A stretch of 64,000 nt of DNA from Silanimonas sp. (lineage in GTDB: Bacteria > Pseudomonadota > Gammaproteobacteria > Xanthomonadales > Xanthomonadaceae). The notes beneath the pieces are model-generated. The model was not told the DNA's origin and did no database searches. It was given only the letters and a program-made list of their open reading frames with translations. Positions 1-64,000 of the stretch are shown one piece after another. The position numbers were made by a program, and so were the translations under genes. Positions within the stretch are counted from its first letter, which is position 1; the number at the start of each line of letters is the position of its first letter. The DNA is taken from positions 1-64,000 of the forward strand of contig BPKK01000005.1 in assembly GCA_026005095.1 (NCBI GenBank), written 5' to 3'.

Positions 1-186
1 CGCGGTCAGCTCGCCCTCGACGACCCGAAGACCGCCGCCGCGCAGTTCTTCGTGCTGCTGAAGGGGCTGGCGCACTTCCGCTGCCTGATCGGCCTGCAGC
101 CGCCGCCCGACGAGGCCGGCCGCCGCGCCCACGTCGAGCGCTGCGTGGCCCTGTTCCTGAAGGCCTTCGCCCCGGAGCGGCCATGA
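1..186 (+). CDS. TetR/AcrR-family transcriptional regulator, C-terminal part (truncated by window start)
   Basis: Open frame 1 ...DDPKTAAAQFFVLLKGLAHFRCLIG...VERCVALFLKAFAPERP* resembles the AefR-like TetR C-terminal domain; stop at 184-186. Confidence 0.7.
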   Translation, partial: RGQLALDDPKTAAAQFFVLLKGLAHFRCLIGLQPPPDEAGRRAHVERCVALFLKAFAPERP

Positions 187-300
187 CCTCCGTCCCGGTG
201 ACCTTCGTCACTGCCGCCCCACGCCCGCCTGCGGCACCCTGCCAGCGTCCTTCAGGCCGCGCCGATACACTATGCGGCCCTCTTTCCCGGTAAGCCCGCC

Positions 301-954
301 ATGCCGATCGATTTCAACCAGGCCCGCCACGCGATGGTCGAACAACAGGTCCGCCCCTGGGAGGTGCTGGACCGCCGCGTGCTCGACGTACTCTCCGAGG
401 TGCGCCGCGAGGACTTCGTGCCGGTGCGCCACCGCAAGCTTGCCTTCGCCGACCTCTGCCTGCCGCTCGGGCACGACGAGGTGATGCTGAAGCCGGTGCT
501 GGAGGGCCGCCTGCTGCAGGCCCTCGATCTTGCGCCCACCGACGAGGTGCTGGAAATCGGCGCTGGCAGCGGCTTTCTCACCGCCTGCCTCGCCCGTCTG
601 GCACGTTCGGTCACCGCCATCGAACTGCATGCCGATTTCGTTGCCGAGGCGCAGCGCCGACTCGATGCACTGAACGCCGTCAACGTCCGCCTCTCGCAGG
701 CCGATGCCCGCGACTGGGACGCCGGTCTGCGCTTCGACGCCATCCTGGTGGGCGGCGCAGTGGCCGAGATTCCCGAACGCTTCCTCGCCTGGCTCAAGCC
801 CGGCGGCCGCCTGGTGGCGGTGCGGGGCACGGCCCCGGCGCAAGAGGCCGTGTGCCTGCGCAACGAAAGCGCCGGCCCGCGCATCGAGAGCCTGTTCGAA
901 ACCGATCTTCCCTACCTGCGCGGCTTCGCCCCGCAAGCCCGCTTCACCCTCTGA
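301..954 (+). CDS. pcm: Protein-L-isoaspartate O-methyltransferase family protein
   Basis: MPIDFNQARHAMVEQQVRPWEVLD...VLEIGAGSGFLTACLA SAM-binding motif. Confidence 0.85.
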   Translation: MPIDFNQARHAMVEQQVRPWEVLDRRVLDVLSEVRREDFVPVRHRKLAFADLCLPLGHDEVMLKPVLEGRLLQALDLAPTDEVLEIGAGSGFLTACLARLARSVTAIELHADFVAEAQRRLDALNAVNVRLSQADARDWDAGLRFDAILVGGAVAEIPERFLAWLKPGGRLVAVRGTAPAQEAVCLRNESAGPRIESLFETDLPYLRGFAPQARFTL

Positions 955-979
955 ATCCCACATTCCCCAAGGACTCCCC

Positions 980-2383
980 ATGCGACTGCGTCCGCTCGTC
1001 TCCGCCCTGCTCGCCCTCGGCCTTGCCGCCCCGGCCTGGTCGGCCGACCTGCTGGAAGCCTACGAGCTGGCGCGGCAGGGCGACCCACAGCTGGCCGCCG
1101 CCGAGGCCCGCGCCGCCGCCGCCCGTGCCGGCGTAGACCGCGCCCGCGCCGCCCTGCTGCCGCAGGTGGCCGCCACCGCCAGCCTCACCGACAGCGACGG
1201 CGATAGCACGTCCTTCGGTTCGCGCCCCGACGGCTCCGGCGGGGTGGTGTTCGACCGCAACAGCAGCAGCCAGGACAGCCGCAACCGCACCTACGGCATC
1301 AACCTCACGCAGTCGGTCTACGACCACGCCAACTACACCCGGCTCAAAGCCGCCCGCGCCGCCGCCGCCGAGGCCGAGGCCCAGCGCCTTGCCGCCGAAC
1401 AGGCCCTCGCAGTACGCGTGGCCACTGCCTACTTCAACACCCTCACCAGCATCGAGGCCCTGGCCTCGGCGCGTGCCCAGGAGGCCGCGGCCAAGCGCCA
1501 GCTCGACCAAGCCGAGACCCGCCTCGAAGTGGGCTTGGCGCCGATCACCGATGTGCACGAAGCCCGTGCCAGCTACGACGGCGCGCGCGCCAATGCCATC
1601 GCCGCTGCCACCCGCCTCGACGATGCCCGCGAGGCCCTGGCCGAGATCACCGGCCGGCCGCTCGCCGGCCTGCGCGGCCTGGCGCCCGACTACCAGCCCA
1701 CCCTGGCCGACACCGAGGGCCTGGAGGCCTGGGTACAGCGCGCGCTCGAGGGCAACCCCGGCCTGCAGGCGGCGGCCCTGGCCCTCGAGGGGGCCGAGGC
1801 CAACGTGGCCACGGCCCGCGCCGGCCACCTGCCCACCCTGAGCCTCTCGGCGGGCCGCAACGACTCCGCCACCTGGGGCAACAACACGGTGGGCGGCATC
1901 ACCTTCCCCAACGACGCCGCCTCCGACGGCAACCGCGTCGGCCTCACCCTCACCGTACCGATCTTCGCCGGCGGCGCGGTGCAGGCCGGCGTGCGCCAGG
2001 CCCTGGCGAGCCGCGATGCCACCGCCGAACAGCTGGAACAGCAGCGCCGCAGCATCGCCCGCCAGACCCGCAACGCCTACCGCTCGCTGGCCGCCGGCGC
2101 CGCTGAGGTGGAGGCGCGCCGGCTCGCCGTGGTCTCGGCCAAGGCCGCACTGGAAGCCGGCGAGGCCGGGCTGGAAGTGGGCACCCGCACCGTGGTCGAC
2201 GTACTGCTGGCGCAACAGACCCTGTTCGCCGCCCAGACCCAGTTCGCCCAGGCCCGGCACAACTTCCTCGTCAACGAACTGAGCCTGAAGCAGGCTGCCG
2301 GCAGCCTCTCGGTGGAGGACATCCGCGCCGTGAACCGGCTCCTGGTGGCCGATGCCGAGGCTCTGCTCGACGCCACCAAGTAA
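980..2383 (+). CDS. tolC: TolC family outer membrane protein (type I secretion/efflux OMF)
   Basis: Signal peptide MRLRPLVSALLALGLAAPAWSADLLEAYELA; repeated OEP-type helices; NLTQSVYD, VPIFAGGAVQ motifs. Confidence 0.9.
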   Translation: MRLRPLVSALLALGLAAPAWSADLLEAYELARQGDPQLAAAEARAAAARAGVDRARAALLPQVAATASLTDSDGDSTSFGSRPDGSGGVVFDRNSSSQDSRNRTYGINLTQSVYDHANYTRLKAARAAAAEAEAQRLAAEQALAVRVATAYFNTLTSIEALASARAQEAAAKRQLDQAETRLEVGLAPITDVHEARASYDGARANAIAAATRLDDAREALAEITGRPLAGLRGLAPDYQPTLADTEGLEAWVQRALEGNPGLQAAALALEGAEANVATARAGHLPTLSLSAGRNDSATWGNNTVGGITFPNDAASDGNRVGLTLTVPIFAGGAVQAGVRQALASRDATAEQLEQQRRSIARQTRNAYRSLAAGAAEVEARRLAVVSAKAALEAGEAGLEVGTRTVVDVLLAQQTLFAAQTQFAQARHNFLVNELSLKQAAGSLSVEDIRAVNRLLVADAEALLDATK

Positions 2384-2393
2384 GCCCACCGCG

Positions 2394-2416
2394 GGGCGCT
2401 GAGATCCTCAGCGCCC
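2394..2416. terminator. Perfect 10-bp stem hairpin between convergent tolC and waaA
   Basis: gggcgctgag-atc-ctcagcgccc inverted repeat overlapping the waaA stop; no clear T tract. Confidence 0.5.
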
Positions 2417-3706
2417 GGCCAGCACCGCATCGACCAGGGCGAGCGTGCGCTCCAGCGCCCCGCGCTCGCGGTCGATGCGCAGGCGACCGACCTGGCCGCG
2501 CCGCCGCGCCGTGGCCGGGTCTTCCCATAGCGCCGTTATCGCGCCGGCAAGGCTTTCGGCGTCCTCGACCGTGACCAGGGCCCCGGCCTCGCGCAGCATG
2601 GCCGCGATCTCGGCGAAGTTGAAGGTGTGCGGCCCACTCAGCACCGGCACGCCGAGCGCCGCCGGTTCGAGCAGGTTGTGGCCACCCACCTCGACCAGGC
2701 TGCCGCCGACGAAGGCCACGTCGGCGGCGGCGAGGAAGCCAGGCAACTCGCCCAGGCTGTCGATCAGGAACACCGCACAGGCGGCATCGGGCGCCCGCTC
2801 CAGACTGCGCCGCCGCAGTGACAGGCCGGCCTCGCGCACGAGTTCGGCCACCGGGCCGAAGCGTTCGGGATGACGCGGCGCCCAGAGCAGCAGGGCCTGG
2901 GGCCAGCGCTCGCGCAGGCGTCGATGCGCCTCCAGTACCGCGGCCTCCTCGCCCGCATGCGTGCTGGCCGCCACCCACACCGGCCGCGGGCCGCAGGCGT
3001 GGCGCCAGGCCAAGGCCTCCTCGCGGGCCGCCGCCGGCAGGGGCTGGTCGAACTTCAGGTTGCCGGTCACCTCGATGCGCACTGCATCGCCCGCCAGTAC
3101 CCGGAAGCGGGCCGCATCGGCCTCGCTCTGCGCCGCCACCAGGCGCACCGCCGAAAGCGCGAGGCGGATCAGGGGCGCAAGCCAGCGGTAGCCGCGCAAC
3201 GAGCGCGCGGAGAGCCGGGCATTGGCGATGACGATGGGGACCCCAGCGCGGGCACAGGCCACGAACAGGTTCGGCCACAATTCGGTCTCGATCACCACCG
3301 CCAGCGCCGGGCGTACGCGCTCGAGGAAGCGCCGCACCATGCCGTGCAGGTCGTAGGGCAGGTAGACGTGGTGCACGCCCTCGCCCCACAGCGCCCGCAC
3401 CCGCGCCGAGCCGGTGGGCGTGATGGTGGTGACGATAAGGGGCCGGTCGGGGTGGCGCTGGCGCAGCGCGTTCACCAGCGGGATGGCGGCATTCACCTCG
3501 CCCACCGAGACCGCATGCACCCAGATCGCGCCCGGCGGCAACGCCGGCAACGCTCCAGGCAAGGCATAGCGCTCGCTCCAGCGCAGCAGGTATCCGCGCT
3601 GCCGCAAGCCCCGCCAGACGAGGTGGTAGAGCGTGACCGGCAGCAGGAGCCACAGCAGGACGGAATAGATCGCCAGCAGCAGGCGCCGGCCAAGGCTCAG
3701 GGACAT
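2408..3706 (-). CDS. waaA: 3-deoxy-D-manno-octulosonic acid (Kdo) transferase
   Basis: MSLSLGRRLLLAIYSVLLWLLLPVTLYHLVWRGLRQRGY...GAIWVHAVSVGEVNAA...FVGGSLVEVGGHNLLEPAA typical KdtA. Confidence 0.93.
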   Translation of the reverse strand: MSLSLGRRLLLAIYSVLLWLLLPVTLYHLVWRGLRQRGYLLRWSERYALPGALPALPPGAIWVHAVSVGEVNAAIPLVNALRQRHPDRPLIVTTITPTGSARVRALWGEGVHHVYLPYDLHGMVRRFLERVRPALAVVIETELWPNLFVACARAGVPIVIANARLSARSLRGYRWLAPLIRLALSAVRLVAAQSEADAARFRVLAGDAVRIEVTGNLKFDQPLPAAAREEALAWRHACGPRPVWVAASTHAGEEAAVLEAHRRLRERWPQALLLWAPRHPERFGPVAELVREAGLSLRRRSLERAPDAACAVFLIDSLGELPGFLAAADVAFVGGSLVEVGGHNLLEPAALGVPVLSGPHTFNFAEIAAMLREAGALVTVEDAESLAGAITALWEDPATARRRGQVGRLRIDRERGALERTLALVDAVLAGR

Positions 3707-3780
3707 GGGCGAAGCGTAGCAGCGGGCCGGGCGCCGGATCACCGCCCGTACAATCGACCCTTTCCTCCGTCCTGCCCGGC

Positions 3781-4722
3781 ATGCCCGATCCCGATCCGCC
3801 CCCTGCCCCCCTGCCGCCGCTGCCACCCGGCGCCTGGCATCCGCGGCACTGGCCCGGCTGGCTGGGCGTGGCCTTCGGCTGGTGCGCGGCGCGCCTGCCC
3901 GCCCGCCTGCAGCATCGCCTGGGCGCCGCCCTCGGAGGGCTGCTGGGCGCACTGGCCCCGCGCCGCCGCCGCGCCATCGCCACCAACCTCGCGCTGTGCT
4001 TCCCGGCGCTGGATGCGGCTGGGCGTGCCGCCCTGCTGCGCGAGAACCTGCGGCAGAGCGGCATCGGGCTGTTCGAGTTCCTACGCGCCTGGTGGGGCCG
4101 CGTGGGCGAGGCCTCACCGCGCTACACCGTCGAGGGCCTGCAGCACCTCGAAGCCCTGCGCTCGCAGGGCCGCGGCGTGCTCTTGGTCTCGGCACACTTC
4201 GTGCACCTCGAACTCTGCGCCCGCCTGCTCACCCGCCACGTGCCGGTGGCCGGCATGTACCGCCCGCATGGCTCGATGGCGATGGAATGGGCGGTGAAGG
4301 CCGGCCGCCTGCGCTATGCCTGTGCCATGTTCACCCGCGAGGAACTGCGCCCGGCGCTCAAACACCTCAAGGCTGGCGGCATCCTCTGGTTCGCCCCGGA
4401 CCAGGAGAGCCGCCGCGGCGAGAGCGTGTTCGTGCCCTTCTTCGGCCGCCCGGCCTGGAGCCTCACCTCCACCCACCAACTCGCCCGCCTCTCCGGCGCC
4501 GCGGTCTGCCCCTTCTTCCACGAGCGCCTGCCAGACGGCAGCTACCGGCTCGAAGTGCAGGCCCCGCTGGCCGACTTCCCCACCGCCGACGCCAACGCCG
4601 ACACCGCGCGGGTGATGGCGGCGCTGGAAGCCATGATCCGCCGCGCCCCGGCGCAGTATCTGTGGCTGCACCAGCGCTTCAAGACCCAGCCCGCGCTCGA
4701 GCGGGGCGCGCTGTATCGCTGA
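3781..4722 (+). CDS. Lipid A biosynthesis (lauroyl/myristoyl) acyltransferase, LpxL/LpxM type
   Basis: HtrB-like; RGVLLVSAHFVHLELCARLL, DQESRRGESVFVPFFGRPAWSLT, PAQYLWLHQRFKTQP. Confidence 0.9.
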   Translation: MPDPDPPPAPLPPLPPGAWHPRHWPGWLGVAFGWCAARLPARLQHRLGAALGGLLGALAPRRRRAIATNLALCFPALDAAGRAALLRENLRQSGIGLFEFLRAWWGRVGEASPRYTVEGLQHLEALRSQGRGVLLVSAHFVHLELCARLLTRHVPVAGMYRPHGSMAMEWAVKAGRLRYACAMFTREELRPALKHLKAGGILWFAPDQESRRGESVFVPFFGRPAWSLTSTHQLARLSGAAVCPFFHERLPDGSYRLEVQAPLADFPTADANADTARVMAALEAMIRRAPAQYLWLHQRFKTQPALERGALYR

Positions 4723-4832
4723 GCATCCGCCCTCCGCCCAGCGCTCCCGATGTCGGTCGATGACACACTGCAGTGCCTTGTGGCGATGCCGGCGATGCTT
4801 CGGGCGCCGCTGAAGGTCGTGGCCTGAGGGTT

Positions 4833-5759
4833 TCAACGCCCGTAGGGCGAGGCCTCGCCCGCTGGCCGGGTCTTGAAGCGGCGGTGCACCCAGAGGTACT
4901 GGTCGGGTGCTTCGCGCACGGCCTCCTCCAGCACCTGCATGTAGCGGGCGGCGAAGGCCTCGGGGGCATCGAGCAGGGCATCGAGCCCGGGGTCCCAGAC
5001 GCGCAGCCGGTAGCGGCCATCGGCCCTACGGGCCATGGCGAAGAAACGCACGCAGGCCCGACCGGCCTTCACCAGCTGCGGCGCGCTCGCCAGCGTGGCG
5101 GCCGGCACGCCGAAGAAGGGCACGAACACCTGGTGTATGCGGAAGTCCTGGTCGGCGGAATAGGCAAGGCGCCCACCCGCGCGGAGCGTTCTTACCATGC
5201 CCCGCGTATCGAACTTGCCCACGGTGGGCCCGAGCCGGCGACGCCGTGCCGCATCCAGCAAGGACTCGAAGCAAGGGTGGCGGTCATAACGACGCACGAC
5301 ACTGGTCACGGGAAGGCCGCTGTGGAGGGCGAGGAAACGTCCCGCCAGCTCGCTATGCATCAAATGCCCGGTGAGCAGCAGCACCCCCTGCCCACGGGCC
5401 TCCGCCTCACGTAGATGGTGCAGGCCCTCGATCTCCACCAATCCGGCCAAGGCGCGATCGGACGCAAACCAGGCCCGCAGCAGTTCCAAGAGAGCGATGG
5501 CGAGTGAGCGCTGGTGGGCACGCAGGCGCTCGTGGCGCCGGGCCTCGCTCTCGCCGGGGAAGCAAAGCGCGAGGTTCACCCGTGCGACCTGCCAGCGCCG
5601 GCGCAGCAAGGGCCGCAGCAGCCGGGCGAGCCCCCCGCCCAGGGCGAGCAGGAGCGGCTGGGGCAGGCGCGCCACGACGGCGAACACACCTGCCAGCACA
5701 CGCCAGCCGGGGCAGCGCTGGCCCGGCGGGGGGGCACCCACACTCTCCGCCCTGTCCAT
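4833..5759 (-). CDS. Second LpxL/LpxM-type acyltransferase (paralogue of the adjacent gene)
   Basis: GQGVLLLTGHLMHSELAGRFL, ADQDFRIHQVFVPFFGVPAATLAS, DQYLWVHRRFKTRP. Confidence 0.88.
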   Translation of the reverse strand: MDRAESVGAPPPGQRCPGWRVLAGVFAVVARLPQPLLLALGGGLARLLRPLLRRRWQVARVNLALCFPGESEARRHERLRAHQRSLAIALLELLRAWFASDRALAGLVEIEGLHHLREAEARGQGVLLLTGHLMHSELAGRFLALHSGLPVTSVVRRYDRHPCFESLLDAARRRRLGPTVGKFDTRGMVRTLRAGGRLAYSADQDFRIHQVFVPFFGVPAATLASAPQLVKAGRACVRFFAMARRADGRYRLRVWDPGLDALLDAPEAFAARYMQVLEEAVREAPDQYLWVHRRFKTRPAGEASPYGR

Positions 5760-5767
5760 TCGGACCC

Positions 5768-7024
5768 TCAGCCCTCTTCCGGAGCAGCGCCAGCCCCCGG
5801 AGCACGAGCGGCGAGCGCGCCGGCATAGAGCGCGGCAAGCAGCAGGGTGAGCCCGCCCCAGAAGGTGGAATAGAAGGCGAGATGGGTGTTGAGCGGGAAC
5901 ACGGTGACGGCAAGCGCCAGGGCCGGCGCTGCCGCTCGGGCCTTCGCCTCGGCAGGGGCATAGCGCCAGGCACGCAGTGCCACCGCCACCGCCGCCAGCC
6001 AGCACAGCAGGCCGAGCAGGCCGGTCTCGGCCAGGATCTCGAGCAGGATCTGGTGGGCGTGAAAGGCCCCCGGCCGGCCCCACTCGACGAACTGGTCGTC
6101 GGGACTGGCATAGGCCCGGTAGGCCTGCTGGAAATTGTCCACCCCCACGCCGGTGAGCGGATGGTCGCGGATGATGGCGAGGGTGGTACGCCAGAGCACC
6201 AGCCTCCCGGAGAGGGCGAAATCGAGGCCGTCCTCCTGTCCCTTCAGCGCGGCCAGGCTGCGCTCGATGCGCGGGGCAAGGAAATCACCGGCACTCCAGG
6301 CAAGCAGCAGGGCCAGCACGCCGCCGCCAAGCAGACCGGCGCCGGTACGCCTCCAGCCCCAGTGGCCGAGGCCGGTGACGAGCAGCACGAGACCATAGGT
6401 GATCCAGGCTGCCCGGGCGCCGGCGAGCAGGATCACCACCCCGAGGGCGCCGGCGGCCAGCAACCAGGGCAGCACGCCGCGCCGCGCCGCCGGCAGCAGC
6501 AGGAAGGGCGAGAGCGAGGCCAGCACCAGGCCGAGCTTGAGGTTGCCGGCGCCGAAGATGCCGGAGAGCCGGTCGGCCAGCGCCGGCCCGCCGAGGCTGT
6601 GGCCGGTAGCGGCCTGCGCCAGGGCATCGGCGGTCCAGAGGGCCACGAGCGCGCCCAAGCCCAGACCGACGATGCCCCGCCCCCGCGGCGTGGCCATGGC
6701 CATGGCCACGAGCCAGAGGAAGGGCAGGTAGCGCAGGTCTTTCAGCACCTCGAGCGCGGAGCCCCCGGGATCGAGGGCGAAGGGCACCGAGACCAGCTGC
6801 GCCAACCAGTAGCCGAGGAACAGGATGCTGGTGAGCGCCCAGGCCTCGTGGCTGAGCACGCGCATGCCGCCGCGGAAGCGGGCAGCCAGCATCAGGCCGA
6901 AGCCGAGCAGGGCCCCGAGGGAGAGCACGGCCTCGGCAAGGCCGCGCCAGGGCCAGCAGGCTACCTGCAGCAGCACCCACCACGGCGCCAGCCGGGGCAG
7001 GCGTTCAAGCAGCGATTCGCGCAT
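5768..7024 (-). CDS. O-antigen ligase (WaaL/Wzy-type) family membrane protein
   Basis: Multi-TM; PLTGVGVDNFQQAYRAY...AHQILLEILAETGLLGLL motif of the O-antigen ligase family. Confidence 0.85.
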   Translation of the reverse strand: MRESLLERLPRLAPWWVLLQVACWPWRGLAEAVLSLGALLGFGLMLAARFRGGMRVLSHEAWALTSILFLGYWLAQLVSVPFALDPGGSALEVLKDLRYLPFLWLVAMAMATPRGRGIVGLGLGALVALWTADALAQAATGHSLGGPALADRLSGIFGAGNLKLGLVLASLSPFLLLPAARRGVLPWLLAAGALGVVILLAGARAAWITYGLVLLVTGLGHWGWRRTGAGLLGGGVLALLLAWSAGDFLAPRIERSLAALKGQEDGLDFALSGRLVLWRTTLAIIRDHPLTGVGVDNFQQAYRAYASPDDQFVEWGRPGAFHAHQILLEILAETGLLGLLCWLAAVAVALRAWRYAPAEAKARAAAPALALAVTVFPLNTHLAFYSTFWGGLTLLLAALYAGALAARAPGAGAAPEEG

Positions 7025-8108
7025 AGAGGTCGAGGGTGGCCTGCTGCATGGCCGCCAGAGTGTAGGGAATGTGGGCCGGCGGCGCGGGCGGCGCGGCCAG
7101 CAGGGCGCGGGCACGTTCCAGCAGGGCTGCGGCATCGCCCGTCGGCACCGCGCCCTCGGGCTGCAGGGCGGCGAGCTGCTCACCCACCCCGCCGTGGTCC
7201 CAGCCCAACACCGGAGTGCCCACGGCCAGCGCTTCCACCACGGTACGGCCGAAGGCCTCGGGCTTGTCGGAGAGCTGCAGCACGAGGTCGGCCCCGGCAT
7301 AGGCGGGCACCACCTCGCTGCGCGGCGGGCTGATGCGCAGCCAGGCCGCCACGCCGCGCGCCGTGGCCGCGGCCTCGAGGGCGGCGAGATAGGCCTCGCG
7401 GCCCGGCTCGCGGCTGCCCAGCAGCCACAGCGCGGCAGGCTCACCGGCGGCGCGCAGGCCGGCCAGCAGATCCACGGCATGGGCATGGCCCTTGAGCCGG
7501 GTGCCGCGCCCCGGCATCAGCAGCAGGCGGGTGTCGGCGGGCAGGCCGAGTTCTTCCAGCACCGCCGCCCGGGCTGCCGGATCGGGCCGCGGATGGCGCG
7601 GGAAGCACGCCACGTCCACGCCGCGTGGAATCACCACCAGCCGTGCTGCCGCATGGGGCCAGTGCCGCAGCACATGGCGGCGCACGGTCTCGGAGACCCC
7701 GATCACCACATCGCCGCGGGTCATCACCCCGCTGTAGCAGCCGGGCGAGTTGAGGCCATGCACGGTGGTGACGAAGGCCGGGCGCGGCGAAAGGCCGCGC
7801 AGCGCGGCGAGCGCAAGCCAGGCCGGCAGGCGCGAGCGGGCATGCACGATGTCGGGGCGGAGGCCTGCCAGCAGGCGACGCAGCGCGGGGATGCGGAAAG
7901 GCGTGGCCAGCGACTTCTCGCCGATGGCGAGGCGGTGATGGGTACTGCCTGCGGCCTCCAGCGCTGGCACCAGGCGCCCCCCGGCCGAAATCACGTGCGA
8001 AGCATGGCCTGCGGCGACGAGAGCCTCGGCGATTTCCAGGGTGGAACGCTCGACCCCGCCCGACTCGAGCGCAGGCAGCAGCTGGACGACCGTGAGCCGA
8101 CGCGCCAC
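7005..8108 (-). CDS. Glycosyltransferase family 4-like protein
   Basis: LPALESGGVERSTLEIAEAL...VLQLSDKPEAFGRTVVEALAVGTPVLGWDHGGVGEQL. Confidence 0.88.
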   Translation of the reverse strand: MARRLTVVQLLPALESGGVERSTLEIAEALVAAGHASHVISAGGRLVPALEAAGSTHHRLAIGEKSLATPFRIPALRRLLAGLRPDIVHARSRLPAWLALAALRGLSPRPAFVTTVHGLNSPGCYSGVMTRGDVVIGVSETVRRHVLRHWPHAAARLVVIPRGVDVACFPRHPRPDPAARAAVLEELGLPADTRLLLMPGRGTRLKGHAHAVDLLAGLRAAGEPAALWLLGSREPGREAYLAALEAAATARGVAAWLRISPPRSEVVPAYAGADLVLQLSDKPEAFGRTVVEALAVGTPVLGWDHGGVGEQLAALQPEGAVPTGDAAALLERARALLAAPPAPPAHIPYTLAAMQQATLDLYARIAA

Positions 8109-8118
8109 TGGCGACGGT

Positions 8119-8322
8119 TCAGTCCACCAGCTCGTACTTGGCGCCGCAGTAGGGGCAGGTCGAAATGCCGCCTTCGGCCTCGATCGGCAGATAGACGCGC
8201 GGATGCGAGTTCCACAGGCGCATCTCGGGCGTCGGACAGGACAGCGGCAGGTCGGCGCGCTTCACCTGGTACACGCGCTCGGTGTTGGCGGGTTTCTGGG
8301 CCGTGGCGTCGGTGGGGAGCAT
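8119..8322 (-). CDS. Zinc-finger domain-containing protein (CHCC/NDUFS6-like, ~67 aa)
   Basis: HPRVYLPIEAEGGISTCPYCGAKYEL. Confidence 0.85.
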   Translation of the reverse strand: MLPTDATAQKPANTERVYQVKRADLPLSCPTPEMRLWNSHPRVYLPIEAEGGISTCPYCGAKYELVD

Positions 8323-8374
8323 GGCTCGGGCTCGTTCGGCAAGGAGGCCATTCTAGCCTGCCGCCACCCGGGGC

Positions 8375-9061
8375 TCAGCCGAGACCGTCGAGCAGCAATA
8401 CGTCGGCACCGAAGGAGGATACGAGGGCGAGACCGGGCTCGTCGCGCAGACCAAGGCCGTCGCCACTGCACAGGAAGCGGCCGCCCAGGGCCAGCTCGCC
8501 GCCGATCACCTCGAGCCAGGCGGCATCCCCGAACGTGGCCGGCAGGGAAAGCACACCCCCCGGCAACACGCTGAAGCGTCGCAGCCGGGCCTTCGCGCCC
8601 CAGGGCAGGAGGGCGGAGGCGGGCGCCGGCGCGGCGATGCCATCCTGCCCCACCGCCGGGGCGGCAGCCGCCTGCGCCGGCCGCGCATTGCTGCGCGCGG
8701 GCTGCACCCAGAGCTGCAGCAGATGCAGGGGCTGCGCCGCATCGGCATTGGCCTCCACCACATCCACCCCGGCCCCGGCGCCCAGCCGGTGCCAATGGCC
8801 GGCCCGCACCTCCAGCGCCGGCTCGCCGGGAATGCCCACGCGGTAGCAGCCGGAAAGCACGAGACTCAGCACCTCCATATTGGCGCGCCGCGCTACCGGC
8901 AGCGCGGTGCCGGGCGCCAGTTCCAGACGATTCATCACGCGCAGCCCGCCCCAGCCCAGCCAGGCCGGGTCGAAGGCGCTGCCATGGCTGAACGCGGCAC
9001 GACCCCGCAGACCGGGGTCGTCGAGGAGGCCGCGCTCGGCGGCCGGACGGAAGACGGGCAT
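8375..9061 (-). CDS. Pirin family protein
   Basis: FRPAAERGLLDDPG...HGSAFDPAWLGWGGLRVMNRLELAPGTALPVARRANMEVLSLVLSG pirin N-domain. Confidence 0.8.
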   Translation of the reverse strand: MPVFRPAAERGLLDDPGLRGRAAFSHGSAFDPAWLGWGGLRVMNRLELAPGTALPVARRANMEVLSLVLSGCYRVGIPGEPALEVRAGHWHRLGAGAGVDVVEANADAAQPLHLLQLWVQPARSNARPAQAAAAPAVGQDGIAAPAPASALLPWGAKARLRRFSVLPGGVLSLPATFGDAAWLEVIGGELALGGRFLCSGDGLGLRDEPGLALVSSFGADVLLLDGLG

Positions 9062-9100
9062 GACGCTATTTTGCCCTGCCTGCCGCGGCCGCCGCAGGGC

Positions 9101-9682
9101 TTACCGTGCCGGGACCGGGCGGTTGAACTCGGTCTCGATGCGGATGGTCACGTCCTTGCCCACCGCCGGGGCGTACTTGTCCATGCCCCACTGGGTGCGG
9201 TCGAGGGTGGTACGCGCCGAGAAGCCGGCCACCTCGACGGTGGGGCGGAAGGGGTGCGGGGCCACCTTGTTCATGCTCACGTCGAGCACCACCGGGTGGG
9301 TCTTGCCGAGCATCGTGAAGTCACCGGTGACCTTGAGCCGGCCATTGCCAAGGTCCTCCACCTTCGTGCTTTTGAAACGCATCGTCGGGTGGTTTGCGAC
9401 ATCGAAGAAATCGGCCGAGCGCAGGTGCTCGTCGAAGTCCTCCTGGTCGGTATCGATGCTGGCGGTATCGATGCTGACCTCGATCGAGGACCGGGCGAGG
9501 TTCTCACGATCGAGTACCAGGGTGCCCTCGTACTTCAGGAACTCGCCGAGAGTCTTGGAAAAGCCGAGGTGGTCGATCTCGAAGCCGATGTAGGTATGGC
9601 CGGCATCGAAGCTGAACTCGTCGGCGGCCAGTGCCGGGACGGCGGTGGCCACGAGGGCCAGGGCGAGCAGGGTGCGCTTCAT
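9101..9682 (-). CDS. YceI family periplasmic protein
   Basis: MKRTLLALALVATAVPALAADEFSFDAGHTYIGFEIDHLGFSKTLGEF. Confidence 0.92.
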   Translation of the reverse strand: MKRTLLALALVATAVPALAADEFSFDAGHTYIGFEIDHLGFSKTLGEFLKYEGTLVLDRENLARSSIEVSIDTASIDTDQEDFDEHLRSADFFDVANHPTMRFKSTKVEDLGNGRLKVTGDFTMLGKTHPVVLDVSMNKVAPHPFRPTVEVAGFSARTTLDRTQWGMDKYAPAVGKDVTIRIETEFNRPVPAR

Positions 9683-9711
9683 GGTGGACTCCGGGGTACG
9701 GCAGGGGGACA

Positions 9712-10329
9712 TCAGACGATGCGCGCGGCCTCGTCGAAGCCGAGACGCGGCGAGCGCGGGAACAGGCCGGCAGGATCGCCGTAGCCAAGGTTGACGAGGA
9801 AGTTCGACTTGAGGGGGGTGCCGGCGAAGAAGGCGGCATCGAGCTTCTCGGCATCGAAGCCCGACATCGGCCCGGCATCGAGGCCGAGAGCGCGGGCGGC
9901 GAGGATCAGATAGGCACCCTGCAGACTGCTGTTGCGGAAGGCCGTGCTCTCGATCAGGGCCTCGTTCCCAGCAAACCAGCTGCGCGCATCGGCATGCGGG
10001 AAGAGCTGCGGCAGCCTGTCGTAGAAAGCCATGTCCTGGGCCACGATCACCGTGACCGGCGCGCTCATGGTCTTCTCCACGTTGCCGGGCGAGAGCGCTT
10101 CCTTCAGCTTCGCCTTGGCCTCCGGCGATTTGACGAAGACGAAGCGCGCCGGCGAGGCATTGGCGCTGGTGGGGCCCCACTTCAGGAGCTCGTAGAGCTC
10201 GCGCAGCAGGGCATCGGGCACGTCTTTCTTCTGCCAGGCATTGTGGGTACGGGCTTCGCGGAAGAGTTGGTCGAGGGCGGCGGCATCGAGGGCGCGGGCA
10301 TCGCGCGGCATGGCATCGGCGGGGCTCAT
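9712..10329 (-). CDS. Nitroreductase family protein, malonic semialdehyde reductase (RutE)-like
   Basis: [68 protein letters not shown]. Confidence 0.88.
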
Positions 10330-10456
10330 GGAAGGTCTCGCGGGAGAGTGGAATGGTGTTGAAGTATGGGCAAGCCCGGACGCCACACCATGCCCACCCC
10401 TGCAACAGCCCGTTGTGAACGCTGGAACGCAGGCAGGCCGTCGCTACACTGCACCA

Positions 10457-11737
10457 ATGCCGCTCGATGCCCCGTCTCTGCTGGTGCTGCACGATGGCGC
10501 CGCCGGCAACCGGCGGCAGGCACTGGCGCTGGCCGAAGCGCTCTCGCCGCGGGTGCAGGAACTGGTACTGGCGCCGCGGGCGCCCTGGCGCTTCGCCGCC
10601 CCCCACCGCCTGCCCTTCGCCCGCCACGCCTTCGGCCCGGCCTTTGCCCGGGCACTGGCCGCACCGCCGCCGTTGGCCATCGGCTGCGGCCGGCAGGCGG
10701 CCCTGGCCACCCGCCTGCTGCGCGCCCGCGGCAGCCGGGTGGTGCAGGTGCTCGATCCACGCCTGGCACCGCGGCACTGGGACGCCGTGGTGGCGCCGGC
10801 CCACGACGGGCTTGCCGGGCCGAACGTGCTGCGTCTGCGCGGCAGCCTGCACCCGGTAGACGCGCGCTGGCTGGCCAATGCGCGCGCAGCCGCACCTGCG
10901 CTCGGCGCCCCGCCCGGACCGCGCCGGGTGTTGCTGCTCGGTGGCCCTACCCGTCGCTGCCCCTGGGGCGAGGCCTCGGCGCTGCAGGCCTTCGATGCCC
11001 TGCGGACGGCACAGGCCGGCGACGGGGGCGCGCTGTGGATCAGCGGCTCGCGGCGCACGCCCCCGGCGCTCGTCGCTGCGCTGCGCTCGCGCATCGACGC
11101 GGCGCAGGCCCTGTCCGGCGCACTGCGGCTCTGGGCCTCGGAGGCCGACGGCCCCAACCCCTATGCCGGCTTCCTCGGCTGGGCCGGGGCCCTCGTGGTG
11201 ACGGCCGATTCCGCCAACCTGCTGAGCGAGGCCGCGGCCACCGAAGCACCGCTGTGGATCCTGGGCGCCGACGCGGTCTCGGGCCGCCTCGCCGCACTGG
11301 TGCGGGAGCTGCTGGACAGCGGCCGGGCCCGGCGCTTCGAGGACGGCCTCGCCACCGGTTTCGCGCCCTACCCGCTCGCGCCCTGGGTCGAGCTGCCGCC
11401 GCTGCTGGCCGAGTTGCGCAGGCTGCTCGGGCTGCCCTACGGCCTTCGCCGCGAGCAGAGCGGCGAGCCGCGCCGGCGTGTCGCCGAGCCGTGCCCGCGC
11501 CACCCGCCGCGGGCGACGGTCCAGAGTGCAGGCCAGCGAAGCGGCCACCAGCGTGGCATGGGCCTCGACGAGACCCCGGGTGGTTCCGGCATCGAGCAGG
11601 CCCTCGGCCTCGAGCGCCCGCAACAGGTCCACGCTGTGCCGCGGGGCGACGTAGGGCCGGATGCCGCGCCGCATGCCGCAGTACCGCCTGCTGCAGGAAG
11701 AACTCGAGGTCCACCAGCCCGCCCTCGCCCTGCTTGA
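10457..11737 (+). CDS. Mitochondrial fission ELM1 family protein; 3' ~290 nt runs antisense into glnE, so the true end is uncertain
   Basis: [22 protein letters not shown]...[26 protein letters not shown]...[24 protein letters not shown]; domain-like content ends near 11460. Confidence 0.75.
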
Positions 11738-14193
11738 GGTCGAGGTGCGACGCATCGCTGCGGTCCAGCTCGCGGCGCATGCGCTCGCGCATCGCCGCCA
11801 CGTCGGCGGCCAGGGCCACCGGGTCGCGCTCGCGGGCGAGGATCTCGCCGCGCAGGGCCTCGAGCCGGGCCAGCAGGCCGGCATCCCCGGCCAGCGGCCG
11901 CATCCGCACCAGGGCCTGGTGCTCCCAGGTCCAGGCGCGCTCGCGCTGGTAGCCGGCATAGCTGGCCTCGTGCACCACCAGCAGGCCCTGCGCCCCGTCC
12001 GGGCGCAGGCGCACGTCCACCTCGTAGAGCCGGCCGGCGGCGGTGGGCGTGTCGAGCAGGGCCACCAGCTTCTGGGCAAGCCGCAGGTACCAGCGCGGGG
12101 CATCCAGGGGCCGCGGCCCGTCGGAGACCGAGGCCAGCGCCCCGCCATGCACGAAGACGAGGTCGAGGTCGGACGCAAAGCCGAGCTCCTCGGCCCCGAT
12201 GCTGCCGTAGCCGAGCACGGCGAACTCGCCGTCGGGCAGGCGGCCATGGGCGCGCTCCACCTCGTGGCGGGCGAGCCGCAGGGCGGCCGCCAGCGTGGCC
12301 TCGGCCACGCGGGCGAGCAGGCGGGTGGCGGCCACCGCATCCAGGCGCCCGGCGCGCCAGGCAAGACCGATGCGGAAGGCCAGGCTGTGGCGGCGCTCGT
12401 TCAGGGCCAGCAAGGCGGCCTCGGCATCCTCGGGCACGGCCGCCAGCGCGGCGAACTCCGCGGCGATGCCCTCGGGCTCGGGCAGGGGGCCGGCGGCGCG
12501 CACGTCGAGCAGCTCGTCGAGCAGCTGCGGCTGCTCGGTGAGGCGCTCGGCGAGCAGGGCGCTGTCGGCACAGACCGCGGCCAGCCGCTCCAGCGCCGCC
12601 GGCTGCTCGGCCAGCAGGGCAAAGTAACTGCTGCGCCGCCCGATCGCGCCGAGCAGGGCGATGGCGCGGGCCAGGCTGGCATCCGGCGCCTCGCTGGCCG
12701 CCGCCTGGGCGATCAGCGTCGGCACGATGCCATCGAACCAGACAGCCGCCCGCGGCGAGAGGCTGCGCCGCAGGGCCGAGCCGGCCAGGCGGCGCAGGGC
12801 CTCGTCGGCGGCCGCGGCATCGGCGAAGCCGGCCTCCGCCAGCACCCGGGCCTCGCCGCCCTCCGGGCAGGGCCTGCCAGTAGGCCGCGAGCGGCCCCGG
12901 CGGCGGCGCGACGCGGCGGCCGCTTCCCAGCACGGCAGCGAACTCCTCGGCCACCACCGCGCGGTGCGCCCCGAGCGCGGCATCGAGCGCGGCGGCATCG
13001 GCATAGCCGAGCCCGCGGGCGATGCGCAGGCGGTCCAGGGGGTCGGCCGGCAGGGCATGGGTCTGCGCATCGCGCAGCATCTGCACCCGGTTCTCCACCC
13101 GGCGCAGGAAGCGGTAGGCCTCGGCCAGCCGCGCCGCGGTGGCGGGGGCGAGATGCCCGGCCCCGGCCAGCGCCGCCAGCGCCGGCAGCAAGCCGCGCTG
13201 GCGCAGGGCCGGTTCGCGGCCGCCGCGGATCAGCTGCAGGGCCTGCACCAGGAACTCCACCTCGCGGATACCGCCGGGCCCGCGCTTGAGGTCATCGGCC
13301 ATGTCCTTACGCGCCACCTCGGTCTCGATCATCGCCTTCATGCTGCGCAGGGCATCGAGGGCGGTGAAGTCGAGGTAGCGGCGGTAGACGAAGGGCCTAA
13401 GGCCGCGCAGCCAGGCCTCGCCGGCCTCGATGTCGCCGGCCACCGCCCGTGCCTTGATCCAGGCATAGCGCTCCCAGTCGCGTCCCTCGCGCTGGAAATA
13501 GGCGTCCATGGCCTCGAAGCCCATCACCAGCCGCCCACTGTCGCCGAAGGGCCGCAGGCGCAGATCCACGCGGTGGCAGAACCCCTCGGCAGTAGGCTCG
13601 CCGAGCAGCTGGCCCAGGCGCTGGCCGAGGCGGACGAAGTATGCCTCGGCCTCCAGCACCCGCGGCCCATCGCTGCGGCCGGGCCCGGCATGGGCGTAGA
13701 CGAGGTCGACGTCGGAGCTGAAGTTGAGTTCGCCGCCACCCAGCTTGCCGAGCGCGAACACCACGAGGCGCTGCGCCCGCCCCGCGGCATCGCGCACGGC
13801 ACCGAAGCGCGGCGCCAGCTCGCCCTCGGCCTGTGCCAGCGCCAGGGCGATGGCTTGCTCGGCGATGCGGGTGCTGCCGGCCAGGGTGGCCTCCACCGGA
13901 TCGAGGCCGTCCACATCGCGGGCCACCAGCACGGTGGAGGCTGCGGCCCGCCAGCGGCGCAGGGCCGCCATCGCCGCCTCGGGGGCCGCCGGATCGAGCA
14001 CCGGCGGCGCCGGCAGCGCATGCCGCGCGGCCAACAGGGCCGGCTGGCGGCGCAGGGTATCGAGAGCGAAATCGGAGGCAATGGCGAGCGGCCGCAGGGC
14101 CTCGGGGTCGACCCCCTCCGCCCCGGTCGATGGCAGGGCCTCCAGCCGGCGCCAGACCAAGGCCTCGAGTTCGTGTTCCAGGCTGTCGCCCAT
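11437..14193 (-). pseudogene. glnE: Bifunctional glutamine-synthetase adenylyltransferase/deadenylase, interrupted by apparent +1 frameshifts near ~12865 and ~11650, possibly a third near the 3' end
   Basis: Contiguous GlnE homology ([20 protein letters not shown]...[25 protein letters not shown]...; ...[23 protein letters not shown]...; ...[29 protein letters not shown]) spread over three reading frames. Confidence 0.85.
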
Positions 14194-14221
14194 CTGCCTC
14201 TCCGTGGGCCGGGGCCGGCCC

Positions 14222-14258
14222 AAAAAAGAACCCGCAAGGCCGAGGCGCCTGCGGGTCC
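14222..14258 (-). terminator. Rho-independent terminator-like hairpin with T tract just upstream of glnE
   Basis: Minus strand acccgcaggcgcctcggccttgcgggt-tcttttttggg. Confidence 0.7.
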
Positions 14259-14358
14259 GTGCTCCCTCCCCCCACGTCGGAAGCGGTCCGATCCTGCGCT
14301 GGCGCGATGGCGGCGCGCACGCCGCAGCGCAGCATGGCGGAGGCCGGCATATGGAAAC

Positions 14359-14387
14359 GCAAGGCCCCGCAGATAGCGGGGCCTTGC
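14359..14387 (-). terminator. Perfect 12-bp stem hairpin downstream of the S9 peptidase gene
   Basis: gcaaggccccgc-agata-gcggggccttgc. Confidence 0.65.
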
Positions 14388-14408
14388 AGTGTGCCGCAGC
14401 AGCAGCGC

Positions 14409-16481
14409 TCAGTGCGAGGCCGGCTCGAGCCCGCCGTGCTCCTCGAACCACTTCCGCACCTGCTGGTACCAGAACACCGAGTTCTGGGGCTTTAGGATCC
14501 AGTGGTTCTCGTTCGGGTAGTAGAGGAAGCGCGTGGGCACGCCCTTCATCAGCAAGGTCTGGTAGAGCTCGAGGCCGTGGTTCACCGGCACGCGCAGGTC
14601 GTTTTGGCCATGCACCACCAGCGTGGGCGTCTTGAAATTGGCCGCGCCATAATGCGGCGAGTTGCGGCGCAGCACCGCGTCATTGCCCTCTTCCCAGAAG
14701 CCGCCGAAGCGCGGCCGCTCGGTAGAGAAATCGGCGGCGTACTGGGTGTAGAGGTTGTAGACCTTGGCGTGCGCCACCAGTGCACGGAACGGATGCTCGC
14801 GGCCAAGGATCACGCTGGTGAGATAGCCGCCGTAGCTGCCGCCGCCGGCCACCATACGCGTGGGGTCGATCCAGGGCTGAGCAGCGAACCACTCCGCGGC
14901 CTTGATCACGTCCTGGTAGGGCTTCTCGGCCCATTCCGGATTGATCGAATCGGCAAAAGCCTGGCCGAAGCCCGAGCTGCCGTGGAAATTCGGCCAGGCC
15001 GTCACGTAGCCCCAGCTGCTGAACACCTGCGCATTCCAGCGGAAGTGCATGCCATTGGTGATGGCATTGTGCGGACCGCCGTGGATGAGCATGAAAAGGG
15101 GGTACTTCTTCGATTTGTCGAAGCCCGGCGGGTAGTTCACCCACATCTGGATCTCGGCCCCGTTCGCGCCGCGGTAGGTGACCGACTCGTAGGTGCCGAA
15201 ATCGGTGGCCGCCAGCAGGGCGTCATTGATCGTCGAGAGTTTCTCGGCGCGGCCCGAGCGCGGGTCGAGGCGCACCAGGGTGGGCGGCTCGACGAAGCTC
15301 TGGCGCAGGGCCACGAGGGTGCCGTCCTTGGCCAGGGCCAGCGAATCGTAGGAGGCCTCGGCGCCGGTGACGGGGCGCGGTCGGCCCTCGATCGGCAGCT
15401 CGTAGATGCGGGTGGTGCCAGCATCGTCGATGGCGCCGTACAGGCGCCGGCCATCCGCCGCCCAAACGAGTCCGCTCGCGCTGCGGTCCCAGTCGGCGAA
15501 CAGCTCGCGGGTCTCGCCGCTGCGGCGCTCGCGCAGCATCAGCCGACCCTTGTCGGCGTAGAAGCCCTTGATGCGCTGCTGCACGAAGCTGAGCAGGCGG
15601 CCATCGGGGCTATAGAGCGGGTTGCCGTCGTTGGCCGGGTTGTCGGCGGTGAGGTTCACCGGCGTGGCGCTGACCGCGCCCGCGGCCGGGATGGCGACGG
15701 TGAACACGTCGTTGTTGGTGACGTTCGGCGCCGGGTCGGAATCGGCCACGAAGGCAAGCTCAGTACCCTCAGGCGAGATCGCAAACAGGCTGTCGGTGCC
15801 CTGCACCGCGCTGCGCGGCAGCTCGAGCCCGGTGCCGAGGGTGAGCGCCTGCGGCTCGCCGCCGCCCACGTCCACAGCAAAGACATGGAACTGGCGCTCG
15901 TCGATGAATCGGTCCCACGCCGTCACCGGCGCGCCATCCCAGACCTGCCCGGTCATCTTCGAGTTGGCGCGCTCCTCGAGGCGCTTGCCCTGTTCGGAAA
16001 GCGGCAAGTCGGCGAACACCCGCGAGACGAAAGCGAGGCGGCGGCCATCCGGGAACCACTTCGGGCTCTGCACGCCGGTGGCGAATCGGGTGAGGCGGCG
16101 TGCCTCGCCGCCGTCCAGCGGCATCACGTAGAGCTGCGGCGCCTTGTCGTCCTCGCGCTGGGCGACGAAGGCGAGGAAGCGGCCATCCGAACTGAAGGCC
16201 GGGGAGCCCTCGTTGCTGGCATGGGTGGTGAAGGCGCGCTCACCACTGCCGTCGCGGTTCCAGATCCACAGATCGGTGTAGCCCTTGTCCTCGTTCATCA
16301 CGAAGCGCGTGACCGGGGCCACGATGCGCCGCCCGTCGGGCGAAATCACCGGCGCGCCGAGGCGCTGGATCTCCCAACTGCGCTCGATGGTGAAGGGGAG
16401 CTTGGCCGCCGGCGTGGCGGGCGCCTGCGCAAGCGCAGCCCCGGACGCGAACAGGGCCAGCGCGACGATGCGGTGCAGCAT
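14409..16481 (-). CDS. S9 family peptidase (prolyl oligopeptidase / acylaminoacyl-peptidase type), secreted
   Basis: Signal peptide [21 protein letters not shown]40/TolB-like repeats; [17 protein letters not shown] (GxSxGG) and [39 protein letters not shown]. Confidence 0.93.
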
Positions 16482-16591
16482 GGAACCTCCGTCGAAGCAG
16501 GGTGAGGGCAAGGACGCTAGCCGCGCTGGCGTCAAGAACACAAGAAGCCTGTGGCAGGCTTGCGCCCTTGCCACCTGACCGTCACCTGTCG

Positions 16592-18448
16592 ATGCCCTGC
16601 CCTGCTCGCCCTGCCTTCCGCACCCGTCCCCTCGGCCTCCTTCTGCTGCTGGCGCTTTCGCCGCACGCTGCCCTCGCCGCCACACCGGCGAATCCCTCCG
16701 ATGCCGCGGCTCCGGCTCCTACCGCCACCGACTGGCGCACACCGGCCGAGCAGAGCGATTACACCCGCACGCCGCGCTATGCCGAGACCTTCGCCTACTT
16801 CGAGCGCCTCGCCGCCGCGAGCCCGCAAGTACAGATCGTCGAGTTCGGCACGAGCCCGCAGGGCCGCGCGCTGAACGCGGTCGTGCTCTCGAACGAAGGC
16901 CTGCGCACGCCGCAGGACGCCCATGCCACCGGCAAGCCAGTGGTGCTGGTGCAGGCCGCCATCCATCCCGGCGAGAACGAAGGCAAGGACGTGCTGATGG
17001 CGCTCGCCCGCGACCTCACCGTCAGCGGCCGGCATGCCGGACTGCTCGAGCATGCGGTGCTCGTGCTGGTACCGATCTTCAATGTCGATGGCCACGAACG
17101 CTTCGGCCCCTACCACCGCATCAACCAGAACGGCCCCGAGGCCATGGGCTGGCGAGCCACGGCGCAGAACCTCAACCTCAACCGCGACTACACCAAGCTC
17201 GACGCCCCGGAGATGCAGGCCTGGATGCGGCTCTGGACCGCCTGGCGCCCCGACCTGCTGGTGGACATGCACAACACCAACGGCGCCGACTACCAGTACG
17301 CCATGACCTGGGCCTACGAGACGGCGGCCAATATCGAGCCGGTACTGGCCGAATGGCAGCGCCGCGTCTTCGACGGCCGGATGAAGCCGGCGCTGGCCGC
17401 GCAGGGCTGGCCTCTCACCTTCTACGTGAGCCTGAAGGATCCCACCGACATCCGCGCCGGCCTCACAGAAGGCGCCTCCGGGCCACGCTTTTCGGTGGGC
17501 TATGCCGCCGCCGCCAACCGCCCGGGCCTGCTGCTCGAGACCCATATGCTCAAAGACTTCCGTACCCGGGTGGCGGTGAACGAGGCGGTGATGCTGGAAC
17601 TGCTACGCATGCTCGGCGAGGAGGGCAAGGCCCTGCGCGCCGCCAACGCCGCCGCCGATGCCCGGCGCTTCGCCGAGGGCGAGCCGATCCCACTGGCCTT
17701 CGGTCTCTCCGATCGCGTCGAAAACCGCGAATTCCTCGGTGTGGCCGACCGCCGCGTAGACAGCGAGGTCTCGGGCGGCGTCTGGGTGCAGTACGACCCC
17801 GAGCAGCCCGTCACGCTCAGCCTGCCGGTGCAGGCCGAGGTCACCGTGACCGCCAGCGCTCCGGCCCCCGCCGCCTGGGTGCTACCACCACAATGGCAGA
17901 CGGTGGTCGAGCGTCTGCGGCTCCATGGCCTTGCGATGTGGCCGCTATCGCAGGAGACCGAAGTGATGGCCGCCCGCTATCGCATCGAAGCGGTGGAATG
18001 GGCACCGCGCCCCTTCGAGGGCCGGCATACCATCACCCGCCTGCGCCACCGCCTGGAAACCGGGAAGGAACCGGTGCCGGCGGGCAGCTGGGTGATCCCG
18101 GCCGATCAACCCCTGGCGCGCCTCGCCGCCCTGCTGCTGGAACCCGACTCGCCCGACAGCTTCCTGCGCTGGGGCTTCTTCGATGCCATTTTCGAGGAGA
18201 AGGAATATGCCGAGCCACGGGTGATGGAGCGCATGGCGCGCGAGATGCTAGCCGCCGACCCCGCGCTGCGCGCGGCCTTCGAGGCCCGGCTGCGCGAGGA
18301 CGCCGCCTTCGCCGCCAGTCCGCACGAGCGCTTGCGCTTCTTCTACCAGCGCACGCCCTATTTCGACCGTGAGTTCAGTCGTTATCCGGTGCTTCGCCTC
18401 GACGCCGCCGGCCTGCGCCAGCTGCGCGCTGCCGCCGTGCCGCGCTGA
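16592..18448 (+). CDS. M14 family metallopeptidase (zinc carboxypeptidase-like), secreted
   Basis: VVLVQAAIHPGENEGKDVLMAL and PIFNVDGHERFGPYHRINQNGPEAMGWRATAQNLNLNRDYTKLDAPEMQA. Confidence 0.92.
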   Translation: MPCPARPAFRTRPLGLLLLLALSPHAALAATPANPSDAAAPAPTATDWRTPAEQSDYTRTPRYAETFAYFERLAAASPQVQIVEFGTSPQGRALNAVVLSNEGLRTPQDAHATGKPVVLVQAAIHPGENEGKDVLMALARDLTVSGRHAGLLEHAVLVLVPIFNVDGHERFGPYHRINQNGPEAMGWRATAQNLNLNRDYTKLDAPEMQAWMRLWTAWRPDLLVDMHNTNGADYQYAMTWAYETAANIEPVLAEWQRRVFDGRMKPALAAQGWPLTFYVSLKDPTDIRAGLTEGASGPRFSVGYAAAANRPGLLLETHMLKDFRTRVAVNEAVMLELLRMLGEEGKALRAANAAADARRFAEGEPIPLAFGLSDRVENREFLGVADRRVDSEVSGGVWVQYDPEQPVTLSLPVQAEVTVTASAPAPAAWVLPPQWQTVVERLRLHGLAMWPLSQETEVMAARYRIEAVEWAPRPFEGRHTITRLRHRLETGKEPVPAGSWVIPADQPLARLAALLLEPDSPDSFLRWGFFDAIFEEKEYAEPRVMERMAREMLAADPALRAAFEARLREDAAFAASPHERLRFFYQRTPYFDREFSRYPVLRLDAAGLRQLRAAAVPR

Positions 18449-18458
18449 GGCGGCGAGT

Positions 18459-19064
18459 TCAGGCCTCCGGCGGCGCCGGTGGATCCGTCGGAGGCGGCGG
18501 GTGGCGTTCGGCGTGACGCTGCCGCAGTTCCTGCAGCTTGCGCTTGAAGACCGCCGCCTCCCAGGCCAGCACCCGCCAGGTGAGATCAGCCACCAGCGCC
18601 GTAGCAAGCCCCACCACCACGCCGCCGACGAACAGGCCCTGGGCGAAGCGCAGGGCCGGCTCCACATGGTCGCCCACGCCCACGAGGTGCATCAGCTTCA
18701 CCCCCACCCAACCGGTGAAGGCATAGATCGGGGCGATGGTGAGGGGATTGGTGATGAATTGCAGGCCCACCATCACTGTCAGGTTGGCGCGGAACAGCAG
18801 GGCAGCGCCGAAGGCCAGCAGCGCCTGCACGCCGTAGAGCGGCAGGAAGGCGAGCACGCTGCCGACATAGAGTGCCGGCAGGAGGTTCGCGCGTTTGAAC
18901 GACCACAGGAAAGACGCCTTCACCGCGTACTTCGAAAACCACTTCAGCACCGGGTAGCGGGACAGGTTGGCGCGCCGCGGCAGGGGCTTGAGCAAACGCC
19001 GCAGACGGCGCCGGCGCTGTAGCCAGAGCAGGTGGTGGCGGTCGAGTTCTTCACGCGTCGGCAT
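18459..19064 (-). CDS. DUF2062 domain-containing membrane protein
   Basis: PALYVGSVLAFLPLYGVQALLAFGAALLFRANLTVMVGLQFITNPLTIAPIYAF. Confidence 0.85.
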   Translation of the reverse strand: MPTREELDRHHLLWLQRRRRLRRLLKPLPRRANLSRYPVLKWFSKYAVKASFLWSFKRANLLPALYVGSVLAFLPLYGVQALLAFGAALLFRANLTVMVGLQFITNPLTIAPIYAFTGWVGVKLMHLVGVGDHVEPALRFAQGLFVGGVVVGLATALVADLTWRVLAWEAAVFKRKLQELRQRHAERHPPPPTDPPAPPEA

Positions 19065-19131
19065 GGCCGCGCATTATCCGCCAGCCAGATGAATGCCGTC
19101 CGTGCCGGAGGCCACCCCGGCCGGCTGGAGC

Positions 19132-19629
19132 TCAGTGGGCCCGGGGCAGCAGCCGGGCCTCCAGCGCCGCCACCTCTCCCCGCTGCCGCAACGCGGCAAG
19201 CGAGGCGTTGAAAGCGGCCCGGCGTCCCTCTGACTCCGGCCGAGAACGCGGCCAGACCAGGTGCAGGGTCTCGTTGTCGAGCGCTTCGCCCACCGGGACG
19301 ATGGGCGAGGCCTCGCCGTACATCCGCTGCAGGGTGGCCCGGCCGTTGTAGATGCCGGCAGAGACCGCCTCGATGCGCCCGGCGGCCGTCTCGGCATGCG
19401 CCCGCGCCCAGGGCCGCTCGACGAACTCGACCGCCTCGCCATGCTCGGCCAGTACCCGGCGGATCAGCGCCGGATAAAAGCCGCCCTCGGCCGTGCGAAG
19501 GTCGATGTAAGGCAGGAACTCACCGGTGGCGAAACGCTGCACCTCGGCGCCATCGGCCGGCGCGGCCGCGCCCCCCCCCGCCAGCGCGAGGAGGAGGGCT
19601 ATCACCCCGAGGCGTGACACCGTGAGCAT
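19132..19629 (-). CDS. Short (~165 aa) periplasmic solute-binding (SBP_bac_3-like) protein, apparently internally shortened
   Basis: Signal peptide MLTVSRLGVIALLLALAGGGAAA; RFATGEFLPYIDLRTAEGGFYPALIRRVLAEHG; C-terminal FNASLAALRQRGEVAALEARLL. Confidence 0.6.
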   Translation of the reverse strand: MLTVSRLGVIALLLALAGGGAAAPADGAEVQRFATGEFLPYIDLRTAEGGFYPALIRRVLAEHGEAVEFVERPWARAHAETAAGRIEAVSAGIYNGRATLQRMYGEASPIVPVGEALDNETLHLVWPRSRPESEGRRAAFNASLAALRQRGEVAALEARLLPRAH

Positions 19630-19775
19630 GACGTGAGGATGCACCGAGCGGTGGCTCGGGGAAAGCCCCGGGACAGTGACGCGATGCGCACGCTGCCTTC
19701 CAGGACGTGCAGCTCATCGACTGCCGTCATATTGCGCAGCGCTGGTTCGGCGACTGGGGCATGCACGGCTGACGC

Positions 19776-20369
19776 TCAGCGCTGGTCCAGCGCGTGGTGG
19801 ATCAGCACCACGCACTGCGAAGCGAACAGCATTCGCGGCCCCAGTGAGAGTTTGGTGGCACCGAGGCGCTCCAGGCTGCCGAAGGTCTTTCTCGGCATCG
19901 GGATGTGGTCGGTGAGCAGGAAGCAGGGATTCGCGCCGAAGGCCTGCTCGCCGATCGGCACGCCCTTACGGTCGAGCACGAAGAGCTGGTGGTCGGCCGA
20001 GAGCTGCTGCACCAGGCGCTCGAAACTCACCGTGCGCACCGTAACGCCGGGCTCCACCGGCCGTTCCTCCTCCTTGCCCATGCCGCGCGAGGTGTCGAGG
20101 GCCTTCGCCACCTTGCCCAGCAGGGCGCGTTCGTCGAAGCCGCCGAGCTCGTGCATGGCGCGCGGCTCGAAGCGGACCGTTCGCGAGTAGTCCGGCGTGC
20201 TCTCGAGCACCAGGTAGACGGTCACGTCCTCGCGGTGCGATTGGGCGACGAAGATCGCATTCATCAACACATGGGCGAGGATCTCGGGATGCGCCTCGCC
20301 GCCGATACCGGCGAGCAGCTTCGCGCTGTCGGTGGGCGCGGCGCGGGCACGGAGAACGAAGGTTCGCAT
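19776..20369 (-). CDS. TrmY-like tRNA pseudouridine-54 N1-methyltransferase family (COG1901/DUF358-type)
   Basis: MRTFVLRARAAPTDSAKLLAGIGGEAHPEILAHVLMNAIFVAQSHREDVTVYLVLESTPDYSRTVRFEP...FLLTDHIPMPRKTFGSLERLGATKLSLGPRMLFASQCVVLIHHALD. Confidence 0.75.
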   Translation of the reverse strand: MRTFVLRARAAPTDSAKLLAGIGGEAHPEILAHVLMNAIFVAQSHREDVTVYLVLESTPDYSRTVRFEPRAMHELGGFDERALLGKVAKALDTSRGMGKEEERPVEPGVTVRTVSFERLVQQLSADHQLFVLDRKGVPIGEQAFGANPCFLLTDHIPMPRKTFGSLERLGATKLSLGPRMLFASQCVVLIHHALDQR

Positions 20370-20380
20370 CGGGATCCAGG

Positions 20381-20410
20381 AAAAAAAGAGGGCCCGCTTT
20401 CGCGGGCCCC
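20381..20410 (-). terminator. Rho-independent terminator of the groESL operon
   Basis: Minus strand gggcccgcgaaagcgggccctctttttttcc. Confidence 0.85.
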
Positions 20411-20442
20411 CGATTGTCGCACTGGATGCAATGTGGCGCGGA

Positions 20443-22107
<1,665 letters not shown>

Positions 22108-22178
22108 TCAAAGCGGGCAGAGGCAGGCGGCGGTTTCGGCAGCCGAGCGGTGATCCCGCCGGCGCGCCGCCGCGTGGC

Positions 22179-22466
22179 TCAACCCAGGATGGCGAAGATG
22201 TCGTCCTCGCGGACCACCAGGTACTCGGTGCCGTCGAGCTTCACCTCGGTGCCGGCGTACTTGCCGAACAACACCTTGTCGCCGACCTTCACGGCAGGCG
22301 CACGGACCGTGCCGTTGTCCAGCGCCTTGCCGGGACCCACGGCCACGACCTCGCCCTTGATCGGCTTCTCGGTGGCCGAGTCGGGGATGACGATGCCACC
22401 CGCGGAGACCTTCTCTTCTTCCATGCGCTTGATGACCACGCGGTCGAACAGCGGCTTGATGCTCAT
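22179..22466 (-). CDS. groES: Co-chaperonin GroES
   Basis: [47 protein letters not shown]. Confidence 0.99.
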
Positions 22467-22523
22467 GAGGGGAACCTCTTTGCCTTGTTGATCAATGGGT
22501 TGCAGTGGTCCGGGCCAGACTTG

Positions 22524-22550
22524 TTAGCACTCGGCCCGAGTGAGTGCCAA
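22524..22550. promoter_or_regulatory. CIRCE element (HrcA operator) upstream of groES
   Basis: TTAGCACTC-ggcccgagt-GAGTGCCAA: 9-N9-9 with one mismatch to consensus TTAGCACTC-N9-GAGTGCTAA. Confidence 0.95.
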
Positions 22551-22694
22551 TTCTAGCGCGCGCCGAGGACACCGGGGGGCCTCAGGGTCGCGGGGCAGCA
22601 AATGGGGCCGGCCCGGGCGGTTTCAAGGGGTGGCTTGCGGTCCCACCCCACCCGGCCCACCCTTGGCGCCGCCACCCCCGCCCGGAGCCCCGCC

Positions 22695-23048
22695 ATGGCC
22701 ATCCGCCCCGAGACCGAGGCCCTGATCGTGTTCTGTGCCGTGCCCCCCGCCGAGGCCGACCGCCTCGCTCGCTGGCTGGTGGAAGAACGCCTGGCCGCCT
22801 GCGTGCAGGCCCTGCCCGGCGCCCGCAGCACCTACCGCTGGGAGGGCGAGGTGCAACAGGCCACGGAAACCCTGCTGCTGATCAAGACCACCGCCGGACG
22901 CTATGCCGCACTGGAGCGCGAGCTCGGCGCACGCCACCCGTACGAGGTGCCGGAACTCCTCGCCGTAGACGCCAGCGCCGGCCTGCCGGCCTATCTGCGC
23001 TGGCTGGCCGAGGAGACGGCCGCCGGGGAAGCGGGCGACGCGGACTGA
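22695..23048 (+). CDS. cutA: Divalent-cation tolerance protein CutA
   Basis: ALIVFCAVPPAEADRLARWLVEERLAACVQALPGARSTYRWEGEVQQATETLLLIKT. Confidence 0.95.
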   Translation: MAIRPETEALIVFCAVPPAEADRLARWLVEERLAACVQALPGARSTYRWEGEVQQATETLLLIKTTAGRYAALERELGARHPYEVPELLAVDASAGLPAYLRWLAEETAAGEAGDAD

Positions 23049-23141
23049 AACTCCGACGCTCCCTCCGCATCTCGCGCCGACCCCGGCTTGGCGATAATCG
23101 AACCTTCAGCGCCCCGCGGCGCCCTCCGGACACGCCAGCCC

Positions 23142-25367
23142 ATGCCCCGCCTCCTGCGGTCTGCCCGCCGCCTGTGCCTCCTGCTCGCCACCCTCCTCGC
23201 CCCCACCCTTTCCGCGCCGCTGGCCGCAGCCGGGCAGGAGGACCTGCTGCCCGTGGACGAGGCCTTCGCCCTCTCGGCCAGCGCCCCCGAGCGCGGCCGG
23301 GTGGAACTGCGCTGGGTCATCGCCGAGGGCTATTACCTCTACCGCCACCGCACCGCCGTCGAGGTGCTGGACGGCGGTTTTTCGGGGACGAGCCTGACCC
23401 TGCCCGCAGGTGAGCGCCACACTGACGAATTCTTCGGCGAGGTCGAGACCTACCGCGGTGCGCTGGCCGCCACGCTGACGGGCATGGCGGCCGACGGCGC
23501 GGCCACTCTGCGCCTGCGGGTGAAGTACCAGGGCTGCGCCGACCTCGGCATCTGCTATCCGCCGCAGGTGCGCGAGCTGGACGTGGCCCTGCCCCCGGCT
23601 CCGGCCGCCCCGCTCGCCTCGTTGCCGGGCGGCCCCCTGTTCGGTGCCGCGCCGCGCAGCACCCTGCTCGGCGAAGACACGACAGCCGCGGGCCCCGGCC
23701 TGCCGCTGCCGGAGACCGAGGCCTACCGCGTCGAGGTGGCCACCGATGGCCCTGAGCGCCTGGTGCTGCGCGTCAGCATCGCCCCGGGCTACTACCTTTA
23801 CCGCGACAAGACCACCTTCGCTGCACGCAGCGGGCGCGGCGCCACCGTGGTGCCCGGCGAGTGGCCACCCGCGCGCACGATCCGCGACGAGTACTTCGGC
23901 GAGCAGGCGGTCTATTTCGACGAGCTGCTGCTGCCTCTCACGGTACGCCGTACGCAGCCCGGGGCCGACACGCTCCATCTCGAGCTGGGCTTCATGGGCT
24001 GCCAGGAGAATGGGGTCTGCTACCCGCCGCTCAGCCGCCGCTTCGAGATCGCACTGGCCGATGCGCCGGCAAACGTGACGGCCAGTGAGCCGCCCTCGGC
24101 CGGCGGCGCGGTCCCGCGCCTCGGCCTGCTGGCCGCGCTGGGCTTCGCCCTGCTCGGCGGCCTGATCCTCAACCTGATGCCCTGCGTGCTGCCGATCCTC
24201 TCGCTCAAGGCGCTGGGTCTCGCCGGCAGCGGCGAGAGCCCGGCCCGGGCCCGCGCCCATGCGCTCTGGTACAGCGCCGGCGTGGTGCTGAGCTTCGCTG
24301 CGCTGGGGGCGCTGGCGCTCGGCCTGCGCGCCGCCGGGCTGGCCCTGGGCTGGGGCTTCCAACTGCAGCAGCCACTGGTGGTGGGCGCGCTGGCCCTGCT
24401 GATGTTCGCCATCGGCCTTTCGCTCTCCGGCGTATTCACCCTCGGCGGCGGGCTGGCCGGGCTCGGCCAGTCGCTGGCCACACGCTCCGGCCCGGCCGGC
24501 GATTTCTTCACCGGCGTGCTGGCGGTGGTGGTGGCCGCCCCCTGCACGGCGCCCTTCATGGGCGCGGCCCTGGCCTATGCCTTCGCTGCCCCGGCCGGCG
24601 TGGCGCTGGGCGTCTTCGTGGCACTGGGCCTGGGCCTTGCCCTGCCCTTCCTCGTCATCGGCTTCCTCCCCGGGCTGGCCGCCCGCCTGCCGAAACCGGG
24701 GGCGTGGATGGACCGGCTCAAGCAGTTCCTCGCCTTCCCGATGTACTTGACCGCCGTGTGGCTGCTCTGGGTGCTGGCCAAGCAGCGCGGGGCCGATGCC
24801 GTGGGCTGGCTCTTGGGCGGTGCGGTGCTGCTGGCCCTCGGCCTCTGGGCCTGGGAGGCCGCGCGCTACCGCGGCACCACCCTGCGCGCCTTGGCGCTGG
24901 CTATCGCCGCCGCCGGCCTGGCCGTGCTCTGGCCGGTGCAGCAGTTGCCTCCGGCGCACGCCTCCGCAGCCGCCGAAGGCGGCGGCGTCCCCCAGCCCAC
25001 GGCGGACGGCAGCCTCCCCTATTCCGCGACGACCCTCGCCTCGCTGCGCGCGCAAGGCCGCGTGGTGTTCGTGAACATGACTGCCGACTGGTGCGTGAGC
25101 TGCAAGGCCAACGAACGCGCTGTGCTTGCCACCGAAGCCTTCCGCAGCGCCTTAGAGCGCGCTGGCGCGGTCTACCTCAAGGGCGACTGGACCAACGTCG
25201 ATCCCGCCATCACCGCCTACCTCGCCGAGCATGGCGCCGTGGGCGTGCCCTTCTACGCCGTCTACCCGGCCGACGGCGGCGCGCCCGAGGTACTGCCAGC
25301 CCTGCTGACCTCCGGCCTCGTCGAGGCAGCCCTCACTCGCGCCGCGGCCCGCCGCGGCACCCGCTGA
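23142..25367 (+). CDS. dsbD: Protein-disulfide reductase DsbD
   Basis: Two DsbD alpha-type N-terminal domains, TM domain with LMPCVLPILSLKALGL, C-terminal thioredoxin VFVNMTADWCVSCKANE. Confidence 0.93.
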   Translation: MPRLLRSARRLCLLLATLLAPTLSAPLAAAGQEDLLPVDEAFALSASAPERGRVELRWVIAEGYYLYRHRTAVEVLDGGFSGTSLTLPAGERHTDEFFGEVETYRGALAATLTGMAADGAATLRLRVKYQGCADLGICYPPQVRELDVALPPAPAAPLASLPGGPLFGAAPRSTLLGEDTTAAGPGLPLPETEAYRVEVATDGPERLVLRVSIAPGYYLYRDKTTFAARSGRGATVVPGEWPPARTIRDEYFGEQAVYFDELLLPLTVRRTQPGADTLHLELGFMGCQENGVCYPPLSRRFEIALADAPANVTASEPPSAGGAVPRLGLLAALGFALLGGLILNLMPCVLPILSLKALGLAGSGESPARARAHALWYSAGVVLSFAALGALALGLRAAGLALGWGFQLQQPLVVGALALLMFAIGLSLSGVFTLGGGLAGLGQSLATRSGPAGDFFTGVLAVVVAAPCTAPFMGAALAYAFAAPAGVALGVFVALGLGLALPFLVIGFLPGLAARLPKPGAWMDRLKQFLAFPMYLTAVWLLWVLAKQRGADAVGWLLGGAVLLALGLWAWEAARYRGTTLRALALAIAAAGLAVLWPVQQLPPAHASAAAEGGGVPQPTADGSLPYSATTLASLRAQGRVVFVNMTADWCVSCKANERAVLATEAFRSALERAGAVYLKGDWTNVDPAITAYLAEHGAVGVPFYAVYPADGGAPEVLPALLTSGLVEAALTRAAARRGTR

Positions 25368-25377
25368 GGGCACTGGC

Positions 25378-25956
25378 ATGAAGCCCTGGCTGCAATGGAC
25401 GCTGATCGCCGGCTTCGCCCTCGGCAGCGCCGCGCTCGGCCTCTGGCTGCGTGGCGAGTTCGATGCCGCGCGGCGCGCCGCGGTGCCCGAGGGCCTGAAG
25501 GTCGTTGCGCTTGGCGAGTCGGCAGAGCCGCTGCTGGGCACCACCCTCGATGGCCGCAACCAGCTCCTGCCCGGCGAAGGCCGCTGGCGGCTGATCAACT
25601 TCTGGGCCAGTTGGTGCCCGCCCTGCGTGAAGGAGCTGCCGGCCCTCGATGCCTTCCACCGGGCGCAGGGCGAGGGCGGCGTGCAGGTGATCGGCGTGGC
25701 CCTCGAGGACCCGGCAGACGCCCGCGCCTTCCTCGAGCGCCGGCCGGTGGGCTTCCCGGTCTTCGCCGAGCCGAACTCCCCGCGCGACAGCTCGGTGCGC
25801 CTCGGCAACACCCGCGGCCTGCTGCCCTACACCGTGCTCATCGACCCCGAGGGCCGGCTGGTGGCCACGCATTCCCGGCCTTTCGACGAGGCCAGCGACG
25901 TGGCGGACTGGGTGGAGAAGGCCCGGGCCCGGGGCTGTCTGAAATTTTGTGTGTGA
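25378..25956 (+). CDS. TlpA family thioredoxin-like disulfide reductase; C-terminal tail altered by IS256-family insertion
   Basis: LINFWASWCPPCVKELPALDAFHRAQG; last residues GCLKFCV* are encoded by the IS terminus. Confidence 0.9.
   Translation: MKPWLQWTLIAGFALGSAALGLWLRGEFDAARRAAVPEGLKVVALGESAEPLLGTTLDGRNQLLPGEGRWRLINFWASWCPPCVKELPALDAFHRAQGEGGVQVIGVALEDPADARAFLERRPVGFPVFAEPNSPRDSSVRLGNTRGLLPYTVLIDPEGRLVATHSRPFDEASDVADWVEKARARGCLKFCV
25922..25930. repeat. Target-site duplication, left copy
   Basis: cccgggccc, repeated at 27282-27290. Confidence 0.75.
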
Positions 25957-27281
25957 GGCGGTTTTCTGAATCGACCTTCGTGCCGCTCAGCGCGGCGCGA
26001 GGGTGAAGCGGTCGCCGTACAGTATCGCGAACTGGTTCATCGCTGATTTCCACTCCTTGCTCGCCCGCTTCCAGTCGGCGGTGATGTTGCGCAGGGCCAG
26101 CCAGATCAGCTTGGTGGCGGCCTCGTCGCTCGGGAAATGCCCGCGGCTCTTGATGATCTTGCGCAGCCGCGAATGCACGCTCTCGATGGCATTGGTGGTG
26201 TAGATGATCCGCCGCACCTCGGGCGGAAAGGCGAAGAACGGGATCACCCGGCTCCAGGCCCGCCGCCAGGCCGCCACGACGGTCGGGAAGCGCTGGCCCC
26301 AAGGGCCTGCCTCGAACGCGTCCAGCTCAGCTTCCGCAGCCTCCGCGCTGGGCGCGGTGTAGACGGGCTTGATGGCCGCCGCCAGCGCCTTGCGGTCCTT
26401 CCAGCTCGCGTAATCGAGACTGTTGCGGATCAGGTGCACGATGCAGGTCTGCAGCGTCGTGGCCGGAAATACGGCCTCGAGGGCCTCGGGAAGGCCCTTC
26501 AGCCCATCGGCCACGCCGATCAGGATGTCCTGCGTGCCGCGCGTCTTCAGGTCGTTGAAGACCTTCATCCAGAACTTGGCGCCTTCCGTGTTCTCGATCC
26601 ACAGCCCGAGGATGTCGCGCGTGCCGTCGGGCAGCACGCCCAAGGCCAGGTACACCGCCTTGTTGCGCACCACGCCGTCCTCGCGGATCTTCACCCGCAG
26701 GGCGTCGAAGAACACCACCGGGTACATCGGCTCCAGCGGACGGGCCTGCCAGGCGCCCACCTCGGCCATCACCGCGTCGGTGACCGCGCTGATGAACTCT
26801 GGCGACACCTCGACGGCATACATCTCGGCCAGATGCCCCTGGATCTCGCGCACCGACATGCCGCGGGCGTACATCGAAATGATCCGGTCGTCGAAGCCGG
26901 CGAAACGCCGCTCGTGCTTCGGGATCAACTGCGGCTCGAAGCTGCCCGCCCGATCGCGAGGCACGTCGATCCGGAGCGGCCCCTCGTCGGTCAGCACGGT
27001 CTTGCTGCTACGGCCGTTGCGGTGGTTCCCGCGGCCACCCTCCGGGCTGGCCAGGTGCACGCCCAGTTCGGCACCCAAGGCGCGCTCGATGACGGCCTTC
27101 TTCAACTTCTGGAACACGGCCTCGACGCCGGCGGCGTCCATCGGGCCAGGGATCAGCTTCTCAAGCAGCTCGTCGGGAAGAATGGCGTCCGACTTCGCGA
27201 TAGGGGTAGATTTCTTGCGTGGCATGGAGGGCTCCTGAACATCGTCATGGTAGGCCCCTCACACAAAAATCCTGACACCCT
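25931..27281 (-). mobile_element. IS256-family insertion sequence, apparently complete
   Basis: Imperfect terminal inverted repeats GGCTGTCTGAAATTTTGTGTG (25933-25953) vs GGGTGTCAGGATTTTTGTGTG (revcomp of 27260-27280), 17/21 identical; flanking 9-bp duplication; intact transposase. Confidence 0.92.
25987..27225 (-). CDS. IS256 family transposase (412 aa)
   Basis: MPRKKSTPIAKSDAILPDELLEKLIPGPMDAAGVEAVFQKLKKAVIERALGAELG...VVFFDALRVKIREDG...GVADGLKGLPEALEAVFP...YTTNAIESVHSRLRKIIKSRGHFPSDEAATKLIWLALRNI; D-D-E residues retained. Confidence 0.97.
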   Translation of the reverse strand: MPRKKSTPIAKSDAILPDELLEKLIPGPMDAAGVEAVFQKLKKAVIERALGAELGVHLASPEGGRGNHRNGRSSKTVLTDEGPLRIDVPRDRAGSFEPQLIPKHERRFAGFDDRIISMYARGMSVREIQGHLAEMYAVEVSPEFISAVTDAVMAEVGAWQARPLEPMYPVVFFDALRVKIREDGVVRNKAVYLALGVLPDGTRDILGLWIENTEGAKFWMKVFNDLKTRGTQDILIGVADGLKGLPEALEAVFPATTLQTCIVHLIRNSLDYASWKDRKALAAAIKPVYTAPSAEAAEAELDAFEAGPWGQRFPTVVAAWRRAWSRVIPFFAFPPEVRRIIYTTNAIESVHSRLRKIIKSRGHFPSDEAATKLIWLALRNITADWKRASKEWKSAMNQFAILYGDRFTLAPR

Positions 27282-27290
27282 CCCGGGCCC
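27282..27290. repeat. Target-site duplication, right copy
   Basis: cccgggccc, matches 25922-25930. Confidence 0.75.
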
Positions 27291-27389
27291 GTCGGTGATT
27301 GCGGCCCCAATGGAACCGGAAAGGGTTGTGCAGAAAAATCGGTAGGGCATGCTGCGTCCGCCTGCAATTCACCCTCTGGTCGCCGGGAC

Positions 27390-27617
27390 TCAGTCTGCCG
27401 TAAAGACGAGCAAGAAGCTCAGCATGGACAAAATCAGACCGATGCCAAGGACAACCCTTAGTCGTTTTTCTTTCAGTTCGGGATCGCGCCGCACCCAAGC
27501 AACCAAGCGCGGACGCAGGAATATCCAGTGAATCGCCAAAAACAGCAGACAGACCGCCATCACGACCAATGGCCCCCAAGGACCAAAGGTGTCGACCAGC
27601 CAAGCGCCCGTGCTCAC
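27390..27617 (-). CDS. Small hypothetical membrane protein (~75 aa, two predicted TM segments); GTG start overlaps the upstream ORF stop
   Basis: VSTGAWLVDTFGPWGPLVVMAVCLLFLAIHWIFLRPRLVAWVRRDPELKEKRLRVVLGIGLILSMLSFLLVFTAD; GTGA overlap at 27614-27617. Confidence 0.6.
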   Translation of the reverse strand: MSTGAWLVDTFGPWGPLVVMAVCLLFLAIHWIFLRPRLVAWVRRDPELKEKRLRVVLGIGLILSMLSFLLVFTAD

Positions 27618-27916
27618 GGCCAACCTCCGGGGCCCGGGTACGGGCCGAGACAGGCAGCCGTGGCACTAGCTTGCTGACTCATGGCAAGAATGAGCCCGAC
27701 GGCAGATACCGCGCAGCCCACAGCACCAACCGGTGTCCAAACGAAGGTACAGGACGCCGCTAGCGCCCCGGTGGCCACTGCCGAGGCAGCGGCGTAGGAG
27801 TGGACTGAATCGCACTGCCTCTGCCGCCACTGCTCCCATTCGCTGCGGTTCTGTTCCAAATACCACTGATCGAACAGCGTTCTCATGTCGCTTGTCGACA
27901 GAACTGGCAGCATCAT
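27614..27916 (-). CDS. Small hypothetical protein with Ala/Gly-rich hydrophobic hairpin (~100 aa; start uncertain, frame open further upstream)
   Basis: MMLPVLSTSDMRTLFDQWYLEQNRSEWEQWRQRQCDSVHSYAAASAVATGALAASCTFVWTPVGAVGCAVSAVGLILAMSQQASATAACLGPYPGPGGWP*. Confidence 0.5.
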   Translation of the reverse strand: MMLPVLSTSDMRTLFDQWYLEQNRSEWEQWRQRQCDSVHSYAAASAVATGALAASCTFVWTPVGAVGCAVSAVGLILAMSQQASATAACLGPYPGPGGWP

Positions 27917-28129
27917 TTGCTCACGATCCAGTGTCAAGACGCACGAACCTCCCCACTGAACCGGCAATGCGGACCATCCATACTGGGCATTGTGTGAGGA
28001 GGCTGGGCAGCCGCGGCCTCGCACCCAAGCTCTCAAACAGCTGCCATCTCCGGGGAAATTGCATCGAAACCCTAGACAGGCGGCTCTAACCGGGGCAGGC
28101 TGTGCGCCTTCGACGGCCCCCTGCCCGCC

Positions 28130-28594
28130 ATGGCCTCCATCCTCGTCCTGCACGGCCCCAACCTCAACCTGCTCGGCAGCCGCGAGCCGGAGGTCTATGG
28201 CCGCGACACGCTGGAAGCCATCAACACCCGGCTGGCGCTGCGGGCCAGCGCCGCGGGGCATGAACTCAGCGCCTTTCAGAGCAATGCCGAGCATGCCCTC
28301 GTGGAACGGGTGCAGGCCACCCGGCTGGATGGCACGGCCATCGTGCTGGTGAACCCGGCGGCCTTCACCCACACCTCGGTGGCTCTGCGCGATGCCTTCG
28401 CTGCAGTGAAAACCCCCTTCATCGAGGTGCACCTCTCCAACCCCCACGCCCGCGAGCCCTTCCGCCACCACAGCTATCTTTCGGACCTGGCGCTGGGCGT
28501 GATCTGCGGCTTTGGCGCGCACAGCTATCTGCTGGCCCTGGAGGCCGCGATCCTCCGGCTGGATGCCCCACGACACGACGTCCCGGCGCGCTGA
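28130..28594 (+). CDS. aroQ: Type II 3-dehydroquinate dehydratase
   Basis: [29 protein letters not shown]...[16 protein letters not shown]. Confidence 0.97.
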
Positions 28595-28648
28595 GCCACC
28601 ACTCTCGGCCCGCTTCCCCCTTCACCTTCACCGCACGCGAGACCGTCC

Positions 28649-29137
28649 ATGGACCTCCGCAAAATCAAGGCGCTGATCGACCTGCTCGAGAAATCCAACC
28701 TCACTGAGATCGAGATCAAGGAGGGCGAGGAGTCGGTGCGCCTGTCACGGGCCAGCCGCACCGCTCCGGCCGCGCCGCCGGCCCCGGCCGCCGCGCTGGA
28801 GCACATCGCCGTGGCACCCGCCGCCCCTGCCCCTGCGGCGAAGGCGCCGGCCGCCGAGCACCACAGCGAGTCGCACGGCAAGCCCGCCAAGGACATCCCC
28901 GACGGCCACACCATCCGCTCGCCGATGGTCGGCACCTTCTACGCCAGCCCCAACCCCGATGCACCGCCTTTCGTGAAGGTGGGCCAGACGGTGAAGGCCG
29001 GCGACACGCTGGGCATCATCGAGGCGATGAAGATGTTCAACCCGATCGAGGCCGATGTCTCCGGCACCGTTCGCGCCATCCTGGTGCAGAGCGGCCAGCC
29101 GATCGAATTCGACGAACCCATGTTCGTGATCGGCTGA
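28649..29137 (+). CDS. accB: Acetyl-CoA carboxylase biotin carboxyl carrier protein
   Basis: [34 protein letters not shown]...[14 protein letters not shown]. Confidence 0.98.
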
Positions 29138-29147
29138 GCGGGCGGCC

Positions 29148-30515
29148 ATGCTGAAGAAAGTCGTCATCGCCAACCGCGGCGAGATCGCGCTGCGCATCCT
29201 GCGGGCCTGCCACGCGCTCGGCATCCAGACCGTGGCCGTGCACAGCACCGTCGACCGCAACCTCAAACACGTGGCCATGGCCGACGAGTCGGTTTGCATC
29301 GGCCCGGCCCCCTCGGCCGAGAGCTACCTCAATATCCCGGCCATCATCGCCGCGGCGGAAGTGACCGATGCCGACGCCATCCACCCGGGCTACGGCTTCC
29401 TTTCCGAGAACGCCACCTTCGCCGAGCGGGTCGAGGCCTCGGGCTTCGTCTTCATCGGCCCCACGGCGGATGTCATCCGCATGATGGGCGACAAGGTGGA
29501 GGCGATCCGGGCGATGAAGGAAGCCGGCGTGCCCTGCGTGCCCGGCTCCGACGGTCCGCTACCCGACGACGAGGCCGAATGCCTGCGTCTCGGCCGCGAG
29601 ATCGGCTACCCTGTCATCATCAAGGCCGCGGGCGGCGGCGGTGGCCGCGGCATGCGGGTCGTCCGCGAGGAGGGCGCGCTCATCGCCTCCATCGCCACCA
29701 CCCGCGCCGAGGCCAAGGCGGCCTTCGGCAACGACATGGTCTACATGGAGAAGTTCCTCGAGAACCCGCGCCATGTGGAGATCCAGGTGCTGGCCGATGG
29801 CCAGGGCAATGCCATCCATCTCGGCGAGCGCGACTGCTCGATGCAGCGTCGCCACCAGAAGGTGGTGGAGGAGGCGCCGGCTCCCGGCATCACCGAGGCG
29901 CAGCGCGCCGAGATCGGCCGGATCTGCGTGGAGGCCTGCCTGCGCATCGGCTACCGCGGCGCCGGCACTTTCGAGTTCCTGTACGAGGATGGCCGCTTCT
30001 ACTTCATCGAGATGAACACCCGCATTCAGGTGGAGCATCCGGTGACCGAGCTCGTCACCGGTATCGATCTCGTACGCGAGCAGCTGCTGATCGCCGGCGG
30101 CGAAAAGCTCTCGATCAAGCAGGAGGACGTGGTGCTGCGCGGGCACGCCATCGAGTGCCGTATCAATGCCGAGGACCCCGAGACCTTCGCCCCCTGCCCC
30201 GGCCTGATCAAGCACTTCCATGCCGCCGGCGGCCCCGGTGTGCGGGTGGACTCGCACATCTACGAGGGCTACAAGGTGCCGCCGAACTACGATTCGATGA
30301 TCGGCAAGCTGATCGTTCATGGCGCAACGCGCGCGCAGGCGATCGCGCGCATGCGGGTGGCGCTGGCCGAGATGATCGTCGATGGCATCAAGACCAATAT
30401 CCCGCTGCAGCAGCGGATCATGGCCGATATCGGCTTCCAGCAGGGCGGCACCAACATCCACTACCTCGAAAAGCGGCTGGCCGAGCGCAAGGAGAAGAGC
30501 TTCGGCCTCGGCTGA
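29148..30515 (+). CDS. accC: Acetyl-CoA carboxylase biotin carboxylase subunit
   Basis: [52 protein letters not shown]. Confidence 0.98.
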
Positions 30516-30524
30516 AGCCCGCCC

Positions 30525-31016
30525 ATGGGCAGCCCCGACCCCGCCACCGCCGAGTTCACCATGACCGTGCTGATGACGCCGGACAAGGCGAACTTCAGCG
30601 GCAAGGTGCACGGCGGGGCGCTGCTCAAGCTGCTCGACGAAGTGGCCTACGCCTGCGCCTCGCGCTATGCCGGCCGCTACTGCGTGACGCTCTCGGTGGA
30701 TCAGGTGACCTTCCGCGAACCGATCCTGGTCGGTGAGCTGGTGCATTTCATGGCCCGGGTGAACTACACCGGCACGAGCTCGATGGAGATCGGCATCAAG
30801 GTGGTGGCCGAGAACATCCGCGAACGCTCGGTGCGCCACGTCAACAGCTGCTTTTTCACCATGGTGGCGATCGGCGAGGATGGCCGCCCCACGCCGGTAC
30901 CGCCCCTGGAGCCCGAGACCGAGGAAGAACGGCGCCGCTACCGCCAGGGCGAGCAACGCCGGGCCCTGCGGGCGGAGATGGCCCAGCGCCTGGCCGAAAT
31001 CCGCTCGGGTGGCTAA
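30525..31016 (+). CDS. Acyl-CoA thioesterase (hotdog fold)
   Basis: FTMTVLMTPDKANFSGKVHGGALLKLLDEVAYACASRYAGRYCVTLSVDQVTFREPI. Confidence 0.9.
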   Translation: MGSPDPATAEFTMTVLMTPDKANFSGKVHGGALLKLLDEVAYACASRYAGRYCVTLSVDQVTFREPILVGELVHFMARVNYTGTSSMEIGIKVVAENIRERSVRHVNSCFFTMVAIGEDGRPTPVPPLEPETEEERRRYRQGEQRRALRAEMAQRLAEIRSGG

Positions 31017-31088
31017 AGGCGCCCGGCAGGCATGACCACTGCCGCGGACTGACGATGATCGGATGCTAGGCTGTGCCGCATCGCACCG

Positions 31089-34070
31089 ATGCCCCGGGGG
31101 GCGTGCCGCGACGTGCCGATGGACCGACCGCTCCGACCGCTTGCCGAATGCGCCCAGGCCTTTTGGCATGGCGTCCTCCTGCTGCTCGCCCTTGCCGCGC
31201 TGCCGGTACTGGCGGGCCAACGCAGCATCGCCGAGCTCGCCCGCGACCAATGGACCACCCGCGAGGGCCTGCCGCACAACTCGGTGAACGCCATCGCCCA
31301 GACACCCGACGGCTTCCTCTGGTTCGCCACCTGGGAGGGCCTGGTGCGCTACAACGGGCGCGATTTCATCCTCTATGACCGCGAGCGCATCCCGCAACTG
31401 CGGGATGCCGCCATCCGTGACCTTTACATCGACCGCAAGGGCCGGCTGCTGGCGGCGGGCGCCCGCGGCGGCATACTGCGCCAGCGCGGCCCGGACGACT
31501 GGGAGGCCCTGCCTCCGGCCCCCACCATGGCGATCCACCTCTGGGACGACGAGGGCGGCACCCTGTGGGTGGGCACCGAGGCGGCCGGCATCCACCGCAT
31601 CGATCCGGATGGCCGCACCCGTCAGCTGGAGGCCCTGGACGGCGCCTCGCTGGGCGCCGCCGCTGCCCTGGCCCGCGATGGCCGCGGCCGGCTCTGGGTG
31701 GCCACCGGGGCCGGACTCAGGCGGGTCGAAGCCCAGGGCCTGCGTGCCGTGCCGCTGGAGGGCCTGCCGCCCGGGCCGGTGAACTTCGTGCTCAGCACGC
31801 CCTATGCCCGCCTGCTGGTGACCACCAATACCGGCGTCTACGGCGCCGATGGCGCGGCGCTCCACCCGCGCTTCACCCTGCTGCATCCGGAACTGGCCGG
31901 GGTGGCTGCCACCCGCCTGCTGCCCGACCCGCGCGGCGGGCTGTGGATCGGCACGTTCAACCGCGGCCTGATGTTCCTCGACGAGGCCGGCCTGCAGCGC
32001 CTCGGCACCGGCGCCGGCCGGCCGAGCAGCCGCATCCTCTCGCTGTTCCTCGACCGCGAGCTGACGCTCTGGGTGGGCACCAACAGCGGGCTGTTCCGCT
32101 TCACCGATGCCCCTTTCACCAGCCTGACCCGCCGCCATGGCCTGCGCGACGACTTCGTCCGCAGCGTGCTGGCACGTGCCGACGGCAGCGTGGTGCTGGG
32201 CACCGCGCAGGGGCTCTCGGCGGTGCTGGCGGATGGCCGGGTGCAGAACCTCGGCGAGGGCACGCTGCTGGAGCGCATCTCGGTGCTGAGCCTGGCCGAG
32301 ACGCCCGAGGGCCTGCTGTGGGTGGGGACTTACAGCGATGGGGCGCTGCTCTGGGATGGCAAGCGCATCCTGCGCCGCATCGGCATGGCCGAGGGCCTGC
32401 CAGCCGACGAGGTCCGGGCGATCGCTTCCGGCCCCGGAGGCGAGGCCTGGTTCGGCACCCCCCAGGGCCTCGTCCATGTCCCGGCCGAAGGACCGCCGCG
32501 GCTGTGGAACGAGGCCAGCGGCCTGCCGGGCAATTTCGTCGCAGCCCTGCACCGCGATGTCCGCGGCCGGCTGTGGATCGGCACCGGCGTCGGCGCCGCC
32601 CTGCTCGACGGCCAGCGCCTGCAGCGGCTGGACATGAAGACCGTGGAGGATGCCGAGTTCGCCTTCGGCTTCCTCGAGGACCGCGAGGATGGGCATGTCT
32701 GGATCGCCAGCGACCGCGGCCTGCTGCGCTTCGATCTCGACGGACGGCCGCGGGGCGGAGTCGGGCGCTCGCGCGGCCTGCCCTTCGAAAAGATCTTCGC
32801 CCTCGTCGCCGAAGCCACAGGCCCGGTCTGGGCCAGCGGCAACCGCGGCATGCTACGCCTCGACCATGCCCGCCTCGACGCGATCGCCGACGGTGAGGCC
32901 ATCGCGCTCGAGCCGGAGTGGTTCACCGAGGTAGACGGGATGGCCAGCGCCCAAGGCAATGGCGGCTCGCAGCCGGTATCGACGCGGGATGCCGCCGGCC
33001 GTCTGTGGTTCGCCACTGCGGTGGGCGCGGCACGGGTCGATCCGCAGAACCTGGCTGCCTTCGCCCACCAAGCGCCGCCGGTGGTGATCGAGTCTCTGGT
33101 GACCGATGGCGTAGCGCAACGCCTGCCCCGGGACGGGAGTCTCGCCCTGCCGGCGGGCACCCGGCGCATCGAGATCGGCTTCGCCGGCCTCGGCTTCCTG
33201 CTGCCGGAACGTATCCGCTACCGCTACCGCCTGCGCGGCTTCGACGAGGACTGGGTGGAGCGCACCGGACAGACCTTCGCCGAATTCACCCGTCTGCCCC
33301 CCGGCCGCTACGTGTTCGAGGTGGAGGCGGCCCATCCGCGCGGCCAGTGGGGGGAACAACGGGCCATGCTGGCCTTCGAGATCCCGCGCCTCTGGTGGCA
33401 GCAGCCGCTGGTCCAGGGCGGCGGCGTGCTGCTCTTCGTCCTGCTCGGCCTGCTGCTGCTGCGCTGGCGGCTCGATGCCATCGCGGCCAATGAGCGGCGG
33501 CTGGAACGCCTGGTCGAGGAGCGCACCGCCGAGATCGAGCGGCAGCAGGCACAGCTGCGTTTCCAGGCCGAGGAGTTCGCCCGCCAGGCGCGCGAAGATT
33601 CGCTCACCGGCATCGCCAACCGCCGCGCCTTCGACGAGCAGCTCGGCCGCGAGTTCGCCCGCGCCATGCGCGCCGGAACGCCACTCAGCATCGCCCTCGT
33701 CGATCTCGACCACTTCAAGCAGGTCAACGACCGGCTCTCCCACGCCGTGGGCGACGAAGTGCTGCGCCGGGTAGCAACGTTGATGCAGGGGCATTTCCGC
33801 CGCTTCGACTTGGTGGCGCGCTGGGGCGGAGAGGAGTTCGCCGTACTGCTGCCGGGCACCTCGCCGGAGGCCGCCTTCGCTGCCTGCGAACGCCTGCGCG
33901 AGGCCATTGCCGCGATCGACTTCGACGACGTGGCGCCGGGCCTGCGCATCACCGCCAGCATCGGCCTTGCCGGTCTCGGCGACGCGACCGACCACGGCCA
34001 GCTGATCGCCGCCGCCGACCGCGCGCTCTACCGCGCCAAGGCCAGCGGCCGCAACCGCACCGAAGGCTGA
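31089..34070 (+). CDS. Two-component-regulator-propeller (Reg_prop/Y_Y_Y) sensor with C-terminal GGDEF diguanylate cyclase
   Basis: Repeated LWVGT/LWIGT propeller motifs; RIEIGFAGLGFLLPERIRYRYRLRGFDEDW (Y_Y_Y); DSLTGIANRRAFDEQL...RWGGEEFAVLLPGTS with RRFD I-site. Confidence 0.93.
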   Translation: MPRGACRDVPMDRPLRPLAECAQAFWHGVLLLLALAALPVLAGQRSIAELARDQWTTREGLPHNSVNAIAQTPDGFLWFATWEGLVRYNGRDFILYDRERIPQLRDAAIRDLYIDRKGRLLAAGARGGILRQRGPDDWEALPPAPTMAIHLWDDEGGTLWVGTEAAGIHRIDPDGRTRQLEALDGASLGAAAALARDGRGRLWVATGAGLRRVEAQGLRAVPLEGLPPGPVNFVLSTPYARLLVTTNTGVYGADGAALHPRFTLLHPELAGVAATRLLPDPRGGLWIGTFNRGLMFLDEAGLQRLGTGAGRPSSRILSLFLDRELTLWVGTNSGLFRFTDAPFTSLTRRHGLRDDFVRSVLARADGSVVLGTAQGLSAVLADGRVQNLGEGTLLERISVLSLAETPEGLLWVGTYSDGALLWDGKRILRRIGMAEGLPADEVRAIASGPGGEAWFGTPQGLVHVPAEGPPRLWNEASGLPGNFVAALHRDVRGRLWIGTGVGAALLDGQRLQRLDMKTVEDAEFAFGFLEDREDGHVWIASDRGLLRFDLDGRPRGGVGRSRGLPFEKIFALVAEATGPVWASGNRGMLRLDHARLDAIADGEAIALEPEWFTEVDGMASAQGNGGSQPVSTRDAAGRLWFATAVGAARVDPQNLAAFAHQAPPVVIESLVTDGVAQRLPRDGSLALPAGTRRIEIGFAGLGFLLPERIRYRYRLRGFDEDWVERTGQTFAEFTRLPPGRYVFEVEAAHPRGQWGEQRAMLAFEIPRLWWQQPLVQGGGVLLFVLLGLLLLRWRLDAIAANERRLERLVEERTAEIERQQAQLRFQAEEFARQAREDSLTGIANRRAFDEQLGREFARAMRAGTPLSIALVDLDHFKQVNDRLSHAVGDEVLRRVATLMQGHFRRFDLVARWGGEEFAVLLPGTSPEAAFAACERLREAIAAIDFDDVAPGLRITASIGLAGLGDATDHGQLIAAADRALYRAKASGRNRTEG

Positions 34071-34103
34071 GTGCCGGCAGGCGCCGCCCCCTACAATCCG
34101 CCC

Positions 34104-35012
34104 ATGCCCCAGCTCGAACTTTCCCTGCGCTGCCGCGCCGCCGACGAGCCTTGGCTCGAGCGTGCCCTGCACGATCTCGGCGCCATGAGCGTCACCCTGC
34201 TCGACCCGCGGGCCGACACCCCGGAGGAGCAGTCCATCCTCGAACCCGGTGTCGGTGAAATGCCGCTCTGGTCCGACTGCCTGGTGGTGGCCCTGTTCGA
34301 GCCCGGGGTCCCGCGTGAGGCCCTGTTGGCGGCGCTGGAGTCGATCGCTCCGCAGGTCGATCTCACCTCGGCCTCCTTCCGCGTGGTGGAGGATGCCGAC
34401 TGGGTGCGTGCCTGGATGGACCAGTTCCAGCCCATGCGCTTCGGCCACCGCACCTGGATCGTGCCCTCGGACCATGCCCTGCCCGCCGAGGCCGACACCC
34501 CCGAGGCCGCCGTGGTGCGTCTCGACCCCGGTCTCGCCTTCGGCTCCGGCACCCATGCCACGACTGCGCTCTGCCTGGAATGGCTCGACGGCCTCGCGCT
34601 CTCCGGCGCCACCGTGCTCGATTTCGGCTGCGGTAGCGGCATCCTCGCTCTGGCTGCTCTGAAGCTGGGCGCAGCGCGTGCCGTGGGGGTCGACAACGAC
34701 CCGCAGGCCATCCTCGCCAGCCGCGAGAACGCCCTGCGCAACGGCCTCGGTGATCGCCTCGAGGTGTACCTGCCGCCAGAGGAGCCGCAGGCGGTCTATC
34801 CGGTGGTAGTGGCCAACATCCTCGCCGTGGCCCTCGATGCCCTGGCCGAGACCCTCGCCGCCCGCGTCGCCCCGGGCGGACGGATCGCGCTGTCCGGCAT
34901 CCTCGCGGGGCAGGAGGAGGCGCTGCTGCAGCGCTACGCCGCCTGGTTCGATGCGCTCCACGTCGAGCGGCGCGGCGACTGGGTGCGGATCGACGGCTAC
35001 CGCCGCGGCTGA
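34104..35012 (+). CDS. prmA: Ribosomal protein L11 methyltransferase
   Basis: [24 protein letters not shown]...[20 protein letters not shown]. Confidence 0.97.
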
Positions 35013-35031
35013 AGGGCTACACTGCCGCGCC

Positions 35032-35556
35032 ATGTCGCGCTCCCTGCCTCGTTTCGTCCGCCCGCCGCCGCGGATCGCCCCGCTCTCGGCCAAGGCCCGC
35101 TGGGGCGTGGCCCTGGGCCTGGTGATGGGCAGTCTGCTGCTCGTACTGCAGGTGCTGCTGGCCGACCGCGCGCGGCTCGCCGCCGATGCCCGTACCCGGC
35201 CGTTCATGGAACGGGCCTGCGCCCTGCTCGGCTGCACGCTGCCGCCCTGGCGCGAACCCCGCGCCTTCACCGTGCTGAGCCGCGAGATCCAGCCGCACCC
35301 CAGCCACCCGCAGGCCCTGCTGGTCACCGCCAGCTTCCGCAACGATGCTCGCTGGCCGCAGCCCTGGCCGCTGCTGGAACTCGCCCTCACCGACCTCGAT
35401 GGCAGCCGCATCGGCCTGCGCCGCTTCCGCCCCGAGGAATACCTCGGCGGCACGCCCGCGCGCGAAGGACTCGCGCCCGGCCAGTCGGCCACCATCGCGC
35501 TGGAGATCCTCGATCCTGGCAACCGCGCGGTAGCGTTCGAGTTCGATTTTCACTGA
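35032..35556 (+). CDS. DUF3426 domain-containing protein lacking an N-terminal zinc ribbon
   Basis: TM segment then [60 protein letters not shown]. Confidence 0.85.
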
Positions 35557-35672
35557 CCCCCGACATCAGGCTCACGGTTCCCGAAGGTCAAGGTCGCGCC
35601 GCGGGGGGATTTGCGGCAGACTCCCCTCCCCCGCCACCAGTGGAGGGCGGCGGGTTAGCTTCTGGGGATGCC

Positions 35673-35933
35673 GTGAACGCTCTTCCTTCCCGTGCCGAAT
35701 CTGCAACGCCTGCGCTGCGCGAAGCCGCAGCCCGCGCCACGCGCCGCTATCTCAATGACCGCGGCGACTGCGAGGCTGATTCGCTCTATGCGCTGATGCT
35801 GGCGGAAATGGAAATGGGCCTGCTGGCTGAGGTGCTGAAGCACTGCGAGGGCAACCAGAGCCGCGCCGCGGCAGTGCTGGGCATCAACCGCGCGACCCTG
35901 CGCAAGAAACTGGAAGCGCACGGGCTGCTCTGA
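35673..35933 (+). CDS. fis: Fis family DNA-binding protein
   Basis: [52 protein letters not shown] start likely. Confidence 0.93.
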
Positions 35934-35946
35934 AGGCTAGCACCCG

Positions 35947-37860
35947 CTACGCCGCGTCCCCGCGCAGCTCCCGCACCCTCGCCTCGAGCAGCGCCGCGCT
36001 GGCCTCGGTACCCGGCACCGGCTCGCCGGCCACGATGCCGATCGGCGCGCGGAAGCGCCGTGGCAGGCGCATCCGCCCGAGCCGCAAATCGCGGCGGCTG
36101 AACATGCTTCCCCAGAGGTTTCTCAGCGCCATCGGCACCACCGGAACCGGGCGGGCAGCGAGGATCTTCTCCACCCCAGGGCGGAAAGGGGCGATCTCGC
36201 CATCCTTCGTCAGGCCGCCCTCGGGGAAGATCCCCACGATTTCGCCGGCGGCGAGGGCGGCGTCGATGCGGCGGAAGGCAGCCTCCATCAGCGCCGGATC
36301 CTCCTTGCTGCCGGCGATCGGGATCGCTCCGGCCACCCGGAACACCCAGTTCAGCACCGGCAAGCGGTAGATCTTGTAGTACATGACGAAGCGCACCGGG
36401 CGCGGGATGGCGCCAGCCAGCAGCAGGGCGTCCATGTAGCCCACGTGGTTGCACACCACGAGTGCCGGCCCCTCGTCCGGCACATGCTCCTCCACACCGC
36501 GGATCTCGATGCGGTACATGGCCAGGGTCAGCAGCCAGACCAGGAATCGCATCAGGAACTCGGGCACGAGGCCGAAGATGTAGACCGCCACCACGGCGTT
36601 CAGCACGGCGCCGACGAGGAAGACCTGCGGGATGGAGAAGCCCGCGGCGATGAGGCCGATGGCCAGCAGCGCCGCAGCGACGATGAAGGCGGCATTGAGA
36701 ATGTTGTTGGCGGCGATGGTGCGCGAGAGCTGCTCGCGCGGACTGCGCTGCTGGATCAGGGCGAACAGGGGCACGATGTAAAAACCGCCGAACAGACCGA
36801 TCATCGCCACGTCGAGGGCCACCCGCCATTGGCCTTCGGCGGCGAGGAAGCCGCGCCAGTCGAGCGGGGCGGCGAGACCCGCTGCGGCCTGCAGCGCGGT
36901 CTGGGCGGCCGCCGGCTGGGCGAGATAGAGGTCGATACCGAACAGGGTCATGCCGATGGCGCCGAGCGGCACCAGGCCGATCTCCACCGTGCGCCGCGAC
37001 AGCGACTCGCAGAGCAGCGAGCCCACGGCGATGCCGATGGAGAACAGGGCGAGCAGCAGCGAGATCACCGAGGCATCGCCGCCCAGCACCTTGAGCGCGT
37101 AGTTCGGCAGCTGTGCCAGCACGAGCGCGCCGAAGAAGAAGAACCAGCTCACCCCGAGCACCGCATTCAGCACCACGCGCTGGCCCTTCAGCACGCCCAG
37201 CGTGGCGAAGGTGGCGCGCAGCGGATTGCGGTCGATGGCGAGATCGGGGGCCGTGGCCGGGGCCGGTGGCACGGCGCGGGCCACGAGGTAGCCGAGGAGG
37301 GCGATGGCGATGATCACCAGCGCGGCGTAGCGTTCGCCGTGCTCGAGGCCGGCCACCAGCCAGCCGCCGAACAGGGTGCCGAGGAGGATGGCGAGGAAGG
37401 TGCCCATCTCGACCAGGCCATTGCCACCGGTCAACTCCTCCGGCTTCAGCGCTTGGGGCAGGATGGCGTACTTGATCGGCCCGAACAGCGCGCTCTGGGC
37501 GCCGAGCAGGAACAGCACGCCGAGCAGCAGGGGCAGGGAATCGAGCCAGAAGCCCAGCGCCGCCAGCAGGGCGATGCCGATCTCGAGCAGCTTGATGCGG
37601 CGGATCGAGCGCGCCTTCTCGTACTTCTCCGCCCACTGCCCGGCACTGGCCGAGAACAGGAAGAAAGGCAGGATGAACAGGGCGCTGGCGATGTTCGCCC
37701 AGAGGCTGCGCTCGGCGTCGGTGAAGCCCACCACCTTCACCGTGATCAGGATGATCAGGGCCTGCTTGAAGACATTGTCGTTGAAGGCCCCGAGGGCCTG
37801 GGTGAGGAAGAACGGGGCGAAGCGGCGCTGGCCGAGCAGCGCGAACTGGTTGCGTGGCAT
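35947..37860 (-). CDS. Fused MFS transporter / 1-acyl-sn-glycerol-3-phosphate acyltransferase (LplT-PlsC-like)
   Basis: MFS N-domain FFLTQALGAFNDNVFKQALIILITVK; C-terminal PALVVCNHVGYMDALLLAGAIPRPVRFVMY...FPEGGLTKDGEIAPFRPGVEKIL. Confidence 0.92.
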   Translation of the reverse strand: MPRNQFALLGQRRFAPFFLTQALGAFNDNVFKQALIILITVKVVGFTDAERSLWANIASALFILPFFLFSASAGQWAEKYEKARSIRRIKLLEIGIALLAALGFWLDSLPLLLGVLFLLGAQSALFGPIKYAILPQALKPEELTGGNGLVEMGTFLAILLGTLFGGWLVAGLEHGERYAALVIIAIALLGYLVARAVPPAPATAPDLAIDRNPLRATFATLGVLKGQRVVLNAVLGVSWFFFFGALVLAQLPNYALKVLGGDASVISLLLALFSIGIAVGSLLCESLSRRTVEIGLVPLGAIGMTLFGIDLYLAQPAAAQTALQAAAGLAAPLDWRGFLAAEGQWRVALDVAMIGLFGGFYIVPLFALIQQRSPREQLSRTIAANNILNAAFIVAAALLAIGLIAAGFSIPQVFLVGAVLNAVVAVYIFGLVPEFLMRFLVWLLTLAMYRIEIRGVEEHVPDEGPALVVCNHVGYMDALLLAGAIPRPVRFVMYYKIYRLPVLNWVFRVAGAIPIAGSKEDPALMEAAFRRIDAALAAGEIVGIFPEGGLTKDGEIAPFRPGVEKILAARPVPVVPMALRNLWGSMFSRRDLRLGRMRLPRRFRAPIGIVAGEPVPGTEASAALLEARVRELRGDAA

Positions 37861-37893
37861 CCGGGGGATCCGTGGGGGCCCCCGGAGACACTA

Positions 37894-38513
37894 TCAGAGA
37901 GCCGTGGGGGCGGTCTGCGCCAGCGAGGGACGCACGGCCATGCCCGCCAACCACGCCGCCAGCCCCGGGGCGCGCGACCGCCATGGCCGCTCGGGCAGGC
38001 GGAAGTCCAGCCATTCGAGGCCGCAGGCCACGGCGAGGTCGGCCAGCGTCAGGGCCTCGCCCTCGAAATGGGCGCGGCCGGCGATGCGGCGCTCGAGTTC
38101 GATCGATGGCGCCCTTCCACCTTCAGCCACTGCCAGTCCATCCAGGCCGCGCTGCGCTGTTCCGGCGTGCGGCCTGCCCACACGGCCTCCAGGCGGATCG
38201 CCACTCCGGCATCCATCAGGCCATCGGCCAGGGCCTCGATGCGTTTCACCCGCATCCGCGCCTCGAAGGCCTCGGGAATCAGCCGCGGGCCAGGCATGGC
38301 GTCCAGCCATTCGCAGATCACCGGCGAATCGAACCAGGCCTCGCCACGCTCATCGACCAGGCAGGGCACCTTGCGCAAGGGGTTGAGCGCCGCCACCGGG
38401 CTCGCCGGGTCGAGCACGTCCACCAGCACGAGTTCCAGGGGCAGGCCCTTCTCAGCCGCCAGGGCGCGCACCTTGCGGGCGAAGGGCGAAGGCAGGGAAC
38501 AGAACAGCTTCAT
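37894..38513 (-). pseudogene. Glutathione S-transferase family protein with an apparent -1 frameshift near ~38107-38112
   Basis: MKLFCSLPSPFARKVRALAAEKGLPLELVLVDVLDPASPVAALNPLRKVPCLVDERGEAWFDSPVICEWLDA... continues in another frame as APSIELERRIAGRAHFEGEALTLADLAVACGLEWLDFRLPE; adding one G to the ggg run rejoins frames. Confidence 0.8.
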
Positions 38514-38535
38514 GGTGGCCTCCGGTATGCGGCCC

Positions 38536-39834
38536 TCAGCCCTGTTCGCGCGCCACGGCGCGCCAGCCGATGTCGTTGCGGTGCCGTTCGTTCGCCCAGT
38601 GGATCTTCGCCACCGCCTCGTAGGCCCGGCGCTGCGCCTCGGCGATACCTGCGCCCCTGGCACAGACGCAGAGCACACGGCCACCGCTCGTCTTCACCCC
38701 CTCGTCGTCCCGCACGGTGCCGGCATGGAAGACCTTGGCGAAGGCCGGCACGGCATCGAGGCCGTGGATCACATCACCGGTGATCGGGGTCTCCGGATAG
38801 GGCCTGGCGGCCATGACCACGCCCAGCGCAGCCTCGGCCGACCAGCGGGCCTGCACCGTATCGAGCCGGCCGTCGATGGCGGCCTCGAGGAGATCGACGA
38901 GGTCGGAGTCGAGTCGCAGCATCACCGGCTGGGTCTCCGGGTCGCCGAAGCGCACATTGAACTCGATCACCCGCGGCGCACCCTGGGCGTCGATCATCAG
39001 CCCGGCATAGAGGAAGCCGGTGAAGGGAATGCCGTCGGCCGCCATACCGCGCACCGTGGGATCGACGATCTCGCGCATCACCCGGGCATGCACCTCGGGC
39101 GTCACGACCGGAGCGGGCGAGTAGGCGCCCATGCCGCCGGTATTCGGGCCGGTATCTCCATCGCCCACGCGCTTGTGGTCCTGGCTGGTGGCCATCGGCA
39201 GCGCGTGCATGCCATCCACCATCGAGATGAAGCTCGCCTCCTCGCCCTCCAGGAAATCCTCGATGACCACGCGAGCGCCGGCGCTACCGAAAGCATTGCC
39301 GGCCAGCATGTCGCGCACGGCCGCTTCGGCCTCGGCCACGCTTGCCGCCACGATCACGCCCTTGCCGGCGGCGAGGCCGTCGGCCTTCACCACGATCCTA
39401 GGGTCATTCAATTCAGTAGTGCGGGCGCGGATGTAGGCGCAGGCCGCCTCGACCTCGGTGAACACCTCGTAGCCTGCCGTGGGAATGCCGTGGCGCTTGA
39501 GGAACGCCTTGGCGAAGGCCTTGCTACCCTCGAGCTGCGCGGCCTTGGCCGTGGGGCCAAAGATGCGCTGCCCGGCGGCGCGGAAGCGGTCGACTACGCC
39601 GGCCACCAGCGGGGCCTCGGGGCCGACCACGGTGAGGGCCACGCCCTCGCGCTGCGCCAGCGCCAGCAGGCCCTCGAGATCGATGGCCTTCACGTCCACG
39701 TTCCGGCACTTCGGCTCGGCGGCCGTGCCGGCATTGCCAGGAGCAACGAGCACCTCCGAGACACGCGGGCTCTGGGCAAGCTTCCAGGCCAGGGCATGCT
39801 CGCGGCCCCCATTGCCGATCACCAAGACTTTCAC
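38536..39834 (-). CDS. purD: Phosphoribosylamine--glycine ligase
   Basis: MKVLVIGNGGREHALAWKLAQSPRVSEVLVAPGNAGTA. Confidence 0.98.
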   Translation of the reverse strand: MKVLVIGNGGREHALAWKLAQSPRVSEVLVAPGNAGTAAEPKCRNVDVKAIDLEGLLALAQREGVALTVVGPEAPLVAGVVDRFRAAGQRIFGPTAKAAQLEGSKAFAKAFLKRHGIPTAGYEVFTEVEAACAYIRARTTELNDPRIVVKADGLAAGKGVIVAASVAEAEAAVRDMLAGNAFGSAGARVVIEDFLEGEEASFISMVDGMHALPMATSQDHKRVGDGDTGPNTGGMGAYSPAPVVTPEVHARVMREIVDPTVRGMAADGIPFTGFLYAGLMIDAQGAPRVIEFNVRFGDPETQPVMLRLDSDLVDLLEAAIDGRLDTVQARWSAEAALGVVMAARPYPETPITGDVIHGLDAVPAFAKVFHAGTVRDDEGVKTSGGRVLCVCARGAGIAEAQRRAYEAVAKIHWANERHRNDIGWRAVAREQG

Positions 39835-39904
39835 CGGAAAACCTCCATCTCGCGGGCAGTTACGGCGCGGCCCGCGGGACGCGGGCGCAATCGGGATTCC
39901 GCCT

Positions 39905-41476
<1,572 letters not shown>

Positions 41477-41543
41477 GCGCGCTCCCTCGCCCCTCGCGGG
41501 CGGAAAGCGGCGGATTATACGGGGAGGCCGCCGGCGCGGCCCG

Positions 41544-42416
41544 TCAGCCGACGAAGCCAGCCACCACGAACAGGGCCAGCACACCCATCCAGATCACCAG
41601 GATGCGCCAGACCAGGCTCATCGCATCGCGCAGCTCGAGCAGGGCCGGGGCCTGGGCCGGACCATCGGCGGCGTAGGCGTCCTCCTCCGCCAGTTCCACC
41701 GCCACGCTGGCGCGGGCAGCGGCCTCGAGATGGCCGAGGCCGAGGCGGATGCCCTCGGCATGCCACTGCCGCCAGGCGCCGATCACGGCGTCGAAATCCG
41801 CGGCCAGGGCCAGGGTCAGGGTCATCAGCTGGGCCACCGGCCAGTCGAGCAGGGCGAGCAGGGTGGCCGCCGTCCCGCCCTGCGCCTGCGGCAGGCGCTC
41901 GCGCGCCGCGCCCTGCGCCGAAAGCGCCACGAGGCGGTAGCCCACGGCCCCCACCGGGCCCAGCAGCAGGAACCAGAACAGCGGGCCGAACCAGCGCCAC
42001 AGGGCGCAACGGAACACCGCCTCCACCAGCGGCCCGCCTTCCACCGACACCGCCCCGTGCTGCGGGAACAGCGGGCGCGCGACCTCGCGCCGGGCCTCCA
42101 GGCCCTCGGCCGCCACCACGGCCTCGACATCGAGGTCGAGGTCCCGCGGCCCCCAGGCATAGAACAGGGCCGCTACCCCCAGCAGCAGGCCGAACAGGCC
42201 ATAGGCCCAACCCGCCCAGCCCCATTGCAGCAGGCCGAGCACGGCAAGCGGCAACAGAAGACCGAGCGGCAGGGCAAGGCCGCGCAGGGCCGCGCCCTCG
42301 CGCCCCAGCCAGCCGAGCCAGGCCACGAACCAGTCGTACTGGCGCAGCCCGGCGAGCGGCCGGACGAAGTGGCCGAGCAGCAAGACGAGGATGACGGCGA
42401 CGAGGGTGGTGGCCAT
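41544..42416 (-). CDS. ampE: AmpE-like regulatory signalling modulator membrane protein
   Basis: [34 protein letters not shown]...[62 protein letters not shown]. Confidence 0.75.
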
Positions 42417-42444
42417 GGGCAGCGGGCGAGAATCGACCCCCAGT

Positions 42445-43341
42445 CTAGCCTGAGGCCCTGGCATGCCAGGCCTCGATCAGTGCCCGGGCGATCGACAGAC
42501 GCGGCGAGAAGGCAATCGGCGGCGGCTCCCCAGCGGCCGGGACATCACTGGCGGCGAGCCCGGCCGCTACTTCTTCGCGGCTGAACCAGCGGGCGTCCTC
42601 CAGTTCCTCCCCTACCACGGGATCGGGCGCGTCCAGCGCCGCCTCGGCAAAGCAGCCCAGCATCAGGGCCGAAGGAAAGGGCCAGGGCTGGGCCGCGGCG
42701 AAGCGCACCTGCTGCACCCGCACGCCGGTTTCCTCGAACACCTCGCGAGCCACCGCCTGCGAGAGCGATTCCCCCGGCTCGATGAAACCGGCGATCACCG
42801 ACCAGCGGCCGGCCGGCCAACGCGCCTGCCGCCCCAGCAGCAGGCGCTCGCCGGAGGACACGGCCACGATCACGGCAGGATCGGTGCGCGGGTAGGCCTC
42901 GAGACCGCAGGCCGGGCAGCGCACCGACCACCCCCCCTGGCGCCGTTCCACCTGGGCGCCGCAGGCCCCGCAGTGGCGGGCGCGACGCTGCCAGTTCAGC
43001 ACCCCGGCGGCAGTGGCGAACAGACTGGCCTCGCGTCCTGGCCAGCGCATGCCGGCCTCGCGCAGGTCGCAGGCCGGGCGGCCTTCGGCCCGCTCCTCGA
43101 GGGCAAAGCAGGGGGTATCGCCGGCCATGCCGAGGAACAGCGCCGCCCGGGGCCGCTCGCCGCGCAGCGCAGCGCCCAACGGCCAGGCCGAGAGCTCGCC
43201 CGGAACCAGGGCCCGCGACTCGCCGTCCAGCAGCAGCACCCGGGCCCGCGGCCAGAGGGCATCCAGCGCCTCCTCCGCGTCGCGCAGGTGGCCGGCGCGG
43301 TCGAAGCCGCCCTCGGTGAAGGCGAAGCCGGAAAGGCTCAC
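42445..43341 (-). CDS. nudC: NAD(H) pyrophosphatase, Nudix
   Basis: [40 protein letters not shown]...[23 protein letters not shown]. Confidence 0.93.
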
Positions 43342-43703
43342 ACCGAGAAGCTGCTGCCGCAGCCGCAGGTGGTCTTGGCGTTCGGATTGCGGATCACGAA
43401 CTGCGAACCGGCGAGGCTCTCGCGGTAATCCACCTCGGCCCCCATCAGGTACTGCAGGCTTAAGGGATCGACCAGCAGCGTCACGCCATCGCGCTCGACT
43501 GCCACGTCATCCTCGCCGCGCTCCTCGTCGAACTCGAACCCGTACTGGAAGCCCGAGCAACCGCCACCGGTGATGAACACCCGCAGCTTGAGCGCCGGAT
43601 TGCCCTCGTCGGCGATCAGGGCCGCCACCTTGCGCGCCGCCGCCTCGGTGAACACGAGCGGGGCATCGAGGTCTCGGTAGCTGGGCGTGGCGGTCGCGGT
43701 CAT
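43338..43703 (-). CDS. erpA: Iron-sulfur cluster insertion protein ErpA
   Basis: [45 protein letters not shown]...[16 protein letters not shown]. Confidence 0.95.
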
Positions 43704-43763
43704 ATCGGGAAGGTGGCGTCGCAGGGGCCAGGATTCAACCGGGCGAGTGCAACAGATCCGGCG

Positions 43764-44231
43764 TCAGGCCGGCGTCGCCTCGCGCTCCCCGGTGCTGCGC
43801 GGCGAGGGGCTGGCAGTCTTGCGCCCCCCCGCAGTGGCCGGGGCGCCACTCGAGGCCGCTGCGAGGTGCACCAGCTTGCCGCTCACCTCAGCCCCGGCCG
43901 CCATCTCCACCACCGTGTAATGCAGGTCGCCCTCCACCCGCGCCTCCGGGCCGAGTTCGAGGCGCTCGCCGGCATGCACCGTGCCCTTCACCCGGCCGTT
44001 GATGATGATCACCGGAGCGCGCAGTTCGCCTTCGACCACGCCGCGGGGGGCGACGGTGATCGTGGCCGCGGCTCCGTCCTCGGCCACGGCCTTGCCGACC
44101 AGGCGGCCCTCGACGTAGAGACCGCCCGAGAAGCGCAACTCGCCGCTCAGCACCACCGGGTGGCCGATCAGGGTGTCCACGCAGGCGCCGCTGCGTTGCG
44201 CACGGCCCTTGCCGTCGCCGAAAAAGCTCAT
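43764..44231 (-). CDS. Bactofilin (polymer-forming cytoskeletal protein)
   Basis: DTLIGHPVVLSGELRFSGGLYVEGRLVGKAVAEDGAAATITVAPRGVVEGELRAPVIIINGRVKGTVHAGERLELGPEARVEGDLHYTVVEMAAGAEVSGKLVH. Confidence 0.93.
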   Translation of the reverse strand: MSFFGDGKGRAQRSGACVDTLIGHPVVLSGELRFSGGLYVEGRLVGKAVAEDGAAATITVAPRGVVEGELRAPVIIINGRVKGTVHAGERLELGPEARVEGDLHYTVVEMAAGAEVSGKLVHLAAASSGAPATAGGRKTASPSPRSTGEREATPA

Positions 44232-44959
44232 GGTGTTCCTCCTTGGGGGGTGGGCCAGGGCACCCGGGCCTCGACCACGCCGCCCGGCGCGTCGAGGGTG
44301 ACCCGCACGCGCTGCGGCGTGAAGCCCTCGGGCAACACGATACTCCCCTCGAGTTTCTGGAAGTAGCGGAAGGAATACTCTTGCCCCGGCGCCAGCTCGG
44401 CCGGTACCAGAGAGGGCCAGTCGAGGGTGGTGAGCGCGCCGCCGGCCACCCCCTCGACGGCAAAGCGCATCCGTCCGCGGCTGATCGTGCCGCGGTTGAG
44501 GTTCTGGGTGAGTGTGAGGGTGTAGCGCCAGCTGCCGCCGGCCTCGCGCTGGAACTCGGCGGCATGCACCGAGAGGCCACGACGCTGGCCGGTAGCGCCC
44601 ACCAGCCGCTCGTAGAACTCCACGTCGGCGCGCAGAGCCGCGATCTCCTCGTCGCGCTCGGCCAGGGTCTGCTGCAACTCGATGTTGGCCGCGCGGCTCA
44701 CCTGGTCGGAGCGGCGCAGGTTCGCCGCCTCCTGGGCCAGCGTCTCGAGCCGGGCCGCGGTCTCGGCATGCTCACTGCGCAGGGCGGCATGCTCGGCGCG
44801 CAGTTCGACGAGCGCCGGCTCGGCCCGCCAAGCCATGAAGGCCCAAAGCAGCAACAGGCTCGCCGGCCAGCCGATCCGCACCGCCCAGCGGCGCCGACGG
44901 TCGGAGGCACGGCGCGGCACCACCATGAAGCCTCGGTCGTCGGGGCGGGGGTTGTTCAC
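44228..44959 (-). CDS. DUF6776-like membrane-anchored coiled-coil protein
   Basis: Single TM then coiled coil; ATGA overlap with the bactofilin gene; RGTISRGRMRFAVEGVAGGALTTLDW. Confidence 0.65.
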   Translation of the reverse strand: MNNPRPDDRGFMVVPRRASDRRRRWAVRIGWPASLLLLWAFMAWRAEPALVELRAEHAALRSEHAETAARLETLAQEAANLRRSDQVSRAANIELQQTLAERDEEIAALRADVEFYERLVGATGQRRGLSVHAAEFQREAGGSWRYTLTLTQNLNRGTISRGRMRFAVEGVAGGALTTLDWPSLVPAELAPGQEYSFRYFQKLEGSIVLPEGFTPQRVRVTLDAPGGVVEARVPWPTPQGGTP

Positions 44960-45070
44960 GTCTCGCGGCGGTCTCGCGGAAGGGCCGCCCGGTATAACGG
45001 CCCTTTTCAGGCAGGGTCAAGCCGGCGGGCGCATACTCGCAGCGAGCCAGAGGCCCGTGTGGAGTCCCCC

Positions 45071-45664
45071 ATGCCCGATGCCCCCGTGTTCGCCCTCGGC
45101 CTTGCCCTGGCCTGCCTCGCCGGCGTCCGCGCCTATCTCACCGTGCTCGGCACCGGCATCGCCGCCCTGCTCGGCTGGCTGCCGGCCAGCCCCGAGACGG
45201 CAGTGCTCACCTCCCCCTGGGTGCTCGGCACCGCCGCCGCCCTCGCCGCGGTCGAGTTTGCCGCCGACAAGATCCCCGGCGTCGATTCGGCCTGGGACCT
45301 CGTGAACACCCTGGCCCGCATCCCGGTGGGCGCCTTCCTCGCCTCCGCCGCCTTCAGCCCGGAAGGGGAATGGAGCCTGGCCGCCGCCGTACTGGGCGGG
45401 ACCGCAGCCCTCACCACCCACGCCCTGAAATCCGGCACCCGGGTGGCGATCAATGCCTCGCCCGAGCCGCTCTCGAACTGGCTTGCCTCCAGTGCCGAGG
45501 ACGGCCTGGTAGTGGGCGGTCTAGCTCTCGCCCTGGTGGCGCCGGTGCTGGCCCTGGGCCTGATCCTGCTCGCCCTGGCCCTGAGCGGCTGGCTGGGCTG
45601 GCGGCTGCTGCACCGATTCACCTCACGTCGACGAAGAAAACCGTTAGCCCCGTCACAAGTGTGA
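45071..45664 (+). CDS. DUF4126 domain-containing membrane protein
   Basis: LACLAGVRAYLTVLGTGIAALLGWLP...VEFAADKIPGVDSAWDLVNTLARIPVGAFLA...KSGTRVAINASPEPLSNW. Confidence 0.85.
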   Translation: MPDAPVFALGLALACLAGVRAYLTVLGTGIAALLGWLPASPETAVLTSPWVLGTAAALAAVEFAADKIPGVDSAWDLVNTLARIPVGAFLASAAFSPEGEWSLAAAVLGGTAALTTHALKSGTRVAINASPEPLSNWLASSAEDGLVVGGLALALVAPVLALGLILLALALSGWLGWRLLHRFTSRRRRKPLAPSQV

Positions 45665-45701
45665 ACTTTTTTGAACCGTCGCTCCGGCGGCGACAGCAGA
45701 C

Positions 45702-48329
45702 GTGAGAATGCGGCGCCCCCCCGAGATGCCGCCGCCCGTGACCCTTGCCGCCACCCTTCAGACCGGCCAGCTCACCGCCGAAGACCTGACGCCCCTGCTG
45801 CGCCAGCGCTGCCGGCGCATGGAGCGGCGCGTGCGCGGGGCCCGGCGCAGCGGCTGGGACATCAATGCCGTGGCCCAGCTGCGCGAGGAACTCGGCCCGC
45901 TGGCCCAGGGCCTGCACGCCCTAGGCCAGGCCCCGGCGGTCAGCACCGTGCTCGCGCTCGCCGATACGCTCGCCGTGCCGCTAGAGGCCCAGGTCCTGCC
46001 CGACCCGGTGCTGGGCGCCCGCCTGAGCGCCCTCATCGAATCGCTGATCGAACAGCTGCCAGCGGGCGGCGAGGGCGAGGGTGCCCGGCACTATGCCCTG
46101 ATCCCCCACCCGCCCCGCGCCGAGGCGCTGCCGCTCGGCTTCTGGCGCCGCTGGGTGGCGGATGCCGCCGCGCCTGAACGGGTACCCGCCGCGCCGCGGC
46201 CAGCCCCCGCTCCGGCGCGCCCGGCTACCCCCGAGACGACTACACTCGACGGTCATTTCCTCGGCAATGGATCGCTGGCCATGGGCACGCTGCGGCTCTA
46301 CCTCCTCTCCGACGACGGCCCCGAGGCCGCGGCCCTCGCCGAGCAGCTGCGCAGCCACCAGTTCGAAGTGGATCTGCTCACCAGCATCGACGAGTTGGTG
46401 GAACTCTCCGGCGCCCTGCCCGCCGACGTGGTGCTGATCGACCGTCCGCACGCCGCCGCCATCGAGGTGATCGGCGAGGCGATGAGGCCGATTCGCGCCC
46501 GTGCCAGCCAGCCCATCCGTATGGCCCTGGTCTCCGACACCGACGACGTGATGGCGCGCCTCGCCGCACGCCGCGCCGGTATGGACGCCGTGATCGTGCG
46601 CCCCCACGGCGGCCTCGACATCGCCCACCGCCTGCGCGACCTGTTCAGTACCGGCGAGCCCTCCTACCGCGTGCTGATCGTCGAGGACGACCGCGCCCAG
46701 GCCCTGTTCGCCGAGGGCGTGCTGCGCAATGCCGGGATGGAGACTCGGATCGTGCTCGATGCGCTCGACGTGCTGCCGACGCTCGACAGCTTCCATCCCG
46801 ACCTCATCCTGATGGATTTCCACATGCCGGTGGCCAACGGCATCGAGCTCACGGCCCTGATCCGCGAGCGCGAGGCCTTCGTGCACACGCCGATCGTCTT
46901 CCTCACCGGCGAGCAGGACCAGGAAGTACGCTTCAACGCCCTGGATGCCGGCGGCGACGATTTCCTCACCAAGCCGATCCGTCCCAAGCACCTGATCGCC
47001 AGCGTGCAGGGCCGCATCCGCCGCTTCCGCGACGTGCAGCAGATCCGCGAGCGCGAGGGCACGGCCGCGCCCGCCGCCAGCGTCGACAGCGGCATCGTCG
47101 AACGCGGGCGGATGATGGCGCGCATCGACCAGCTCATCACCGAGGGCCGTGGCCGGGGCGGCGTGGTCTTCCTCGAGATGGAGACCATCGCCAAGCTGCG
47201 CGAACGGCTCGGCCTCAGCCAGTTCGAGCGCCTGCATGTCGAGGCCCTCGACCTGCTGTTGCCACTGGCCGGCGAGCGCCTGGTCTGCCGCTTCGCCGAC
47301 GGCGGCTTTTTGGTGCTCGACGCCAGCCTCGACCCCGAGGAACTGCTGATGCTCGGTGTGCAGCTGCGTGAGGCCCTGGCCGCCCACGAATTCCGCCTCG
47401 GCGACCAGAGCGTGATGACTCCGGCGGTGGCCGGCGTGGCGCCCTTCGCCCCCGAGCTCACCGATGCCGGCGCCCTGCTCAATGCGGTGGAAAAGGTGGC
47501 ACATGGCGCGCGTAAGCGCCCCGACCGTATCGACCTCTACCGTCCGCTGGCCGCCGAGGAGGCTGCCCGCCAGGCCGCCCTGATCGAGGACATGCGCAAG
47601 GCCATGGCCCAAGGCCGGCTCTCGCTGCTCTACCAGCCGATCGTCGCCGTGGCCGGCGGCGAGGAGAGCCGCTACCAGACCCTGCTGCGCCTCGACACCA
47701 GCAGCGGCAGGCGGATGACCGCAGCCGAGGTCATTCCCGCCGCCGAGCGTTCCGGCTTCATCGTCGAGATCGACCGCTGGGTGATGCGCGAGGCCATCGC
47801 CCGCATCGCCAAGGCCCGCGCTGGCGGCACTCGCATGACCCTGTTCGTCACCCAGTCGCCCTACACCCTGGCCCATGGCGGCCAGGCCGAGTGGCTGCGC
47901 GGCGAACTGCGCGCGCTGGACGTGCCAGGCAGCGCTCTCGTGATCGAGTTGCGGCTCGCCGATGCCAGCGTGCACACCGGCACCCTGCGCGAGTTCTGCT
48001 CGGCCATGGTGGCCGACGGCGTGCAGTTCTGCCTCTCGCAGTTCGAGCCGGGCCCCGAGGTCGAGTCGATCCTGGAGCAGCTGCCACTATCCCTGATCAA
48101 GCTGGCCGGCAAATACAGCACTGGGGCACTCTCCACCGCGGTGCGCGACGAGCTCCGGGTGATCATCGATCGCGCCCACCGTCGCAGCCTCGAGGTGATC
48201 GGCCATGGCGTCGAGGACCCGCAGGCCGCCGCCACGCTGTGGATGAGCGGCGTCGATTTCGTCCAAGGCAATCTCGTACAGCAGGCCGCCGACGGCCTCG
48301 ACTTCGATTTCAACCAGGCGATCCTCTGA
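45702..48329 (+). CDS. Pseudo-receiver/receiver protein with degenerate GGDEF and degenerate EAL domains
   Basis: REC: VLIVEDDRAQALFAEGVLRN...LILMDFHMPVANGIELTALIRERE; GGDEF replaced by FADGGF; EAL core YQTLLRL in place of YEALLRL, LSQFEPG in place of DDFGTG, GHGVED in place of AEGVET. Confidence 0.85.
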   Translation: MRMRRPPEMPPPVTLAATLQTGQLTAEDLTPLLRQRCRRMERRVRGARRSGWDINAVAQLREELGPLAQGLHALGQAPAVSTVLALADTLAVPLEAQVLPDPVLGARLSALIESLIEQLPAGGEGEGARHYALIPHPPRAEALPLGFWRRWVADAAAPERVPAAPRPAPAPARPATPETTTLDGHFLGNGSLAMGTLRLYLLSDDGPEAAALAEQLRSHQFEVDLLTSIDELVELSGALPADVVLIDRPHAAAIEVIGEAMRPIRARASQPIRMALVSDTDDVMARLAARRAGMDAVIVRPHGGLDIAHRLRDLFSTGEPSYRVLIVEDDRAQALFAEGVLRNAGMETRIVLDALDVLPTLDSFHPDLILMDFHMPVANGIELTALIREREAFVHTPIVFLTGEQDQEVRFNALDAGGDDFLTKPIRPKHLIASVQGRIRRFRDVQQIREREGTAAPAASVDSGIVERGRMMARIDQLITEGRGRGGVVFLEMETIAKLRERLGLSQFERLHVEALDLLLPLAGERLVCRFADGGFLVLDASLDPEELLMLGVQLREALAAHEFRLGDQSVMTPAVAGVAPFAPELTDAGALLNAVEKVAHGARKRPDRIDLYRPLAAEEAARQAALIEDMRKAMAQGRLSLLYQPIVAVAGGEESRYQTLLRLDTSSGRRMTAAEVIPAAERSGFIVEIDRWVMREAIARIAKARAGGTRMTLFVTQSPYTLAHGGQAEWLRGELRALDVPGSALVIELRLADASVHTGTLREFCSAMVADGVQFCLSQFEPGPEVESILEQLPLSLIKLAGKYSTGALSTAVRDELRVIIDRAHRRSLEVIGHGVEDPQAAATLWMSGVDFVQGNLVQQAADGLDFDFNQAIL

Positions 48330-48331
48330 AC

Positions 48332-50779
<2,448 letters not shown>

Positions 50780-50784
50780 AACGC

Positions 50785-50810
50785 CGACGGCCGGGTCGCC
50801 CCGGCCGTCG
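50785..50810 (+). terminator. 10-bp stem hairpin downstream of the hybrid kinase gene
   Basis: cgacggccgg-gtcgcc-ccggccgtcg; no T tract. Confidence 0.5.
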
Positions 50811-50837
50811 TCGCGCACCCGCCATCGTGGCAGGACC

Positions 50838-51311
50838 TCAGTCCTTCGATAGCGTGCTCTGCAGGTAGGGGCCCTCGCCCAGGCGCTGGATCAGGTCGAG
50901 CTGCGTTTCCAGCCAATCCACGTGTTCCTCCTCGGAGGCAAGGATCTTGGCGAAGAGATCACGGCTCACGTAATCCCCCACCGACTCCGCATGGGCGATC
51001 GCCGTCTTCAGATCGGGGATGGCCATCTGCTCGAGCTTGAGATCGCATTCGAACACTTCCTTCGGCGTCTCACCGATCATCAGCTTGCCGAGGTTCTGCA
51101 GGTTCGGCAGGCCCTCGAGGAAGAGGATCCGCTCGATCACCCAGTCGGCGTGCTTCATCTCGTCGATCGACTCGTGGTACTCGTGCTCGCCGAGTTCCTT
51201 GAAGCCCCAGTTCTTCAGCATGCGGGCATGCAGAAAGTACTGGTTGATGGCGGTGAGTTCGTTGTAGAGCACCTTGTTGAGGTGCTGGATGACTTTAGGA
51301 TCGCCCTTCAT
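50838..51311 (-). CDS. bfr: Bacterioferritin
   Basis: [74 protein letters not shown]. Confidence 0.98.
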
Positions 51312-51436
51312 GGCCGGCCTCCTGTGAATGTAGCGGGCCAAGCCTAGCGGAACGGGGCGAGTGCTGCCGGAATACGAATGCGTGCGCGTTGCGCTGCCGG
51401 AAATGGAAAGGCGTGAAGAGCGCGGGCCGCCCCGCC

Positions 51437-51634
51437 TCAGGCGGCGACGGGCAGGCCGAGCGGCCGCGCTCTGGCCTGCTCAAGGGCCTCGAGAGCGTAC
51501 TCGCGGCAGCAGCCGCAGGTGCTGCCGCAGCCGGTGCGCGCCGCCAGGGCCTCGAGGCTGTCGCAGCCCTCCTCGACGGCACGCTGGATATCGCGCTCGG
51601 TCACCCCGTTGCAGACACAGACGTACACGGCCAC
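51437..51634 (-). CDS. bfd: Bacterioferritin-associated ferredoxin
   Basis: [41 protein letters not shown]. Confidence 0.93.
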
Positions 51635-51722
51635 TCACCCAGAAATACGAACAGTTCGCATTACAAGATGCTGCCGGGCGGCTGTCAAGTCGCCTCTGAC
51701 GGCGGTTCAGACCAGGGCAGGC

Positions 51723-52274
51723 TCAGGCCCGGCGCCGGGCCCGGGGCGGCTCGCGGCCAGGCAGCGGAAACTGCGGCAGGGGCACCGCCAGCTCCCCGGC
51801 GACCTGCCGGGCGGCCGGGGCCATGTGGCCGAGTGCGCGGGCGTAGACCTCGCGCTTGAAGGCCACCACATGCTCGACCGGGTACCAGTAATCGACCCAG
51901 CGGAAACGGTCGAATTCGGGCTTCGGCGTGGTATCGAGCCGCAGGGCTTCCTCGCCGCAGAGCAGGCGTAGCAGGAACCAGACCTGCTTCTGGCCGATAC
52001 AGCGGGGCTTCTCGCCGGGGCGCACGCAGCGCGCAGGCAGGCGGTAGCGCAGCCAGCCCGGGGTGGAGCCGAGCACCTCGACCTGCTCCGGGCGCAGGCC
52101 GGTTTCCTCGCCGAGCTCCCGGTACATGGCCTCCAGCGGAGTCTCGTCGCTGTTCATCCCGCCCTGGGGGAACTGCCAGCCATCGCGGTGCACGCGGCGC
52201 GCCCAGAACAGGCGGCCGTCGTCCCGCATCAGGATGATGCCGACATTAGGGCGGTATCCGTCCGGATCGATCAC
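51723..52274 (-). CDS. rppH: RNA pyrophosphohydrolase
   Basis: [63 protein letters not shown] start. Confidence 0.95.
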
Positions 52275-52327
52275 CGGTCGGGCTCCGAATTCACTCGGGC
52301 CACCATGCCACAGCGGCGCGCACCGCC

Positions 52328-53995
52328 TCAAGCCGGGGTGGCACGCGCCCGCAGCAGGGCCAGCAGCTGTTCGCCGGCGTGGTCGGCGGCGTCGAGGAAG
52401 GGCTGGAACACCCGGTCCACGCCCAGGGCCTTGAGCTCACGCACCGACAGCTGCTCGCGCACCGCCACTGCCACCCGCCCGCCGTAGCCGGCCCCTTTCA
52501 GGCCCTCCAGCAGGGCGCACTGGCTCTCCAGCAGCGGCAGGGTGGAGAGCACCCAGCGCACCTGCGAGAGCGGCAGGGTCTCCAGGAATTCCGGGCTTTC
52601 CACATCACCGAAGCGCACCGGCAGGCCGCGCCGCGCCAGGCGCTCGACATTCTCCGGGTCGAAGTCCACGCCCAGCACCGGCACTCCCTCGAGGTGCAGG
52701 CGCTCCAGCACCCGCCGGCCATAGCGGCCAAGGCCGCAGACCAGCACCTCCACCGGCGGGCCGCCCTCACCCCTGCCGGTCTCGGCCAACTCGCGGAAAG
52801 GCGTTCGGCGTTCGAACACGCCAAGGAAACGCGAGACGCGCTCATAAAGCGGGCCCGAGTACAGGATCATGTAGGTGGAGAGCGTGATCGTGACGAGGCC
52901 CACCAGGGTGGTGAGACCGAGTGCCGAGCGGTCGACATGGCCAAGGCTGATACCCATGGCCACGAAGACGATCGAGAACTCGCTGATCTGCGCCACGGTG
53001 AGGCCGGCCATGAAGCCGGTGCGCTTGCGGTAGCCCATATAACCCATGATCGCCATCACGATCAGTGGGTTGCCGATGAGCACGAAGAGCGAGAGCAGCA
53101 AGGCCGGCACCAGCGCCTCGCCCAGGGTGGAGAGCTCGAGCTCGAGGCCGAGGTGGATGAAGAAGAACAGCAGCAGGAAATCGCGGATACCCGACAGCCG
53201 GGCGTTGATGGACTCGCGGAACTTGGTGGAGGCCAGGGTGAAGCCGGCGATGAAGGCGCCCGCCTCCATGCTGAAGCCCACCCAGGCCCCGAGCGCGGCC
53301 AGCGCCACCGCCCAGCTCAAGGCGAAGATCAGCAGTAGCTCCTGCGAGCGCGCCATCTGCGCCACCAGCCAAGGCAGCAGATAGCGCATCAGCACGAACA
53401 CCGCCACCGCCGCGGCCAGCACCCGGCCGGCGAGCGAGAGCACCACGCCGAGCGTATCGAGCGCCGCGCCCTCGCCGCCCGGCCCACCCAGCGCGCTCAT
53501 CACCATCATCGCCAGCACCACGGCGAGGTCCTGCACGATGAGAAAGCCGATGGCGATGCGGCCGTGCAGCGAGTCGAGCTCGCGTTTGTCGGAGAGCAGC
53601 TTGACGATGATGATGGTGCTCGAGAAGGTGAGCGCCACCGCCACGTAGAGCGCCGTCATCAGGTCCTTGCCGAGCGCAAGGATGATGCCGAAGCCGAGCA
53701 GGATGGTGAAGGCAAGCTGCCCCAGGCCCGTAGCCAGGGCTACCGGCCCGATGTGCCGTACGTGTGTCAAGTCGAGCTTCAGGCCGACGATGAACAGCAG
53801 CACCGCCACGCCCACCTGCGCCAGCAGGGCGATCTGGTCCTGCGCCGTGGCAAGCCCGAAGCCCGCCGGCCCGAGCGCGATGCCAACCACGATGTAGGCG
53901 ATCAGTACCGGCTGGCGCAGGCGCACGAAGACGAGGCCAGCGAGCGCAGCCACCAGCAGGATCAGGGCGAATTCGCTGAAGGCCGCGGAATGCAT
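52328..53995 (-). CDS. CPA2-type cation:proton antiporter with C-terminal TrkA-N domain
   Basis: [19 protein letters not shown]...[44 protein letters not shown]...[19 protein letters not shown]. Confidence 0.9.
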
Positions 53996-54007
53996 GACCA
54001 GGCGCTG

Positions 54008-55210
54008 TCAGTTCCCGAACACCGAGGCCGGCACCCGCACATGGCCCTCCATCAGCACCCGCGCGCTGCGGCTCATCAGCGCCTTGCGCACCACCCACTG
54101 GCCATCCACCCGTTCGGCCGCCGCGCCCACGCGCATGGTGCCGCTGGGGTGGCCGAAGCGGACCGCCTCACGCGTGCCGCCGCCGGCCGCCTCGTTCACC
54201 AGGGTGCCGGGGATGGCCGCCGCCGTGGCGATGGCTACCGAGGCCGTGCCCATCATGGCGTGGTGCAGCTTGCCCATCGACAGCGCGCGGGCGAGGAGAT
54301 CGATCTCGGCGGCCCGTGCACCCGCCTGCCGCTGCTGAAGCCACGTAGTCGGCCGGCGGCGCGACGAAAGCCACCTTCGGCGTGTGCTGGCGCGTCTTCC
54401 GCCTCCTCCGGCGTCGGCGATCAGGCCCATGCGCAGGGCGCCGGCCACGCGGATGGCCTCGAACAGGGCGAGGCGCTCGCGGTTTTCATTGATGGCCGGC
54501 TGCAGCTCGGTGCCGGTGAGGCCCACGTCCGCCGCCCGCACGAACACGGTGGGGATGCCTGCCGTGATCATCGTGGCTTGCAGCGTGCCAAGGCCCGGCA
54601 CCTCGAGCATATCCACCACATTCCCGGTCGGGAACATCGCTCCGCCCTCGTCGCCCTCGTCCACCGGATCGAGGAACTCGAGCGGGATTTCGGCGCTCGG
54701 GAAGGTCACGCCATCGAGTTCGAAATCGCCGTCCTCCTGCACCTCGCCGTTGGCGATGGGCACGTGGGCCACGATGGTCTTGCCGATGTTCTTCTGCCAG
54801 ATGCGCACCGTGCACACGCCATCGCGCGGGATCCGATCGGCGGGGATGAAGCCGTTCGCGATGGCGAAGGGCCCAACGGCGCTGGAAAGGTTTCCGCAGT
54901 TGCCGCTCCAGTCCACGAAGGCGCTGTCGATCGACACCTGGCCGTAGAGGTAGTCCACGTCATGCCCCGGCTGGGTGGAAGGGCCGATGATCACGCACTT
55001 GCTGGTGCTGCTGGTGGCCCCGCCCATGCCGTCGGTGTGCTTGCCGTAGGGGTCGGGTGAGCCAATCACCCGCAGCAGCAGGGCATCGCGCGCGGCACCG
55101 GGCAGGCGCGCGGCCTCCGGCAGGTCGGCGAGGCGGAAGAACACGCCCTTCGAGGTGCCGCCGCGCATGTAGGTGGCGGGAATGCGCAGCTGGGGAAGGA
55201 AGATCGTCAT
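54008..55210 (-). CDS. prpF: 2-methylaconitate cis-trans isomerase PrpF; reading frame locally scrambled around 54310-54420
   Basis: MTIFLPQLRIPATYMRGGTSKGVFFRLADLPEAARLPGAARDALLLRVIGSPDPYGKHTDGMGGATSSTSKCVII; expected TPKVAFVAPPADYVAS lies in a different frame. Confidence 0.85.
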   Translation of the reverse strand: MTIFLPQLRIPATYMRGGTSKGVFFRLADLPEAARLPGAARDALLLRVIGSPDPYGKHTDGMGGATSSTSKCVIIGPSTQPGHDVDYLYGQVSIDSAFVDWSGNCGNLSSAVGPFAIANGFIPADRIPRDGVCTVRIWQKNIGKTIVAHVPIANGEVQEDGDFELDGVTFPSAEIPLEFLDPVDEGDEGGAMFPTGNVVDMLEVPGLGTLQATMITAGIPTVFVRAADVGLTGTELQPAINENRERLALFEAIRVAGALRMGLIADAGGGGRRASTRRRWLSSRRRPTTWLQQRQAGARAAEIDLLARALSMGKLHHAMMGTASVAIATAAAIPGTLVNEAAGGGTREAVRFGHPSGTMRVGAAAERVDGQWVVRKALMSRSARVLMEGHVRVPASVFGN

Positions 55211-55233
55211 CGTGGGCCTCCTATGTCGCGGAC

Positions 55234-57861
55234 TCAGGCGGCCTTGGCAGCATCGAGGAAATCCTGAGCGAAGCGCTGCAGCACGCCGCCGGCCTCGTAG
55301 ATGGAGACCTCCTCGTCGGAATCGAGCCGGCAGCGCACCGGCACCTCGGTCGTGCGGCCGTCCCTACGGTGCACCACCAGGGTCAGCGTCGCCCCTGGCG
55401 TGCGGGCACCGATGACATCGTAGGTTTCCGTGCCATCGAGCCCAAGCGTCAGGCGCGTGGTGCCGGGCAGGAACTCGCAGGGCAACACTCCCATGCCGAT
55501 CAGGTTGGTGCGATGAATGCGCTCGAACCCTTCGGCCACGATCGCCTCCACACCGGCGAGGCGCACGCCCTTGGCCGCCCAGTCGCGCGAACTGCCCTGC
55601 CCGTAGTCGGCGCCGGCGATGATGATCAGCGGCTGGTCGCGCTGCATATAGGTCTCGATGGTCTCCCACATGCGCATCACCGTGCCTTCCGGCTCCAGCC
55701 GCGCCAGCGAGCCCTTGCGCACCTTCCCGTCCGCATCACGCACCATCTCGTTCTGCAGGGTAGGGTTGGCGAAGGTGGCGCGCTGCGCCGTCAGATGGTC
55801 ACCGCGGTGCGTGGCGTAGGAATTGAAGTCTTCGGGCGGCAGGCCCATCTTCGCCAGATACTCACCAGCGGCGCTGTCGGGCAGGATGGCATTCGAAGGT
55901 GAGAGGTGGTCGGTGGTGATGTTGTCGCCCAAAATCGCCAGCGGGCGCAGCCCTTTGAGCGTGCGCGGCTTGGCCAGCGCCCCCTCCCAGTAGGGTGGGC
56001 GGCGGATGTAGGTGCTCTGCGGCCGCCAGTCGTACAGCGGCTTGACGGCCTCGCGGTGTTCAACCGACACATTGAACATCGGCTCGTAGACCTTCCGATA
56101 CTGCTCCGGCTTCACCGAAGCCTTCACGACCGCATCGATCTCGGCATCACTCGGCCACAGGTCCTTCAGCAGGATCGGGCTGCCATCCGGGCGATGGCCC
56201 AGCGCATCCTTCTCGATATCGAAGCGGATGGTGCCGGCAATGGCATAGGCCACCACCAGCGGCGGCGAGGCGAGGAAGGCCTGCTTCGCATACGGATGGA
56301 TCCGGCCATCGAAGTTGCGGTTGCCCGAGAGCACGGCCACGGCATAGAGGTCGCGCTCGATGATCTCCTGCTGAATCTTCGGATCGAGCGCGCCGCTCAT
56401 GCCGTTGCAGGTGGTGCAGGCAAACGCCACGATGCCGAAGCCCAGTCGCTCCAGCTCGGCCTTCAGCCCGGCCTCCTCGAGGTAGAGGGCCACGGCCTTC
56501 GAGCCGGGCGCCAACGAGCTCTTCACCCAGGGCTTGCGCACGAGACCCAGCGCATTCGCCTTCTTCGCCAGTAGGCCGGCGGCAATGACGTTGCGTGGAT
56601 TGCTGGTGTTCGTGCAGGAAGTGATGGCGGCGATGATCACCGCGCCATCGGGAATGAGCCCCTGCGCTTCTTGCTCGCGGGCCGCGGCGAGATTGCCGGC
56701 GATGCCCCGGGCGGCGAGCTCGGTGGTGGCCACCCGGGCATGCGGGTTCGAGGGGCCAGCCAAGCTGCGCACCACGGTCGAGAGATCGAAATGCAGGGTA
56801 CGCTCGTACTCGGCGGTCTTCAGATCATCCGCCCACAAGCCGGCGGTCTTGGCGTAGACCTCGACCAGAGCCACCTGCTCGTCGGAGCGACCGGTGAGGC
56901 GCAGGTAGTCGAGCGTATTGCCGTCGATGAAGAACATCGCCGCGGTGGCGCCGTACTCCGGGGCCATGTTCGAAATCGTCGCGCGGTCGCCGATCGACAG
57001 TGCTGCCGCACCCTCGCCACGGAACTCGAGGTAGGCCCCCACCACTTTGGCCTTGCGCAGGAATTCGGTGAGCGCAAGCACGATATCCGTCGCCGTGATG
57101 CCGGGCCCTGGCCTGCCCGAAAGCTCGACCGCGACGATCTGCGGCAGGCGCATCCACGAGGCACGGCCCAGCATCACGTTCTCAGCCTCGAGGCCACCCA
57201 CGCCGATGGCGATGACCCCCAGCGCATCGACGTGCGGGGTGTGCGAATCGGTGCCGATGCAGGTATCCGGGTAGGCCACGCCGCGGCCCGCGGCATCATG
57301 CTCGATGCCGATCACCGGCGACATCTTCTCCAGGTTGATCTGGTGCATGATGCCGTTACCCGGCGGAATCACGTCCACGTTCTTGAACGCGCGCTTCGTC
57401 CACTCGATGAAGTGAAAGCGATCCTCGTTGCGGCGATCCTCGATGGCGCGGTTCTTCTCGAAGGCCGCGGGATCGTCGCCAGCGCACTCCACCGCCAGCG
57501 AGTGATCGACGATCAACTGCACTGGCACCACCGGGTTCACCTGCGCCGGGTCGCCCCCGCGTGCGGCGATGGCATCACGCAGGCCGGCGAGATCGACCAG
57601 GGCCGTCTGTCCGAGAATGTCGTGGCAGACCACCCGCGCCGGGAACCAGGGGAAATCGAGGTCGCGGCGACGCTCCACCAGTTGGCGCAGGTAATCCGAC
57701 ACCCGCGCGGGCTCGGCCCGACGGACGATGTTCTCGGCATGCACCCGCGCCGTGTAGGGCAGTCGCGCCCAGGCACCGGGCTGCAGGGCCTCCACCGCCT
57801 CGCGGGCGTCGAAGTAGTCGTAGGGGGTGCCGGGCAGCGGCTTGCGGTGGGCGGTGTTCAT
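55234..57861 (-). CDS. acnD: Fe/S-dependent 2-methylisocitrate dehydratase AcnD
   Basis: MNTAHRKPLPGTPYDYFDAREAVEALQPGAWARLPYTARVHAENIVRRAEP; adjacent to prpF. Confidence 0.93.
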   Translation of the reverse strand: MNTAHRKPLPGTPYDYFDAREAVEALQPGAWARLPYTARVHAENIVRRAEPARVSDYLRQLVERRRDLDFPWFPARVVCHDILGQTALVDLAGLRDAIAARGGDPAQVNPVVPVQLIVDHSLAVECAGDDPAAFEKNRAIEDRRNEDRFHFIEWTKRAFKNVDVIPPGNGIMHQINLEKMSPVIGIEHDAAGRGVAYPDTCIGTDSHTPHVDALGVIAIGVGGLEAENVMLGRASWMRLPQIVAVELSGRPGPGITATDIVLALTEFLRKAKVVGAYLEFRGEGAAALSIGDRATISNMAPEYGATAAMFFIDGNTLDYLRLTGRSDEQVALVEVYAKTAGLWADDLKTAEYERTLHFDLSTVVRSLAGPSNPHARVATTELAARGIAGNLAAAREQEAQGLIPDGAVIIAAITSCTNTSNPRNVIAAGLLAKKANALGLVRKPWVKSSLAPGSKAVALYLEEAGLKAELERLGFGIVAFACTTCNGMSGALDPKIQQEIIERDLYAVAVLSGNRNFDGRIHPYAKQAFLASPPLVVAYAIAGTIRFDIEKDALGHRPDGSPILLKDLWPSDAEIDAVVKASVKPEQYRKVYEPMFNVSVEHREAVKPLYDWRPQSTYIRRPPYWEGALAKPRTLKGLRPLAILGDNITTDHLSPSNAILPDSAAGEYLAKMGLPPEDFNSYATHRGDHLTAQRATFANPTLQNEMVRDADGKVRKGSLARLEPEGTVMRMWETIETYMQRDQPLIIIAGADYGQGSSRDWAAKGVRLAGVEAIVAEGFERIHRTNLIGMGVLPCEFLPGTTRLTLGLDGTETYDVIGARTPGATLTLVVHRRDGRTTEVPVRCRLDSDEEVSIYEAGGVLQRFAQDFLDAAKAA

Positions 57862-57958
57862 GGCGGGCATCGGCCTTCGGGAACGCGGGCGTAAAGGCCG
57901 ATTATCGGCGATCTGCCACTTCCCGCCCCCATGCCTCACCGACGGTTCAGCCGCGGAC

Positions 57959-57987
57959 TTGACGCCCCGCCCGACGGCGCGGAGAAT
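57959..57987 (+). promoter_or_regulatory. Putative sigma-70 promoter of tRNA-Met
   Basis: TTGACG (57959-57964), 17-nt spacer, GAGAAT (57982-57987), ~14 nt before the mature tRNA 5' end. Confidence 0.6.
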
Positions 57988-58000
57988 GCGCGGTCCCCGT

Positions 58001-58077
58001 GGCTATGTAGCTCAGCCGGTTAGAGCACAGCACTCATAATGCTGGGGTCGGTGGTTCGAGCCCACCCATAGCCACCA
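58001..58077 (+). tRNA. tRNA-Met (CAT anticodon, elongator-like), CCA encoded
   Basis: GGCTATGTAGCTCAGCCGGTTAGAGCACAGCACTCATAATGCTGGGGTCGGTGGTTCGAGCCCACCCATAGCCACCA folds as a cloverleaf; anticodon loop CTCATAA. Confidence 0.97.
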
Positions 58078-58079
58078 GT

Positions 58080-58107
58080 AACCCCGCGATTCTGCGGGGT
58101 TTTTTGT
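58080..58107 (+). terminator. Rho-independent terminator of tRNA-Met
   Basis: aaccccgc-gattct-gcggggtttttt. Confidence 0.93.
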
Positions 58108-58219
58108 GCCTGAATGGTTCATGGGACGCGTCCGAAAACGCTCTCCGTGCCCATCTCGCGCCCAATCCGTGCCCAAAATTTCGGCCGTTTTGAAACACGC
58201 GATTGAAAACGACCCAAGC

Positions 58220-58235
58220 ACGTTCCTAGGAACGT
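58220..58235. repeat. Perfect 16-bp palindrome
   Basis: ACGTTCCTAGGAACGT. Confidence 0.85.
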
Positions 58236-58350
58236 CGCTTATCCACTCCTCGCGGCAGGTGCGGTTGAAGTGCTAGATGTAGGCGTTCTGGCTTGGTTTT
58301 CTGGGCGGGATGTACTGGGTTTCCATGCCGTTGGACTCAAAATCGTCGTA
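58236..58350 (-). pseudogene. Remnant of IS3-type (rve/DDE) transposase, 3' region
   Basis: Minus strand reads DDFESNGMETQYIPPRKPSQNAYI*HFNRTCREEW, resembling the IS3-family signature ...NG.E...I.PGKP.QNAY.E.FN.T.R.E; internal TAG. Confidence 0.75.
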
Positions 58351-58424
58351 TTACTCAAAAGCGGGGGAACGTCGCACCTGCCGCCGCCCCGCGGTAGGCT
58401 TGGGCCACGCCCCACGGACCGGCC

Positions 58425-59429
58425 ATGCCCCCCTTCCTCGCTTCCCTGCGATTCCGGCTGCGACAGGACTTCCGCCTGAGCATCGTCTCGATGTTCGGCG
58501 CCATTGGCGTAGTGGCGATCCTGCCCTTCAGCCTGCTGCGCTTCAGCCAAGGCAACTGGGTCGCTGGCGCGGTCGATTTCCTGGTGGCGCTCGGCATCAT
58601 GCTGCCCGCCGCCTATGCCTGGCGCGGCGGAAACCTCGATTACGCCGGCCTGTGGATCGCCATCAACAATACGATTGGCAGCCTCGTCATCACCGCCCTG
58701 CTCGGCAAGACCGGTCTGTATTGGCTGTTCCCCGCCCTGCTCTCGAACTTCTTCATCGTCCGCCCGGGGATCGCCGTCGGTCTGGCCTCGGCCGGGATCG
58801 TCGGCGCGCAGTTCCACCCGAACGTCTTCGACTCACCGGGGCAGCGGGCCACGGTGCTGACCACACAGTTCCTAGTCGCCCTGTTCGCTTACATCTTCGC
58901 CAAGCGCACGGCCCTGCAGCGGCGCATGCTGGAGGAGATCGCCACCCTCGACCCGCTCACCGGCGCCCGCAATCGCCGCGCCATGGAGGAAGAGGTAGCC
59001 ATCGCGCTCACCGCGCATGCCCGTAGCGGCCGGCCGGTGACGTTGATGGTGCTCGACCTCGATCACTTCAAGCGCATCAACGACCGCTTCGGTCACGAGG
59101 AGGGCGATCGTGTTCTGCGCCGTTTCGTCGATCTGGTGAAGCGCAGCACCCGCGCCACCGACCGCCTGTTCCGCTACGGCGGCGAGGAGTTCGTGCTGCT
59201 CATGGACCATACCGACGAGATCGCTGTGGAGCGGGCCTTCGCCAACCTGCGGCGGCGCGTGCATGCCGAACTGCGAGCCTGCGGCGAAGCGGTCACGGTC
59301 TCGGCCGGGGCGGCCGTGCTGCGCCATGGCGAGACACGCGAGGCCTGGTTCGCGCGCGCCGACGCCGCCCTGTACCGGGCCAAGCAGGCGGGCCGCGACC
59401 GGGTGGAGATCGATCTGCCGGAGGACTGA
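58425..59429 (+). CDS. Membrane-anchored GGDEF diguanylate cyclase
   Basis: N-terminal multi-TM region; DPLTGARNRRAMEEEV...RATDRLFRYGGEEFVLLMDHT with RxxD I-site five residues before GGEEF. Confidence 0.93.
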   Translation: MPPFLASLRFRLRQDFRLSIVSMFGAIGVVAILPFSLLRFSQGNWVAGAVDFLVALGIMLPAAYAWRGGNLDYAGLWIAINNTIGSLVITALLGKTGLYWLFPALLSNFFIVRPGIAVGLASAGIVGAQFHPNVFDSPGQRATVLTTQFLVALFAYIFAKRTALQRRMLEEIATLDPLTGARNRRAMEEEVAIALTAHARSGRPVTLMVLDLDHFKRINDRFGHEEGDRVLRRFVDLVKRSTRATDRLFRYGGEEFVLLMDHTDEIAVERAFANLRRRVHAELRACGEAVTVSAGAAVLRHGETREAWFARADAALYRAKQAGRDRVEIDLPED

Positions 59430-59437
59430 GCCGGCGC

Positions 59438-62056
59438 TCAGCCCAGCAGCCGCGCCAGCAGTTCCGCCACGTCGCGCGAGCGCCCGCCCTGCCGTAGCGG
59501 CGCCAGCGCCGCCCGCGCCCGCTCGGCGAAGGCCGGGGCCCAGCGCGGCAGGCCCTCGAAGGCGCCGAGCAGCCGCGCCGCCACCGGCGGATTGATCGCA
59601 TCGAGCACGGCCACCTGCTCGGACACCAGGCGGTAGCCGGCGCCGTCGGCGCGGTGGAAGGCCGCTGGGTTCGAGCGCGCGAAGCCGCCCAGCAGGGCGC
59701 GCACCCGGTTGGGATTCGCCGGCAGCCAGAGCGGGGTGGCCATCAGGGCCTGCACGGCCTCCAGGGTCTCAGGGCGCGGCCGGGTGGCCACGAGGCCGAT
59801 CCACTTGTCGGTGACCAGCGGGTCATCGGCGAACTCGGCGGCGAACCGGGCCCGCGCCGCCTCGGCGCCTTCCGCCCCGGCATGCAGGAGCGCGCGCAGG
59901 GCGGCGAAACGCTCGTCCATGCTGCGCGCCCCCGCGAACAGGGCGCGGGCCGCTGCCCCGCCATCACGGCGGGTGATCAGCGGCAGCAGGGCATGGCGCA
60001 GGCGCCGTGCCGCCATCGCGGCATCGGTAAGGCCGCCACCCGCCGTGGCCTCGAGCGCCGCGAACCGCGCCGCCAGCACCTCGGCATGGGTCTCCGCCAG
60101 CCGCTCCAGCAGGGCCTCGCGCGCCGCCACCAGGGCCAGCGGATCGACCACGGGCACGGCATCGGCGAGGGTGTCGATGTCGGGCAGCACGACGCATTCG
60201 GCAACGAAGGCCGGATGCGCCGCGGTATCCCCGAGCAGAGCACCCAAGGCAGCGAGAAGCGCGGCCTCGGCATCCGCCGGCGCTGAGGAAGGCCTGGCAC
60301 CAGCCTGGTGCAGCAGCACCTCGATCGCCAGGGCCTGCAGCGCATCCCAGCGGGCGAAGCCGTCGCGCGCCTCGCGGACGAGGCGCCCGCGCTCGAGGGC
60401 GGTATAGGCCAGCTCCAGCCGTACCGGGGCGGAAAAGCCGAGGTTCAGCACCGGCAGCGGCTCGGCCGTGAGCCCCTCCCAGCGCAGCACATGGCGCGCG
60501 CAGCGCAGCAGCAGGCCACCACCGGGCATGGCCTCGGCATCATGCACGGCGGGGGGTGGCAGGGCATTCCCGGAGGCATCGAGCAGGGCGAAGCGCAAGG
60601 GGATGGGCAAGGGCCCGGCCTCCGGCACGTTCGCCGGCGGCCGCTGCTCGATCCGCAGTTCGAAGCGGCCGTTGTCCGCATCGAAATGCCGCTCCACGGC
60701 GAGCACCGGCGTGCCGGCCTGGGCGTACCAGGCCAGCATGTCCATGCAGTCCACGCCGGAAGCCGCACTGTGGGCGGCATAGAAATCCTCCAGCGTCGCT
60801 GCACGTCCATCGTGTTCGGAAAAGTAGCGGTCCATGCCGGCCCGGAAGGCCGCCTCGCCGAGCCGGGTGTGCAGCATGCGGATGATCTCCGCGCCCTTCT
60901 CGTACACGGTGAGGGTGTAGAAGTTATTGATCTCGCGGTATTCGGCCGGCCGTACTGGGTGCGCGAGCGCGCCTGCGTCCTCGGCGAACTGCCGGCCGCG
61001 CAGCAGGCGCACGTCCTCGATGCGCTTGAGGTCGCGGGAGTGCAGGTCGGCGGTGAATTCCTGGTCGCGAAACACCGTGAGCCCTTCCTTCAGCGAGAGC
61101 TGGAACCAATCGCGCAGGGTGACGCGGTTGCCGGACCAGTTGTGGAAGTACTCGTGCCCCACCACCGATTCGATGGCGAGGAAATCGGCATCGGTGGCGC
61201 TGCGTTCGTCGGCAAGGACGTAGCGGGCATTGAAGATGTTGAGGCCCTTGTTCTCCATCGCCCCCATGGTGAAGTCCTGTGCCGCCACCACGTTGAACAC
61301 GCCAAGGTCGTAGCAGCGGCCGAAGCGCTGCTCGTCCCAGCGCAGCGCTCGTTCCACCGCGCCGAGAGCATAGCGGCAGGGCTCCGGGTCCTCCCCCTCG
61401 ACCCAGACATTGAGCTCGATCTCCCGGCCATCGGCGCCGGTGAGCCGCTTCGAGACCCGCGCCATCGGTCCTGCGGCCAAGGCGAACAGATAGCAGGGCG
61501 TAGGGTGCGGGTTCTCCCACACCACTTCGTGGCGCCCGTCCTCGAGCACGCGCTCACCGATGCGGTTGCCACCAGCCAGCAGCACCGGATAGCGCCCGCG
61601 ATCGGCGCGCAGGGTGGTGCGCCAGCGCGCCAGCACATCCGGGCGATCGATGAAGAAGCTGATACGGCGGAATCCCTCGGCCTCGCATTGGGTGAGCAGC
61701 AGGCGACCACTGGCGTACAGGCCCTCGAGCCGGGTATTGGCCGCGGGCCGCAGGCCCACCCGGCTGCGCAGGCGGCAGCGGGCAAGCCCCTGCGCGGGGA
61801 AGACCTCGAGACCCTCGTGCGTGAGGCGGAACTCGTCCGCCGCGAGGCGACGGCCATCCAGCTCCAGCCAGCGCAACTCGAGCTCTTCGCCGTCGAGGCG
61901 CAGGGGCGCACCCGGCGCATCGCAGCGCAGCGCCAGCACCGCCTCGACCTCGCTTTCCTCACGGTCGAGCTCGAATACGAGATCCACGGCCTCCACCGTC
62001 CAGGCCGGTGGGCGGTAGTCGGCAAGGCGGACCGGGGCGGCATCGGGATCGCGCAT
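59438..62056 (-). CDS. pepN: Aminopeptidase N
   Basis: GAMENKGLNIFNARYVLADERSATDADFLAIESVVGHEYFHNWSGNRVTLRDWFQLSLKEGLTVFRDQEF. Confidence 0.97.
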   Translation of the reverse strand: MRDPDAAPVRLADYRPPAWTVEAVDLVFELDREESEVEAVLALRCDAPGAPLRLDGEELELRWLELDGRRLAADEFRLTHEGLEVFPAQGLARCRLRSRVGLRPAANTRLEGLYASGRLLLTQCEAEGFRRISFFIDRPDVLARWRTTLRADRGRYPVLLAGGNRIGERVLEDGRHEVVWENPHPTPCYLFALAAGPMARVSKRLTGADGREIELNVWVEGEDPEPCRYALGAVERALRWDEQRFGRCYDLGVFNVVAAQDFTMGAMENKGLNIFNARYVLADERSATDADFLAIESVVGHEYFHNWSGNRVTLRDWFQLSLKEGLTVFRDQEFTADLHSRDLKRIEDVRLLRGRQFAEDAGALAHPVRPAEYREINNFYTLTVYEKGAEIIRMLHTRLGEAAFRAGMDRYFSEHDGRAATLEDFYAAHSAASGVDCMDMLAWYAQAGTPVLAVERHFDADNGRFELRIEQRPPANVPEAGPLPIPLRFALLDASGNALPPPAVHDAEAMPGGGLLLRCARHVLRWEGLTAEPLPVLNLGFSAPVRLELAYTALERGRLVREARDGFARWDALQALAIEVLLHQAGARPSSAPADAEAALLAALGALLGDTAAHPAFVAECVVLPDIDTLADAVPVVDPLALVAAREALLERLAETHAEVLAARFAALEATAGGGLTDAAMAARRLRHALLPLITRRDGGAAARALFAGARSMDERFAALRALLHAGAEGAEAARARFAAEFADDPLVTDKWIGLVATRPRPETLEAVQALMATPLWLPANPNRVRALLGGFARSNPAAFHRADGAGYRLVSEQVAVLDAINPPVAARLLGAFEGLPRWAPAFAERARAALAPLRQGGRSRDVAELLARLLG

Positions 62057-62120
62057 GGTTCGCGGTGTGTGCGAAGGATTCCGCAAGGATAGCGCCCGGC
62101 CATGCCGCATACTGCGCGCC

Positions 62121-63143
62121 ATGCATGATCCCGCCTGCCACGTCCCGCACTTTTCCGACCTCCTCGATGCCGCCGCCCGCCTGCGCGGCCTCGCCCATGT
62201 GACCCCGGTGCTGCGCTCGCGCTCGCTCGATGCACTGGCCGGCTGCGAGCTCTACTTCAAGGCCGAGAACCTGCAGCGCGCCGGGGCCTTCAAGTTCCGT
62301 GGCGCGGCCAATGCGGTGTTCTCGCTCACGCCGGAGCAGGCGGCGCGCGGCGTGGTGACCCAGAGCTCCGGCAACCATGGCGCCGCCGTGGCCCTCGCCT
62401 GCCGCCTGCGCGGCATTCCCTGCACCGTGGTGGTGCCGCACAGCGCCCCGCGCATCAAGCGCGAGGCCATCGCCCGCAACGGCGCGCGCATCGTCGACTG
62501 CGAGGTCGGGCAATCGGCGCGCGACGAGGCCACCCGGGCCGTGCTCGACGACACCGGCGGCGAGCTCATCCACCCCTTCAACGATGCGCGGGTGATCGCC
62601 GGCCAGGGCACTGCCACCCTCGAGCTGCTCGGCCAGGTCGAGCGGCGCGCCCGCGCCCGGGCAGGCGATGGCGACGAGCCCCGCCCCGTGCTCGACCTGG
62701 TGCTGGCCCCGCTCTCGGGCGGCGGGCTGATGAGCGGCACGGCGCTCGCCGCCCACGGCATCGACCCGCGCATCCGCGCGCTCGCCGCCGAGCCGGAAGG
62801 TGCCTGCGACGGCCATGACTCGCTGAAATCCGGCAGCCGCATCACCGGCCGCAGCGCGAACACGATCAGCGACGGGCTGCGCGCCGAGCTCGGCCCGCTC
62901 ACCTTCGCCATCCTGCGCGAACACTGCGAGGACGTGCTGCTCGCCAGCGACGCCGAAACCGTGGCAGCGATGCGCCTCCTCTGGGAGCGCCTGAAGCTGG
63001 TGGTCGAACCGAGCGGCGCAGTGCCGCTCGCCGCTCTGCTCCGCCACCGCGAACGCTTCGCCGGCCTGCGAGTCGGCATCCTGCTCTCCGGCGGCAACGT
63101 CGATCTCGACGCGCTGCCCGGCCTGCTGGCCCTCGCCCCCTGA
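62121..63143 (+). CDS. PLP-dependent threonine/serine dehydratase family protein
   Basis: YFKAENLQRAGAFKFRGAANAVFSLTPEQAARGVVTQSSGNHGAAVALACRLRGIPCTVVVP. Confidence 0.92.
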   Translation: MHDPACHVPHFSDLLDAAARLRGLAHVTPVLRSRSLDALAGCELYFKAENLQRAGAFKFRGAANAVFSLTPEQAARGVVTQSSGNHGAAVALACRLRGIPCTVVVPHSAPRIKREAIARNGARIVDCEVGQSARDEATRAVLDDTGGELIHPFNDARVIAGQGTATLELLGQVERRARARAGDGDEPRPVLDLVLAPLSGGGLMSGTALAAHGIDPRIRALAAEPEGACDGHDSLKSGSRITGRSANTISDGLRAELGPLTFAILREHCEDVLLASDAETVAAMRLLWERLKLVVEPSGAVPLAALLRHRERFAGLRVGILLSGGNVDLDALPGLLALAP

Positions 63144-63166
63144 TCCCTCCCCCGCTACCCGCTTCC

Positions 63167-63565
63167 ATGTCCCTCGACCTGATCCAGCGCTACTACGCCG
63201 CCTTCAATGCCGGCGACCGCGAGGCCATGCTCGACTGCCTCGCCGACGACGTAGTCCACGACCTCAACCAGGGCCCACGCGAATACGGCAAACCGGCCTT
63301 CCGCGCCTTCCTGCAACGCATGGACCGCTGCTACCGCGAACGCCTCGAGGACCTGCGTTTCCTCGCCTCGGCCGACGGCTGCCATGCCGCCGCGGAATAC
63401 GTGGTGCATGGCGAGTACCTGGCCGATGACGAGGGCCTGCCCCCGGCCCGCGGCCAGCGCTACGTGCTGCCGGGCGGCGCCTTCTTCGAGGTGCGCGAGG
63501 GCCGCATCACTCGCGTCACCAACTACTACAACCTCGAGGACTGGATCGCGCAGGTTTCGCGCTGA
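63167..63565 (+). CDS. SnoaL/NTF2-like (ketosteroid-isomerase-fold) protein
   Basis: LIQRYYAAFNAGDREAMLDCLADDVVHDLNQGPREYGKPAFRAFLQRMDRCYRERL. Confidence 0.88.
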   Translation: MSLDLIQRYYAAFNAGDREAMLDCLADDVVHDLNQGPREYGKPAFRAFLQRMDRCYRERLEDLRFLASADGCHAAAEYVVHGEYLADDEGLPPARGQRYVLPGGAFFEVREGRITRVTNYYNLEDWIAQVSR

Positions 63566-63571
63566 CCGTCC

Positions 63572-64000
63572 TCACCCGGCGTTGCGCCGCCGCACCGTCA
63601 GCTTCTCGACCGGGAAGTGGGCGATGTCCGCCCCGCCCTCGCGGCGGGCGGTGCCCGGCGGCGGTGCCCAGGCCATGGCGCTGATCACCTCCCAGGTGCT
63701 GGGCAGCCGGCCCTCGTGGCGCAGGGGCTCGTAGGCCTCGGCCACCGCGCGGTGGCGGCCGCGGCCTCCCAGGCCTCGGGGTCGGTCGACACGGGCATCG
63801 GTGGCGCCGATCGCTTTCAGGTCACGCATCAGGGCCGTGGTGTCCGGGTAGGTGAGGGTGAAGCACTCGCGCTCGAGCACGGGGTCTTTGAAACCCTGCG
63901 CCACCAGCGCATCGCCCACCTGCTGGATCGCCGCGAAGGGCGAGAGCGGCGGGGTGATGCCGGCCCGGGCATAGGCCTCGCGCAGTTCGATGAGGGTTTC
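63572..64000 (-). CDS. bioC: Malonyl-ACP O-methyltransferase BioC, C-terminal part (truncated by window end)
   Basis: ...FTLTYPDTTALMRDLKAIGATDARVDRPRGLGGRGRHRAVAEAYEPLRHEGRLPSTWEVI. Confidence 0.8.
   Translation of the reverse strand, partial: ETLIELREAYARAGITPPLSPFAAIQQVGDALVAQGFKDPVLERECFTLTYPDTTALMRDLKAIGATDARVDRPRGLGGRGRHRAVAEAYEPLRHEGRLPSTWEVISAMAWAPPPGTARREGGADIAHFPVEKLTVRRRNAG

What the first reader, a model, noticed from the sequence alone, without database searches (positions are those of the whole stretch)
27291..28090. Apparently lower-GC islet with two overlapping small membrane-protein ORFs (possible bacteriocin/toxin-immunity-like pair)
Seen: between the IS256-type element and aroQ there is a ~0.8 kb segment that looks compositionally different from its GC-rich neighbours. 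It carries two minus-strand ORFs sharing a GTGA stop/start overlap (27614-27617). The first has a charged N-terminal half (LFDQWYLEQNRSEWEQWRQRQCDS) followed by an Ala/Gly-rich hydrophobic hairpin (SYAAASAVATGALAASCTFVWTPVGAVGCAVSAVGLILAMSQQASATAACLG). The second is a two-TM ~75 aa protein. Inference: a translationally coupled small peptide plus small membrane partner, inserted between operonic housekeeping genes, resembles a toxin/bacteriocin-immunity pair. It could equally be the tail of a decayed larger gene, because frame 1 stays open upstream without a clear start.
Basis: partly seen in the sequence, partly recalled or inferred. Interest (0 to 1): 0.6.

Follow-up and report, generated by a model that had tools for sequence, protein, structure and literature searches.

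The report
Stranded toxin-tip and immunity-like gene pair
A small low-GC patch in a Silanimonas genome is the cut-off tail end of a secreted-protein gene plus its intact little membrane-protein partner, one stranded copy of an undescribed mobile gene pair, found sporadically in related bacteria, that looks and behaves like a toxin with its protective gene.

Summary
The islet is the lowest-GC stretch of the window (60.1% against a mean of 70.5%). It carries two minus-strand frames joined by a GTGA overlap. ORF1 is not a small peptide gene. It is the last ~97 codons of a secreted 245-325 aa protein that is intact in relatives, including Silanimonas lenta at the same redoxin/aroQ site. The front two-thirds are missing here. 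The pair is real: the large gene is followed by a 52-77 aa, mostly two-TM protein in every one of the 15 modules examined, at unrelated loci, always in a GC-poor cassette. Four modules, this one included, have a broken large gene but an intact small one; a Silanimonas MAG carries a detached tip-plus-partner directly behind a long copy, as in CDI orphan arrays. The tip has four invariant cysteines and a modelled hydrophobic helical hairpin. In the three long Silanimonas copies the start is followed by a slippable repeat (poly-C twice, a 7-mer x6), which suggests phase variation. No Pfam, NCBIfam, PHROGs, PADLOC or PDB match was found. Best reading: an orphan tip/immunity module of an undescribed membrane-acting antibacterial toxin family. 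Toxicity and immunity are inferred, not shown.

The parts
27614..27907 (-). ORF1: C-terminal tip (97 codons plus stop) of a secreted 245-325 aa protein; four invariant Cys and terminal YPGPGxW motif; N-terminal part missing
   Evidence: 76-77% identical to the tip of the 315-codon frame of S. lenta; DNA homology to S. lenta ends abruptly at 27907
27390..27617 (-). ORF2: 75 aa (GTG) or 77 aa (TTG) two-TM protein with a positively charged loop; putative immunity protein
   Evidence: 55-58% identical to the S. lenta partner; a partner of the same kind follows every family member examined
27614..27617 (-). GTGA stop/start overlap (translational coupling)
   Evidence: 4-nt overlaps also in L028, L033, L035, L038
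27908..28033 (.). 126 bp without a detectable match in relatives, at the truncation scar where the N-terminal part should be
   Evidence: BLAST gap against S. lenta; no hit in 7 other Silanimonas genomes or elsewhere in its own genome
28034..28129 (+). aroQ upstream region; right edge of the cassette. Homologous to the ~90 bp upstream of aroQ in empty-site species
25932..27281 (.). IS256-family-like element with ~25 bp imperfect inverted ends, flanked by the direct repeat CCCGGGCCCG (25922-25931 and 27282-27291); transposase 25987-27225 (-)
25378..25956 (+). TlpA/redoxin-like gene, left neighbour; the IS sits in its last codons
28130..28594 (+). aroQ (3-dehydroquinate dehydratase), right neighbour

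Best explanation
The islet is an orphan tip/immunity-like module left from a mobile two-gene cassette. In the intact form, a Sec-type signal peptide exports a 245-325 aa protein. It has a small beta-rich N-terminal part, a Pro/Gly-rich linker and a C-terminal tip that folds as a disulfide-stapled, hydrophobic alpha-helical hairpin. The tip most likely acts on the inner membrane of neighbouring cells from the periplasmic side, by insertion or depolarisation. The translationally coupled two-TM protein sits in the producer's inner membrane and protects it. In Silanimonas the long gene appears to be switched ON and OFF by slippage of repeats just after its start codon. In this genome the front of the long gene was lost and an IS256-type element landed next to the remnant, but the small membrane gene is still intact, as expected if it still protects against siblings or competitors that carry the full gene. 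Shown: truncation, pairing, cassette behaviour, repeats, conserved cysteines. Inferred: secretion, disulfides, toxicity, immunity, switching.
For: Remnant: ORF1 equals the C-terminus of frames of 245-325 codons, and the S. lenta copy occupies the same site. Pair: in 12 loci with an alignable large protein or tip, the partner starts between -10 and +21 nt of the large gene's stop; 14 of the 15 modules' small proteins have two hydrophobic segments. Among 461 mechanical ORFs of >=150 aa from the same DNA, 4 were followed by such an ORF. Tip and partner similarity co-vary, Mantel r 0.82, p 0.0001, driven mainly by close pairs. Asymmetric decay: the large gene is broken but the partner intact in the window, L027 second module, L036 and L037. 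Mobility: 13 of 397 family genomes carry it; the redoxin-aroQ site is empty or lacks a recognisable pair in four other Silanimonas; all 14 loci have cassette GC 6.6-18.7 points below flanks; dS between window and S. lenta is 1.3-1.5 in the pair but 0.22-0.35 in the flanking genes. Chemistry: four invariant Cys and YPGPGxW; AF2 helical hairpin, pLDDT 82.6. Repeats: ATG followed by C10 (S. lenta), ATGACAG followed by C13, and a perfect 7-mer x6.4 in L028; only 6-7 C>=10 tracts exist in each of those two genomes.
Against: No toxicity or immunity was tested, and no known toxin, immunity or bacteriocin family is matched. No linked secretion system was recognised at the loci viewed, so delivery is unknown. 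The partner could be an anchor or chaperone instead. The tip model rests on 4 sequences, two-helix hairpins match many unrelated structures without significance, and the full-length model is poor (pLDDT 48.9). Repeat lengths come from draft assemblies and within-strain variation was not seen. Members outside Silanimonas lack such repeats. Four broken/intact cases are few.
Confidence: 0.6

Rival explanations
1. Plain pseudogene: a decayed two-gene cassette of any function (envelope or adhesin protein plus membrane partner) with no present role in this genome.
For: The N-terminal two-thirds are gone, no clear start or signal peptide remains, an IS element sits next to it, and 126 bp of unmatched sequence marks the scar.
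Against: ORF2 is intact with overlap preserved, and the same asymmetric survival is seen in three other loci. dN/dS 0.23 for ORF2 shows constraint over much of its history, although it cannot isolate the time after truncation.
Confidence: 0.25
2. The small protein is a membrane anchor, assembly factor or chaperone for a secreted structural or sensory protein, not an immunity protein.
For: Tight coupling and co-divergence of tip and partner fit any physical pair. Repeat-driven switching is common for surface proteins in general (own knowledge).
Against: An anchor has no reason to outlive its client in four independent loci, nor for tip-plus-partner units to stand behind a long copy (L027). Sporadic, GC-poor, site-swapping cassettes are more typical of conflict genes.
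Confidence: 0.2
3. Stand-alone class II-type bacteriocin/immunity pair of small ORFs.
For: Hydrophobic Ala/Gly-rich hairpin and two-TM partner.
Against: Relatives carry a 245-325 codon gene with a signal peptide; the short form here is a truncation without leader or transporter genes.
Confidence: 0.04

Closest known systems
Orphan cdiA-CT/cdiI modules of CDI systems (PMC3150448)
   Same: Detached C-terminal tip lacking its own start, followed by an intact small partner gene; tandem orphan behind a longer copy (L027); IS elements nearby; sporadic distribution
   Different: No CdiB/CdiA-like gene recognised, no long two-partner-secretion protein; the tip family is conserved rather than swapped for unrelated toxins; partner is a tiny membrane protein
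Cdz system of Caulobacter, CdzC/CdzD with CdzI (PMC5380434)
   Same: Hydrophobic small-residue-rich membrane-active segment with a small transmembrane immunity protein
   Different: CdzC/D are 84-86 aa with type I secretion signals and adjacent T1SS genes; here a 245-325 aa protein with a Sec-like signal peptide and no transporter recognised next to it; CdzI has three TMs, partner here two
SitA/SitI polymorphic lipoprotein toxins of myxobacteria (PMC5562445)
   Same: Signal-peptide-bearing toxin of the cell envelope without a dedicated exporter, cognate immunity gene directly downstream
   Different: SitA carry nuclease C-termini and lipoboxes; here a Cys-rich hydrophobic hairpin, no canonical lipobox, membrane partner; no sequence comparison was run
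Xanthomonadales T4SS killing effectors and immunity proteins (such as the Stenotrophomonas system of PMC6759196)
   Same: Same bacterial order; toxin with adjacent immunity gene
   Different: From general knowledge those effectors carry a C-terminal recruitment domain and no signal peptide; here signal peptides are present and no Pfam domain was found

Membership tests
CDI (CdiA-CT/CdiI) | Long CdiA with adjacent CdiB outer-membrane partner | tested here: not met
   Large proteins are 245-325 aa; no such genes recognised by eye in the ORF lists of the flanks, no domain match
CDI (CdiA-CT/CdiI) | Orphan tips without start codons, each followed by an intact immunity gene | tested here: met
   Window, L027 second module, L036; analogy of layout only
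Polymorphic toxins generally | Conserved N-terminus with unrelated, exchangeable C-terminal toxin domains | tested here: not met
   All tips are homologous and are the best conserved part across the family; within Silanimonas the N-part is only slightly more conserved (0.40-0.48) than the tip (0.36-0.39)
Toxin/immunity pair (functional sense) | Tip is toxic and is neutralised by the cognate partner | not testable with these tools
   Needs expression and competition assays
Toxin/immunity pair (functional sense) | Two genes genetically linked across diverse loci | tested here: met
   15 of 15 modules examined, against 4 of 461 control ORFs
Class II / Cdz-type bacteriocin | Short precursor with leader and dedicated ABC/T1SS exporter next to it | tested here: not met
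   Large Sec-type precursors; no exporter recognised next to the loci viewed
SitA/SitI | Outer-membrane lipobox and nuclease C-terminal domain | tested here: not met
   No canonical lipobox by eye; tip is a hydrophobic helical hairpin without Pfam nuclease match
Phase-variable (contingency) gene | Slippable repeat in the coding start, unit not a multiple of three, giving in- and out-of-frame states | tested here: met
   C10, C13 (both out of frame with the long ORF as assembled) and 7-mer x6.4 (in frame) in three Silanimonas copies
Phase-variable (contingency) gene | Length variation among cells or isolates | not testable with these tools
   Needs reads or several isolates of one strain

The most novel reading that the evidence does not exclude
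A previously undescribed, mobile family of exported antibacterial proteins in Lysobacterales that kill through a disulfide-stapled hydrophobic hairpin, are countered by a cognate 52-77 aa membrane immunity protein, are phase-variable in Silanimonas, and leave behind orphan tip/immunity modules such as this one.
Probability: 0.42. Interest if true: 0.72.

Novelty: new variant of a known kind. Interest (0 to 1): 0.52.

Why it matters
If true, it adds a compact toxin/immunity type that needs only two genes and no recognised dedicated exporter, found in an order that includes soil and plant-associated bacteria. Its own switch would let part of a population stay silent while all keep immunity. The candidate is small, has an isolate to work in (S. 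lenta DSM 16282), and can be tested directly.

Tried and rejected
Pfam, NCBIfam, PADLOC and PHROGs scans of large and small proteins: nothing above cut-offs, stray weak hits only. PDB sequence profiles: no hit. Foldseek of the tip model against the PDB: 68 matches, none with E<=0.001; generic helical hairpins, so not used as evidence. The full-length AF2 model was too poor to search. tblastn of one member against plasmids and of another against phages: no match, so no sign of plasmid or phage carriage. Only window proteins and proteins of loci from the search for related loci went into structure prediction, which kept the alignments shallow. Rejected: ORF1 as a chance frame (constraint and homology), ORF1 as a stand-alone bacteriocin, a genome-wide poly-C phenomenon (of 21 other C>=10 tracts inspected none directly follows a gene start; two have an ATG 9-11 nt upstream that does not look like a gene start). 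A first alignment was too divergent for the genome-contig scan; the second worked.

Full report
WHAT IS THERE. The segment 27284-28090 has 60.1% GC; windows of the same length across the 64 kb average 70.5% (SD 3.3) and it is the minimum. Two minus-strand frames are present. ORF1 ends with TGA at 27614-27616. ORF2 (75 aa from GTG at 27617, or 77 aa from TTG at 27623) overlaps it in GTGA. The left neighbour is a TlpA/redoxin-like gene whose last codons are occupied by an IS256-like element (about 25932-27281, flanked by the 10-nt direct repeat CCCGGGCCCG). The right neighbour is aroQ.

ORF1 IS A CUT-OFF TAIL. A search of 61 related genomes found ORF1 relatives in five, the window's own included. 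In the relatives the match is the C-terminus of a frame of 245-325 codons that begins with a signal-peptide-like stretch, in L002/L026, L003/L027, L006/L028, L004/L030 and L005/L029. L026 is Silanimonas lenta DSM 16282 and L027/L028 are a Silanimonas MAG, so the window is from a Silanimonas species. S. lenta and one MAG copy sit at the same redoxin-aroQ site. DNA alignment with S. lenta covers the redoxin up to the IS, most of ORF2 and the ORF1 tip, stops abruptly at 27907, and resumes at 28034 just upstream of aroQ. S. lenta has ~770 bp where the window has 126 bp. Those 126 bp match nothing in seven other Silanimonas genomes, nor elsewhere in the window's own assembly. No intact copy was found in the held assembly, which is 83% complete.

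BUT THE PAIR IS REAL. A profile of the tip found the family in 13 of 397 genomes of the window's family. It also turned up in one genome of another family of the order (G556, L097), and in none of the other-class genomes sampled. I read 14 loci with 15 modules, plus L097 by eye. Every large gene or tip is followed on the same strand by a 52-77 aa protein (75 aa in the window). In the 12 with an alignable large protein or tip, the gap is -10 to +21 nt, with 4-nt overlaps in five. Fourteen of 15 small proteins show two hydrophobic segments with a positively charged loop, the fifteenth one segment. Only 4 of 461 control ORFs from the same DNA were followed by such an ORF. Tip and partner similarity co-vary (Mantel r 0.82, p 0.0001; driven mainly by close pairs). 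Both window frames show purifying selection against S. lenta (dN/dS 0.11 and 0.23).

IT BEHAVES LIKE A MOBILE CONFLICT CASSETTE. At all 14 loci the cassette is 6.6-18.7 GC points poorer than its flanks. Neighbourhoods are unrelated (mutS, redoxin-aroQ and others, annotated by eye only). Of the other Silanimonas species with the site in hand, two have only ~124 bp between redoxin and aroQ, one has ~180 bp, and one has ~430 bp without a recognised pair. Synonymous divergence from S. lenta is 1.28-1.53 in the pair but 0.22 in aroQ and 0.35 in the redoxin, so the cassette has a different history from its flanks, for example by replacement. In four modules the large gene is broken while the small one is intact: the window, the second module of L027 (a 65-codon tip standing directly behind a long copy and its partner), L036, and L037, which has a frameshift and lacks its start. 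Orphan cdiA-CT/cdiI modules have this layout, including tips that lack start signals while the immunity gene can be expressed (PMC3150448).

ANATOMY OF THE TIP. Across 11 sequences the tip keeps four cysteines (C-x20-C-x11-C-x21-C, approximately), then YPGPGxW at the C-terminus. AlphaFold2 on four sequences gives two antiparallel helices, residues 8-58 and 62-90 of the 100-residue query (pLDDT 82.6). Foldseek gave nothing significant. The full-length model is poor but suggests a small beta-strand/helix N-part and a disordered linker.

AN UNEXPECTED SWITCH. In all three long Silanimonas copies the start codon is followed at once by a slippable repeat whose unit is not a multiple of three: ATG then C10 in S. 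lenta, ATGACAG then C13 in one MAG copy, and a perfect 7-mer (6.4 copies) in codons 3-17 of the other. As assembled, the two poly-C copies have their ATG out of frame with the signal peptide and the rest; the 7-mer copy is in frame. C runs of 10 or more are rare: 7 in the S. lenta genome, 6 in the MAG, 14 in the window's assembly. Of the 21 others inspected none directly follows a gene start. A rough estimate puts such a tract within 10 nt after one given start at about 1 in 100,000. Changing tract length would switch the protein on or off. This is a reading of draft assemblies; length variation was not observed. Members outside Silanimonas lack the repeats.

MECHANISM. Most likely the large protein is exported through Sec. 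Its disulfide-stapled hydrophobic tip would act on the inner membrane of neighbouring cells from the periplasmic side, and the two-TM partner would protect the producer. In this genome only the partner would still work, as a kept immunity gene, while the tip is a remnant. Truncation, pairing, mobility and repeats are shown. Export, disulfides, toxicity, immunity and switching are inferred. No exporter was recognised next to the loci, so delivery is the weakest link.

COMPARISON. It works most like orphan CDI modules (layout), Cdz (hydrophobic killer with TM immunity protein, PMC5380434) and SitA/SitI (signal-peptide toxin without dedicated exporter, PMC5562445). It fails at least one tested defining feature of each (see membership table). 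No Pfam, NCBIfam, PHROGs, PADLOC or PDB sequence match exists. I therefore rate it a new variant of a known kind, with toxicity still to be shown.

Noticed in passing
L026 (G001:C8) start of large ORF, L027 (G003:C14), L028 8266-8310: Slippable repeats (C10, C13, 7-mer x6.4) immediately after the start codon of the large gene in Silanimonas, suggesting phase variation.
   Followed up: partly
window 25922-27291: IS256-like element inserted in the last codons of the TlpA/redoxin gene with a 10-nt direct repeat CCCGGGCCCG; the redoxin's C-terminus is altered by it. Copy number in the genome not checked.
   Followed up: partly
L027 6511-7174: A near-full-length gene and partner directly followed by a second detached tip and a related partner (tandem orphan module); the two partners differ with dN/dS 0.49, higher than other pairs.
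   Followed up: partly
L079 (G000:C2:176492), L083 (G000:C3:219021): Very long poly-C tracts (22 and 15) in the window's own genome, apparently intergenic and upstream of long open frames; possible promoter-length switches.
   Followed up: no
L075, L077, L078 (G003): Four poly-C tracts of the Silanimonas MAG lie after a recurring motif resembling CCTGCGGATCGCAGGC...CTGTCACAG, perhaps a dispersed repeat family.
   Followed up: no
L034 next to 7430-7612: Another small secreted Cys-containing protein (MKNRMGKVAAAITISLALSSGSVFAQGFPGPSEPCIYNG..., 79 aa from this Met) lies a few hundred bases downstream of the pair.
   Followed up: no
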